A DNA stretch of 44,826 bases from an uncultured Eubacteriales bacterium (GTDB lineage Bacteria > Bacillota > Clostridia > Oscillospirales > Oscillospiraceae). The position numbers and the translations under genes are program-made. Each line of letters starts with the position of its first letter. The stretch's first letter is position 1. Positions 1-44,826 of this stretch are shown here, one piece after another. The DNA is taken from NCBI GenBank assembly GCA_949283375.1, contig CASDSM010000012.1, forward strand, positions 1-44,826, read 5' to 3'. A model generated the notes under the pieces. The model did not search any database. It saw nothing but the letters and a program-made list of their open reading frames with translations, and was not told where the DNA came from.

Positions 1-123
1 CCCGGGTGTGGGGTCGCGCGGGGTTTCCGGGCTGGGGGGGCGGGGGGCCCACCCCCTTAACAACCCCGGCTCCCGGTGGGGGTCGCGACGCCCATCTGGC
101 GGGGTTTACGGGATACTGACGTT
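1..123. repeat. Degenerate distal end of the CRISPR array
   Basis: Positions 57-89 align without gaps to the 33-nt CRISPR repeat with 23 of 33 identities, ending in the same GCGAC. They are followed by a 34-nt segment (90-123), which is spacer-sized. A still poorer repeat-like end finishes near position 20, and 21-56 is again spacer-sized (36 nt). The changes are strongly G/C-enriched with long G runs. This fits either decayed oldest repeats or base-calling errors at a contig edge. No gene is seen here. Confidence 0.55.
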
Positions 124-901
124 ATTTCAATCCACGCTCCCCGTGAGGGGAGCGACCGAGGACAATGACCGGCAGTGGCGTGCCCGCTATGCATTTCAAT
201 CCACGCTCCCCGTGAGGGGAGCGACCAGCTTCCGATTGTTAGCCGGTCATGCCCCTCGCGATTTCAATCCACGCTCCCCGTGAGGGGAGCGACCAGACGG
301 CTGGTAATTCTGCAATATCACGATAGACATTTCAATCCACGCTCCCCGTGAGGGGAGCGACTGCAATCCGCTCAACCAGTAAGTTGGCATTTTCATTTCA
401 ATCCACGCTCCCCGTGAGGGGAGCGACGCTTTTTCGCTCCACTTGTGTACGATCAGCGGGATTTCAATCCACGCTCCCCGTGAGGGGAGCGACGCATGAT
501 ATTGCCCTCCTCGCGTCACGCGCGTTTATTTCAATCCACGCTCCCCGTGAGGGGAGCGACATGCGCATCCGCCCACGGCTCTGGGATCTCATTTTGAATT
601 TCAATCCACGCTCCCCGTGAGGGGAGCGACACTCCAGCCGCTCGCAGTGGCTTACCGCGTCGGTATTTCAATCCACGCTCCCCGTGAGGGGAGCGACCCG
701 GACGACCGTGGCGTCCTGCTCCCCCTGATAATAATTTCAATCCACGCTCCCCGTGAGGGGAGCGACAGTCCCAATTATCGGACTATGCCCGTAAAGGGTT
801 ATTTCAATCCACGCTCCCCGTGAGGGGAGCGACGTCTGGGGCCATTATTTAGGGCACATTGGATTCAAATTTCAATCCACGCTCCCCGTGAGGGGAGCGA
901 C
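124..901 (-). CRISPR. Type I-C CRISPR array, 12 identical repeats, 11 spacers
   Basis: Twelve identical 33-nt repeats start at 124, 193, 261, 329, 395, 461, 528, 598, 665, 734, 801 and 869. Spacers are 33-37 nt. Read on the minus strand, each repeat begins GTCGCTCCCC, forms a CTCCCC/GGGGAG stem and ends GTGGATTGAAAT, the usual type I-C repeat. The leader and cas2 lie at the high-coordinate end, so transcription runs from 901 towards 124. The newest spacer should be 834-868. All repeats being identical suggests an active array. By eye no spacer matches another part of this window. Confidence 0.98.
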
Positions 902-1123
902 AGCAAAATCAGACAAAATAATCTGATTCTGCAACACAAAAACAGACGATATACACAAAGGAAGGCGAGAAGGACAGGCGCACACGCGGCCTGTGCCGTG
1001 CTCCGGAGCGGAAAAACAGGCCGGATCCGGTGCGAAGCGCCCGGGGAAAACCAGGGCACTTCCCCTTCGCGCGGGGTAAGCTGCGACCTGACCGGCAGCG
1101 GGATGACACGGGTCAGGGACTCC
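902..1123 (-). promoter_or_regulatory. CRISPR leader region
   Basis: This 222-nt gap between the cas2 stop and the first repeat is AT-rich next to the array and GC-rich near cas2. A perfect 7-bp inverted repeat (AATCAGA 907-913, TCTGATT 922-928) sits 5 nt from the first repeat. That is where leader-anchoring or integration-host sequences normally lie. A second inverted repeat (CCTGACC/GGTCAGG, about 1086-1117) just after cas2 has no U-run, so I do not call it a terminator. I could not identify a convincing array promoter. Confidence 0.7.
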
Positions 1124-1414
1124 CTAGAGCATCAGCAGGCCGTCCGCCTGGTATCCGGCATTGACTCCATAGTGCTCGATTTTGGAGCGGAAGTTGTTGC
1201 CCAGCAGGTAAAACCGCAGACTGTCCTTGGATGGGTCGATGATCTCCAGCAGTTTCGCCTTCAGGAAGCGAAACTGTGCCGCGTCCACCAGACACTCAAA
1301 GACGGAGTTCTGCACCCGTTGTCCATAATTCACACACTGCTTGGCCACCTTGCGCAGCCGCTTCTGACCGGCGGCGTCCTCTGTGCTCACGTCATAGGCA
1401 ATGACCACCAACAT
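1124..1414 (-). CDS. cas2: CRISPR-associated endonuclease Cas2
   Basis: This 96-residue protein begins MLVVIAYDVSTED, the Cas2 ferredoxin-fold first strand with the conserved Asp8 that ends it. The following RLRKVAKQCVNYGQRVQNSVFEC is typical of Cas2 of the I-C group. Cas2 forms a dimer that bridges two Cas1 dimers in the spacer-integration complex. It is the last gene of the operon, 9 nt after cas1, and directly precedes the leader. Length and motifs are normal for the family, with no sign of damage. Confidence 0.97.
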   Translation of the reverse strand: MLVVIAYDVSTEDAAGQKRLRKVAKQCVNYGQRVQNSVFECLVDAAQFRFLKAKLLEIIDPSKDSLRFYLLGNNFRSKIEHYGVNAGYQADGLLML

Positions 1415-1423
1415 ACGATCACA

Positions 1424-2455
1424 TCACTTCCATAAAAAGGGGGGATAGCCGTCCAGATCCTCCCGCAGATAGCGGGCCAGCAGCAGGGCCTGCACATAGG
1501 GGAGCAGGCCCCACTCCACCTTCTCCTTTAAGAAGGGGTGGGTGAGCTTTTCCTGTTTGCGGCTCTGCCACTCCCGTTGGACCGTCTTGCGGCCTTCCGG
1601 GGTGAGCAGAACGGCGCCGTTCTCCTGTACCTGAAAATCTCGGGGAGAGATATGCCGGTTGTTGATGAGGGTGAGCACAAAACGGTCCGCCATACAGGGG
1701 CGCAGTTCCTCCAGCAGATCCAGCGCCAGAGAGGTCCGTCCGGGCCGGTCCCGGTGGAGAAAGCCCACATAGGGGTCCAGCCCCACCATCTCCAGAGCGG
1801 AGGCGCAGTCACTGCCCAGCATGGTGTAGACAAAGGAGAGCAGGGCGTTCATCCGGTCCAGCGGAGGCCGCCGGCTGCGGCCGCGGAAGTAGAAATCCTC
1901 CTTGTTCCAGAGGATCATATCATCCATCCGGCTGAAGTAGAGGGTGGCGCCCGCCCCCTCCAGTCCACGGAGGCTGTCCAGTGATGTCTCCTCCAGCACC
2001 TGGGCCATCAGCTCCTTCAACTGCCGGGAGGCATCCTGAAATCCCTCCGCATCCAGACGGAGGCCGTGGTCCCGCCGGGCCCGGTCCAGCACTCCGCGGG
2101 CGTTGGACAGCTTGCCGAAGATAAAGTTCCGGGCCACCCGGCAGCTCTGGGTGGGGTCATCCGCCATCCGGTACTGAGTCCGGCGGAGGAGGACATTGCC
2201 CCGGGTCTCACCGCAGGTCCGGGCCAGGAACCTCCCTCTGGGGGTGAGAAAGACCAGATCTACCCCGGCCCGGGCACACTTGCCCATCAGGGCGGGGGAG
2301 GCCCCGGCATAGGAGAAGAGATAGATCCCCTCTAAAATGTGCAGGGGAAACCGTCCGGCCACTGTATCCCCCTGCCGGATGACCACATTCTCCCCGTCCA
2401 GCGCGGCATAGGCGTCCTCCCGGGTGACAAAGAGGGTGTTGAGCAGATGCCTCAT
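1424..2455 (-). CDS. cas1: CRISPR-associated integrase Cas1 (type I-C)
   Basis: This 343-residue Cas1 catalyses spacer integration together with Cas2. The metal-binding triad is visible as Glu166 (in RGLEGAGA), His234 (in VGFLHRDRPGR) and an acidic residue around Asp246-Glu250 (LALDLLEEL). The start is the ATG at 2455, beginning MRHLLNTLFV. It overlaps the cas4 stop by 4 nt (ATGA), so the longer frame reaching 2815 is only an upstream extension through cas4. The length equals that usual for I-C Cas1. Translational coupling with cas4 fits their joint role in prespacer selection and integration. Confidence 0.97.
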   Translation of the reverse strand: MRHLLNTLFVTREDAYAALDGENVVIRQGDTVAGRFPLHILEGIYLFSYAGASPALMGKCARAGVDLVFLTPRGRFLARTCGETRGNVLLRRTQYRMADDPTQSCRVARNFIFGKLSNARGVLDRARRDHGLRLDAEGFQDASRQLKELMAQVLEETSLDSLRGLEGAGATLYFSRMDDMILWNKEDFYFRGRSRRPPLDRMNALLSFVYTMLGSDCASALEMVGLDPYVGFLHRDRPGRTSLALDLLEELRPCMADRFVLTLINNRHISPRDFQVQENGAVLLTPEGRKTVQREWQSRKQEKLTHPFLKEKVEWGLLPYVQALLLARYLREDLDGYPPFLWK

Positions 2456-3114
2456 GCCTCCGCCTCCATTTCCCGGCGCAGATAGGACGCCACCGTCTGC
2501 CCCCGCAGCAGCCGGGGCAGACAGAGCTCCTTCAGAGAACAGGCGTTGCATGCCTTGGTGGGCTTCACCTTGGGGGTAGTGCCGCGCTGGTAGAGCTGGT
2601 GCATCTCCCGGGCGGTCTGCTCCACCAGGGCCCGCAGCTCCGGGGTGAACGCCACCTTCAGCCGCCGCCGGGTCTCGCTGTAGTAGAGGGCTCCCTCCGG
2701 TACGTCGGTGCAGAGCATCTCCTCCAGACAGAGAGCCTGGGCGCACAGCTGGACCAGATCGGAGGGGCCGGATTTGGCGGAGCCCCGCTTGTACTCCACC
2801 GGATAGGGCCGCCATTTCCCCTCCGTCCGGGCCAGGGGCACGCCGGCCTCATCGGGGTAGAACTCCACCACGTCGCACGCGCCGGAGAGCCCCAGCCGGG
2901 CGGAGTGGACCCGCAGGTCACCCACCGAGAGGACCCCGCCCCGCCGCTCCCGGCGGTCCGGGTCGTGGGCGTTCTGGTGCAGGAGCCGCCCGTCGGCGGT
3001 GCGGCTGTTTTCCGCCCACTGGTCTTCCAGATGGATCAGCGCCCACTGCCGGCGGCAGAAGAGAAAGTGCTGCAGGCCGGAGAGCTGGAGAAAGTCCTCC
3101 TCCCGATAGGCCAT
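2452..3114 (-). CDS. cas4: CRISPR-associated exonuclease Cas4 (type I-C)
   Basis: This 220-residue RecB-family nuclease binds an iron-sulfur cluster and trims prespacers while checking for the PAM. Four cysteines for the cluster are visible: Cys20 (LFCRRQW) and Cys189, Cys192 and Cys198 (CNACSLKELC). The nuclease core shows the Asp of GACDVVEF and the E-x-K of PVEYKRG, with QLCAQALCLEE as the QxxxY-like motif. The gene starts 4 nt after cas7 and overlaps cas1 by 4 nt. Length and motifs are complete. Confidence 0.96.
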   Translation of the reverse strand: MAYREEDFLQLSGLQHFLFCRRQWALIHLEDQWAENSRTADGRLLHQNAHDPDRRERRGGVLSVGDLRVHSARLGLSGACDVVEFYPDEAGVPLARTEGKWRPYPVEYKRGSAKSGPSDLVQLCAQALCLEEMLCTDVPEGALYYSETRRRLKVAFTPELRALVEQTAREMHQLYQRGTTPKVKPTKACNACSLKELCLPRLLRGQTVASYLRREMEAEA

Positions 3115-3118
3115 GGCT

Positions 3119-3967
3119 TTACAGCCCCTCCAGCACCTCGGGGGTCAGGCCCTCGAGCGGCTCGAGCGTGATCTCATAGTCCTCCACGCTGGTGGGCAGC
3201 TCCACGCCGGGCTTCAGGGCGGCCTTCACCGAGCGGTGGACCTTGGCGGAGGAATACTGCCCCTCCTTGCAGTTGTGCTGGAACCAGTAGAGCTTGCAGA
3301 CCTCCATGGAGCCGTCCGGGCGGGCGGAGGAGGCGTCATTGACAAAGAGGGTGCGCAGGCACTCCCGGATCACCTGGGCATCGGCCTGAGAGAAGCCGGT
3401 CTTCTCCGCCAGCTGGACATTGATGGAGCCCTTGACCTCATACAGGCCGAAGCGGACCATGTGCTTCATGCCCATCGTGTCCGAGGCGCGGGCGGCGCCC
3501 TTCTCCCGTTTCTCACCGTTGACGCTCTTGGTGATCTGCAGCGACTCGATCTCCACCGGGGAGAGGCTCACCGCCTGGTGGATGGACACGGGCCCCCGAA
3601 CACCGGCGGAGAAGCCCTTGGTATCCTTGAAGGCAAAGACCTGCCCGAAGGCACGCACGTCCAGCCAGGTCTCGCAGGCCTTTTGCGCGTACACGTCCCG
3701 CTCCTTGATCCCCTTCATCACCGAGGAGGCCCGCTCGCTGAGGCTGCCGAAGCCGTCGTCACACCGGTCCTCCGACTGGACAAAGACCGGTTGGCCCAGG
3801 TCCTGCATCCGGTTGCGGATCTTCCGCTTGATGCAGACGTCGGAGATCTCCCCGTAGCCGTTGTAGTCGGTGCGGGGACGGTTGCCGTTGAGGGGGTCGC
3901 CGTTGCTGTTGGCCCGGGTGACGGAGACCAGGGCGACGAAGTCAATTTTGTGTTCCAGAGCGCTCAT
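3119..3967 (-). CDS. cas7: Cascade backbone subunit Cas7 (Csd2)
   Basis: This 282-residue Cas7 of the Csd2 family coats the crRNA spacer as a helical backbone; several copies are used per complex. The N-terminus has the family signature HKIDFVALVSVTRANSNGDPLNGNRPR. The ATG at 3967 is chosen over an in-frame ATG at 3997 because it sits just after an AGGAGG site and only 1 nt after the cas8c stop. Every sixth crRNA base is flipped out by the Cas7 thumb in type I complexes, which matters for reading the cas-promoter match described under 8960-9078. Confidence 0.96.
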   Translation of the reverse strand: MSALEHKIDFVALVSVTRANSNGDPLNGNRPRTDYNGYGEISDVCIKRKIRNRMQDLGQPVFVQSEDRCDDGFGSLSERASSVMKGIKERDVYAQKACETWLDVRAFGQVFAFKDTKGFSAGVRGPVSIHQAVSLSPVEIESLQITKSVNGEKREKGAARASDTMGMKHMVRFGLYEVKGSINVQLAEKTGFSQADAQVIRECLRTLFVNDASSARPDGSMEVCKLYWFQHNCKEGQYSSAKVHRSVKAALKPGVELPTSVEDYEITLEPLEGLTPEVLEGL

Positions 3968-3968
3968 G

Positions 3969-4397
3969 TCAGATTTCCTCCTCATCTTGCATTTCATTGT
4001 TGTTCTTTTTGGAACGAAGCTCTTTTCGCATGAGATAATAGCCCAGGAGATAGGTCTCTCCCAAAGGTTGATTTAGCATCTGCTCCAGTGATTTGCTGCC
4101 TCTCTGCTCTTCCGCAAGGGTTTGGATTTGAGAAAAAATCTCTCCGATCAGATTTTTATACCACTGCTCCAGCCCAGGATTGTTCCGGGCGAGCCGGGGA
4201 AAATAAGCTTGATGAAGCTGTTGGTCGATCTGGACGGCAGTTTTCATGGGCAATCGGCAATACATCGTCATAAGCCGGATGGCGTTGGGTTCTCTCGTCT
4301 CGTCTCTGGCATAGGTGGCTCGTTCCGCAGCCTCCAGCACGGCCAGCAGGCGGCCGAATTGATAGCTCCGGTCCAGGTGCTCCGGGTTGACAGACAT
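3969..4397 (-). CDS. cas11c: Cas11c small subunit from an internal start in cas8c
   Basis: In frame within cas8c, an ATG at 4397 is preceded by a perfect AGGAGG (4406-4411) at 8-nt spacing. Translation from there gives 142 residues starting MSVNPEHLDRSYQFGRLL and sharing the cas8c stop. The product is helix-rich, as expected of the Cas11 small subunit that forms the belly of the complex. In type I-C systems Cas11c is known to be made from exactly such an internal site in cas8c. The Shine-Dalgarno site and spacing are seen directly; expression as a separate protein is inferred. Confidence 0.85.
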   Translation of the reverse strand: MSVNPEHLDRSYQFGRLLAVLEAAERATYARDETREPNAIRLMTMYCRLPMKTAVQIDQQLHQAYFPRLARNNPGLEQWYKNLIGEIFSQIQTLAEEQRGSKSLEQMLNQPLGETYLLGYYLMRKELRSKKNNNEMQDEEEI

Positions 4398-5804
4398 CTC
4401 ACATTCCTCCTTATAGACATCGTACCGGTATTTTTGAATGACAGCGCAGGCGGTGGAGAGGATCACCTGCCAGACGGAGGACTCCCAGGCCTGGGGGGTG
4501 GAGGCCCGGTGGAAGAGGGCCTTCATCACATCCAGGGGCATATGGGCCCGGTCCACCCGGCAGGAGATCAGCCGCTGCATCAGCTGGCCCATGATCCGGT
4601 CATCGGTTTTCAGCCGGGTCTGGCCCTTGACCGTCATCTGTGTCCCAAAGGCGCAGTTGACGATCTGCCACAGGGGCGGGGAGTAGACCTGCCCCCCTTT
4701 TCCAAACCAGCAGCAGGTGTTGTCCCAGTGGTAGAGCCGCTGGAGATAGTCGGAGCCGTCCAGCTCGTTGTAGTAGGTCAGGGAGAGCCGTCCGGTGGTG
4801 GCGGCGTCAAAGGCGGCCACCACCACGCCGCTTCCCTCCGGCAGTTGGGAGCGATAGCCCTCCAGGGTCTTTTTCAGCTCCGCCCGGTAGCTGCTGGGGC
4901 GGGTGGTGACCGAGTCGGGGCTGCCGAAGGGCCCGGCGGCGTGGCAGACCCGCACGCCCTGCGGATTCCAGCAGAGGAAGGTCCGCCCGCCAAAGACCAC
5001 ACGAGCCCCCTGCTCCGCGGCCACCCAGCGCAGGGCGTTGTGGGCCTTTTGGGAGGCGATGTAGCTGACGGTGGCGGCCTGGCTGTCCTCGGTAAACCGC
5101 CCCCGGAAGGTAAAGCCGCTCTGGTCGTTGGCGGAGATCAGCTTGGCGTTGCCGTTGATGGGAATGATCCCCTTGGGGTGCTGTTTGGCCGGGGCCACAT
5201 GTGCGCCGGTGATCATGCAGAGGGAATCCCCGTCCTCCGGCTGCAGGCTGGCGTACCAGTCCTGGAAGGCCTGGGCCAGGGAGGGCTGCTGCCAGCACCC
5301 GTCCCGCGGCGTGCCGATCCCGTGGACCCGCCAGCAGACCAGGGCCTTTTCCCTGGCGGGCTTTCCGCCTGCATCCAGGGTGAGGATGCCCGCCGCCGCG
5401 AGGTCGGAGAGGATGGTGCCCCCCTTCACGTAGGCGAGAATGGGCGCGAGCATGGGGTGGGAGTGCGGGGACTCCGTCCAGGCGGTAAGTTGGTTGACAT
5501 AAGACGTATGCTTGTTTTTGTCGTAGGGAGCTAAAAAGCTAACGTAGTCACACAATGGATGGGGGAAGGGTTTTATGCCTGTTCGCCCCGCAGAACGTTC
5601 TGTTGCCGGGATAAAGATCTTGTTTTCCGATTTATCCCACAGCCGCGCGGAGGAGAAGGAGCCGTCCCGCTCCAGTGTGATCTCGATCTCCGGCCGGGCG
5701 AGGATGTGGGAGACGGGGACGAGCACCTGGTGCCCCTCGATCTCCCGGCCGACGTAGTCCCGGTGGGCGTCGTAGGTCTCCACCGCCTTTTGAAACAGGC
5801 CCAT
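3969..5804 (-). CDS. cas8c: Cascade large subunit Cas8c (Csd1)
   Basis: This 611-residue Cas8c recognises the PAM and starts target-strand unwinding. The family is recognised by the start MGLFQKAVETYDAH, the middle (FAFG-type SLCMITGAH followed by AKQHPKGI) and the operon position between cas5d and cas7. The ATG at 5804 overlaps the cas5d stop by one base (TGATG) and has GGAGGTGATCT in front; the in-frame extension to 5897 is rejected. The 3' quarter also encodes Cas11c from an internal start (see 3969-4397). Length is within the usual range for Csd1. Confidence 0.95.
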   Translation of the reverse strand: MGLFQKAVETYDAHRDYVGREIEGHQVLVPVSHILARPEIEITLERDGSFSSARLWDKSENKIFIPATERSAGRTGIKPFPHPLCDYVSFLAPYDKNKHTSYVNQLTAWTESPHSHPMLAPILAYVKGGTILSDLAAAGILTLDAGGKPAREKALVCWRVHGIGTPRDGCWQQPSLAQAFQDWYASLQPEDGDSLCMITGAHVAPAKQHPKGIIPINGNAKLISANDQSGFTFRGRFTEDSQAATVSYIASQKAHNALRWVAAEQGARVVFGGRTFLCWNPQGVRVCHAAGPFGSPDSVTTRPSSYRAELKKTLEGYRSQLPEGSGVVVAAFDAATTGRLSLTYYNELDGSDYLQRLYHWDNTCCWFGKGGQVYSPPLWQIVNCAFGTQMTVKGQTRLKTDDRIMGQLMQRLISCRVDRAHMPLDVMKALFHRASTPQAWESSVWQVILSTACAVIQKYRYDVYKEECEMSVNPEHLDRSYQFGRLLAVLEAAERATYARDETREPNAIRLMTMYCRLPMKTAVQIDQQLHQAYFPRLARNNPGLEQWYKNLIGEIFSQIQTLAEEQRGSKSLEQMLNQPLGETYLLGYYLMRKELRSKKNNNEMQDEEEI

Positions 5805-6532
5805 CAGATCACCTCCCCGAACTCTGCCAGACCGGAGAAGTTGCCTGCGCCGAAAGGCTTCATCTCCAGCTCCCGCAGAGGCTTGTGAAGGGGGCACTCC
5901 TCCGGCCGGGGGAAGGTGACGATCCCCCGGCGCATGACGGGATACCAGAAGTTGGCAGTCATCTTGCCCGCCGTCTGGGGAGAATAGGCCTCGTCGGGAT
6001 AGGTGATGCCGTGGTACATCAGGCCGAAGCTCAGCTCCGGAGTGCTGTCGTAGTGGCCCGCCTCGCCGTCAAAGTCGCAGGGCTCCACATAGCCCTGACA
6101 TTCCCGGGTCCCCAGAAAGATATCCCTCCGGCCCCCCTTCTGGATCATCCGCCGGGCGATGTTGTGATGCTTGTGCTCGTTGCGGTCCCCCGCCAGCTCG
6201 GGGCGGTTGTCGTTCCACTCAAAGTGGGCCAGCACCCGGTAGCGCACGTGCTTGAGATAGGTATAGTAGGCCAGGTCGTTGCCGCCGTGGTACTTGACGG
6301 GGCGGATGCCCTTCACCTCGGTCTGGATGGGCTCCATCACCCGCACGGCGTCGATATACCAGATCAGCGTCGGCTTCCAGTAGACCGAGGCCAGAATTCC
6401 CTTCAGCGCCTCATAGGTGGGGATCTGATAGGTGCACTTCTCGCCGCCGACCCGGGTGATCGGATCGGTGAAGAGGGCGTAGTTGCCGCTCACCTGAAAG
6501 GTGACCAGGTTGGGATGGACAGGTTTTGACAT
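5804..6532 (-). CDS. cas5d: Cas5d, crRNA-processing endoribonuclease (type I-C)
   Basis: This 242-residue Cas5d replaces Cas6 in type I-C: it cuts pre-crRNA at the repeat hairpin and stays on the 5' handle. The Cas5 glycine-rich and aromatic features are present (TRVGGEKCTYQIPTYEALKG). A K-H-H motif at 121-123 (NEHKHHNIARR) matches the catalytic Lys-His pair known in this family, and Tyr40 lies near the expected tyrosine. No cas6 is present, which agrees. The gene starts 2 nt after cas3 and overlaps cas8c by one base. It should also process the repeat-like RNA at 8960-9078, which has a similar hairpin and handle. Confidence 0.96.
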   Translation of the reverse strand: MSKPVHPNLVTFQVSGNYALFTDPITRVGGEKCTYQIPTYEALKGILASVYWKPTLIWYIDAVRVMEPIQTEVKGIRPVKYHGGNDLAYYTYLKHVRYRVLAHFEWNDNRPELAGDRNEHKHHNIARRMIQKGGRRDIFLGTRECQGYVEPCDFDGEAGHYDSTPELSFGLMYHGITYPDEAYSPQTAGKMTANFWYPVMRRGIVTFPRPEECPLHKPLRELEMKPFGAGNFSGLAEFGEVI

Positions 6533-6534
6533 GG

Positions 6535-8898
6535 CTACACCTCCAAATAGCTCAATTGGTTGGGTTCTATGACCAGTCCGGTCTCCGGATGGTAAAAGCG
6601 GGGCTGAAGGGCCAGCACGGCGTTGCCCAGCAGGGGGACCAGTCCGCCCTGCTGTTCCAGCTGTCCGAGCTGGAAGGCATAGAGGGAGATGGCATAGGGC
6701 CTTGCCGCCTCCAGAAGAGCCTTTTGCCGGCGGGGATCATGGGAGGCGGCATCGCCGCCCAGCGCCTGGATGAGGGAGGCTCCCTCCCCGTAGGGGACCA
6801 GGACATCGGTGGTCTCCTGCTCAAATACCTCAAACTGCCCTCCGGCCAGGGCAAAGGCCTGTCGCAGGCCGTATCTGGACGGACCGTCGGCGTACCGGGT
6901 GTTCCAGGAGAGCAGGTCAAAGAGAGTTCCGTGCTCTTTGAGGGGATAGTCCCGGGCCTGTCCCTTCATGTTCCGATAGAGATTTTGATAGTACTGTTCA
7001 ATGGCCGGGTCGGAGGAGAGGTCGTTTTCAAATTGCTCCGGACAATGCCGGAAGGCGGAGAGGAGCTGCAGGGTGGCGGTCTTGGCCGCCTGAATTTCCG
7101 GCAGCCTGCCGAGGTTTTCGTCCGAGCAGGTGAGCAGATAGACCGGGGAGGGGGTGGAGGACTCCCCGTTGCGGTTGCAGCGCCCGGCGGACTGCACCGC
7201 GCTGTCCATCCCCGCCGTGAGCCGGACTACCATCCCAAAGGAGAGGTCCACTCCCGCCTCAATGACCTGGGTGGAGACGCAGAGCACCCTGTCCCCGCCG
7301 TTTCGGCTCCGCTCGAGGGCAGCGGTCAGCCGGTCCAGGGTGTCCCTCCGGTGCCGGGGACACATGGAGGCGGAGAGGTGGAAGGAGATCAGACCGGGCA
7401 GGCAGAGCTGCTGGTAGAGAAAAGCGGCCTCGCGCCGGTTGTTGCAGACCACCAGCAGGCTGGAGGTGTCCTCCAGCCTGTCCCGGAGCCAGATGGGGAT
7501 CTCCTCCAGACGAAGCTGTCCGGCGTCGGTGAGCGCGGTCCGGCGGAAGGGGTCCCAGAGTGCCGGGTCGTAGGGGACCAGCCCCTCCAGAGCGCCCCGG
7601 ATGGGATGGTCCACCGCCCCCAGAGAGGGCTGGGTGGCGGAGCAGAGGACAACGGTGGCCCCGCAGACTTCTGACAGGAAGTTGACCGCCAGATTGAACA
7701 GGGTGATCAGCTTGGAGGGGACGGTCTGCACCTCGTCAATGACGATCACGCTGTCACAGAGGGCCTGAAACCGGCGGATGCAGCTGGTCTTGCCGGAAAA
7801 GAGGGTGTTGAGCAGCTGGACCAGGGTGGTGATGATGACGGGGGCGTTCCAGCTCTCCAGCAGTAGTTCCCTGGGGTCCAGCCGCTCCCCCTCCGGCTGG
7901 GGCCGGACGAGGTTGGAATGGTGTTCGAGCACCAGGCGGTCCTCCCCGATGGCATCACGGAGGACGGCAGCGTTCTGCTCCAGAATGCTCAGCAGGGGAA
8001 AGGTGAAGATCAGGCGGCGCTTTCCGTGGGCCGCAGCGTGGGCCAGGGCAAACCGGAGGGCGCTGAGGGTCTTTCCGCCGCCGGTGGGCACGTTCAGCCG
8101 GTAGACTCCGCAGGGGCGTTCCCCGGCGGCCCGGCACTGGCGGGAGATCTCCTGCCGGGCGCGGTCCACAGGGGTGTCCGAGGGGAAGCGGCCCAGCAGC
8201 CTGTCCAACCGGGCCAGCAGGCGATGCCAGAGCGGAACCGGGTCCTCCGGCCAGTCCGGGGGAGAGATGAGGGTCAGAAAGGCCGCCGTGTCGTGCCGGT
8301 CCCCCTCGATCACTGCCGAGAGGAGAAGGCGGGCCAGCAGGCCCAGATGGAAGAAGATCTCCTCCTCTGGCTGGCTGTTCGCCCACTGAAAGACGGGGAG
8401 AAGCTGCCTCAGGGCCTGCTGAAAGCGGGCGTCCAGCTCTTCCTGAGCGGCGCACTGGACCAGGAACTGCTCCACCGACTCCTGATAGAGGGCGTCGTCC
8501 CATTCCATCCGGTGGTCAAAGCCGGAGCGCTTCCGGGCGTCCACGCAGTCAAAGAGCCCATGATGTGCTCCGGCGGCGTAGGCCAGCAGCTCGGCGGCCA
8601 TGTCGGTATAGTCGGTAAACTGTCCTGGGTGGTGATATCGCTCCAGCAGATAGCGGACCGCCCCGTGGGTGTGGATCACCGAGCCCCGCCTTCCGACGCC
8701 GTCCTCGATATAAGCCTTGAATGAGGACGTGAATTTGCCTGAATCATGAAGTAATGCCGCCAGATAGCCTGCCTCGTCCAGTGAGACGGACCGGAGACAT
8801 CGCCCGGCGATGTCGGCGGTGTTCCGGCAGTGCTCCTGGACGGTCTGGACTCGGCAGGAGCCATCCTCCTCCGGACGGAGATGTGCGGGGTAGCGCAC
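6535..8898 (-). CDS. cas3: CRISPR-associated helicase-nuclease Cas3 (type I-C)
   Basis: This 787-residue Cas3 is recruited by target-bound Cascade to nick and degrade DNA. It has an N-terminal HD nuclease (His51-Asp52 in LLHDSGKF; His112-His113 in AHHGLFD) and a superfamily 2 helicase (Walker A PTGGGKT 271-277, DEVQ 388-391, SAT 420-422). I choose the GTG at 8898 because GGGAGG lies 7 nt upstream and the product starts like other I-C Cas3 proteins (YPAHLRPEEDG). The in-frame ATG at 8952 has no ribosome site and would lie inside the CreR promoter. The gene is first in the cas operon, about 200 nt from its promoter. Confidence 0.96.
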   Translation of the reverse strand: MRYPAHLRPEEDGSCRVQTVQEHCRNTADIAGRCLRSVSLDEAGYLAALLHDSGKFTSSFKAYIEDGVGRRGSVIHTHGAVRYLLERYHHPGQFTDYTDMAAELLAYAAGAHHGLFDCVDARKRSGFDHRMEWDDALYQESVEQFLVQCAAQEELDARFQQALRQLLPVFQWANSQPEEEIFFHLGLLARLLLSAVIEGDRHDTAAFLTLISPPDWPEDPVPLWHRLLARLDRLLGRFPSDTPVDRARQEISRQCRAAGERPCGVYRLNVPTGGGKTLSALRFALAHAAAHGKRRLIFTFPLLSILEQNAAVLRDAIGEDRLVLEHHSNLVRPQPEGERLDPRELLLESWNAPVIITTLVQLLNTLFSGKTSCIRRFQALCDSVIVIDEVQTVPSKLITLFNLAVNFLSEVCGATVVLCSATQPSLGAVDHPIRGALEGLVPYDPALWDPFRRTALTDAGQLRLEEIPIWLRDRLEDTSSLLVVCNNRREAAFLYQQLCLPGLISFHLSASMCPRHRRDTLDRLTAALERSRNGGDRVLCVSTQVIEAGVDLSFGMVVRLTAGMDSAVQSAGRCNRNGESSTPSPVYLLTCSDENLGRLPEIQAAKTATLQLLSAFRHCPEQFENDLSSDPAIEQYYQNLYRNMKGQARDYPLKEHGTLFDLLSWNTRYADGPSRYGLRQAFALAGGQFEVFEQETTDVLVPYGEGASLIQALGGDAASHDPRRQKALLEAARPYAISLYAFQLGQLEQQGGLVPLLGNAVLALQPRFYHPETGLVIEPNQLSYLEV

Positions 8899-8924
8899 AG
8901 GCAGACCTCCCTTCCTGGAAACGG

Positions 8925-8953
8925 TTGCGGATGGAGATAAAATTGGGTACAAT
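8925..8953 (+). promoter_or_regulatory. Promoter of the CreR-like RNA
   Basis: A -35 box TTGCGG (8925-8930) and -10 box TACAAT (8948-8953) are separated by exactly 17 bp on the plus strand. The predicted start near 8960 falls just before the repeat-like hairpin. The -10 hexamer is the same as that of the cas promoter. The promoter lies over the cas3 5' region and points away from cas3. Confidence 0.75.
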
Positions 8954-8959
8954 AGAGCT

Positions 8960-9078
8960 GTCAGACAGAGGGGACCTCTGCCTGTGGATTGAAAGGTGGA
9001 AATGGGGTTAAAGGCTCACGGGCCGCATCCCAGAGGGCGCTGCGGACATCCGGTTCGCGGCGCCCTCGCGCCATTTTT
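8960..9078 (+). ncRNA. CreR-like RNA: degenerate CRISPR repeat plus spacer targeting the cas promoter
   Basis: The unit is a promoter (8925-8953), a repeat-like segment (8963-8995), a spacer-like segment (from 8996) and a terminator (9033-9078). The repeat-like segment has a CAGAGG/CCTCTG hairpin and ends GTGGATTGAAAG, which equals the last 12 nt of the array repeat except the final base. The next 17 nt match minus-strand positions 9158-9142 at all positions except 6 and 12. That site has the I-C PAM TTC (9161-9159) and its 34-nt protospacer covers the -35 box of the cas promoter. Degenerate mini-CRISPRs that guide Cascade to repress cas genes (CreR) are known from other subtypes. Repeat, match and PAM are seen directly; the function is inferred. 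Confidence 0.82.
9033..9078 (+). terminator. Terminator-like hairpin of the CreR-like RNA
   Basis: Positions 9033-9047 pair with 9053-9067 over 15 bp, including two G-T wobbles, with a 5-nt loop. A T5 run (9074-9078) begins 6 nt after the stem on the plus strand. On the minus strand no U-run follows, so the cas transcript, which crosses it, should not stop here. It would be a strong structure in the cas 5' untranslated region. Confidence 0.65.
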
Positions 9079-9104
9079 CGGTCCGGTCATTTTACTTGGA
9101 CAAA

Positions 9105-9133
9105 ATTGTAACATGTGGCGCTGCTGTTGTCAA
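9105..9133 (-). promoter_or_regulatory. Promoter of the cas operon
   Basis: On the minus strand a consensus -35 TTGACA (9128-9133) is followed by 17 bp and TACAAT (9105-9110). The predicted start near 9098 leaves about 200 nt of untranslated leader before the cas3 GTG. It is the only strong promoter seen upstream of the tightly packed cas genes. Confidence 0.85.
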
Positions 9134-9161
9134 CAAGGAGTTTTAAACCCATATCCACGAA
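9125..9161 (-). promoter_or_regulatory. Protospacer-like operator over the cas -35 box
   Basis: On the minus strand, PAM TTC (9161-9159) is followed by GTGGATATGGGTTTAAA (9158-9142), which matches the CreR-like spacer. A 34-nt I-C protospacer from 9158 ends at 9125 and so includes the -35 hexamer (9128-9133). Cascade bound here would block RNA polymerase. Pairing stops after position 17, which would disfavour full Cas3-mediated attack on the chromosome. Confidence 0.78.
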
Positions 9162-9283
9162 ATGATAGTATGAATTGGAGAGCGCACCATCCGCCGGTCA
9201 AAGGCTCCATGTCCCGCCCGCAGGTGATGGAACCGGCGGTTCCTGAATAGTCTGTCTGGAGGACTGAGAAGGGGGCGGTGCGC

Positions 9284-10726
9284 ATGCAGGTGCTCGAGCG
9301 GCTCTCGGCGCTGGCCTGGGGCTGGCCGACGGTGGGCCTTTTTCTGCTCACCGGGACGTATTATACCCTACGCAGCGGCTGCTTCCCCCTCTTTGGCCTG
9401 CGGGAGTGGTGGGGCGCAACGGTGGGGCGAGCGGCGCGGCGGACGGAGGGCGGCGGCGGACTGAGCGCGATGCAGACCATCTCCACCGCCCTGGCCGCCA
9501 CGCTGGGCACGGGGTCCATCGCCGGGGTGGCGACGGCGCTCACCTTCGGCGGGCCGGGGGCGGTGTTCTGGATGTGGGTGTCTGCCCTGCTGGGGATGAT
9601 GACCGGCTGGGCGGAGAAAGCCCTCTCCATCTCCCTGCGCCGCCGGACGGCGGACGGCTGGGCGGGCGGGCCGATGCTCTGGCTGGAGCTGGCAGGCCTG
9701 CCTGCCCTGGGGAAGCTCTTTGCCCTCGCGGTGGTCCTATCCTCCTTCGGGATGGGGAATCTCGTGCAGGCCAACTCGATGGCCCAGTCGATGGAGAGCG
9801 CCTTCGGCGTGCCGCCCCTCGTGACCGGGCTGACCGCCGCGGCGGTGACCGGCCTCGCCCTCGCCGGGGGCGTGCGCCGCCTGGGATGGCTCTGCGAGCG
9901 ATTGGTGCCGGTGATGGCGCTTGGCTATCTCGCGGCGGGACTCTGGGTGATCGCCGCCCATCTCCCCGCCCTCCCGGGGGCGCTGGCCGCCATCCTGTCA
10001 GGGGCCCTCGGGCCGGAGGCGGTCTCCGGCGGACTGGGCGCGGCGGCCCTCCAGTACGGCCTCGCGCGCGGGGTGGCGACCAATGAGGCGGGGCTGGGCT
10101 CCACCCCCCTCGTCCACTGCGCCGCCGCCAACACCGACGCGCGCGCGGAGGGGATGTGGGGCATCTTCGAGGTCTTCTGCTCCACCCTCCTGGTCTGCAC
10201 CGTCACCGCCCTCGCTATCCTCACCTCCGGCGCCTGCCGCCTGGGAGAGACCGCCCTGACCGGCGCGCAGCTGACCGCCGCCGCCTTCTCCACTGTGCTC
10301 GGCGATTGGGGCGGGCCCTTTGTCGCCCTCTGCCTGGCGCTCTTTGGCTTTACCACCCTGCTCGGCTGGAGCTGGTACGGCCGCTGCGGCCTCGCCTGGC
10401 TCGCCGGCGGCAGGGGAGAGGGGGCCTACCGCGCCGCCTTTCTCGCCGCCGTCTGCGCCGGGAGCTGCCTCGCCCTCCGGCCGGTCTGGCTGCTCGCCGA
10501 CTGCTTCAACGCCCTGATGGCCTGGCCCAGTCTGACCGCCCTCCTGCTCTGGTCCGGCCGCGCCCTGGAGATCCTCCGCGGCGTGGATAGGACGGGCGCT
10601 GCGGGGCACACTGGGGGAGAGGTGATGTCACATGAGCAAAAAGAGAGGGCAGCACGGCGAGAGAGGGCCGGATATCCCGGACGATCTCCGCCTGAATCCC
10701 GAGCAGCGCCTGTGCGCAAGGTTTGA
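9284..10726 (+). CDS. Sodium:alanine/glycine symporter (AGCS family)
   Basis: This is an integral membrane protein of about 480 residues with roughly ten hydrophobic segments. It imports alanine or glycine with sodium. The AGCS signature is near the N-terminus (GGLSAMQTISTALAATLGTGSIAGVA), followed by GGPGAVFWMWVSALLGMMTGWAEKAL and later VATNEAGLGSTPLVHCAA. The start is the ATG at 9284 or the GTG at 9278; GAAGGGGG in front fits the ATG better. The last 30 residues are basic and run into the small ORF at 10632 in another frame, so the true C-terminus may be under relaxed constraint. No glycine-riboswitch motif was found upstream. Substrate choice is inferred from the family. Confidence 0.92.
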   Translation: MQVLERLSALAWGWPTVGLFLLTGTYYTLRSGCFPLFGLREWWGATVGRAARRTEGGGGLSAMQTISTALAATLGTGSIAGVATALTFGGPGAVFWMWVSALLGMMTGWAEKALSISLRRRTADGWAGGPMLWLELAGLPALGKLFALAVVLSSFGMGNLVQANSMAQSMESAFGVPPLVTGLTAAAVTGLALAGGVRRLGWLCERLVPVMALGYLAAGLWVIAAHLPALPGALAAILSGALGPEAVSGGLGAAALQYGLARGVATNEAGLGSTPLVHCAAANTDARAEGMWGIFEVFCSTLLVCTVTALAILTSGACRLGETALTGAQLTAAAFSTVLGDWGGPFVALCLALFGFTTLLGWSWYGRCGLAWLAGGRGEGAYRAAFLAAVCAGSCLALRPVWLLADCFNALMAWPSLTALLLWSGRALEILRGVDRTGAAGHTGGEVMSHEQKERAARRERAGYPGRSPPESRAAPVRKV

Positions 10727-10817
10727 CCAGCGGAGCCTCGCGGACTTTCCCATCGCCTTGCCGGAGGAGATGGGTTTTCGCGTGGTGGACAACTGCGCAG
10801 AGGAGCACACCATGTAG
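10632..10817 (+). CDS. Small hypothetical protein overlapping the symporter 3' end
   Basis: This 61-residue ORF starts 7 nt after GAGAGGTG and overlaps the symporter by 95 nt in another frame. Its third codon positions are strongly G/C, like real genes around it, and the peptide is highly charged (MSKKRGQHGERG...). I do not recognise a family. It is followed by a hairpin at 10832. The clear ribosome site and codon use favour a real gene translated by coupling to the symporter, but a chance frame is possible. Confidence 0.45.
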   Translation: MSKKRGQHGERGPDIPDDLRLNPEQRLCARFDQRSLADFPIALPEEMGFRVVDNCAEEHTM

Positions 10818-10831
10818 GCAGTCAGAAACAA

Positions 10832-10861
10832 GGGGCGCACAGCATCTCCGCTGTGCGCCCC
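10832..10861. terminator. Bidirectional terminator
   Basis: A perfect 12-bp stem (10832-10843 with 10850-10861) encloses a 6-nt loop. On the minus strand TTGTTT follows, so it best serves the ATP-grasp operon. It also closes the symporter unit from the other side. Confidence 0.75.
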
Positions 10862-10877
10862 TCGGCGTAGCGCTCGG

Positions 10878-12071
10878 TTAGTGATTTGCGCTGAGCACGT
10901 CCTGATAGAACTGGTCCAGCTCCTCCTTCGTGGCGAAGGTGGCGACGTACATCTGATTGCCCATCGCGTCCGCCAGGGCGTCCGGGATGCGGTCCACCAT
11001 GCGGATATGGCCGGCGTACTTGCTCATGATGTCGGTGTGGCTCATGGCGAAGTTCTTGCCGTCCCGCCGGCCGGCATAGGCGCAGAAGGCGTGCTGGCCC
11101 ACCGGCATGGTGGAGCGGTCGAAGGCGATCATATCCGCCCAGATCTTGTACACGTCAGTGCTGTGGGCGAAGTCGATCATATCGGGGGTGAAGCCGCCGC
11201 AGGGGCGCATATTCACCTCCAGGGCGACGATGTCTCCCTTCTTGCCGAGGCCCTGGTCCCGCGTGAGGCGGAAGAACTCAAAGTGGACGAACCGGCTCCG
11301 CACGCCGAAGCTCTTCACCGTCGCGCGGCCGGCGCGGCGGGTGTCCTCCGGCAGATCCTTGAGGATATAGTAGATGGAGTTGTCCGAGTTGTTCACGATG
11401 TCCATGATGGAGTTGGGCGTGACGTTGCCCGTCTCAAACATCGGCTCGCCGTGCGAGTCGATGATCGCGTCGTAGGAGTTGACCTCACCGTCGATGAACT
11501 CCTCCATGATATACTGCGTGCCCGGCCACTTGTGCTCGAAGAAGCGGTAGAGGTCGGCGTCGGAGGAGAGCTTGAAGGTGTGCGAGGCGCCCACGCCGTT
11601 GTCCGGCTTGACCACGACGGGATAGCCCACCTCGGCGATGAACTCCAGGCAGTTCTTCGGCGTGTCCACCAGATGATAGCGCGCGACCGGGATGCCCGCC
11701 TGCCGGTAGAACTCCTTCATGCGCGACTTGAACTTGATGCGGGGGATGTCGCTGGTCTGGAAGCCGGTGGTGATGTTGAAGGCGGTGCGCAGCGCCGCGT
11801 CCCGCTCCAGCCAGTACTCATTGTTGGACTCCAGCCAGTCGATCTTGCCGTGCTTGAAGATGAGGAAGGCGACCGCGCGGTAGACCGAGTCATAGTTCTC
11901 CAGGCTGTCCACCTTGTAATACTCGTTCAGGCTGTCCTTCAGTTCCTGGGTCAGCTCCTCATAGGGCGCGTCGCCGATGCCGAGGACGTTCAGGCCGTTC
12001 TTCTTCAGCTCGCGGCAGAACAGCCAGTAGTTGGTGGGGAAGTTGGGGGAGATAAAGATAAAATTCTTCAT
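10878..12071 (-). CDS. ATP-grasp ligase of unknown substrate
   Basis: This is a 397-residue ATP-grasp protein of the carbamoyl-phosphate-synthase/biotin-carboxylase type. It has a Rossmann-like N-terminus (KNFIFISPNFPTNYWLF), the nucleotide-binding strand GYPVVVKPDNGVGAS around residue 150-164, the hinge YIMEEFIDGEVNSYDAII, and the metal-binding end VALEVNMRPCGGFTPDM. Enzymes of this fold join a carboxylate to an amine or thiol through an acyl phosphate. It is the last gene of an operon behind two esterases and starts about 50 nt after the second. A peptide- or amide-forming role is inferred; the substrate cannot be read from the sequence. Confidence 0.85.
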   Translation of the reverse strand: MKNFIFISPNFPTNYWLFCRELKKNGLNVLGIGDAPYEELTQELKDSLNEYYKVDSLENYDSVYRAVAFLIFKHGKIDWLESNNEYWLERDAALRTAFNITTGFQTSDIPRIKFKSRMKEFYRQAGIPVARYHLVDTPKNCLEFIAEVGYPVVVKPDNGVGASHTFKLSSDADLYRFFEHKWPGTQYIMEEFIDGEVNSYDAIIDSHGEPMFETGNVTPNSIMDIVNNSDNSIYYILKDLPEDTRRAGRATVKSFGVRSRFVHFEFFRLTRDQGLGKKGDIVALEVNMRPCGGFTPDMIDFAHSTDVYKIWADMIAFDRSTMPVGQHAFCAYAGRRDGKNFAMSHTDIMSKYAGHIRMVDRIPDALADAMGNQMYVATFATKEELDQFYQDVLSANH

Positions 12072-12121
12072 GGTGGGTTCTCTCTCTTTCTATTCAGTTT
12101 TTTATCACAGGAGGCCTTGCC

Positions 12122-12874
12122 TTAGCTGAGCAGATAGGGGACAAAGTAGGCCACCTGCATGTACCACCAGGACCAGTCGTGCGCACAGTCCGCGCCCCAG
12201 AAGTCCACCCAGGCGTGCACGCCCTTGCTCTTGAGGATATATTGCAGGCTGCGCGTGGAGTCCGGGATCTCCCACGGCCCCTGGCCGCAGCAGATGACCG
12301 CCTTTTTCTGGTTGTACTCGGCGATGAACGGGTGATCGGAGGGCATCCCGCCGAGGTAGTGGATGGGGGAGTTGCGGTAGACGACGTCATCCATATAGCT
12401 GCCGAAGCCGTACTCGGCGGTGTAGATCCCGCTCAGGGCGAGCAGGCGGTCAAAGAGGTCGGGGCGGCGGAAATAGAGGTTGGCCGCGTGGGTCGCCCCC
12501 AGGCTGGCGCCGAAGACCATCACGCCGGGGTAGCCGGTCCAGCCGTTGCGGCGGTTGACCATGTCGCGCATAAAGGGGACCATCTCATCGGTGATGAAGT
12601 TGATCCACTGCTCGTAGCGCCGGATGCGCCAGTAGGGGTCCCCGGCGGTGTCCGACCAGGTCTCCGCGTCGATCGTGTCGATGGAGAAGACCATCACCTG
12701 GCCCGAGTTGATCCACGGCCACCAGGCGTCCGTCATCTTGAAGTTCTCAAAGTCAAAGAACCGCCCGTTCTGACAGGGGATGAAGAGCACCGGCCGGCCT
12801 GCATGGCCATAGACCTTGCACTCCATGTCCCGGCCGAGGGCCGGGCTGTACTGCTTGAAATATTGTACTTCCAT
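12122..12874 (-). CDS. Alpha/beta-hydrolase esterase, second copy
   Basis: This 250-residue esterase of the EstD/Fes-like alpha/beta-hydrolase fold has the nucleophile elbow GASLGA (VMVFGASLGATHAAN) and a late His region (CAHDWSWW). The ATG at 12874 is preferred because GAGGAG lies 8 nt upstream; the GTG 24 nt earlier lacks one. It has no signal peptide, so it acts in the cytoplasm. It is paired with a second esterase just upstream and an ATP-grasp ligase downstream. The two esterases share layout but are clearly diverged. Confidence 0.86.
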   Translation of the reverse strand: MEVQYFKQYSPALGRDMECKVYGHAGRPVLFIPCQNGRFFDFENFKMTDAWWPWINSGQVMVFSIDTIDAETWSDTAGDPYWRIRRYEQWINFITDEMVPFMRDMVNRRNGWTGYPGVMVFGASLGATHAANLYFRRPDLFDRLLALSGIYTAEYGFGSYMDDVVYRNSPIHYLGGMPSDHPFIAEYNQKKAVICCGQGPWEIPDSTRSLQYILKSKGVHAWVDFWGADCAHDWSWWYMQVAYFVPYLLS

Positions 12875-12901
12875 CTCTTTCTCTCCTCTCTTGCCCACAG
12901 A

Positions 12902-13666
12902 TCACGGCTCGTAGAGCAGGGTGCGCAGGAAGAAGGGGATCTGCCGCTCCCAGCTCGCCTCATTGTGGTTGCCGCCGGGGATGATACGGCAGGTGAGATT
13001 CATCCGCCGGTCGAGCAGCAGGCTGCTCACGCGGCGGAACTGCCGCTGCATGTTGTCCCGGAAGCCCAGCTCGCGCGAGCCGTAGTCCATGTAGAGCACC
13101 GTGTCGGGGTCAAACGGAGCGGTCTTGACCAGACGCTCCACCTGTGACGCCGCCAGCCAGAGGGAGGGGGAGAGGGCTGCGGCCTTGCCGAAGACGTGAT
13201 TGTACTGCAGCACCGCATAGACGCTCATCAGCCCGCCCATCGAGCTGCCGGCGATCCAGGTGTGCCTCCGGTCGGGCAGGGTGCGGTAGCGCTGGTCGAT
13301 CTCCGGCTTGAACACCTTGGTGAACCATTCCATCGTCTTCTCCCCGCAGCCGACGATCCGCCCGAACTGCGGGTCCATAAAGATGAAGGGGGAGTATTCG
13401 CGCAGACGCCCGTTGTCCGGGCTGTGATTGCACTCCACAGCCGCGACGATGACAGGGGAGTCGGTGTAGTCCAGATAGTCCGCCATCCGCCAGCTCCGGC
13501 CGTAGGTGGCGTCCTCGTCAAAGAAGACGTTGTGCCCGTCAAACATATACAGCACCGGAAAGCGCTGTTCCGGCTCGGACTTGTACATCGTCGGCAGGTA
13601 GACATAGGCGCGCCGCGGGACATCTCCCGTCAGCTCCGGGATGGTAATCTCCCATTTCTCTACCAT
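12902..13666 (-). CDS. Alpha/beta-hydrolase esterase, first copy
   Basis: This 254-residue putative esterase belongs to the enterochelin-esterase/EstD-like group. It has RAYVYLPTMY followed by FPVLYMFDGHNVFFDE near the N-terminus, the nucleophile motif GSSMGG, and the catalytic His in IIPGGNHNEASWE. AGGAG precedes the ATG at 13666. It heads a three-gene operon with its own promoter at 13718-13746. Such enzymes cleave esters of acyl or siderophore-type compounds. Next to an ATP-grasp ligase, a role in making or recycling an acylated small molecule is possible but not shown. Confidence 0.88.
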   Translation of the reverse strand: MVEKWEITIPELTGDVPRRAYVYLPTMYKSEPEQRFPVLYMFDGHNVFFDEDATYGRSWRMADYLDYTDSPVIVAAVECNHSPDNGRLREYSPFIFMDPQFGRIVGCGEKTMEWFTKVFKPEIDQRYRTLPDRRHTWIAGSSMGGLMSVYAVLQYNHVFGKAAALSPSLWLAASQVERLVKTAPFDPDTVLYMDYGSRELGFRDNMQRQFRRVSSLLLDRRMNLTCRIIPGGNHNEASWERQIPFFLRTLLYEP

Positions 13667-13717
13667 GATACATGGCTCCTTTCCCGGCAGACGGCCCCGG
13701 GCCGCCTCCAGGACTTT

Positions 13718-13746
13718 AGTGTAGCATAGTCGTAAAGAAAAAGCAA
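13718..13746 (-). promoter_or_regulatory. Promoter of the esterase/ATP-grasp operon
   Basis: On the minus strand TTGCTT (13741-13746) and TACACT (13718-13723) are 17 bp apart, placing the start about 45 nt upstream of the first esterase ATG. Confidence 0.65.
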
Positions 13747-13805
13747 TTCCCCCCGCCGCCGGAAGATGGGCTGGAGGGGGGAGAATGCAGTTTTTTCCAC
13801 CGGCG

Positions 13806-14066
13806 TCAGTCCCGGATGGAGGAGATGTATCTGCAGATGGCGTCCACCGCCTCCCGCTCGTCCTCTCCCACGCCGGAGACGGTGACGATCGTGCCCTGAC
13901 AGATGCCGGCGGCGAGCAGGCGGAGCAGGTTTTTCGGGTCGGCCGGGCGCTGTCCGCCGGTGATGGTGAGCTGACAGGAGAACTCGTTGGCGAGCCGGAC
14001 CAGACGGCTGGCAGGCAGGGCGTGCAGCCCGGTGCGGTTGATCACAGTGACCTGCTGGGAATACAT
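13806..14066 (-). CDS. HPr-family phosphocarrier-like protein, noncanonical
   Basis: This 86-residue HPr fold protein keeps the phosphorylatable His15 (NRTGLHALPAS). It has Leu instead of Arg at position 17 and Asn instead of Ser at the regulatory position 46 (DPKNLLRLLAAG). In ordinary HPr, His15 carries phosphate from enzyme I, Arg17 helps transfer, and Ser46 is modified by HPr kinase. Replacement of both suggests a specialised or regulatory paralogue rather than the main PTS carrier. The ATG at 14066 has GGAGGT at 8-nt spacing; the two earlier in-frame starts fit worse. It is monocistronic with its own promoter. Confidence 0.88.
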   Translation of the reverse strand: MYSQQVTVINRTGLHALPASRLVRLANEFSCQLTITGGQRPADPKNLLRLLAAGICQGTIVTVSGVGEDEREAVDAICRYISSIRD

Positions 14067-14116
14067 CCTCATCGACCTCCGTTTCAAAAACGAGAAATTG
14101 AAAAATACTTGTCATT

Positions 14117-14145
14117 ATTCTACCCAATTCGGGCAAAAAATGCAA
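14117..14145 (-). promoter_or_regulatory. Promoter of the HPr-like gene
   Basis: On the minus strand TTGCAT (14140-14145) and TAGAAT (14117-14122) are 17 bp apart. The start would lie about 45 nt before the ATG. Confidence 0.65.
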
Positions 14146-14165
14146 TCCTTCCGGCGAAGTATAAG

Positions 14166-14194
14166 TTGACAGCACAAAAACAATGTGTTACAAT
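14166..14194 (+). promoter_or_regulatory. Strong promoter for the 14226-15569 genes
   Basis: A consensus TTGACA (14166-14171), 17-bp spacer and TACAAT (14189-14194) lie about 30 nt upstream of the ATG at 14226, which also has GGAGGT in front. This is one of the best promoter matches in the window. Confidence 0.85.
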
Positions 14195-14225
14195 TTAGTA
14201 ACAGTTTTGAATTGGAGGTAACAAA

Positions 14226-14519
14226 ATGGCGACGCAGACGAAATTGCCCCTGGAATATAAAGGCTACCCCCTCAGCCGGAAGGACAATCTGATCTACTAC
14301 GGCAACATGAGCGATCCCTATATTATCATGCTCCAGGTGCAGGGCACCCTGCACATCGACGATCTGGACGTCTCCAGCAAGGTGACGGTCCAGCTCCAGC
14401 GCACCGACTCCGACCTCAAGAGCCGCGACCGGGTGGTCCGCTCCAGCGAGAAGAACTCGCTCTACGCGGCGATGGACCTGGCCTACGTCTGGCTGACGCG
14501 GGCGCTCTCCAGCCGCTGA
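14226..14519 (+). CDS. Small conserved-looking protein of unknown function
   Basis: This 97-residue protein is soluble, without signal peptide or membrane segment. It looks like a mainly beta fold with a C-terminal helix (YAAMDLAYVWLTRAL). I do not recognise the family. Features are YKGYPLSRKDNLIYYGNMSDPYIIMLQV followed by a strand-rich region DVSSKVTVQLQRTD. The strong promoter and GGAGGT site argue for high expression. It lies 15 nt upstream of a wall hydrolase gene, so the two may be co-transcribed. Nothing in the sequence shows what it does. Confidence 0.8.
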   Translation: MATQTKLPLEYKGYPLSRKDNLIYYGNMSDPYIIMLQVQGTLHIDDLDVSSKVTVQLQRTDSDLKSRDRVVRSSEKNSLYAAMDLAYVWLTRALSSR

Positions 14520-14534
14520 CCACCCAGTCTGCAC

Positions 14535-15569
14535 ATGAGAACGCTGCGTAGATTCACGCGCGCCCTCCTGATGGGGGGCGCTGCCGCTGCCCTGCTGGCG
14601 GCCCCCGCCCTGGCGGCGGAGCCCTCGGAGGCAGAGATCCTCCGCCTGGCCACCGTCTCGGAGGAGACGGCCCTCCTGGACACGGAGGACACCGGCGCGG
14701 AACTGGCCCTCCTCCCGAAGGGGGCGGAGCTCGTCCTGCTCGAGCGCGGGGAGGACGGGACCGTCCTTGCCGCCTACGAGGCGGAGGATGATGTCCTCAC
14801 TGGTTATGTCGCCTCTGAGGCGGTCAGCGTCCAGTCTCTCGGCCGGACCACGGTGCTGACGGAGCAGGCCGCCCTGATGGACATCCCCGGCGACGGGGGA
14901 GAGGTGCTGCTCAACCTGATGCAGGACAGCCCGGTGCTGATCCTCGGCCATCATGACGGCTGGTACTGCGTCCAGGCCCGGGGGATCACCGGCTACCTGC
15001 CGGAGACCGATGTTCTCGCGGAACTGACCACCACCAGCAGCCTGAACCTGCGGGAGGAGGCGGACGCGGACAGCGAGCGGCTGGACACCATCCCCAGCGG
15101 GACCGGGCTCACCCCTGTGGACGGCACGGAGGGCTGGTATCAGGTGACCTATGAGGGCCAGACGGGCTACATCTCAGCTGAATACGTCTCCGTTCCGGAG
15201 GAGTATGAGGTGGAGGACCCGACGATGTCGGACGGCGAGGCGGTCCTGGCCTATGCGCAGCAGTTTCTCGGCAACCGCTATGTCTGGGGCGGCACCAGCT
15301 TGACCAATGGCTGCGACTGCTCCGGCTATGTGATGCAGATCTACGCCCAGTTCGGCGTCAGCCTGCCGCACAGCTCCTATGCCATCCGCGGCTATGGTGA
15401 GAAGGTCTCCTACAGCGAGATGCAGGTGGGGGATGTCGTCTGCTACAACGGTCATGTGGGCATCTACGCCGGCGACGGCCAGATCATCAACGCCCTCAAC
15501 AGCCGGAAGGGCATCTGCTACACCAACGTGAACTACTCGCCCATCGTCACCATCCGCCGGATGCTCTGA
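14535..15569 (+). CDS. Secreted SH3-domain NlpC/P60 cell-wall peptidase
   Basis: This 344-residue secreted protein has a signal peptide (RRFTRALLMGG...ALAAEP, cleavage near residue 28), SH3b-like repeats (about 40-220) and a C-terminal NlpC/P60 peptidase. The catalytic Cys262 is in NGCDCSGYVM, with His307 in YNGHVGIYAGDG and Asn319 as a probable third residue. Such enzymes cut peptidoglycan stem peptides, usually the D-Glu/diamino-acid bond. No strong ribosome site precedes the ATG, so translation may be coupled to the small gene 15 nt upstream. A 15-bp hairpin terminator follows. Confidence 0.93.
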   Translation: MRTLRRFTRALLMGGAAAALLAAPALAAEPSEAEILRLATVSEETALLDTEDTGAELALLPKGAELVLLERGEDGTVLAAYEAEDDVLTGYVASEAVSVQSLGRTTVLTEQAALMDIPGDGGEVLLNLMQDSPVLILGHHDGWYCVQARGITGYLPETDVLAELTTTSSLNLREEADADSERLDTIPSGTGLTPVDGTEGWYQVTYEGQTGYISAEYVSVPEEYEVEDPTMSDGEAVLAYAQQFLGNRYVWGGTSLTNGCDCSGYVMQIYAQFGVSLPHSSYAIRGYGEKVSYSEMQVGDVVCYNGHVGIYAGDGQIINALNSRKGICYTNVNYSPIVTIRRML

Positions 15570-15597
15570 GGGGCCATAGAGCTACATAGCAACGCCA

Positions 15598-15637
15598 AAA
15601 GCGGCATGACGCAGAGCAATCAGCGTCATGCCGCTTT
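15598..15637. terminator. Shared terminator between convergent units
   Basis: A perfect 15-bp stem (15598-15612 with 15623-15637) has a 10-nt loop. The plus strand continues GTGTTGTTGTG, moderately U-rich. It separates the NlpC/P60 gene from the convergent metallo-beta-lactamase-fold gene. Confidence 0.75.
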
Positions 15638-15669
15638 GTGTTGTTGTGTGGAAAAGAGCGCGCATACGC

Positions 15670-16410
15670 TCAGAACTCAAAGCTGGAGAACAGCTTGACG
15701 TGCGGATTGCTGCGCTCTGCCCGGCAAATCTTGTGGCGGTACGCCTCGGTGCAGGGGAGGGCGGTGAACTGGTCGATGATCTCCTGCTGGTCCCAGAAGT
15801 GCATCGGATAGGCCGCGTCGGTATCCGTCAGGCGCATGAAGTAGTCAAAGCCCTTGTAATAGTCCTCCTCCTGGCGCGGGTCGATGGGGAGGAAGGCCAC
15901 GTCGAAGTGCCGTCCGCGCAGCGGCTCAAGGATCTGCTGGAACCGCCTGGTGATGGAGAAATTCCACTCCTGCGTGTCCCGCGGCCAGAGCCAGAGGTGG
16001 AGGTCCCCCGCGTGATAGATGGTCTTCCCCTCCGTCTGGATGATGAAGGCGACGCCCTCGTCCGTCGAGGGGAGCGTCTCCACCTCCAGATTGCCGGTGT
16101 GCAGCCGCTGGCCGGGACCGACAAAGCGAAACGCCTCATATTCCGCGTCGGTGACGCCGAGGCAGCGCAGCGTGGTCTGGCTGTAGCGCCGCTGGATGTC
16201 GTCGGAGAGGACAAAGGTGACGGAGGGATGCCCCCGGAACAGCGGAAAGAGCATCGGGCTGAAATGGTCGCTGTGGTGGTGACTGATAAAGACATAGAGC
16301 GGCTTGGTGAAGTCAAAGCTGGGCAGGGTCCCGCGGCAGTAGTCAAACAGCAGAGCGCAGGACTCCAGCTCGACATAGAAGCCGCTGTGTCCGATGTAAG
16401 TAATATTCAT
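15670..16410 (-). CDS. Metallo-beta-lactamase-fold hydrolase (UlaG-like)
   Basis: This 246-residue protein begins MNITYIGHSGFYVELES, typical of the UlaG/YtnP-like branch. It has the metal motif SHHHSDHF and a later metal ligand in TIYHAGDLHLW. The downstream IDPRQEEDYYKGFDYF and PMHFWDQQEI supply further acidic and His ligands. It lacks a signal peptide. It starts 6 nt after the HD-domain gene, so the two form an operon. The substrate is unknown; relatives act on lactones, phosphoesters or RNA. Confidence 0.88.
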   Translation of the reverse strand: MNITYIGHSGFYVELESCALLFDYCRGTLPSFDFTKPLYVFISHHHSDHFSPMLFPLFRGHPSVTFVLSDDIQRRYSQTTLRCLGVTDAEYEAFRFVGPGQRLHTGNLEVETLPSTDEGVAFIIQTEGKTIYHAGDLHLWLWPRDTQEWNFSITRRFQQILEPLRGRHFDVAFLPIDPRQEEDYYKGFDYFMRLTDTDAAYPMHFWDQQEIIDQFTALPCTEAYRHKICRAERSNPHVKLFSSFEF

Positions 16411-16416
16411 AGTCGA

Positions 16417-16995
16417 TCACGCCTTGTGGGGAGAATTCGGGGGCCAGAGCCGGGCGCAGAGAAGCTGGTATTCCTGCCAGGCGGGCGTATCGCGCAGCGG
16501 CGCGAACAGCTCGCCCATCTGCCGGTAATACCAGGCGTGAGCGGCCGGGTCGGTCTGGTGAAAGAGCTGCCAGACGTCATTGCCCATCTGGGTCCAGGCC
16601 CGGCAGAGCGCGCGGAGGTTGGAGAGCTTATCGCCCATGGCGACGATCAGCACCTCGCGCCGTCCGTCTGCGCGCAGGCGGACGAGCGCCTCCTCCTTGC
16701 GCCGCCGCCAGGTGGCGGCAGGGGGGAGATCGCGGTATTTCTCCTCCGTCTCGGCGGACACCAGCGAGCGCACACGCGGGCCGAACTGCGCCTCCAGCGC
16801 ATCCGGGGTAACTGCGGTGTCCTCGAGCACATCGTGCAGCACGGCAGCCGCCAGCACCTCCAGGTCGTCCGTCAGCGATGCGGCGATGGCCGCCGCCTCG
16901 AGCGGATGGAGGACATAGGGAGTCTGCGACCCCTTCCGGCAGGCGCCGCTGTGCGCCTCGACGGCAAAGAGAATTGCGCGGTCCAAAATGGTCAT
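16417..16995 (-). CDS. HD-domain (p)ppGpp-hydrolase-like protein
   Basis: This 192-residue protein resembles the hydrolase half of RelA/SpoT (small alarmone hydrolase type). It shows HSGACRKGSQTPYVLHPLEAA, the metal motif HDVLEDT, and the MGDKLSNLRAL segment matching the family's D-x-x-x-N. There is no synthetase or regulatory domain, so it would only degrade (p)ppGpp or a similar nucleotide. GGAGT precedes the ATG. It heads a two-gene operon with the metallo-beta-lactamase-fold protein. Confidence 0.85.
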   Translation of the reverse strand: MTILDRAILFAVEAHSGACRKGSQTPYVLHPLEAAAIAASLTDDLEVLAAAVLHDVLEDTAVTPDALEAQFGPRVRSLVSAETEEKYRDLPPAATWRRRKEEALVRLRADGRREVLIVAMGDKLSNLRALCRAWTQMGNDVWQLFHQTDPAAHAWYYRQMGELFAPLRDTPAWQEYQLLCARLWPPNSPHKA

Positions 16996-17082
16996 CGTCG
17001 GTCGGACTCCTTCCGGAAGCAGTGATTGAGCAGGGAAGAAAGCTGTTTCGAAACGGAATCATCAGTTCCCCGGTGCAAAGCG

Positions 17083-17117
17083 TGACCCCTATCCAACTCC
17101 ATTGTGGATAGGGGTCA
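17083..17117. repeat. 13-bp perfect inverted repeat
   Basis: TGACCCCTATCCA (17083-17095) pairs with TGGATAGGGGTCA (17105-17117) around a 9-nt loop. No U-run follows on either strand, so it is not a standard terminator. On the minus strand it overlaps the stop of a short basic frame. Confidence 0.7.
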
Positions 17118-17395
17118 GCGCTGAGCACTCTTGGTATCTAACATCCGTTGTTTACCTCGCTTTCTTCGATTTGTGAGTCCCGATCTTTTGCCTGATAACG
17201 TTGCCACACTTACCCGCCGCAACGAATTGACGTCCTCGTTGACGTCTGTTCCCATCTTGGGTGATTGCCGGAAGCACGGGATTCGTTCCATCATACAAAA
17301 GCTCACATTTTTTCGGAGAATGGAGAATTCTCCTCGGGATTATCGCTCAATATTCAATTATTTCTGTTAAATCACCCTTCCTTTTGGATGAGTCT

Positions 17396-17424
17396 ATGAT
17401 AGCACTGCCGCTCTCTTTTGTCAA
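17396..17424 (-). promoter_or_regulatory. Orphan promoter
   Basis: On the minus strand TTGACA (17419-17424), 17 bp, TATCAT (17396-17401). It points into the gene-poor stretch, about 390 nt before the HD-domain gene, and may drive that gene or a separate small RNA. Confidence 0.7.
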
Positions 17425-17493
17425 GTAGTTTTCAGCATAAATTTTGAAAAATGCAGACGAAAAGCGCGGCGGACCATCCGCCCAAACGGCCGC

Positions 17494-17530
17494 AAAAAGG
17501 GCGCAGCCATCCATTCGGAGAGCTGCGCCC
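17494..17530 (-). terminator. Terminator of rpsB-tsf
   Basis: On the minus strand a 9-bp GC-rich stem (17522-17530 with 17499-17507) is followed by TTTTT (17498-17494). It lies about 30 nt after the tsf stop. Confidence 0.85.
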
Positions 17531-17558
17531 AATCGTCGTTTTACGGAAGCCGGACGGC

Positions 17559-18500
17559 TTACTTCACCATGGAGGCGACCTCGGCGGCGAAATCGTCCTC
17601 CTTCTTCTCGATGCCCTCGCCGGTCACGAAGCGGGTGAACTTGACCACCTCGATCTTGCCGCCGAGCTGCTTGGCAACCGCCTGCACATGCTGGGCGACG
17701 GTGACCTTGTTCTCCTTGACGAAGGCCTGGTTGAGCAGGCAGACCTCGGCAAAGTAGTTGTTCATGCGGCCCTTGACCTTGTTCTCGGCGATCATCTGGC
17801 GCTTGGCCTCGGGGATCTTGGTGTTGGCGGCGCCCTCCTCAATGGCCTTGGCGAGCTGCAGGGCGCGCTCCTTCTCCACCTCCTCGGCGGGGACTTCCTC
17901 GCTGGAGACGTAGGCGGGGCTCATCGCGGCGATCTGCATCGCCAGATCCTTGCCCAGCTCGACGACGGGGGCGGTGTCGGCAATGCCCTCCACCTTCAGG
18001 TTGACCAGCACACCGATCTTGCCGTTCATGTGGACATAGGCCACGTTCAGGCCGTCGGCATAGCGGACGAAGCGGCGGATCTGGATGTTCTCACCGATGG
18101 CGAGCACCTTGTCAGCGGTGACGGAGTCCACGCTCCGGTCAGTGCCGGGATAGGTGGCGGCCTTCAGGGCCTCCACATCGGCGGGGTTCTCGCTGGCGAC
18201 GGTGAGCGCCACATCGCGCACAAACTGCTGGAAGGTCTCGTTCTTGGCGACGAAGTCGGTCTGGGAGTTGACCTCCAGCACGACGCCGATGCCGTTGTCA
18301 TCCACCAGAGCGCAGGAGACGCCCTCGGCGGCGACCTTGCCGGCCTTCTTGGTCTGAGCGGCCAGGCCCTTCTCGCGCAGCCAGTCGATCGCCTTGTCCT
18401 TGTCGCCGTCGCAGGCGGCCAGGGCCTCCTTGCAGTTCATCATGCCCACTCCGGTCAGCTCCCGGAGCTCCTTTACCAGCTTGGCACTGATAGCAGCCAT
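17559..18500 (-). CDS. tsf: Translation elongation factor Ts
   Basis: This 313-residue EF-Ts recycles EF-Tu by releasing GDP. It has the N-terminal UBA-like part (LVKELRELTGVGMMNCKEALAA) and the key TDFVAKNE motif at residues 81-88 that contacts EF-Tu. The two core subdomains and a C-terminal coiled segment follow. An AGGAGG site precedes the ATG. It is the second gene of the classic rpsB-tsf operon and has a clear terminator. Length is normal. Confidence 0.98.
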   Translation of the reverse strand: MAAISAKLVKELRELTGVGMMNCKEALAACDGDKDKAIDWLREKGLAAQTKKAGKVAAEGVSCALVDDNGIGVVLEVNSQTDFVAKNETFQQFVRDVALTVASENPADVEALKAATYPGTDRSVDSVTADKVLAIGENIQIRRFVRYADGLNVAYVHMNGKIGVLVNLKVEGIADTAPVVELGKDLAMQIAAMSPAYVSSEEVPAEEVEKERALQLAKAIEEGAANTKIPEAKRQMIAENKVKGRMNNYFAEVCLLNQAFVKENKVTVAQHVQAVAKQLGGKIEVVKFTRFVTGEGIEKKEDDFAAEVASMVK

Positions 18501-18539
18501 TGTAATCTCCTCCTGTATCTTGAAATCAGCGGTGGTCTC

Positions 18540-19265
18540 TTACGCCTCGGCGGCCGCCTCGGACTCCTCAGCTGCGGCGTCGTCGCCCTGCTTGCCCTCG
18601 ATGACGGCGTTGGCCATCACGCCGGAGATCAGACGGATCGCGCGGATGGCGTCGTCGTTGCCGGGGATGACATAGTCCGCCTCGTCGGGATCGCAGTTGG
18701 TGTCCACGATGGCGACCACGGGGATGCCCAGCTTGCGGGCCTCGGCGATGGCGTTGTGCTCCTTGCGGGGGTCAACGACGAAGATCGCGCCGGGCAGAGT
18801 CTTCATCTCCTTGACGCCGCCGAGATACTTTTCCAGCTTGGCCATCTCGTGCAGCAGCTTGATGACTTCCTTCTTGGGCAGCATGTCGAAGGTGCCGTCC
18901 TCCTGCATCTTCTTGAGCTGGTTCATACGCTCCACGCGGGTGCGCATGGTCTTGAAGTTGGTCAGCATGCCGCCGAGCCAGCGGGAGTTGACGTAGAACA
19001 TGCCGCAGCGGCCGGACTCCTCACGGATGGCGTCCTGAGCCTGCTTCTTGGTGCCGACGAACAGCACGCTCTTGCCCTCGGCGGCCACGCTCTTGACAAA
19101 GCTGTAGGCCTCCTCCAGCTTCTTCACCGTCTTCTGAAGGTCGATGATATAGATGCTGTTGCGCTCGGTGTAGATATAAGCGGCCATTTTGGGGTTCCAC
19201 CGGCGGGTCTGGTGACCGAAGTGAACGCCGGCCTCCAGGAGCTGCTTCATAGATACGACTGCCAT
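18540..19265 (-). CDS. rpsB: 30S ribosomal protein S2
   Basis: This 241-residue protein begins [27 protein letters not shown], the universal S2 start. It contains [12 protein letters not shown] and [15 protein letters not shown], and ends in an acidic Ala/Glu-rich tail. S2 binds the 30S subunit at the platform and head junction. The ATG at 19265 has AGGAGG at 9-nt spacing; the in-frame extension to 19340 is rejected. The gene leads the operon with tsf and has its own promoter. Confidence 0.98.
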
Positions 19266-19378
19266 GATTGAAATTCCTCCTAAAATTTTGTTGTTACCTC
19301 CACCCGGTTCATCCCCCAGGCCCACCGGCAGGGCCGGCACAGGGCATGGGATCCCCCTGGTGTGCGTAATCCTGAACT

Positions 19379-19407
19379 ACTATACTATAATCCTTCCCAC
19401 ATTGCAA
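19379..19407 (-). promoter_or_regulatory. Promoter of rpsB-tsf
   Basis: On the minus strand TTGCAA (19402-19407), 17 bp, TATAGT (19379-19384). The start would lie near 19372, giving a leader of about 105 nt before rpsB. S2 is known to control its own operon through the leader in other bacteria; I could not identify the element here. Confidence 0.7.
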
Positions 19408-19420
19408 GCATTTTTTTGGA

Positions 19421-19459
19421 AAAAACCGTCCCGCGCCTGCTTTTTGTGCGCGGGACGGT
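19421..19459 (-). terminator. Terminator of the BMP-like/phosphoesterase operon
   Basis: On the minus strand a perfect 12-bp stem (19448-19459 with 19425-19436) is followed by a T run. It lies right after the phosphoesterase stop. Confidence 0.9.
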
Positions 19460-19464
19460 CCCGA

Positions 19465-20058
19465 TCAGTATTCAAAGACGTGCCGCCGGTAGGCGTTGAG
19501 GATCCGGGTGCCCTCATATTCCTGCCAGCGCGGGATCTGAAAGCCGTAGTTGAGGTGGACGTGTCCGTGTACCATGTATTTCGGGTGGTACTTCTCGATC
19601 ACCCTGCGAAAGGCCTGGAACCCGGTGTGCGAGGGGGAGGTGGGATCGTCTCCGAGCTGGAAGACGGGGGAGTGGGTGAGCAGGATGTCAAAGCCGTGGC
19701 TGCGAAAGAGCTCCCACCGCAGCCGGTTCACCCGCCGCTGCATCTCCCGCTGGGAGTACTGATGCGGGCCGGGGTTATAGCGGATGGACCCGCCCAGCCC
19801 GAGGATGCGGATGCCCTTATAGACGTAGACGCGGTCCTCCACGCAGTCGCAGCCCTCCGGCGGCTGCTCGTGGTAGCGCCCGTCGTGGTTGCCGTGGACA
19901 TAGAGCACCGGGCAGCGGGCCATGGTGACCAGAAAGCTGAGGTAGCGGGCGTCGAGATCTCCGGCGGAGAGAATGAGGTCGATGTCGTCCAGCATCCCGG
20001 GGCGGTAGTAGTCCCAGAGATACTGCTCCTCCTCGTCGGCGATGGCCAAAATCTTCAT
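19465..20058 (-). CDS. Calcineurin-like metallophosphoesterase
   Basis: This 197-residue metallophosphoesterase of the YfcE-like group has the metal motifs SAGDLD, HGNHDG, LLTHSP and VHGHVHLN. The first motif, usually D-x-H, reads ADEEEQ, so one metal ligand differs from the classical set. Its ATG overlaps the stop of the upstream BMP-like gene by 4 nt (ATGA), which indicates coupled translation. The substrate is unknown; phosphodiesters or phosphomonoesters are likely. Confidence 0.9.
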   Translation of the reverse strand: MKILAIADEEEQYLWDYYRPGMLDDIDLILSAGDLDARYLSFLVTMARCPVLYVHGNHDGRYHEQPPEGCDCVEDRVYVYKGIRILGLGGSIRYNPGPHQYSQREMQRRVNRLRWELFRSHGFDILLTHSPVFQLGDDPTSPSHTGFQAFRRVIEKYHPKYMVHGHVHLNYGFQIPRWQEYEGTRILNAYRRHVFEY

Positions 20059-22049
20059 GCGTCCTCCTCCGGCTCCTCTTGACTCTGCTTGGCGACCTTT
20101 TCCACGCCGACGACGTCCACCGTCGCCTTCCCCTCCTGCGAGAGCTGGCGGTAGGCGGGCAGCTCGCCCACCACGTTCTCTGCCAGCCAGTCCATGGTGG
20201 TGATCTCCTCCGGGGTGGCGACATCCTCCTCACTGCCGTGGATCATGCCATCCTGCGCCTTGAGCACCCCGTCAAACGGGCGGAAGTTGCCCGACTGGAT
20301 CGCCCCGCGCAGCATCCGCGCCAGACGTACGGCGCTCACCGGCAGCTTCTCCGAGCAGATGACGTCCACCACGCCAGCGGACATGCCCCACCAGTAGTTG
20401 GTGGCCTTGCCCTTGGCGACCTCGTCCTGGAAGGTGCGGTCCAGCACACTGCGGACCAGGTTCTCGTAGTACACGCCCCAGTGCCAGACCGGCATGGCGA
20501 GGGTCTGGAAGCGCTCGGGGTTCTCGTGATAGAAGAGGCCGAACGCGCCGGGGTGCGGGCTGTTGAGGTGGGTCATGTCCCGCCCGGAGACCAGATAGAT
20601 CCCCTGCTCACGCAGCCGTGCGACCGCCGCGCCGTAATTGTCGTTCATCCACTCCAGGTGGATTTTCGCGCGGGGATTCACCATCTGCGCGCCGAGGGCG
20701 AAGGCGTTGATGGAGGCGACGGTGCCATAGATGGGGTAGTCGCCGACATAGCCGATCCGGTCGCTCTTGCACATCGCCCCGGCGAGGGCGCCGATGATGA
20801 ACTTGGCCTCATACACCCGCGCGTAGTAGGTCCTGATCGCCTTCTGCGAGGTGTTGAGCGAGCAGTTCATGATGATGACCTCGGGGTGGTCCACCGCCGC
20901 CTTCAGGCTGGCCTTGAGCAGGCGGGGGGTGGTGGTGAAGATGAGGTCTGCCCCGTCGCTGATCGCCTGTTCGAGCACGGCGGCGGGGTCGCCGGCCAGG
21001 GCGTTGAAATAGCTGTGGGTCGCCACCCGCCCGCGCAGCACCTGGTCCACATGCCGCCGGCCCAGCTCGTGGGCGTAGGTCCAGCTGGAGTCCTGGGTGG
21101 TCTTGTCGTGGACGAAGGCAATGTTGAGCGTCTCCACCGAACTGGCGCTGCTGGTGAGCGTGCTGGTGATGGTGCTCGTCAGGGTGGAGGTGAGTTTGGT
21201 GAGCAGCTTTTTCTTCTTGACGAAGGGCGGATTGAGCACCAGCTCGATCGGCCGCTCCTCGCGCAGGAGGACGACCTCCTCCCAGATCTTGGTCAGGTTC
21301 TGAGCCAGCTCCTGACTGCTCATCTCCTTGGCGCGGGCGTAGCCGTAGATGTTCAGGAAGACGAGCAGAGCGTCAGCGGGCGTGGTGTTTCGCAGCCGCT
21401 TTCCGCCGAGCGACTCGAAGCTGCGGCGGAAATAGTGGTAGAACCGCTCAAAGGTGCGCAGCTCCTCCTCGGTCCACTCCTCACCGGCCTTTTTGCCCAC
21501 CATGGACTGCAGCTTCTTGTAGCTGCCCAGGCGGGTGCACCAGATGAAGTTGATGCCGGAGAGCTTGTTGAAGTCGACATACTCGTAGTACAGCTTGCTT
21601 TCATACGAGTCGTTCTTCGGCGGCAGGATACGGGTGACGGTGGCCAGGACGGTGGCGGCGTGGAAGAACTTGAGCACGCTCACCCGCTTGTTGCCCTCCT
21701 CGACATAGTAGCGGTTGATATACTCATAGACCTTCACGCTGTCGCGGATGCCCTCGGACAGGTGCGCCTCGCACAGATTCTCCCACTTGACGCCGAACTC
21801 CGACTCCGGCGGCAGCAGCGGCATGAAGTTGCGGGCAAAGGCGGTGGTCCGCCCCGCCGTGCGGGTGCCGACGATGTTCTCCGCCGGGATCTGGATGGTG
21901 CCCAGCTCCACCGAGCTGTAGCTCTTGAGACCGGCCAGCACGTCGTCAAGGACGGGGAGATAGGGATATTCGCCCCGGATCAGGCAGGCACGGTATTCCT
22001 TCTGGCCGGAGCGCAGGGCGATATTATAGTTGCTCGAGTTGGCAGGCAT
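20055..22049 (-). CDS. Cytoplasmic fusion of a ParB-like domain with a BMP-family ligand-binding domain
   Basis: This 664-residue protein has two parts. The first about 290 residues include YINRYYVEEGNKRVSVLKF, which resembles the GNRR-type motif of ParB-like folds. After a Thr/Ser-rich linker (LTSTLTSTITSTLTSS) comes a domain of the BMP/PnrA basic membrane-protein family (NIAFVHDKTTQDSSWTYAHELGR, GADLIFTTTPRLLKASLKAA, GYVGDYPIYGTVASINAFALGA). BMP proteins usually bind nucleosides outside the membrane as lipoproteins, but here there is no signal peptide or lipobox. It is therefore probably an intracellular sensor, perhaps of nucleosides. It is overlapped by a phosphoesterase gene. Confidence 0.8.
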   Translation of the reverse strand: MPANSSNYNIALRSGQKEYRACLIRGEYPYLPVLDDVLAGLKSYSSVELGTIQIPAENIVGTRTAGRTTAFARNFMPLLPPESEFGVKWENLCEAHLSEGIRDSVKVYEYINRYYVEEGNKRVSVLKFFHAATVLATVTRILPPKNDSYESKLYYEYVDFNKLSGINFIWCTRLGSYKKLQSMVGKKAGEEWTEEELRTFERFYHYFRRSFESLGGKRLRNTTPADALLVFLNIYGYARAKEMSSQELAQNLTKIWEEVVLLREERPIELVLNPPFVKKKKLLTKLTSTLTSTITSTLTSSASSVETLNIAFVHDKTTQDSSWTYAHELGRRHVDQVLRGRVATHSYFNALAGDPAAVLEQAISDGADLIFTTTPRLLKASLKAAVDHPEVIIMNCSLNTSQKAIRTYYARVYEAKFIIGALAGAMCKSDRIGYVGDYPIYGTVASINAFALGAQMVNPRAKIHLEWMNDNYGAAVARLREQGIYLVSGRDMTHLNSPHPGAFGLFYHENPERFQTLAMPVWHWGVYYENLVRSVLDRTFQDEVAKGKATNYWWGMSAGVVDVICSEKLPVSAVRLARMLRGAIQSGNFRPFDGVLKAQDGMIHGSEEDVATPEEITTMDWLAENVVGELPAYRQLSQEGKATVDVVGVEKVAKQSQEEPEEDA

Positions 22050-22130
22050 AGGCTGACATCTCCTTTTTCAGAGCGCCCGCCGTCCGGCGGACGGAGACAG
22101 AGGCGGTCACTTCGTTTTCTCTATTTCTCT

Positions 22131-22159
22131 ATTATAATGCCTGAAGCAGAAAGCCGCAA
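22131..22159 (-). promoter_or_regulatory. Promoter of the BMP-like/phosphoesterase operon
   Basis: On the minus strand TTGCGG (22154-22159), 17 bp, TATAAT (22131-22136). The start near 22124 leaves about 75 nt before the ATG. Confidence 0.75.
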
Positions 22160-22243
22160 GCGGCGATTTTCTCCCCGGTCGGGAAGCGCCACGCCCGTCG
22201 GGAGAAGCGGAAAAAACGGGAGGATCTGCGCAGCATTCTGCAC

Positions 22244-22272
22244 TTGTGCGGAGGGAAGGGCTGTGATAGAAT
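22244..22272 (+). promoter_or_regulatory. Promoter of the secreted esterase gene
   Basis: TTGTGC (22244-22249), 17 bp, TAGAAT (22267-22272). The start would lie about 37 nt before the ATG at 22316. It is divergent from the BMP-like promoter, about 85 bp away. Confidence 0.65.
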
Positions 22273-22315
22273 ATGTCTGCATGAGACACGCAGGAGGCGC
22301 GCAGCCGGAAAGGTC

Positions 22316-25300
22316 ATGAGGTGCAGAAGCAGAATGGGTCAAGGATGCAAATATGTGAGACGGTTCCTGTCGCTGCTGCTGGCGATGGCGATGCTCTGCC
22401 CGCTGGGGCTGGAGGGCCTGGCAGCGGAGCTCCCGGAGGAGGATGCCGCCGTACAGACGGAGATGCAGACGGACATGCCGGACGAGCCCGACGGGGAAGA
22501 GACGGCCTCCGGCGATCCGCAGACCCCCGCGGAGGAGGACACCGTGACCCCGGAGGAGCCAACCGATGACGGCTCCACCGACCCGGAAGAGCCGTCTGGC
22601 GATGATTCCACCGACCCGGAGGAACCTGCCGGTGACAGCCCCGCCGACCCGGAGGAACCTGCCGGCGGCGAAGCGTCGGACGCCGGGGCCGGGGAGACCG
22701 ACCCGGCTCCGGAGACGCCGGAGGAGAGTTCGGACGCACAGGTGCAGGAGCTACAGTGGACGGAGACCTCACTCAGCCTGCAATACGATGACCGCTATTC
22801 CTTTGCCGGGGCATGGCCGGGCTATGAGGTCCTGGAGTTCTCCAGCCAGACGGTGACCTCCTGGCAGGTCTCCCGGGGCAGCGTGAGCAGCGCGCGGGAC
22901 AAGGCGGTGCTCGCGCTCCAGACTAGCAGCCAGACGGACGTGATCGCGACCGGCACCGGCCAGGCCACCGTCATCCTCGCCCCGAAGGGACGTGCGGACG
23001 AGGCGCGGGCGGCGCTGGAGGCGGAGGAGACGCAGCCTGCGGAGACCGCGTCGGAGACGTCCGCGGCCGGGCCGCTCTCCCTGGTGCGCGTAGAGGTGAC
23101 GGTCACCGCCGCCCCGCTGACCGTGATGCTGCTGCTGGGCCAGAGCAATATGGAGGGCTACCGGTCAGATCTCACCGGCTCCCACCCGGAGGACTCCATC
23201 CTCTGCCCGGACGGCGAGGTCTACTGTGACGCAGTCCTGAGCTCGGCGGTGAACCGGTATGTCTCCGGCGGCCTGACGGGCAACCGCAGCCTGAACGGGA
23301 GGGAGATCACGACCGACCGGCTCACCTCCGCAGGTTCCGGCAAGACCGGTGCGGACAGCGCCCTGGCCTATGAGTGGAACCGCCTGACCGGGGACAAGGT
23401 ATGGGTGGTGAACGCCGCCATCGGCGGCTCCTCCATCGCGACCTGGGCGTCCGGCGGGAGCTCCTATGAGAGGATGCAGGACACGGCGGCCGCCCTGCTG
23501 CAGACCCTGACGGCGGAGGTGCAGGCTGGGCACTATACCGAGAGCCACCGGCTCACCTTCTGGCTCCAGGGCGAGCGGGACTGGGTGCGTACCGCCACGG
23601 AATATCTCGCGGATTTCCGCAGTTTCTATGACGGTCTGGACGACATCTTTGGCATGGAGCGTTTTGGGATCATCATGCCGCGTGCCAGCGTGGACACGAA
23701 CTGCGGCGAGGATGACATCCGCATGACGGGCCCGCGCATCGCGCAGTATTACATCGGCATGAGCACGCAGTACCCCAACGTCTATGTCGTGAGCAATATC
23801 AATGAGCAGTGGGTCACGGACGGCGGCGTGCGCAGCTATTTCCGCTCGGCCTACCCGGGCGGCAGACTGACCTATCCGCTGCGCAGCGGGAGCAATCTGT
23901 CCGGTCTGCCGGCCACCGTTGCGGAGGTCCATCCCGACCTCCACTATGCCCAGGTGGGACACAACGAGAACGGGCTGGACGCCGCCCGTTCGATGTATGC
24001 CCTGGTGTACGGGGAGGGGTCTGCCCGCGTCTCCGTCTCCTGGCGGAACATGGACGGCAGACAGGTCAGCTCACTTCAGTTCCATCAGAAGGGAAGCGTG
24101 GTCGTCGTGCCATCGGTCACGCCGGTCTACCGCTCCAAGGGGCTGAGCATCTCCACGACGAACGTGAGCTATCAGGCGTCGACCGGCGTGCTCCGGCGCA
24201 CCTCCTCACAGAGCGGGACGCTCCGGGCCGCCGCGGGGAGCACCTCCGCGCCGTTGAAGGTCACCGGCGTGAGCACGAGCACTCCGGCCCTGCTCAGCGC
24301 ACAGAATGCCGTCGGCGGCGTCTCGCTCCGCTGGTCGGAGGTGGCCGGGGCGACCGTCTACCGCGTCTACCGGAAATACAACCTCCGGAGCTGGGAGGCC
24401 ATCGCGGATGTGAAGGGGACGTCCTACCTGGACACGGATGCGTGGTCGAGCACGACCTACACCTATACGGTGCGCGCCTTTGTCGGCTCGGCCCTGTCTC
24501 CCTATGATGCGTCGGGGATCAGCGTCCACTACCTCTCCACCCCGGCCCTCCTGATCAGCAATGTAGACGGCGGGATCCAGGTCAAGTGGAACGAGAGCTG
24601 CGGGGCGGAGCAGTACATCGTCTACCGCCGCATGGGCAGCAGCTGGGAGCGGATCGCGGCGGTGGACTCCGGCTCGCAGGTCACCTACGTCGATCAGACG
24701 GTCAGGGCGGGCCAGCAGGTCACCTACACGGTGCGCGCCGCCTGCGGCAATGTGCTCTCGAGCTTCCGCCAGGCCGGCGTCACGACGACCTATCTCCCGA
24801 TGCCAGGGCTCACCGGTGCGAGCAATGTGTCCACAGGCGTGCGCGTGACCTGGAGCAGGTCCTCCGGGGCGGCGGGCTACTATGTCTACCGCAAAAGCAC
24901 CGGGAACTGGCAGCGCGTGGCGGTGATCAGGAACAGCGCGACGACCTCTTATACGGACACCACGGCGGTCTCCGGGACGGACTACCGGTATACCGTCCGC
25001 GCCGTCAGCGGCAGCGTCCTCTCCGGTTACAGCAGCAGCGGCATTGCCATCCGTTATCTGCAGACCCCCACGCTGACCCAGCTTGAGACGGTGGAGAGCG
25101 GCGGCAGCGCCACCGGCCTGCGCATCTACTGGCGCGCGGTGAGCGGCGCGAGCAATTACCGGGTTTACCGCCGTCTCCCCGGCGGGAGCTGGACGCGGGT
25201 CGGCCAGACGAGCGGGACGAATTACACCGACACCACGGCGCGCTCCGGCCAGGCTTACAGCTACACCGTGCGGGCGCAGAGCGCGAGCGGCATGTCCTTC

Positions 25301-25867
25301 TACGACACAGCCGGACTGACGGCGACCTGGCTCACCATGCCCGTGGTCCAGAAGGCGGCGAACGTCTCCGGCGGCGTGCGCGTGACCTGGTCGGCGAGCA
25401 GCGGTAGCCTGTCCGGCTATTGGATATACCGCAAAGAGGCGGGAAAAGGCTGGCAGAAGGTCGGCACAGTGAGCAGCAGTCAGACCAGCTACACTGATAC
25501 CGGCGTGACCTCCGGCAAGACGTATTACTACACCGTGCGCGCCTATCGGGGTGCCTCAGTCTCGAGCTATGACCACACGGGGAGGCAGGTGGTCTGTCTC
25601 GCTGTGCCCGCGCTCAGAAGCGCGGCGAAGTCCGGCAGAAGTATCTGCGTCACCTGGGACGTGGTGAGCGGCGCGACGAGCTACACCCTCTACCGGCGCA
25701 CCGGTTCCGGCAGCTGGGTCGCCATTGCCACGCTCACCGGCAACGGCACAACGAGCTGTATCGACGCCAATGTGACCTCCGGCCACACCTATACCTATAC
25801 GGTGCGCGCCCGGTGCAGCGGAGGCTTGTCAGATTACTCGCGCACCGGCGTGCGTGTGAGAGCATAA
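22316..25867 (+). CDS. Secreted SGNH/sialate-O-acetylesterase-like protein with six FnIII-like repeats
   Basis: This protein of about 1183 residues has a signal peptide (YVRRFLSLLLAMAMLCPLGLEGLAAE). An acidic Pro/Asp/Glu-rich stretch repeats TDPEEPxGD. The SGNH-hydrolase domain has GQSNMEG at about 275-281 (nucleophile Ser), GGSSIATW at about 370 and WLQGERD at about 418, with the His region DLHYAQVGHNENG at about 540. Then come six repeats of about 87 residues (24287-25867), each with W..V.GA..Y.VYR...G.W and ending YTVRA, fibronectin type III-like. It is probably a surface enzyme removing acetyl groups from host or plant glycans. There is no LPXTG or transmembrane anchor, so it may be released or held by its repeats. 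The substrate is inferred. Confidence 0.88.
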   Translation: MRCRSRMGQGCKYVRRFLSLLLAMAMLCPLGLEGLAAELPEEDAAVQTEMQTDMPDEPDGEETASGDPQTPAEEDTVTPEEPTDDGSTDPEEPSGDDSTDPEEPAGDSPADPEEPAGGEASDAGAGETDPAPETPEESSDAQVQELQWTETSLSLQYDDRYSFAGAWPGYEVLEFSSQTVTSWQVSRGSVSSARDKAVLALQTSSQTDVIATGTGQATVILAPKGRADEARAALEAEETQPAETASETSAAGPLSLVRVEVTVTAAPLTVMLLLGQSNMEGYRSDLTGSHPEDSILCPDGEVYCDAVLSSAVNRYVSGGLTGNRSLNGREITTDRLTSAGSGKTGADSALAYEWNRLTGDKVWVVNAAIGGSSIATWASGGSSYERMQDTAAALLQTLTAEVQAGHYTESHRLTFWLQGERDWVRTATEYLADFRSFYDGLDDIFGMERFGIIMPRASVDTNCGEDDIRMTGPRIAQYYIGMSTQYPNVYVVSNINEQWVTDGGVRSYFRSAYPGGRLTYPLRSGSNLSGLPATVAEVHPDLHYAQVGHNENGLDAARSMYALVYGEGSARVSVSWRNMDGRQVSSLQFHQKGSVVVVPSVTPVYRSKGLSISTTNVSYQASTGVLRRTSSQSGTLRAAAGSTSAPLKVTGVSTSTPALLSAQNAVGGVSLRWSEVAGATVYRVYRKYNLRSWEAIADVKGTSYLDTDAWSSTTYTYTVRAFVGSALSPYDASGISVHYLSTPALLISNVDGGIQVKWNESCGAEQYIVYRRMGSSWERIAAVDSGSQVTYVDQTVRAGQQVTYTVRAACGNVLSSFRQAGVTTTYLPMPGLTGASNVSTGVRVTWSRSSGAAGYYVYRKSTGNWQRVAVIRNSATTSYTDTTAVSGTDYRYTVRAVSGSVLSGYSSSGIAIRYLQTPTLTQLETVESGGSATGLRIYWRAVSGASNYRVYRRLPGGSWTRVGQTSGTNYTDTTARSGQAYSYTVRAQSASGMSFYDTAGLTATWLTMPVVQKAANVSGGVRVTWSASSGSLSGYWIYRKEAGKGWQKVGTVSSSQTSYTDTGVTSGKTYYYTVRAYRGASVSSYDHTGRQVVCLAVPALRSAAKSGRSICVTWDVVSGATSYTLYRRTGSGSWVAIATLTGNGTTSCIDANVTSGHTYTYTVRARCSGGLSDYSRTGVRVRA
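24287..25867 (+). repeat. Six tandem FnIII-like protein repeats
   Basis: Within the secreted esterase, six units of roughly 260 bp encode similar beta-sandwich domains. Shared features are a Trp near the start of the second strand, VYR, a T-x-Y-x-D-T turn and Y-T-V-R-A. The units are diverged, not recent duplicates. Confidence 0.8.
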
Positions 25868-25881
25868 ACGCATTACAACGG

Positions 25882-25919
25882 AAAGCCCGCTGTGGAACAG
25901 ATCCGCGGCGGGCTTTTTC
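25882..25919 (+). terminator. Terminator of the secreted esterase gene
   Basis: AAAGCCCGC (25882-25890) pairs with GCGGGCTTT (25908-25916), followed by a T-rich end. It lies 14 nt after the stop. Confidence 0.9.
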
Positions 25920-25922
25920 TGC

Positions 25923-25951
25923 TTGCGGATTTGCCCGGAGCGCATTATAAT
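25923..25951 (+). promoter_or_regulatory. Promoter of the ketopantoate reductase gene
   Basis: TTGCGG (25923-25928), 17 bp, TATAAT (25946-25951), then GGAGG just before the ATG at 25984. Confidence 0.8.
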
Positions 25952-25983
25952 AGGGAAGATCATGAAGAGATGGAGGTGTCTGT

Positions 25984-26934
25984 ATGCATGTGCTCATTGA
26001 CGGGGCGGGCGCGGTCGGCATTGCCGTCGGCGCGGGCCTGGCCGGCGTGGGCTGGCAGGTGAGCTTTCTCGCGCGGGGCGCGACGCTGGAGGCGATCCGC
26101 TCCGGCGGCGTGAAGCGCACCGGCCTGCTCGGCACGGTGGAGATTCCCACCGGAGCGGTGGGGGCGAGCGACGACTACGCCAGCTTTCCCCCGGACACGT
26201 TTGACTATATTCTCGTCTGCGCCAAGACGCTGGCCAACGACGCCATCAGCCGCGCGCTGGACGCGCACCGCGCGATGCTCAGGGCGGACGGGAAGATCGT
26301 CCTGCTGCAAAACGGCTGGGGCAATGACGCGCCTTACCGCCGCTTCTTCCAGCCTGAGCAGGTCTGGAACGCCCGGGTGATCACCGGCTTTCAGCGCACC
26401 GCGCCCAACGTGAGCGAGGTGACGGTCTACACCCAGCCCGTCCTCCTCGGCAGCCTCTACGGCCTGCCGAGCGGGCCGATGGAGCCGCTGGCGGCGGCGA
26501 TCTCCGCCTCCGGCCTCCCGGCGGAGGCGAGCGGAGAGGTCTCCCGCGCCCTCTGGGCGAAGATGGTCTACAACTGCACCCTCAACCCCCTCGGCGCGGT
26601 GCTCGGCCTGCCCTACGGGGCGCTGGGTGAGTGCCCGGAGACGCGGGCGGTGATGGACGGGCTGATGGACGAGATCTTCGCCGTCATGCACGCGGCGGGG
26701 TACGACACCTTCTGGCCGGACGCGGCGGCCTACCGCGAGGCGTTCTACGGCAAGCTCCTGCCGGACACCTATCACCACAATTCCTCCACCCTCCAGGACA
26801 TCCGCGCCAAGCGCCCCACCGAAATCGCCACCCTCACCGGCGTCATCCTCGACCTCGGCAGGCAGCACGGGGTGGACACCCCGGTGAACGCCACCCTCTA
26901 CCGGCTCATCCGCGGCCTGGAGGCCAACTACTGA
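25984..26934 (+). CDS. panE: 2-dehydropantoate 2-reductase (ketopantoate reductase)
   Basis: This 316-residue protein reduces ketopantoate to pantoate with NADPH in pantothenate and CoA synthesis. It has the dinucleotide motif GAGAVG (7-12), the catalytic Lys193 in [16 protein letters not shown], and the C-terminal signature [23 protein letters not shown] precedes the ATG. No panB or panC is nearby, so it may belong to the wider ApbA/PanE family acting on a related keto acid. It is followed after 37 nt by icd and is probably co-transcribed with it. Confidence 0.88.
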
Positions 26935-26971
26935 GCGCTTTCCCAAATGTGAAAAGAAAAGAGGCAGAACG

Positions 26972-28186
26972 ATGGAAAAGATCAAAATGACCACCCCCCT
27001 CGTCGAGATGGACGGGGACGAGATGACCCGCATCCTTTGGAAGGAGATCAAGGACGAGCTGATCTGCCCCTATGTGGACCTGAAGACGGAGTACTACGAC
27101 CTCGGCCTGGTCCACCGCGAGGAGACGGGCGACCAGGTCACGGTGGACGCGGCCAACGCGAACAAGAAGTACGGCGTTGCCGTCAAGTGCGCCACCATCA
27201 CCCCCAACGCCCAGCGGGTGGAGGAGTATCACCTCTCCAGGATGTGGAAGAGCCCGAACGGCACCATCCGCGCCATTTTGGACGGCACCGTCTTCCGCGC
27301 GCCCATCATGGTCCGCGGCATCTCGCCGGTGGTGCGCACCTGGAAGCAGCCCATCACCATCGCCCGTCACGCCTTTGGCGACGTGTATCGTGCCACCGAG
27401 TACCGTGTCCCCGGCCCCGGCAAGGCGGAGCTGCTCTTCACCGGCGCGGACGGCACGACGTTCCGCGAGACGGTCAACGACTTTGACGGGCCCGGCGTCC
27501 TGCAGGGGCAGTTCAACAAGGACAGCTCCATCTCCTCCTTTGCCCGCGCCTGCTTCCAGTACGCGGTGGACACCCGGCAGGACCTGTGGTTCTCCACCAA
27601 GGACACCATCTCCAAGCAGTATGACCACACCTTTAAGGATCTTTTTCAGGAGATCTACGACGCGGAGTACCGGGAGAAGTTTGAGGCCCTCGGCATCGAG
27701 TATTTCTACACCCTGATCGACGACGCCGTGGCCCGCGTCATCCGCTCGAAGGGCGGTTTCATCTGGGCCTGCAAGAACTACGACGGCGACGTGATGAGCG
27801 ACATGGTCTCCACCGCCTTCGGCTCGCTGGCGATGATGACCTCCGTCCTCGTCTCCCCGGACGGCAACTACGAGTATGAGGCCGCCCACGGCACCGTCAC
27901 CCGCCACTACTACAAGTACCTCAAGGGGGAGGAGACCTCCACCAACCCGGTGGCCACCCTCTTCGCCTGGACGGGCGCCCTGCGCAAGCGCGGCGAGCTG
28001 GACGGCATCGACGGCCTGGTCCGCTTCGCCGGAGCGCTGGAGCGCGCCACGATCGACACCATCGAGTCCGGCGTCATGACCGGCGACCTCTGCTCCCTCT
28101 GGGAGGGGGAGAACCCTGCCCGCAAGGTGACCTCCCTCCAGTTCCTGCGCGAGATCCGCGCCCGCCTGGACAAGGCCCTCGCCTGA
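26972..28186 (+). CDS. icd: NADP-dependent isocitrate dehydrogenase (type II)
   Basis: This 404-residue enzyme is of the eukaryote-like type II class. It has the start [19 protein letters not shown] and the substrate-binding [18 protein letters not shown] (Ser replaced by the NGTIR loop of this class). The metal-binding acidic residues are in [10 protein letters not shown] and [11 protein letters not shown], and the cofactor segment is [10 protein letters not shown]. It converts isocitrate to 2-oxoglutarate with NADPH, supplying glutamate carbon in anaerobes with an incomplete citrate cycle. It is followed by a strong hairpin. No citrate synthase or aconitase gene is in the window. Confidence 0.96.
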
Positions 28187-28203
28187 CACCCGAAAAGCAA
28201 GAA

Positions 28204-28250
28204 AGCCGCCTGACCGCAGACAGAACGTTCTGCGGCCAGGCGGCCTTTTC
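28204..28250. terminator. Bidirectional terminator between icd and trpA
   Basis: A long stem built from GCCGCCTG/CAGGCGGC (28205-28212, 28237-28244) plus CCGCAG/CTGCGG is flanked by T-rich sequence on both strands. It ends both the icd and the trp transcripts. Confidence 0.88.
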
Positions 28251-28260
28251 TTGTCGGGGC

Positions 28261-29031
28261 TTACCGCATGGCGTCCTTCATGGCCCGCACATAGGCCCCG
28301 ACGTGCTCCGGGGCCTCTCTGCCGTACCGGGCGATCAGCCGGACGATGGCGGAGCCGACGATCACCCCGTCGGCGAGACCGGCCATCTGTCCGGCCTGCT
28401 CTGGCGTGGAGATGCCAAAACCGATCGCGCAGGGGAGGGAGGTGTTCTCCCGCACGACGCGGACGATGGAGCCGAGGTCGGTGGTGATCTCCCGCCGCAC
28501 CCCGGTCACGCCGAGGGAGGAGACGAGATAGAGAAAGCCCTCCGCCTCCCGGGCGATCATGGCGATCCGGTCCGCGGAGGTCGGGGCGATGAGGGAGATC
28601 AGGTCCATCCCGTGGGCCCGGCAGAGGGGGCCGAACTCCTCCTTCTCCTCATACGGCAGATCGGGGAGGATCAGCCCGTCCATCCCGACCGCCTGACAGG
28701 TGGAGAGAAAGCGCTCCGCCCCGTAGGAGAAGACGACGTTGGCATAGGTCATAAAGACCATCGGAACGGCCACATCCCGCCGCAGATCGCGCACGAGGTC
28801 AAAGATCCGGTCGGTGGTCGCCCCGCCCTGCAGGGCGCGCAGGCTGGCCTGCTGGATCACCGGCCCCTCCGCCGTGGGGTCGGAGAAGGGAATGCCCAGC
28901 TCGATGAGGTCCGCCCCGTTTGCCACAGCGGCGCGGACAGCGGCGGCTGTGGTCTCGAGATCGGGGTCCCCGCAGGTGAAGAAGGGGATAAAGGCCTTTC
29001 CGCCGGCAAATGCGGCTGCGATCTTACTCAT
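28261..29031 (-). CDS. trpA: Tryptophan synthase alpha chain
   Basis: This 256-residue TIM-barrel enzyme cleaves indole-3-glycerol phosphate to indole and glyceraldehyde 3-phosphate. The catalytic Glu44 and Asp51 sit in [11 protein letters not shown], followed by TAEGPVIQ. The phosphate-binding loops include GFGIST and VIVGSAIV. It forms the alpha-beta-beta-alpha complex with TrpB, whose gene overlaps it by 8 nt. It is the last gene of the trp operon. Length and motifs are complete. Confidence 0.97.
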
Positions 29032-30214
29032 GGAGATCCTCCCCTCTGTAGCGGGCGATGGCGGCGCAGTCCTTGTCCCCGCGCCCGGAGATGGTGATGG
29101 CGATGATCTGGTCGGGAGACATGGCGGGGGCGAGCTTCATCGCGTGCGCCACCGCGTGGGCCGACTCGATGGCGGGGATGATCCCCTCCGTCCGCGCCAG
29201 ATACTCAAAAGCGCCCACCGCCTCCTCGTCGGTGACGGGGACGTATTCCGCCCGCCCGGTGTCGTGCAGCCAGGCGTGCTCCGGTCCGATGCCGGGGTAG
29301 TCCAGCCCGGCGGAGATGGAGTAGACCGGTGCGATCTGCCCGTACTTGTCCTGACAGAAGTAGGACTTCATCCCGTGGAAGATGCCGAGCCGTCCGGTGG
29401 CGATGGTGGCGGCGGTCTCAAAGCTCTCCACCCCACGCCCGGCGGCCTCGCAGCCGATCAGGCGGACGGAGGCGTCCGAGATGAAGTGGTAGAAGCTGCC
29501 GATCGCGTTGGACCCGCCGCCCACGCAGGCGAGCACCGCGTCCGGCAGGCGGCCCTCCCGCTCCAGCAGCTGCTCGCGCATCTCCCGGGAGATCACCGCC
29601 TGGAAGTCGCGCACGATGGTGGGGAAGGGGTGCGGCCCCATCACCGAGCCGAGGCAGTAGTGGGTGTCGTCAATGCGGGAGGTCCACTCCCGCATCGCCT
29701 CGGAGACGGCGTCCTTGAGAGTGGCGGTCCCCGTCTTCACCGCGATCACCTCCGCGCCGAGCAGGCGCATCCGGTAGACGTTCAGCGCCTGACGGATGGT
29801 GTCCTCCTCCCCCATGAAGACGACGCACTCCATCCCCATCAGTGCGGCGGCGGTGGCGGTCGCCACGCCGTGCTGGCCCGCGCCCGTCTCGGCGATCAGG
29901 CGGGTCTTTCCCATCTTTTTCGCCAGCAGGGCCTGGCCGAGCACGTTGTTGATCTTGTGCGCGCCGGTGTGGTTCAGGTCCTCCCGCTTCAGATAGATCT
30001 TCGCCCCGCCCAGGTCGCGCGTCATCTTCCCGGCGTAGTACAGCCGCGACGGCCGCCCGGCGTAGTCGTTGAACAGCCCGGCCAGCTCCCGCCGGAAGTC
30101 GAGGTCGTCCTTGTAGTGGTTGTACGCCGTCTCCAGCTCGATGACGGCGTTCATCAGCGTCTCGGGAATATACTGTCCCCCGTGCACGCCAAAGCGTCCC
30201 TTTGGATTGGTCAT
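29024..30214 (-). CDS. trpB: Tryptophan synthase beta chain
   Basis: This 396-residue PLP enzyme condenses indole with serine to tryptophan. The PLP Lys87 is in [11 protein letters not shown], with the phosphate-binding GGGSNAIG further on and the catalytic Glu in the [10 protein letters not shown] region before it. Its ATG overlaps the trpF stop partner by 4 nt. This is the standard TrpB1 type that works with TrpA. The sequence looks intact. Confidence 0.98.
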
Positions 30215-30819
30215 AGTCTCGATGCCTCCCGGACGGCGGCCACAAACGCCGCCATCTTGTGATAGTCTTTTGTTCCGTCTGTCTCGATGCCGCTGCTCAC
30301 GTCCACCCCGAAGGGCCGCAGGCGGCGGACGGCCTCGCCCACGTTCTCCGGCCCCAGCCCCCCGGCGAGGAGGTAGGGCCGCTCCAGGCCGCGGATGAGG
30401 GACCAGTCAAAGGTCTCCCCGCAGCCCCGCCCCGCGTCGAGCAGGACGAGGTCCGCCCCGCTCGCGGCGGCGCGATGGATGTCCTCCACGCTGCGCACCT
30501 GAAAGGCCTGCCAGACCGGAGCGCCCGTGCGCGCGCGCAGGCGGCGCAGAAACACCTCATTCTCCCGCCCGTGGAGCTGGGCGATGTCGATCACGCCGTC
30601 CGCGAGCAGCCCGGCGGCCCAGCCGGCCGTCTCGTCCACAAAGACGCCCACCGCCCGGATGCCGGGGGCGAAGAGACGGCGCAGCTCCATCGCCCGCTCC
30701 GGGGTGAGGTGGCGGCGGCTGCGCGGGGCGAAGACGAAGCCGATATAGTCCGCCCCGAGGGCGTTGGCCGCGCGCACGTCCTCCGGCCGGGTGAGGCCGC
30801 AGAATTTGATCTGGGTCAT
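30211..30819 (-). CDS. trpF: Phosphoribosylanthranilate isomerase
   Basis: This 202-residue TIM-barrel enzyme performs the Amadori rearrangement of phosphoribosylanthranilate. The catalytic Cys is in [12 protein letters not shown] at the N-terminus and the catalytic Asp in [19 protein letters not shown] and GVDVSSGIE form the phosphate site. It overlaps trpC by 4 nt (ATGA) upstream and trpB by 4 nt downstream. The enzyme is free-standing, not fused to TrpC as in enteric bacteria. Confidence 0.97.
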
Positions 30820-31598
30820 ACCTGCCCCCGCAGTCTGGCCAGCATGGCCCGCCGGTCCGGCGCGCGCATGAGCGCCTCGCCGACAAGCACCGCGTCCGCC
30901 CCCATTGCCCGGGCGGCGGCTGCGTCCTCCGGGGTGCGCACCCCGCTCTCGGAGACGAAGCGCACTTCCGGGGGGACCAGGCGGCGCAGGCGGCCGCTGT
31001 TGCCGGCGTCCACCGAGAAGTCTCTCAGGTTGCGGTTGTTCACCCCGATCACCCGCGCCCCGGCGCGCAGGGCGGTCTCGATCTCCCCCTCGTCGTGTGC
31101 CTCCACCAGGGCGGTCAGGCCGAGCGCATCGGCAAGCGCGAGCATCTCCCGCAGCGCCCCCTCGTCCAGGATGGAGCAGATGAGCAGCACGGCGGCCGCG
31201 CCGAGCGCCTTGGCCTCATAGACCATGTAGGGGTCCACGGTGAAGTCCTTGCGCAGGCAGGGGAGGGGGATGGCGGCGGCGATCTCGGCGAGATAGCGGT
31301 CGCTGCCGAGGAACCATTTCGGCTCGGTGAGCACCGAGACCGCCTCCGCCCCCGCCGCGGCGTAGTCCCGGGCGATCTCCAGATAGGGGAAGTCCGGGGC
31401 GATCAGCCCCTTGGAGGGGGATGCCTTCTTGCACTCGCAGATGAATGAGATCCCCGGACCGGACAGCGCGCGCTCAAAGGGAAAGTCTCCCCGTTCCAGT
31501 GATTCCGCCGCCCGGCGCACCGCCCCGAGCGGCGCGCGCTCCTTGGCTCGCGCGACCCGTTCCCGGGCGTGGGCGGCGAGCTGGTCCAGAATGGTCAT
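30816..31598 (-). CDS. trpC: Indole-3-glycerol phosphate synthase
   Basis: This 260-residue TIM-barrel enzyme closes the indole ring. It has the family signature [10 protein letters not shown] with the catalytic Glu and Lys, the second catalytic Lys in [11 protein letters not shown], and [10 protein letters not shown] and [10 protein letters not shown] for substrate and phosphate binding. The gene overlaps trpD and trpF by 4 nt each, so translation is coupled. Length is normal. Confidence 0.97.
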
Positions 31599-32626
31599 CC
31601 TGCTGCCTCCGGGCGGTTGCTCACTTCGATGAAGCGCTCCAGCGTCTCCAGCGCCCGGCCGGAGTCGATCAGCTCCGCCGCCAGGGCGATGCCGCTGCGA
31701 AGGCCGTCCGCCTTGCCGCCGAGATAGAGGGAGGCACCCGCGTTCATCAGGACCGCGTCCCGCTTGTGTCCCCGCTCACCGCCCAGGATGGCGCGCGTGA
31801 TCGCCGCGTTCTCCGCCGGAGAGCCGCCGCGCAGGTCCTCCCGCGCGCAGCGCGCGAGGCCGAAGGCCTCCGACGCGATCACGGTGGAGCGGAACCAGCC
31901 GTCCCGGATCTCACAGATGGTGGTGGGCGCGCTCAGGGAGATCTCGTCGAGCTTATCCTGGCCGTACACCACCATCCCGCGCCGCACGCCGAGATTCACC
32001 AGCACCTGCGCGAGCGGGGCGGCCAGATACTCGTCATAGACGCCGAGCAGCTGCATCGAGGGCTTGGCGGGGTTTGTGAGCGGGCCGAGGATGTTGAACA
32101 CCGTCCGGAAGCCCAGCTCCCGGCGGATCGCCCCGACGTACTTCATGGAGGTGTGGTACTTCTGCGCGAAGAAGAAGCACATCCCCACCTCCCGCAGCAG
32201 CTCCAGGCATTTCGCCGGGCTCTGCTGGATGTTCACTCCCAGGGCCTCCAGGCAGTCCGCCGTTCCGCACTGGGAGGAGGCGGCGCGGTTTCCGTGCTTG
32301 GCCACCTTCACCCCGCCGGCCGCCGCCACCAGGGCGGAGGTGGTGGAGATGTTGAAGCTGTGCGCGTTGTCGCCGCCGGTGCCGACGATTTCAAAGACGT
32401 CCATCCCGGTCTCCACCTGGATGGCGTGCGCGCGCATCGCCGCGGCGCAGCCGGCGATCTCGTCCGTCGTCTCCGCCCGCGCGCTCTTGGTGGAGAGCGC
32501 GGCGAGGAAGGCGGCGTTCTGTGTGGGCGAGGTCTCGCCGCTCATGATCTCGTTCATGACGGTGTAGGCCTCCTCGTAGGTGAGGTCCTCTTTGCTGACG
32601 ATTTTGACGATCGCTTCTTTAATCAT
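31595..32626 (-). CDS. trpD: Anthranilate phosphoribosyltransferase
   Basis: This 343-residue enzyme transfers phosphoribose from PRPP to anthranilate. It shows the PRPP-binding [14 protein letters not shown] and [21 protein letters not shown], and the [19 protein letters not shown] segment. It overlaps trpG by 8 nt and trpC by 4 nt. It is not fused to the glutamine amidotransferase, unlike the enteric TrpGD form. Confidence 0.97.
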
Positions 32627-33206
32627 GGTGCGCGCTCCCTTCCAGCGAAATAAAGTTGGACAGTATCTGTTTTCCGTCCGGGGTCAGGATGGACTCCGGG
32701 TGAAATTGCAGGCCGTAGATGAGAAAGTCCCTGTGCCGGACGGCCATCACCTCTCCATCCTCCGTCGCGGCGATGACCTGCAATTCCGGCGGGATGGTCT
32801 CCGGCGCTGCCGCGAGGGAGTGATACCGCGCGACGGGGATGACCTCCCCGCAGCCGCGAAAGAGGGGACAGCTCCCCTCCAGCCGGACGAGGGACTGCTT
32901 GCCGTGCATCAGCCGCTTGGCGTAGGTGATCTGCGCGCCGAAGGCCGCACAGATCGCCTGATGTCCGAGGCAGACGCCGAGGGTGGGGATCTCCCGCCCC
33001 AGCTCCCGCGCGGCCTGGACGGTGACGCCCGCGTCCTCCGGCCGGCCCGGTCCGGGGGAGAGCACCAGCCGGTCCGGGCGCAGCGCCCGGATCTCCTCCA
33101 CCGTTTTCTCATCGTTGCGGATGACCGTGATCTCCGGGTCGAGCACCCCGATGAGCTGATAGAGGTTGTAGGAAAAGCTGTCGTAGTTGTCGATCAGCAG
33201 CGTCAT
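32619..33206 (-). CDS. trpG: Anthranilate synthase glutamine amidotransferase subunit
   Basis: This 195-residue class I amidotransferase supplies ammonia from glutamine to TrpE. The triad is visible: Cys79 in GVCLGHQ and His-Glu in [10 protein letters not shown]. The N-terminus [15 protein letters not shown] is typical. The ATG at 33206 overlaps the trpE stop by 4 nt; the longer frame to 33266 is rejected. It could also serve a para-aminobenzoate synthase (PabA), but the operon position favours TrpG. Confidence 0.96.
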
Positions 33207-34669
33207 GCTTCCACCTCCCCGGCCAGCTCCAGCGCGCGGAGCACCGCCCTGGCCTTGTTCCTGCACTCCTCATACTCCTTCTCCGGGACGGAATCTGCCA
33301 CGATGCCCGCCCCACTGCGGACAAAGACCTTGCCGTTCTTGCGGTAGGCGATGCGGATGGCGATGCAGGTGTCCAGATTCCCGGTGAAGTCGAGGTAGCC
33401 GATCGCCCCGCCGTAGATGCCGCGCTTGTTGCCCTCCAGCGCACCGATCAGCTGGCAGGCGCGTATCTTGGGCGCGCCGGAGAGCGTCCCCGCCGGGAGG
33501 ACCGCCTCGACGGCGTCCAGCGCGTCGCAGTCCGGCCGGATCTCCCCGCGCACCGTCGAGCCGATGTGCATCACATGGGAGAAGCGCTCGATGGAGTGGA
33601 GCTGCTCCACCTCCACCGTGCCGAACCGGCTGATCCGGCCCAGATCGTTGCGCCCAAGGTCGACGAGCATGTCGTGCTCGGCGAGCTCCTTCTCATCCGC
33701 GAGCAGCTCCGCCTCCAGCGCCCGGTCCTCCGCCTCCGTCCGGCCGCGCGGCCGGGTCCCCGCGAGGGGGAAGGTGTGCAGCACGCCGTCCTCCAGTTTC
33801 ACCAGCGTCTCCGGCGAGGCCCCGGCCACCTCCACGTCCGTGCCGGAGAAGTAGAACATGTACGGCGAGGGGTTGAGGGTGCGCAGCACCCGGTAGGTGT
33901 CCAGCAGGCTCCCCTCAAACGGGGCGCTGAAGCGGTTGGAGAGCACGATCTGGAAGATGTCCCCCTCCCGGATATGCCGCTTGGCCCGCTCCACCATGGA
34001 GCAGAACTGCTCCCGGTCAAACAGCGCCGTCACCGGCCCGCACAGCTGCCCCGGCGCCTCACGCCATTTCGTCCCGCTGCGCAGCAGCCTCGCCATCTGC
34101 TCGAGCTCCAGCACCGCCCGGTGATAGCCCGTCTCCGGGTCGGCCAGCGGGATGTTCACGATGAGCAGGAGCTTCTGCCGGACGTGGTCGAAGACGATGA
34201 CCTTCTCAAAGAGCATCAGGTCGAGGTCGCGGAACCCCTCGCTGTCCTCCACCTCGCAGCGGACGGACGGCTCGCGGTAGCCGAGGTAGTCGTAGGAGAA
34301 GTAGCCGACCAGCCCGCCGGTGAACGGCGGCAGCCCCTCCAGGCGGGGGCTCCGGTATTCCGAGAGGATCTGCCGGAGATAGGCGGAGGGGTCCTCGGTG
34401 GAGAGGGTGAGCGTCCCCACCCGCAGCACCCCGTCCCGGCAGGAGATCTCCAGCTTCGGGTCGTAGCCGAGGAAGGTATAGCGCCCCCACCGGTCGCTCG
34501 GCTGCGCGGATTCGAGCAGATAGCTGTGGGTGGACACGCGCTTAAGCACCCGCAACGCCTCGATGGGGGTGGTGAAGTCGGAGAGCAGCTCGCAGGCCAC
34601 CGGGCAGACCCGGTAGCGGCCGTCTCCGGCGAGCTCCTTCACCTGGGAGAGACTGATGAGCATCTTCAC
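33203..34669 (-). CDS. trpE: Anthranilate synthase component I
   Basis: This protein of about 488 residues converts chorismate to anthranilate. The N-terminal feedback motif YLLESAQ binds tryptophan, so inhibition by the end product is expected. The catalytic half has NPSPYMFYF, GASPETLVKL, HDMLVDLGRNDLGRI and the GTLSGAPKIRA signature. AGGAGG is 7 nt from a GTG at 34669 and 13 nt from the ATG at 34663, so I prefer the GTG; the difference is two codons. The frame upstream to 34801 runs through the T-box and is rejected. Confidence 0.96.
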   Translation of the reverse strand: MKMLISLSQVKELAGDGRYRVCPVACELLSDFTTPIEALRVLKRVSTHSYLLESAQPSDRWGRYTFLGYDPKLEISCRDGVLRVGTLTLSTEDPSAYLRQILSEYRSPRLEGLPPFTGGLVGYFSYDYLGYREPSVRCEVEDSEGFRDLDLMLFEKVIVFDHVRQKLLLIVNIPLADPETGYHRAVLELEQMARLLRSGTKWREAPGQLCGPVTALFDREQFCSMVERAKRHIREGDIFQIVLSNRFSAPFEGSLLDTYRVLRTLNPSPYMFYFSGTDVEVAGASPETLVKLEDGVLHTFPLAGTRPRGRTEAEDRALEAELLADEKELAEHDMLVDLGRNDLGRISRFGTVEVEQLHSIERFSHVMHIGSTVRGEIRPDCDALDAVEAVLPAGTLSGAPKIRACQLIGALEGNKRGIYGGAIGYLDFTGNLDTCIAIRIAYRKNGKVFVRSGAGIVADSVPEKEYEECRNKARAVLRALELAGEVEA

Positions 34670-34679
34670 GTCGTTTCCT

Positions 34680-35025
34680 CCTGTCAGAACAGAAAAACTC
34701 CTCTGCCGTTCCCGGTCAGAGGAGTGCAAGAAAAAACGCCCCTGACAGAGAACTCCTTCTCTCTCAAGGACGAAACGTGTAGACACGATCCGCGGTGCCA
34801 CCTTGATTCACGGGCGCGACCCCGTGCGCTTGGCGGGATACCAGCATATCCCCGGCAACTGACGTATGCCCTCACGTTGCAGAATACTCTGTGATCGCCC
34901 ACATTTGACTGCACCCTCCGCGGTCCATTTGACAATCTGTTTCTTACCTGCATCGCAGCGCCGCAGGCTCTCTGGAAAGGCATAATTGCCGTTATCTCCG
35001 CTTCAACGGTTTACTCTATGAAATT
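34680..35025 (-). ncRNA. Tryptophan T-box riboswitch leader
   Basis: On the minus strand the T-box core AAGGTGGCACCGCGGA lies at 34804-34789. A terminator follows (stem 34717-34724 with 34698-34705, then TTTTT). Upstream, an AGAGAG element (about 34973) and a TGGACC segment (TGG at 34927-34925) fit a stem I with a UGG tryptophan specifier. Uncharged tRNA-Trp would pair with the antiterminator and allow trpE transcription. Core and terminator are clear; the specifier assignment is inferred. Confidence 0.93.
34693..34724 (-). terminator. T-box attenuator terminator
   Basis: CTCCTCTG and CAGAGGAG pair over 8 bp on the minus strand, followed by TTTTT (34697-34693). It lies just before the trpE ribosome site and competes with the antiterminator that contains the T-box core. 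Confidence 0.9.
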
Positions 35026-35031
35026 GCCTGT

Positions 35032-35060
35032 AGTATACCACGCCCGCCCCACGCTGTCAA
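35032..35060 (-). promoter_or_regulatory. Promoter of the trp operon
   Basis: On the minus strand a consensus TTGACA (35055-35060), 17 bp, TATACT (35032-35037). The start near 35025 begins the T-box leader. Confidence 0.88.
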
Positions 35061-35110
35061 ATGAAAATTGCGGCTCAAAACACCTGCAAAATTACGCCCC
35101 CAAACGCAGA

Positions 35111-35144
35111 GAGGCCTCCCCCGCAGTATCTCGGGGGAGACCTC
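35111..35144 (-). terminator. Terminator after lysS
   Basis: A 13-bp stem (35132-35144 with 35111-35123, one wobble) lies 28 nt after the lysS stop. The U-run is weak. Confidence 0.65.
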
Positions 35145-35172
35145 AGAATGAGTATAGGGAAATCAGCCCGGC

Positions 35173-37203
35173 TCAGTGGATCGCCGTGCCCTCCGGCACG
35201 ATGTCGTCCACGAAGATCACCTGGCAGCCGCAGGCGTTGTTGGTCGCCGCGAGCAGCATGCCGTTGCTCTGCACGCCGGTGAAGCGCGCGGGGGCGAGGT
35301 TGGCGATGACGATGATCTTGCGGCCCTCCAGCTGCTCCGGCTTGTAGTGTCCCTTCAGGCTGGAGACGATGGTGCGCTTGTCCTTGCCGTCAAAGAGGGT
35401 GAGCTTGTAGTTGTTGCGCGCCTTGCGGATCTCCTGGCACTTGAGGATCTTGCACACGCGCAGGTCGATCGCGTCAAACTGCTCCAGGGTGATGGTGGGC
35501 TTAAAGTCCGCGACCGGGTCGGGCTCGCCGTAGACGGTCTCCGGCTCCGCCTCCGTCTCCTCCGGCGCGTTTGCGCGCGCCTCCGCCTCCAGCTCCTCCT
35601 GCGTCTGGGGATGGGAGAAGTCGAGCAGCGGCAGATAGGCGCTCTTCTCCAGCGCGTCGAGGAAGAGGTAGAGGCGCGGCCCCTGCTCGCGGTCGAGCAG
35701 CAGGCGGTAGACGTTGCGGAAGAAAACGGTCTGGAGCTTCTTCTTCTCCTTGTCCGTCAGCTCGACCTGCCGGACCTGCTGCGGCACGGCGTAGATCATC
35801 GCGTTGAGGTCGTCCAGTGCGTAGTCAGACGCCGCCAGATTCGCGTGCAGCGCCGCGATCTCCGCCCGCTGCACCTCGTCGAGCGTGTTGTAGACCGTCC
35901 AGTTGCGCCAGGTGCGCACCCGGTAGACCTGGTCGGGCGCGCAGAACTCCAGCCAGTAGCGCGCGCGGCTCAGCCGGTCCTGGAACTGCTCGTAGGAGTA
36001 CGGCGTGCCGTTCTTGCGCAGCACCGTCTCCAGCCGCGGAATGTCGAAGTTGACCACCGCGCCCATCTGCACCAGCAGATTCATCGGCACCGGCTGAACC
36101 TGCCGCCCCTCGATCAGGCAGGCGTCCATGATGCCCTGCACCACCTCGTCGGCGGTCCCGTTCTGATAGCGGGTGAGCATCCGGTCAAACTCGCCGTACT
36201 GGCGCAGGATCCCCTCGTCGAAGCAGAAGTCAAAGGCCTTCATCGGCTCGGTCTTGGCATACAGCCAGAGGATGACCTCCGGCTGATAGATCTTCAGCAG
36301 GACCTCCGGCGTCAGATTCAGCCCGGAGGAGCCGGACATCTTGCCAGTGGTGCCTCGGATGCCGATGAACTCATAGCCCTGGAAGATGGGCGGCTCATAG
36401 CCGAAGATCTCCCGGGAGATATCCTTGCTCGTGTCATAGCTGCCGTTGGGGGTGGCATGGTCCTTGCCGCCCGGCTCGAAGTCCACGCCCTCATAGAGCC
36501 AGCGCATCGGCCAGTCGATCTTCCAGTTGAGCTTGCAGTTGTGGTCCCGGCGGAAGTCAAAGGTCCCGTGATGGCCGCAGGCGCACTCATACTGCGCCGA
36601 CGCGCCGTCCGCAGAGAGGGAGGTGATGGTGGTGGTGTCCTTCCCGCAGTGGGCGCAGTAGATGCTCACCGGGTAAAACGCCTCCCGCTCCGCCTCGCTG
36701 GGCGCCTGGGTGCGGTGCCGGGCGAGGACGTCGTAGATCTCCTTCCGCCTGGAGACGGCGTGGAGGATCAGGTCAGTATATTTGCCGCTGCGGTACATCT
36801 CCGCCTGATGGCGGAAGTCCAGCTCGATGCCGAACGCGCGCACGGAGGCCTCAAACTCCCGCTCGAAGTACTCCGCGTAGGTCGCGGCCCCCAGCGCGTC
36901 CCCGAAGGGGTTGGGCACGTCCACATACGGCATGCCGACATACTGCTCCATATCGTCCCGCACGCTGGAGACGTTCACCGGGATCTTCCGCAGCCGGTCA
37001 TACTCGTCCCAGCTGAAGAGCAGCCGGGCCTTTTTCCCGAGGCCGCGCAGCGCCTTGACCACGAAATAGCTGGTGGCGATGTCGCGGAAATTGCCGATAT
37101 GGATGGACCCGGAGGGGCTGATGCCCGCAGCGCAGACATACTCCTCCTTGTCAGGACGGCGCGCAATGATCTGCTTTGCGATGTTCTCTGCCCAAGTCAA
37201 CAT
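35173..37203 (-). CDS. lysS: Class I lysyl-tRNA synthetase with C-terminal tRNA-binding domain
   Basis: This 676-residue synthetase is of the archaeal-type class I, not the common class II. It has the HIGN motif (35-38), a zinc-binding pair CAHC/CAC (Cys183, Cys186, Cys207, Cys209) and KMSGSSG (288-294). After an acidic linker (about 545-570), a Trbp111/MetG-type OB-fold tRNA-binding domain follows (LEQFDAIDLRVCKILKCQEI to the end). It charges tRNA-Lys. The appended domain is normally found on methionyl-tRNA synthetase and should raise tRNA affinity. The promoter TTGACA-N18-TATACT lies at 37265-37294. Confidence 0.95.
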   Translation of the reverse strand: MLTWAENIAKQIIARRPDKEEYVCAAGISPSGSIHIGNFRDIATSYFVVKALRGLGKKARLLFSWDEYDRLRKIPVNVSSVRDDMEQYVGMPYVDVPNPFGDALGAATYAEYFEREFEASVRAFGIELDFRHQAEMYRSGKYTDLILHAVSRRKEIYDVLARHRTQAPSEAEREAFYPVSIYCAHCGKDTTTITSLSADGASAQYECACGHHGTFDFRRDHNCKLNWKIDWPMRWLYEGVDFEPGGKDHATPNGSYDTSKDISREIFGYEPPIFQGYEFIGIRGTTGKMSGSSGLNLTPEVLLKIYQPEVILWLYAKTEPMKAFDFCFDEGILRQYGEFDRMLTRYQNGTADEVVQGIMDACLIEGRQVQPVPMNLLVQMGAVVNFDIPRLETVLRKNGTPYSYEQFQDRLSRARYWLEFCAPDQVYRVRTWRNWTVYNTLDEVQRAEIAALHANLAASDYALDDLNAMIYAVPQQVRQVELTDKEKKKLQTVFFRNVYRLLLDREQGPRLYLFLDALEKSAYLPLLDFSHPQTQEELEAEARANAPEETEAEPETVYGEPDPVADFKPTITLEQFDAIDLRVCKILKCQEIRKARNNYKLTLFDGKDKRTIVSSLKGHYKPEQLEGRKIIVIANLAPARFTGVQSNGMLLAATNNACGCQVIFVDDIVPEGTAIH

Positions 37204-37264
37204 ATGCTCTCACCTCATAGACGCGGCAAAGAGGGCCGCGCGATTACAGAATTCACATCTGAAA

Positions 37265-37294
37265 AGTATAGCATGCGCTCCTTTCCTCTGTCAA
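37265..37294 (-). promoter_or_regulatory. Promoter of lysS
   Basis: On the minus strand TTGACA (37289-37294), 18 bp, TATACT (37265-37270). The start lies about 55 nt before the ATG. No T-box is visible in this short leader. Confidence 0.78.
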
Positions 37295-37326
37295 GATTCC
37301 CATTTCCGGAAAGGGCGCCCTGCGCG

Positions 37327-38313
37327 TCAGAGCGGGCGGCGGTAGCGCACCAGCGGCTGGGACCACCGTGCGGCCAGATAGATCGCGCCCGCCGCTGCCA
37401 CGGCGCAGAGGGCCGAGACCGGCACCGCCAGCGCCACCGGGTAGGGCAGGCAGCGCAGCAGGCCGGTGAAGACCGGGTGGCAGAGAAAGACGGGCAGCGT
37501 CTCATTGCCCAGCGGGGTGAAGAAGACCCGCCCCCTCGGGCAGAGGGAGAGGAAGACCGCCGAGAGCGCCGCCGCGGCCAGATAATACGCCAGGCGCAGC
37601 GCCAGCCCCCGCGCGAGCGGGAGGGAGAGGGCGGCGTAGCTGTCCGCCTGATAGAGAAAGCGGACCTCCACCTCCGCCAACGCCCGCCAGCAGGCGCAGA
37701 GCGCCGGGAGGGAGAGGAGCAGGAGCGCCAGGCGCAGCCTCCAGCTCCGCGCGAGGGCGGCCATCCCCCGCCAGCCCCAGAGCTGCCCGGCGAGGAAGCA
37801 GGGGAAGAAGACCAGCGTCCGCGAGAGGGACCACGCCCGCCCGACGGCGTCCCATCCGCCCGCCGCCAGCCCCAGCAGGAGGGCGAGGAGAAAGAGGGCG
37901 GTCCGCACGATGTCCGTCCGTCCGCAGCTCCCGGCCAGCCGGCCCGCCCCGGCGGCGAGGAGGCACCAGAGCGCCAGGCTGAGGGGATACCATAAGATCC
38001 ACACCGGCGTGACGAGCAGCCCGGCGGCCAGCTCCGGCCGCCAGAGCAGCGCCGCCAGCACGCAGATCCCCTGCGCGGGGAGGTAGAGGCGCAGCATCCG
38101 CCCCGCCTGGCGCAGACAGCGCTCCGGTGTCTGCGCTCCCATCCCGGAGAGAAAGGCGAACAGCGGCATGTGAAAGAGGTAGCTCATCCGGTAGAGCGCC
38201 TCTGCCGCCGTGCTCCAGCCCAGCTCGCGCTCCAGCGCGTGGCCGAACACCACACAGAGGATGAGCAGGGCCTTGGCGTTGCACAGCCAGCTGTCCCGCT
38301 GTTTCAGCTTCAT
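37327..38313 (-). CDS. Acyltransferase family 3 membrane protein
   Basis: This 328-residue protein has about nine to ten hydrophobic segments. It begins RDSWLCNAKALLILCVVFGHALE, the family's first helix with the catalytic His of FGH. FHMPLFAFLSGM and a final LPVFLCHPVF are also typical. Members O-acetylate polysaccharides or wall components. GAGGGGG precedes the ATG, which is 12 nt after the anti-sigma gene, so it is the third gene of the sigma operon. A target modified in response to envelope stress is inferred. Confidence 0.88.
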   Translation of the reverse strand: MKLKQRDSWLCNAKALLILCVVFGHALERELGWSTAAEALYRMSYLFHMPLFAFLSGMGAQTPERCLRQAGRMLRLYLPAQGICVLAALLWRPELAAGLLVTPVWILWYPLSLALWCLLAAGAGRLAGSCGRTDIVRTALFLLALLLGLAAGGWDAVGRAWSLSRTLVFFPCFLAGQLWGWRGMAALARSWRLRLALLLLSLPALCACWRALAEVEVRFLYQADSYAALSLPLARGLALRLAYYLAAAALSAVFLSLCPRGRVFFTPLGNETLPVFLCHPVFTGLLRCLPYPVALAVPVSALCAVAAAGAIYLAARWSQPLVRYRRPL

Positions 38314-38325
38314 CGCCGCGCCCCC

Positions 38326-39558
38326 TCATTCCGCCGGGAGGTAGTACAGCGGCACGAGATAGACCCAGCTGAGCTGATGCTCCAGCTCAGACTCCGTCCC
38401 CGTGTCCGGATAGGCCCCCCGGAAGCCCCCGCCGGTCACCCCGTCGGGGGAGAGGACGATCTCCAGCCAGAAAGCCCCGCTCTCTCCGCGGTAGCTCACC
38501 TGGGCGAGATAGCGCACCGTCCACGTCTCCTCTGTTCGGTAGATCTCCGTCAGGCGGCAGCCGGTCACCTCCAGCCCGTCCTCGTCCAGCGCCTCCCAGG
38601 TATCGTCAAAGCGCTCCCGGCTCAGTTGGTCAAAGGCCGACCAGCCCAGGTCGAGGTAGGCCTGTGCGTGTGCCTCACCGGCCGCGATCCACGCCTCTGC
38701 CTGCTCCACGGCGGCGAGGTAGACCGTCTCCGGCAGCAGATCGAACACGCCGGCCGAACCCGTCAGGGCATCCTCTGCGATGCCAATATTGGGCAGACAG
38801 TAGTAGTCCGGCCACTCCTCCGACACCGGCTGAAAGTCGGAGATGAGGTAGTTGAGGTCCGCTGCCGCCTCCGGGTGCGCCTCGTAGTAGTCCGTCAGCA
38901 GGGCATAGGCCCCGGCGGGGAGGATGAGAAGCTCATCGCAGGCGGTGGACAGATCGGTGAAGTAGTCCACCCAGAACCGGAGCGCGCCCTCCTCCGCGCC
39001 GCCGCTCTGCTCATACCACTCCCAGGCCTTGCCGCGGAGATAGCAGGGCTCCTCGCCGATCTCGGCGTAGTGATAGCCGTCCAGGGCGAAGCTGGCGAGG
39101 CCGTTGTGCTCCACTGTGGTGTACTCCGCATAGACCCCCTCCACGTCCGCCAGCGCATAGGCCGCCTCCGCGTCCATCTTGCCGAGGGCGTCCACAAAGG
39201 CGTTCGCGCGCAGGAGCACGGGGATGGCGGACCAGGAGAGCCCCACCCCACGCACCTCGCCCACCGAGAGCAGCGCGAGCGGCAGGACGAGCAGGGCGGC
39301 GATCAGGCTGACCCACCACCGCCGCCGCACCCGCCGGAGCACCCGTCCGGCGCGGAGGGCGGGGGCAGGGTCATCCCGCCCGGTCCGGGCGGGCGCGGGC
39401 TGCTCCGCCGCCACCGGCGCGGCCATCCGCGCATACATCGCCCGGCAGTCCGGGCAGGCGGCCAGGTGTTCCTCGATGAAGGCCCGCGTCTCCTCCGAGC
39501 AGAGGCCCTCGGCGTACAGCGCGAGCAGATCGCTCACAAGGGCGCAATTTCGTTCCAT
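38326..39558 (-). CDS. Anti-sigma factor with zinc-finger HC2 domain
   Basis: This 410-residue protein has an N-terminal zinc-binding anti-sigma domain (HLAACPDC, the H-x3-C-x2-C of zf-HC2). A basic linker and one membrane helix follow (WWVSLIAALLVLPLALLSV, about 103-121). The remaining outer domain of about 285 residues is acidic and aromatic-rich, with no family I recognise. The ATG at 39558 overlaps the sigma gene by 25 nt and has AGGA in front; the longer frame to 39870 is rejected. It should hold the sigma factor at the membrane until its outer domain senses a signal. Confidence 0.88.
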   Translation of the reverse strand: MERNCALVSDLLALYAEGLCSEETRAFIEEHLAACPDCRAMYARMAAPVAAEQPAPARTGRDDPAPALRAGRVLRRVRRRWWVSLIAALLVLPLALLSVGEVRGVGLSWSAIPVLLRANAFVDALGKMDAEAAYALADVEGVYAEYTTVEHNGLASFALDGYHYAEIGEEPCYLRGKAWEWYEQSGGAEEGALRFWVDYFTDLSTACDELLILPAGAYALLTDYYEAHPEAAADLNYLISDFQPVSEEWPDYYCLPNIGIAEDALTGSAGVFDLLPETVYLAAVEQAEAWIAAGEAHAQAYLDLGWSAFDQLSRERFDDTWEALDEDGLEVTGCRLTEIYRTEETWTVRYLAQVSYRGESGAFWLEIVLSPDGVTGGGFRGAYPDTGTESELEHQLSWVYLVPLYYLPAE

Positions 39559-40040
39559 CCCAATTCCTCCAGTCGCCGCATCAGCTTTTCTTTTCCCCGG
39601 AAATAGGTCACCTTGACCCAGTTCTCCGTCCGCCCGAGCAGAACGGCGATCTCCCGGACGCTCCGCTCGCCGAGCAGGCGCAGGGTGAGTACCTCGGCGT
39701 ACTGCTCCGGCAGGCCGGCGATCGCCTCCATGACCGCCTCCGCCTGGGCGCGGACCATCGCCTGCCGCTCCGGCCCGACCAGCGCCGGGGCGTCCTCCGG
39801 CGGCGGCTGGTCGGAGAAGCGCCGCCTGCGCCGCAGCTCCCGCCGCCAGGCGTTCTTGCCGATCTGGCACAGCCAGGTGTAGAGGCTCCCCTCTCCCCGG
39901 AAAGTGCCGATGTGCAGAAAGGCCTGGTAGAAGGTCTCCTGCGTCAGCTCCTCCGCCCAGTCCCCGTCGCCCGTCAGCTTGAGCAGAAAGCGATAGACCG
40001 GCTGGGCGTAGAGCTGGAACACATCCTCAAACCGATCCAC
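39534..40040 (-). CDS. ECF RNA polymerase sigma factor
   Basis: This 168-residue ECF sigma factor has region 2 (RFEDVFQLYAQPVYRFLLKLTGD, ELTQETFYQAF) and region 4 (GLPEQYAEVLTLRLLGERSVREIAVLLGRTENWVKV). The GTG at 40040 is chosen because GGGGGAGA lies just upstream; a GTG at 40070 is the alternative. It directs polymerase to a small regulon, probably including its own operon. TGTAACC at about 40102-40096 on the minus strand resembles ECF -35 boxes, but I cannot assign the -10. Confidence 0.93.
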   Translation of the reverse strand: MDRFEDVFQLYAQPVYRFLLKLTGDGDWAEELTQETFYQAFLHIGTFRGEGSLYTWLCQIGKNAWRRELRRRRRFSDQPPPEDAPALVGPERQAMVRAQAEAVMEAIAGLPEQYAEVLTLRLLGERSVREIAVLLGRTENWVKVTYFRGKEKLMRRLEELGWNEIAPL

Positions 40041-40130
40041 CGCCGATCTCCCCCTTCTCTCCCGTCTCACTCATTAGAGCCGCGCGCGGCCAAAAGGTTA
40101 CAGGCCGGGCGGCACATTTTTACAAAAACC

Positions 40131-40158
40131 GGCGTCCCGGCAAATGCGCCGGGACGCC
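40131..40158 (-). terminator. Terminator after the kinase/GNAT pair
   Basis: On the minus strand a perfect 10-bp stem (40149-40158 with 40131-40140) and an 8-nt loop are followed by GGTTTTTG. It is about 100 nt downstream of the kinase stop. Confidence 0.8.
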
Positions 40159-40261
40159 GTCAGAGTGTCAAAAGTCCCGCTCCGCCTCACAGGGCGCACA
40201 TGCGGGAATGGCCGGAATGGAACGCGCCCTCTGTATCAATTCGGCGAACTGGAATTTATTG

Positions 40262-40774
40262 TTATAAAACGATATCAATCTCGTACGCATCATCGATCAG
40301 CACACATTTGGCGTCGTACTTTTCTGCCAGTTTCATAAACCGCGCATTATCTTCTAAAACGCCTTCCATAGTACACCCTGCATCGTCTAAGCGGCTTTCT
40401 ATGGCGCTTGCATATTGTTTGATGTTGTTGAAATGTTTTTTAATATAATTTTCGCTCATTACAAGGCAAAAGTATTTGATGCTATCAAGATATTCTTTTG
40501 CGAAGTCATTTGCCCAATCAAAAGGGATATAACACCCTTCGATGATAAGGTTTTGCTTGTTCTCTATGGCAGTTTTAATTATTTCGCGAACAACAGGCCA
40601 CAAATACTCTGTGAGCTCATCATCGTCTTCGGGTGTGAGTCTGGTATAGCCGCTGCGAATGAGACCCATCTTCAGATGGTCTATCGATAAATAAGGATAT
40701 CTATACTTTTCAAGCAATTTTTGAGCAAGCAAAGTCTTGCCCGTGTGTGATGCGCCCGTTATTAAAGTAATCAT
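40262..40774 (-). CDS. P-loop kinase-like ATPase in an AT-rich insert
   Basis: This 170-residue protein has Walker A GASHTGKT near the N-terminus and resembles small P-loop kinases of the zeta-toxin/2-phosphoglycerate-kinase type. DHLKMGLIRSGY forms the lid-side region, and NLIIEGCYIPFDWANDF holds the acidic strand. The substrate is unknown. Its AT content is far above that of neighbouring genes, and it overlaps the GNAT gene by 4 nt. The two form one module that looks horizontally acquired. A toxin-like or small-molecule-modifying role is possible but not shown. Confidence 0.82.
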   Translation of the reverse strand: MITLITGASHTGKTLLAQKLLEKYRYPYLSIDHLKMGLIRSGYTRLTPEDDDELTEYLWPVVREIIKTAIENKQNLIIEGCYIPFDWANDFAKEYLDSIKYFCLVMSENYIKKHFNNIKQYASAIESRLDDAGCTMEGVLEDNARFMKLAEKYDAKCVLIDDAYEIDIVL

Positions 40775-41247
40775 GATTTTCTTTGCTTTGAGCAGAGAAT
40801 CATCTGCTTTTCCATGCGGAAGTTTGTAAGGAAAATTCCTTGCTTTTCTACCTGCTGTTCCTCAACGACCTTATAACCTCTTTTTTCAAAAAAAGGCTTC
40901 GCTGTAATGGAAGCGTGAGTGGTGATCTCTCCGTGAACTGCATGCTCCAGTTGATCACAAATAGCAGTTGCAATCCCTTTTCCCTGATAATCAGCGTGAA
41001 CAAACAGGCGGTCAAGGTAACCCGTTTTATCTATATCCCCAAAGCCCACAATCATCTCATTTTCAATCGCAACTATGCTGTAATGTTCTTGCAGTGACTG
41101 GTTCCATTTTTCCAGATCCACTTGTCCTGTTGCCCATACATCCAATTGTACTTCTGTATAATCTTTCGCATTTACTGTGTGGACTGTGTTATAAAACAGC
41201 TCTGTAATTTCTTTGCAGTCGGATGCCTGATATTCTCTGAGAAGCAT
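40771..41247 (-). CDS. GNAT-family N-acetyltransferase
   Basis: This 158-residue GNAT protein transfers acetyl from acetyl-CoA. The CoA-binding motif is LFVHADYQGKGIATAICDQLE, with the family C-terminal part ASITAKPFFEKRGYKVVEEQQV. GGAG precedes the ATG at 41247; the frame to 41310 is rejected. Like its partner kinase it is AT-rich compared with the rest of the window. The acceptor is unknown; antibiotics, peptides or toxins are all acted on by relatives. Confidence 0.9.
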   Translation of the reverse strand: MLLREYQASDCKEITELFYNTVHTVNAKDYTEVQLDVWATGQVDLEKWNQSLQEHYSIVAIENEMIVGFGDIDKTGYLDRLFVHADYQGKGIATAICDQLEHAVHGEITTHASITAKPFFEKRGYKVVEEQQVEKQGIFLTNFRMEKQMILCSKQRKS

Positions 41248-41321
41248 TTTTATCTCCTGAACGCCCGCTTGCCCAACGAGCGCGGCCGGCCTGCCAGCAG
41301 CGGCCCGCAAATCCCCGCGCC

Positions 41322-41957
41322 TCAGTCGCTCCCCTCCTCGATATAGCTGTAGAGGGTATACTTGCTGATGCCGAAATACTGGCTGATCTTGTTGCCCGAC
41401 TTGGTGATGAGCAGCGCGCCGGAGTTGTTGAGAAAGCGGATCGCCTTCACCTTGTCCTCCTTGGTCATCAGGGGCACCGGTTTTCCCACCAGCCGGACGG
41501 ACTCCTCCAGCAGCCGGTCGAGCAACTCGCTCACATTGGTGGCCGGCCGGTCGGGGGCGGGGCGCTGCTCCGCCTCGGGGGCGATGAGGGAGTGAATGGC
41601 GTTCTCCGCCGCCATCAGCACGGTCACGTCGGTGTTGATGGAGAGGATATAGTCCACCTGATCGTCCGCGCCCCAGAGGTAGAGGGTGGAGGACTTCAAA
41701 ATCTTCCCGTCCGCCGTCCGGGTGGTAAAGCCGAGCTTGTCGGCGAGCTGCCCGCGCGCCTTCCCACGCGCGGCGAGAGCGACGGGGGAGGGGCCGTCCC
41801 CTGCGGTGCGGTGGGTGATGTGTCCGTTCTCAATGTGGGCCACCACCGGCTCGCGCGCCCGGTCAGTCAGGTCGTGGATGACCACCTCGGTGTTGGCCCC
41901 ATACTGGATGGCAAGGGCGTGGGCCACCTGCCGGAGCAGCTCCAGATTGGTCGGCAT
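41322..41957 (-). CDS. YheO/DauR-type PAS-HTH transcriptional regulator
   Basis: This 211-residue regulator has an N-terminal YheO-like PAS domain (LAIQYGANTEVVIHDL, then GDGPSPVALAARGK and SSTLYLWGADDQVDYILSIN). A C-terminal helix-turn-helix (KVKAIRFLNNSGALLITKSGNKISQYFGISKYTLYSYI) follows. AAGGAGG is 8 nt before the ATG at 41957; the TTG further up is rejected. It is divergent from ssnA and probably controls it and the hydantoinase gene in response to a substrate bound by the PAS domain. The ligand is unknown. Confidence 0.9.
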   Translation of the reverse strand: MPTNLELLRQVAHALAIQYGANTEVVIHDLTDRAREPVVAHIENGHITHRTAGDGPSPVALAARGKARGQLADKLGFTTRTADGKILKSSTLYLWGADDQVDYILSINTDVTVLMAAENAIHSLIAPEAEQRPAPDRPATNVSELLDRLLEESVRLVGKPVPLMTKEDKVKAIRFLNNSGALLITKSGNKISQYFGISKYTLYSYIEEGSD

Positions 41958-41995
41958 GGAGACCGCCTCCTTCAAAGAAAGTCTTTCTATCGACC

Positions 41996-42023
41996 ATCAT
42001 ACCAGATTCCGGAAAAAAAACAA
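41996..42023 (-). promoter_or_regulatory. Promoter of the YheO-type regulator
   Basis: On the minus strand TTGTTT (42018-42023), 16 bp, TATGAT (41996-42001). It is divergent from the ssnA promoter, with about 35 bp between the two -35 boxes, a likely site for regulator binding. Confidence 0.65.
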
Positions 42024-42057
42024 CCCCGGCGGCGGAGTACCTTGTCACTTTAGCAGA

Positions 42058-42086
42058 TTGAAAAGAGAGAGAAAGGGTGGTAGAAT
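42058..42086 (+). promoter_or_regulatory. Promoter of ssnA
   Basis: TTGAAA (42058-42063), 17 bp, TAGAAT (42081-42086). The start near 42093 is about 40 nt before the ATG at 42134. Confidence 0.75.
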
Positions 42087-42133
42087 AAGAAAAACCTTTT
42101 ACAAGGACTTTGCATCAACAGGAGGCGAGGGAT

Positions 42134-43465
42134 ATGCTGCTCATCGGCAACGGCAGAGTGATCACCAGAGACCCGGAGAACCCCTTTCTCGCGCGCGGCG
42201 GCGTCGCGGTCGCGGACGGCAAAATTGTCTGCACCGGCGCGTGGGAGGACCTGCTCGCGCAGTACCATGACGCGGAGGTGCTCGACGCCCACGGCGGCGT
42301 CATCATGCCTGGCCTGATCAACGTCCACGAGCACATCTATTCCGAGATGGCCCGCGGCCTCTCGGTGCGCGGCTACGCCCCGCGCGGCTTCCTGGACATT
42401 CTGGAGGGCATGTGGTGGAATATCGACCGCCACCTCACGCTGGAGCAGACCCACCTGTCCGCCCAGGTGACCATGGCCGAGTGCGTGAAAAACGGGGTCA
42501 CCACCATCTTTGACCACCACGCGAGCTATTTCCACATTCCCGACAGCCTCTTCGCCCTGGAGGAGGCCGGACGCGAGACCGGCATCCGCCGCTGTCTGTG
42601 CTATGAGGTCTCCGACCGCGACGGGGCGGACAAGGCGCGCGAGGCGGTGCTGGAAAACGAGCGCTTCCTCCGCTATGCCCAGGCGGACCGGAGCGGGATG
42701 ACGGCGGCCATGATGGGCCTGCACGCCTCCTTCACCCTCTCGGACGAGACGCTCGCCTTCGCGGCGGAACACAAGCCGGACGGCGCGGGCTATCACATCC
42801 ACGTGGCTGAGGGGGCCTACGACCTGGAGCACTGCCAGAGGACCTACGGGATGCGCCTGGTGGAGCGGCTGCACGCGCGCGGCATCCTGGGCCCCCGGAC
42901 GCTCGCGGCCCACTGCATCTATATCAATGAGGAGGAGATGGACCTCCTGCGCGAGACGGACACTATGGTGGTCCACAACCCCGAGTCCAATATGGGCAAC
43001 GCCTGCGGCTGCCCGCCGACGATGGCCCTCTGCCGCAAGGGCGTGCTGACCGGGCTCGGCACCGACGGCTACACCCACGACATGCTCGAGAGCTACAAGG
43101 CGGCCAACCTCCTGCACAAGCACCACCTCCAGGACCCCAACGCTGCCTGGGGCGAGGTGCCGGAGATGCTGTTTTCCAACAACGCCAAGATCGCCGCGCG
43201 CTATTTTGACATCCCGCTCGGCGCGCTCAAGCCGGGCTACGGGGCGGACGTCATCGTCACCGACTATATCCCCATCACCCCGATGGATGCGGCCAACTGC
43301 AACAGCCACATCCTCTTCGGCATGTGTGGCCGCAGCGTGATCCACACCGTCTGCGCCGGGCGGATTCTGATGCGCGACCGGAAGCTCACCTTCTGCGACG
43401 AGGAGGCCCTCTGCGCCGCCACCCGCGAGGGCGCGCGGCGGCTCTGGACGTCCATCAACGGCTGA
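42134..43465 (+). CDS. ssnA: Putative aminohydrolase SsnA
   Basis: This 443-residue amidohydrolase-superfamily protein is like SsnA. The metal motif reads NVHEHIYSEMARG, and GMWWNIDRHLTLEQ, TTIFDHHASYF and a late GLGTDGYTHDM (Asp ligand) are typical. GGAGG is 8 nt before the ATG at 42134. SsnA genes commonly accompany selenium-dependent hydroxylase and hydantoinase clusters for breaking down purines and related rings; its exact reaction is not established. The hydantoinase gene follows after 20 nt, so both are in one operon. No hydroxylase gene is within the window, but the operon continues past its end. Confidence 0.92.
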   Translation: MLLIGNGRVITRDPENPFLARGGVAVADGKIVCTGAWEDLLAQYHDAEVLDAHGGVIMPGLINVHEHIYSEMARGLSVRGYAPRGFLDILEGMWWNIDRHLTLEQTHLSAQVTMAECVKNGVTTIFDHHASYFHIPDSLFALEEAGRETGIRRCLCYEVSDRDGADKAREAVLENERFLRYAQADRSGMTAAMMGLHASFTLSDETLAFAAEHKPDGAGYHIHVAEGAYDLEHCQRTYGMRLVERLHARGILGPRTLAAHCIYINEEEMDLLRETDTMVVHNPESNMGNACGCPPTMALCRKGVLTGLGTDGYTHDMLESYKAANLLHKHHLQDPNAAWGEVPEMLFSNNAKIAARYFDIPLGALKPGYGADVIVTDYIPITPMDAANCNSHILFGMCGRSVIHTVCAGRILMRDRKLTFCDEEALCAATREGARRLWTSING

Positions 43466-43485
43466 GCAGGGAGGAGGATGCACCG

Positions 43486-44826
43486 ATGAAGACACTGATT
43501 CGCGGCGGCACACTGGTCACGGAAGACGGGACATACCGCGCGGACCTGCTGGCGGAGGACGGGCGGATCGCCGCCGTGGGCACACATCTGGAGGCGGCGG
43601 ACGCCGGGGTGGTGGACGCCTCCGGCAAGCTGGTCCTCCCTGGCCTGATTGACGCGCACACCCATATGGACCTCCCGGTGGCGGGCACGGTGACGGCGGA
43701 CGATTTTGCCAGCGGCACCCGCGCCGCCATCCTCGGCGGCACCACCTGCCTGGTGGACTTTGCCACCCAGGACTTTGGGGAGACGCTGGCGGAGGGCCTC
43801 GCCAACTGGCAGGCCAAGGCGGCGGGGCGGAGCAGCTGCGACTACGCCTTCCACCTCGCCATCTCCGAGTGGCGCCCGGACATCCGCGATGAGCTGGCGG
43901 AGACGGTCCGCAATGGCGTCACCTCCTTCAAGCTCTATATGACCTACTCCAATCAGGTGAATGACCGGGAGATCTATGAGGTGCTCTCCGCCCTCCGTCC
44001 CCTCGGCGGCATCGTCGGAGTCCACTGTGAGAACAGCGGCATGATCGACGCCTGTACCGCCGCAATTAAGACCCGCGGCATCACCGGCCCGGAGGGACAC
44101 CCCCTCTCCCGCCCGGACGAGGCGGAGGCGGAGGCGATCCACCGCCTGCTCGCCATTGCCCGGCTGGCGGACGTGCCGGTGGTGGTGGTCCACCTGTCCA
44201 CCCGCAAGGGGCTCGAGGAGATCCGCCGGGCCCGCGCAGCGGGGCAGAAGGTCTATGTGGAGACCTGTCCGCAATACCTCCTGCTGGAGGACGGCCGTTA
44301 CGCCCTGCCCGATTTTGAGGGCGCGCGTTATGTCTGCTCCCCGCCGCTGCGCACCTGCGCGGACCGCGCCGCCCTCTGGCAGGCCCTCGCCGCCGGAGAG
44401 ATCGACACCGTCTCCACGGACCACTGCTCCTTCACCCTCGCGCAGAAGGACGCCGGGCGGGGCGACTTCACCAAAATTCCCGGCGGCATGCCCGGCGTGG
44501 AGGAGCGCGTCCGGCTGCTGTATACCTACGGCGTGTGCGCCGGGCGGCTCACCATGCCGCAGCTGGTGCGCCACCTCGCGGCCAACCCGGCGCGGCTCTA
44601 CGGGCTCTACCCCCGCAAGGGCGTGCTCGCCCCGGGGAGCGACGCGGACGTCGTCCTCTGGGACCCGGACTTCGAGACCGTCCTCTCCGCCCGGACGAGC
44701 CACTCTGCCGCCGGATACGAGCCATACGAGGGGGTCGCGGTCCGCGGACGGGCGGAGACCGTCTTCCTGCGCGGCGTGCGCGTGGTGGACCACGGGGCGC
44801 TGGTCGCAGAGAATACCGGCGTTTAT
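43486..44826 (+). CDS. hydA: Dihydropyrimidinase/D-hydantoinase, cut by the window end
   Basis: The frame from the ATG at 43486 (GGAGGA 7 nt upstream) stays open for 447 codons to the window end. The family is about 455-460 residues, so only a few are missing. Metal ligands are visible: DAHTHMDL, the carboxylated Lys in TSFKLYMTY, His in GVHCENSG and VVHLSTRKG, and Asp in VSTDHCSF. It hydrolyses cyclic amides such as dihydrouracil or hydantoin. It follows ssnA by 20 nt. The exact substrate is inferred from the neighbourhood. Confidence 0.93.
   Translation, partial: MKTLIRGGTLVTEDGTYRADLLAEDGRIAAVGTHLEAADAGVVDASGKLVLPGLIDAHTHMDLPVAGTVTADDFASGTRAAILGGTTCLVDFATQDFGETLAEGLANWQAKAAGRSSCDYAFHLAISEWRPDIRDELAETVRNGVTSFKLYMTYSNQVNDREIYEVLSALRPLGGIVGVHCENSGMIDACTAAIKTRGITGPEGHPLSRPDEAEAEAIHRLLAIARLADVPVVVVHLSTRKGLEEIRRARAAGQKVYVETCPQYLLLEDGRYALPDFEGARYVCSPPLRTCADRAALWQALAAGEIDTVSTDHCSFTLAQKDAGRGDFTKIPGGMPGVEERVRLLYTYGVCAGRLTMPQLVRHLAANPARLYGLYPRKGVLAPGSDADVVLWDPDFETVLSARTSHSAAGYEPYEGVAVRGRAETVFLRGVRVVDHGALVAENTGVY

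What the first reader, a model, noticed from the sequence alone, without database searches (positions are those of the whole stretch)
8925..9161. A crRNA-like autorepressor (CreR type) aimed at the promoter of a type I-C cas operon
Seen directly: a plus-strand promoter (TTGCGG-N17-TACAAT), a hairpin with the repeat's 3' handle (11 of 12 bases, 8984-8995), and a spacer-like segment from 8996. Its first 17 bases match 9158-9142 (minus) except at positions 6 and 12. The matched site has the I-C PAM TTC at 9161-9159, and the implied protospacer covers the cas -35 box. Known: in type I complexes every sixth crRNA base is flipped out, so mismatches at 6 and 12 (and 18) cost little. CreR-type degenerate mini-CRISPRs are described in some other subtypes. 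Inference: Cascade with this RNA represses its own operon. If crRNAs run short or an anti-CRISPR disables Cascade, cas genes switch on. The short match would avoid Cas3 self-cutting.
Basis: partly seen in the sequence, partly recalled or inferred. Interest (0 to 1): 0.96.

Follow-up and report, generated by a model that had tools for sequence, protein, structure and literature searches.

The report
Guide RNA silencing its own CRISPR genes
A bacterium appears to use a small CRISPR-like guide RNA to turn down its own CRISPR defence genes, and related bacteria carry the same kind of switch spelled with different letters, which suggests that it is a real regulator kept by selection.

Summary
A short plus-strand RNA gene (about 8925-9080) lies between the type I-C cas genes and their promoter: promoter, hairpin, 5' handle TGGATTGAAAG, 17-nt guide, strong 3' hairpin with T-run. 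The guide matches a TTC-flanked site (9158-9142, minus) beside a near-consensus cas promoter at 15 of 15 positions, mismatching only at 6 and 12; this is the only perfect target in the 2.4 Mb genome. In 166 deduplicated I-C upstream regions (window included) I count 22 such RNAs, 23 with a CTT-PAM case, all with different guides, each matching its own cas upstream region. When pairs are chosen on two blocks and counted on the third, positions 1-5, 7-11 and 13-17 match in 70-100% of cases and 6, 12 and 18 in 17-18%, the imprint expected from base-flipping in Cascade. PAM-blind matches follow TTC or TTT in 18 of 20. 2,483 array spacers stay at 12/15 or below. Best reading: a CreR-type autorepressor in subtype I-C. 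CreR is known; the reviews I read name I-B, I-E and V-A. Repression is not shown, and the element is patchy: the nearest Cas5c relative lacks it.

The parts
8925..8953 (+). creR promoter: TTGCGG (8925-8930), 17 nt, TACAAT (8948-8953)
   Evidence: sequence; 8 of 12 to consensus, -10 ends 31 nt before the handle; not reported by the generic scan
8962..8984 (+). 5' hairpin of CreR (diverged repeat stem), CAG-a-CAGAGG-gga-CCTCTG-c-CTG
   Evidence: folds
8985..8995 (+). crRNA 5' handle TGGATTGAAAG (10 of 11 to the array repeat)
8996..9012 (+). guide: 17 nt, three 5-nt matched blocks (1-5, 7-11, 13-17), free positions 6 and 12
9013..9032 (+). rest of the spacer-like segment, no further match to the target
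   Evidence: across loci positions 19-36 match in 3 to 11 of 23
9033..9078 (+). 3' hairpin (9033-9067) and T5 (9074-9078): probable intrinsic terminator where a second repeat would stand
   Evidence: enrichment of 3' hairpins in 22 CreRs
9142..9158 (-). target of the guide (protospacer positions 1-17)
9159..9161 (-). PAM TTC
9105..9133 (-). cas operon promoter TTGACA-17-TACAAT
   Evidence: 11 of 12
6535..8898 (-). cas3 (GTG start taken at 8898; longest frame reaches 8952), first gene of the operon
   Evidence: cas3 HD and helicase models; start from sequence
5804..6532 (-). cas5c (longest frame), the expected pre-crRNA nuclease
   Evidence: TIGR01876, 237.5 bits
3969..5897 (-). cas8c (longest frame)
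   Evidence: TIGR01863
3119..3997 (-). cas7c
   Evidence: TIGR02589
2452..3114 (-). cas4
   Evidence: TIGR00372
1424..2815 (-). cas1 (longest frame; the match covers residues 124-462)
   Evidence: TIGR03640
1124..1414 (-). cas2
   Evidence: TIGR01573
103..902 (-). CRISPR array with 12 repeat copies; read on the minus strand the repeat ends GTGGATTGAAAT

Best explanation
8925-9080 encodes a crRNA-like small RNA of the CreR type. Shown here: the anatomy, the match, its uniqueness in the genome, and coevolution of guide and cas upstream site in other type I-C loci with free positions at 6, 12 and 18. Inferred: Cas5c cuts at the base of the hairpin (5' end 8985); the RNA joins Cas5c, Cas7 and Cas8c as Cascade; Cascade pairs with the TTC-flanked site through three 5-nt blocks and lies over the cas -35, blocking RNA polymerase; pairing that stops at 17 nt is too short to let Cas3 cut the chromosome. 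The operon so represses itself while Cascade is free to carry this RNA, and is released when array crRNAs or an anti-CRISPR take Cascade away.
For: Observation checks. Search blind to the handle, 77 regions: 12 non-array TTC-flanked 15/15 pairs, 7 with a perfect handle; 616 mispaired regions gave 3 pairs, 0 with a handle of 8/10 or better. The same on 166 regions with stricter filters: 16 pairs in loci with at most 6 hits, 7 with a perfect handle; 830 mispaired regions gave 1 pair, 0 with a handle. Of 18 perfect non-array handles in the 166 regions 14 have a target at 12/15 or better; mispaired control 23 of 5080. Leave-one-block-out: positions 1-5 in 18 of 18 each, 6 in 3 of 18; 7-11 in 21, 21, 18, 20, 20 of 22, 12 in 4 of 22; 13-17 in 21, 21, 20, 21, 16 of 23, 18 in 4 of 23. 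PAM-blind: 20 hits at 14/15 or better from 44 guides (19 loci), 13 after TTC and 5 after TTT; control 0 of 880. 2,483 array spacers and 92 lone sites outside the upstream regions reach at most 12 and 11 of 15 against their own upstream region. The 22 guides are all different, the closest two sharing 11 of 15 fixed positions. Homologous upstream regions L008 and L010 (68% identical) differ at 8 of 15 fixed guide positions, yet each matches its own target 15/15. In 8 of 22 the best-scoring -35 lies 17-25 nt after the first target base, as in the window.
Against: No expression or binding data. The nearest Cas5c relatives L001 (91%) and L002 (84%) show no pair at 12/15 or better. Carriers on a Cas5c tree of 156 rows need 20 changes, shuffled labels 20.8 on average (60 shuffles). 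None of 9 named plasmid I-C loci (9 taken of 27 records found) and not the second I-C-like locus of this genome has one. The creR promoter is weak (8 of 12). In 10 of 22 loci the automatic scan places no cas promoter in either regular position. Of 16 handle-blind pairs on 166 regions 9 lack a handle.
Confidence: 0.9

Rival explanations
1. A relic: a lone repeat with a self-targeting spacer once acquired from the cas upstream region, now decaying.
For: One diverged repeat and a self-match are what a relic would show; no second repeat follows.
Against: An acquired spacer matches over its full length; here and in about 22 loci the match ends at 17 and fails at 6 and 12 while 15 positions are kept. 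Decay would not keep guide and target in step while both change.
Confidence: 0.03
2. A CreA-like guide: the targeted promoter also makes a small toxic RNA or peptide in the cas leader (CreTA), so that loss of Cascade harms the cell.
For: CreTA modules use the same kind of RNA (PMC9458426, abstract start and passages; PMC12737573, passages). The leader of about 200 nt could hold a short product: a 37-codon frame lies at 9074-8961 on the cas strand.
Against: The targeted promoter points at cas3 and nothing larger lies between; that 37-codon frame is the reverse strand of creR and was not tested for coding.
Confidence: 0.05
3. A shared operator for a protein regulator in two places, with the handle beside one copy by chance.
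For: Short repeats between genes are often operators.
Against: Handle-blind pairs carry a perfect handle in 7 of 12 cases and 0 of 3 mispaired ones; letters differ from locus to locus; TTC or TTT precede the target copy; the six-base period is that of Cascade.
Confidence: 0.01
4. The main effect is antisense: the RNA overlaps the cas leader over its whole length and acts by pairing with it or by colliding transcription; the guide match is secondary.
For: In the window and in L003, L004, L009 and L041 the RNA lies antisense inside the leader.
Against: In 13 of 22 loci the RNA is divergent with its target between it and cas3, and in 4 it is on the cas strand; the match is kept in these too.
Confidence: 0.06

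Closest known systems
CreR (cas-regulating RNA), Liu et al. 2023 Cell Host Microbe; paper not held, seen as a reference and through reviews PMC13131331 (one passage), PMC12737573 (passages and section 9), PMC12948488 (one passage)
   Same: crRNA-like RNA of the cas locus, partial complementarity to the cas promoter, no toxin, predicted autorepression
   Different: PMC13131331 names I-B, I-E and V-A; this is I-C, where Cas5c rather than Cas6 makes crRNAs, and it has one repeat closed by a terminator-like hairpin. Whether the original paper lists I-C I could not read.
crRNA-like elements of Shmakov et al. 2023 (NAR gkad495); not held, seen only as a reference in PMC10651486; content recalled
   Same: standalone repeats with spacers aimed at cas promoters in type I systems (recalled)
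   Different: recalled as often two-repeat mini-arrays; coverage of I-C unknown to me
CreA of CreTA (I-B, PMC9458426: abstract start, passages; I-F, PMC10097628: abstract start)
   Same: ectopic-repeat RNA that directs Cascade to a promoter; in I-B without recruiting Cas3
   Different: the target is a toxin gene
RacrIC1 (PMC10651486, passages)
   Same: solitary type I-C repeat made into RNA
   Different: prophage-borne inhibitor of immunity; no promoter target described in the passages
natural single-guide RNA of Cas9 (type II-A; Workman 2021 seen only as a reference, content recalled)
   Same: guide RNA makes the effector repress its own operon
   Different: Cas9, unrelated RNA

Membership tests
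CreR | crRNA-like RNA gene outside the array with a (diverged) repeat of the cognate system | tested here: met
   (sequence only; RNA not shown)
CreR | PAM-flanked partial complementarity to the cognate cas promoter region | tested here: met
CreR | complementarity kept by selection | tested here: met
CreR | no toxin gene coupled | tested here: inconclusive
   no frame of 80 aa or more between target and cas3 on the cas strand; short frames of 37, 32 and 23 aa exist there and a toxic RNA cannot be excluded
CreR | represses cas transcription through the effector | not testable with these tools
   needs a reporter
CreR | relief by competing crRNA or anti-CRISPR | not testable with these tools
   needs experiment
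CreTA (CreA) | target promoter drives a toxin | tested here: inconclusive
   target promoter faces cas3; no toxin recognised, short leader frames not tested
two-repeat mini-CRISPR | second repeat after the spacer | tested here: not met
   a hairpin and T-run stand there, and the handle 10-mer does not recur there; the abstract of PMC9458426 says CreA has one or, in most cases, two repeats

The most novel reading that the evidence does not exclude
In the window, its three nearest carriers by Cas5c (L003, L041, L004) and L009, the RNA gene sits inside and antisense to the cas leader. Each cas transcript would then carry a full-length antisense copy of the repressor RNA, and cas transcription would run against creR transcription. 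Once released, cas transcription would remove its own repressor, turning plain autorepression into a toggle with two states; the CreR descriptions that I could read do not mention such a layout. The 3' hairpin would end the guide in place of a second repeat (the solved I-C complex has a crRNA without a 3' stem-loop, PMC7684278, passage, so the hairpin may be trimmed or be a terminator only).
Probability: 0.2. Interest if true: 0.8.

Novelty: new member of a known kind. Interest (0 to 1): 0.62.

Why it matters
[quoted passage not shown] About 22 natural guide-target pairs show which contacts matter for this use of Cascade: three 5-nt blocks, free sixth positions, a stop at 17. That gives a rule for finding such RNAs in other genomes and for designing Cascade repressors that bind without cutting.

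Tried and rejected
Array spacers as self-targets: one search scored 2,577 handle sites, one of them the window's own RNA counted by mistake (the window was read in the wrong orientation there); the recount gives 2,483 array and 92 lone sites, at most 12 and 11 of 15. Arrays were in hand for 123 of 166 loci. Phage-borne copies: 74 viral stretches hold the 15 fixed bases; none has TTC before it or a handle match of 7 of 10 or more; the number expected by chance was not computed. Rfam: no match in 8850-9300 up to E = 1. Other phyla: 0 of 9 plasmid loci, with the handle TGGATTGAAA at up to 2 mismatches, so other handles would be missed; two of the 9 (L243, L244) have no annotated cas3 and were scanned upstream of cas5c.

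Sampling: one search kept the best 80 of 298 relatives. Of the matches I fetched 57 and 43 stretches, chosen by score and contig room, not all. Rows dropped: 2 loci without a cas3 match, 5 with under 150 nt upstream, 8 duplicates (181 to 166). The tree has 156 rows of these. For the set of 22 I took handles with at most 1 mismatch and a score of at least 12/15, removed L048 (tandem repeat) and left out L043 and L061 (2 mismatches in the handle), which are among the 24 sites at 13/15 or better. L048 and L163 are still in parts of the counts. L067 fails the TT[CT] rule and appears only. In one search the loci L075, L160, L165 and L171, with 72 to 215 hits each, were left out as repeat arrays. 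L157 (target about 480 nt away, TTT) is the least certain of the 22.

Weak lines: creR promoters, 9 of 22 at 9 of 12 or better against 35 of 440 random upstream segments. 5' hairpins, mean z -1.3, 12 of 22 below -1. 3' hairpins, 15 of 22 at -14 kcal/mol or better against 8 of 66 random upstream segments, some of which may overlap a CreR; with a looser rule 21 of 22.

Papers: nine searches listed no title or abstract start that describes a I-C CreR; most lists were capped and the library lacks most subscription papers.

Full report
What is there. The window holds a type I-C operon on the minus strand, cas3-cas5c-cas8c-cas7c-cas4-cas1-cas2, followed by an array with 12 repeat copies at 103-902. 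Between cas3 (GTG taken at 8898) and an amino-acid carrier gene at 9278 the minus strand has a near-consensus promoter TTGACA-17-TACAAT at 9133-9105. The plus strand has a small RNA gene: TTGCGG-17-TACAAT (8925-8953), a hairpin (8962-8984), the handle TGGATTGAAAG (8985-8995), a spacer-like segment from 8996, and a strong hairpin with a T-run (9033-9078). The array repeat ends TGGATTGAAAT.

Chance. The first 17 guide bases match 9158-9142 (minus), flanked by TTC, at all positions except 6 and 12. In the 2.4 Mb genome TTC plus the 15 fixed bases occurs once without mismatch, and the handle 10-mer occurs once outside the array apart from this site. Guides tested against upstream regions of other loci never reached 14/15 (0 of 5080; 0 of 880 without a PAM rule).

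Relatives. After drops this gave 166 deduplicated upstream regions, the window among them. A search blind to the handle on 77 regions found 12 non-array pairs in which a TTC-flanked 17-mer recurs at 15/15; 7 of the 12 recurring copies follow a perfect handle. Mispaired regions (616) gave 3 pairs, none with a handle. On all 166 regions, with filters for low complexity and local palindromes and without four array-bearing loci, there were 16 pairs, 7 with a perfect handle and 9 without; 830 mispaired regions gave 1 pair, without a handle. In a search from the handle, 254 handle-like non-array sites were scored: 24 have a target at 13/15 or better, where the control gives 4 of 5080; of 18 perfect handles 14 reach 12/15 or better. 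A set of 22 (selection told under Tried and rejected) was carried on. Their guides are all different; the closest two share 11 of 15 fixed positions.

The six-base period. To avoid choosing what I then count, pairs were selected on two of the three blocks and counted on the third (44 guides from 41 loci). Positions 1-5: 18 of 18 each; position 6: 3 of 18. Positions 7-11: 21, 21, 18, 20, 20 of 22; position 12: 4 of 22. Positions 13-17: 21, 21, 20, 21, 16 of 23; position 18: 4 of 23; positions 19-36: 3 to 11 of 23. Mispaired trials pass each selection in 11, 8 and 8 of 880, so less than one false pair is expected among 44 guides. Free positions at 6, 12 and 18 are what base-flipping in Cascade predicts (recalled knowledge of type I complexes; the I-C structure paper PMC7684278, passages, gives seven Cas7 subunits along the crRNA).

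PAM. With no PAM rule there were 20 hits at 14/15 or better (19 loci), preceded by TTC 13 times, TTT 5, TCT 1 and CTT 1; background frequencies of TTC and TTT are 2.0% and 3.5%. TTC and TTT are the PAMs used for the N. lactamica I-C system in PMC10865793 (passage).

Compensatory change. L008 and L010 are homologous upstream regions (68% identical over 339 aligned columns). Their guides differ at 8 of 15 fixed positions, and each matches its own target 15/15. L036 and L222 differ at 5 of 15, with matches of 15 and 14; L067, aligned with them, matches 15/15 after a CTT.

Controls. 2,483 array spacers and 92 lone handle sites outside the upstream regions reach at most 12 and 11 of 15 against their own upstream region, so no such RNA was seen elsewhere in the stretches held. 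Nine named plasmid I-C loci and the second I-C-like locus of this genome have none.

Placement. In 8 of 22 loci, the window among them, the best-scoring -35 lies 17-25 nt after the first target base, so a 34-35 nt protospacer covers it. In 4 others (L008, L045, L214, L215) the first target base lies 65-74 nt after the start of the -35 on the other strand, so the protospacer runs back toward the start site. The other 10 fit neither position by this scan. In the window, L003, L004, L009 and L041 the RNA lies antisense inside the leader; in 13 it is divergent with the target between it and cas3; in 4 it is on the cas strand.

Anatomy across loci. A 3' hairpin of -14 kcal/mol or better follows 15 of 22 guides, against 8 of 66 random upstream segments. 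In several (for example L036, L040, L222) no clear T-run follows it. Promoter and 5' hairpin evidence is weaker.

Against. The nearest relatives by Cas5c, L001 and L002, have no pair at 12/15 or better. Carriers are scattered on the Cas5c tree like shuffled labels (20 changes against a mean of 20.8 in 60 shuffles, 156 rows). So the element is gained and lost often, or my search misses diverged ones. Short frames of 37, 32 and 23 codons lie on the cas strand between the target region and cas3, so a small leader product cannot be excluded. Nothing here shows transcription, processing or repression.

Reading. The data fit a CreR: a crRNA-like RNA that makes Cascade repress its own cas promoter. 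PMC13131331 (passage) says that CreRs mediate autorepression in I-B, I-E and V-A through partial promoter complementarity. PMC12737573 (section 9) says type I and V-A, and describes competition by crRNAs and relief by anti-CRISPRs. The original papers are not held. Nine paper searches listed no I-C case by title or abstract start, which is weak evidence. I therefore call it a new member of a known kind, with the nested antisense layout and the single repeat closed by a hairpin as possible novelties.

Noticed in passing
L196 (own genome G000:C28:8253-8897): The same genome carries a second, diverged I-C-like cas5 locus with no array-like handle sites in the 13.6 kb fetched and no CreR found.
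   Followed up: partly
L153, -169 (RNA) and -208 (target) relative to cas3: The target lies close upstream of the RNA itself on the opposite strand, so it may repress its own promoter as well as, or instead of, another cas promoter.
   Followed up: no
L157, RNA at -257, target at -736 relative to cas3: RNA with two hairpins, the 3' one resembling the array repeat stem; its best target is about 480 nt upstream with a TTT PAM and could control another gene.
   Followed up: no
L053, target near -87 relative to cas3: The guide has two 14/15 sites in the upstream region, one after TTT and one after TCT.
   Followed up: no
L009, L057, L060: RNAs whose handle reads TGGATTTAAA have TTT rather than TTC before the target; three cases only.
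   Followed up: no
L005, upstream of cas3, about -60: A handle-like site GGGATTGAAAA followed by a short tandem duplication and no TTC/TTT-flanked target at 12/15 or better: possibly a decayed CreR.
   Followed up: no
window 22244-25867 (+): A 1207-aa frame with 33-nt tandem repeats (22549-22647) and five copies of a 60-nt repeat, the last four spaced 267-273 nt apart; domain type not checked.
   Followed up: no
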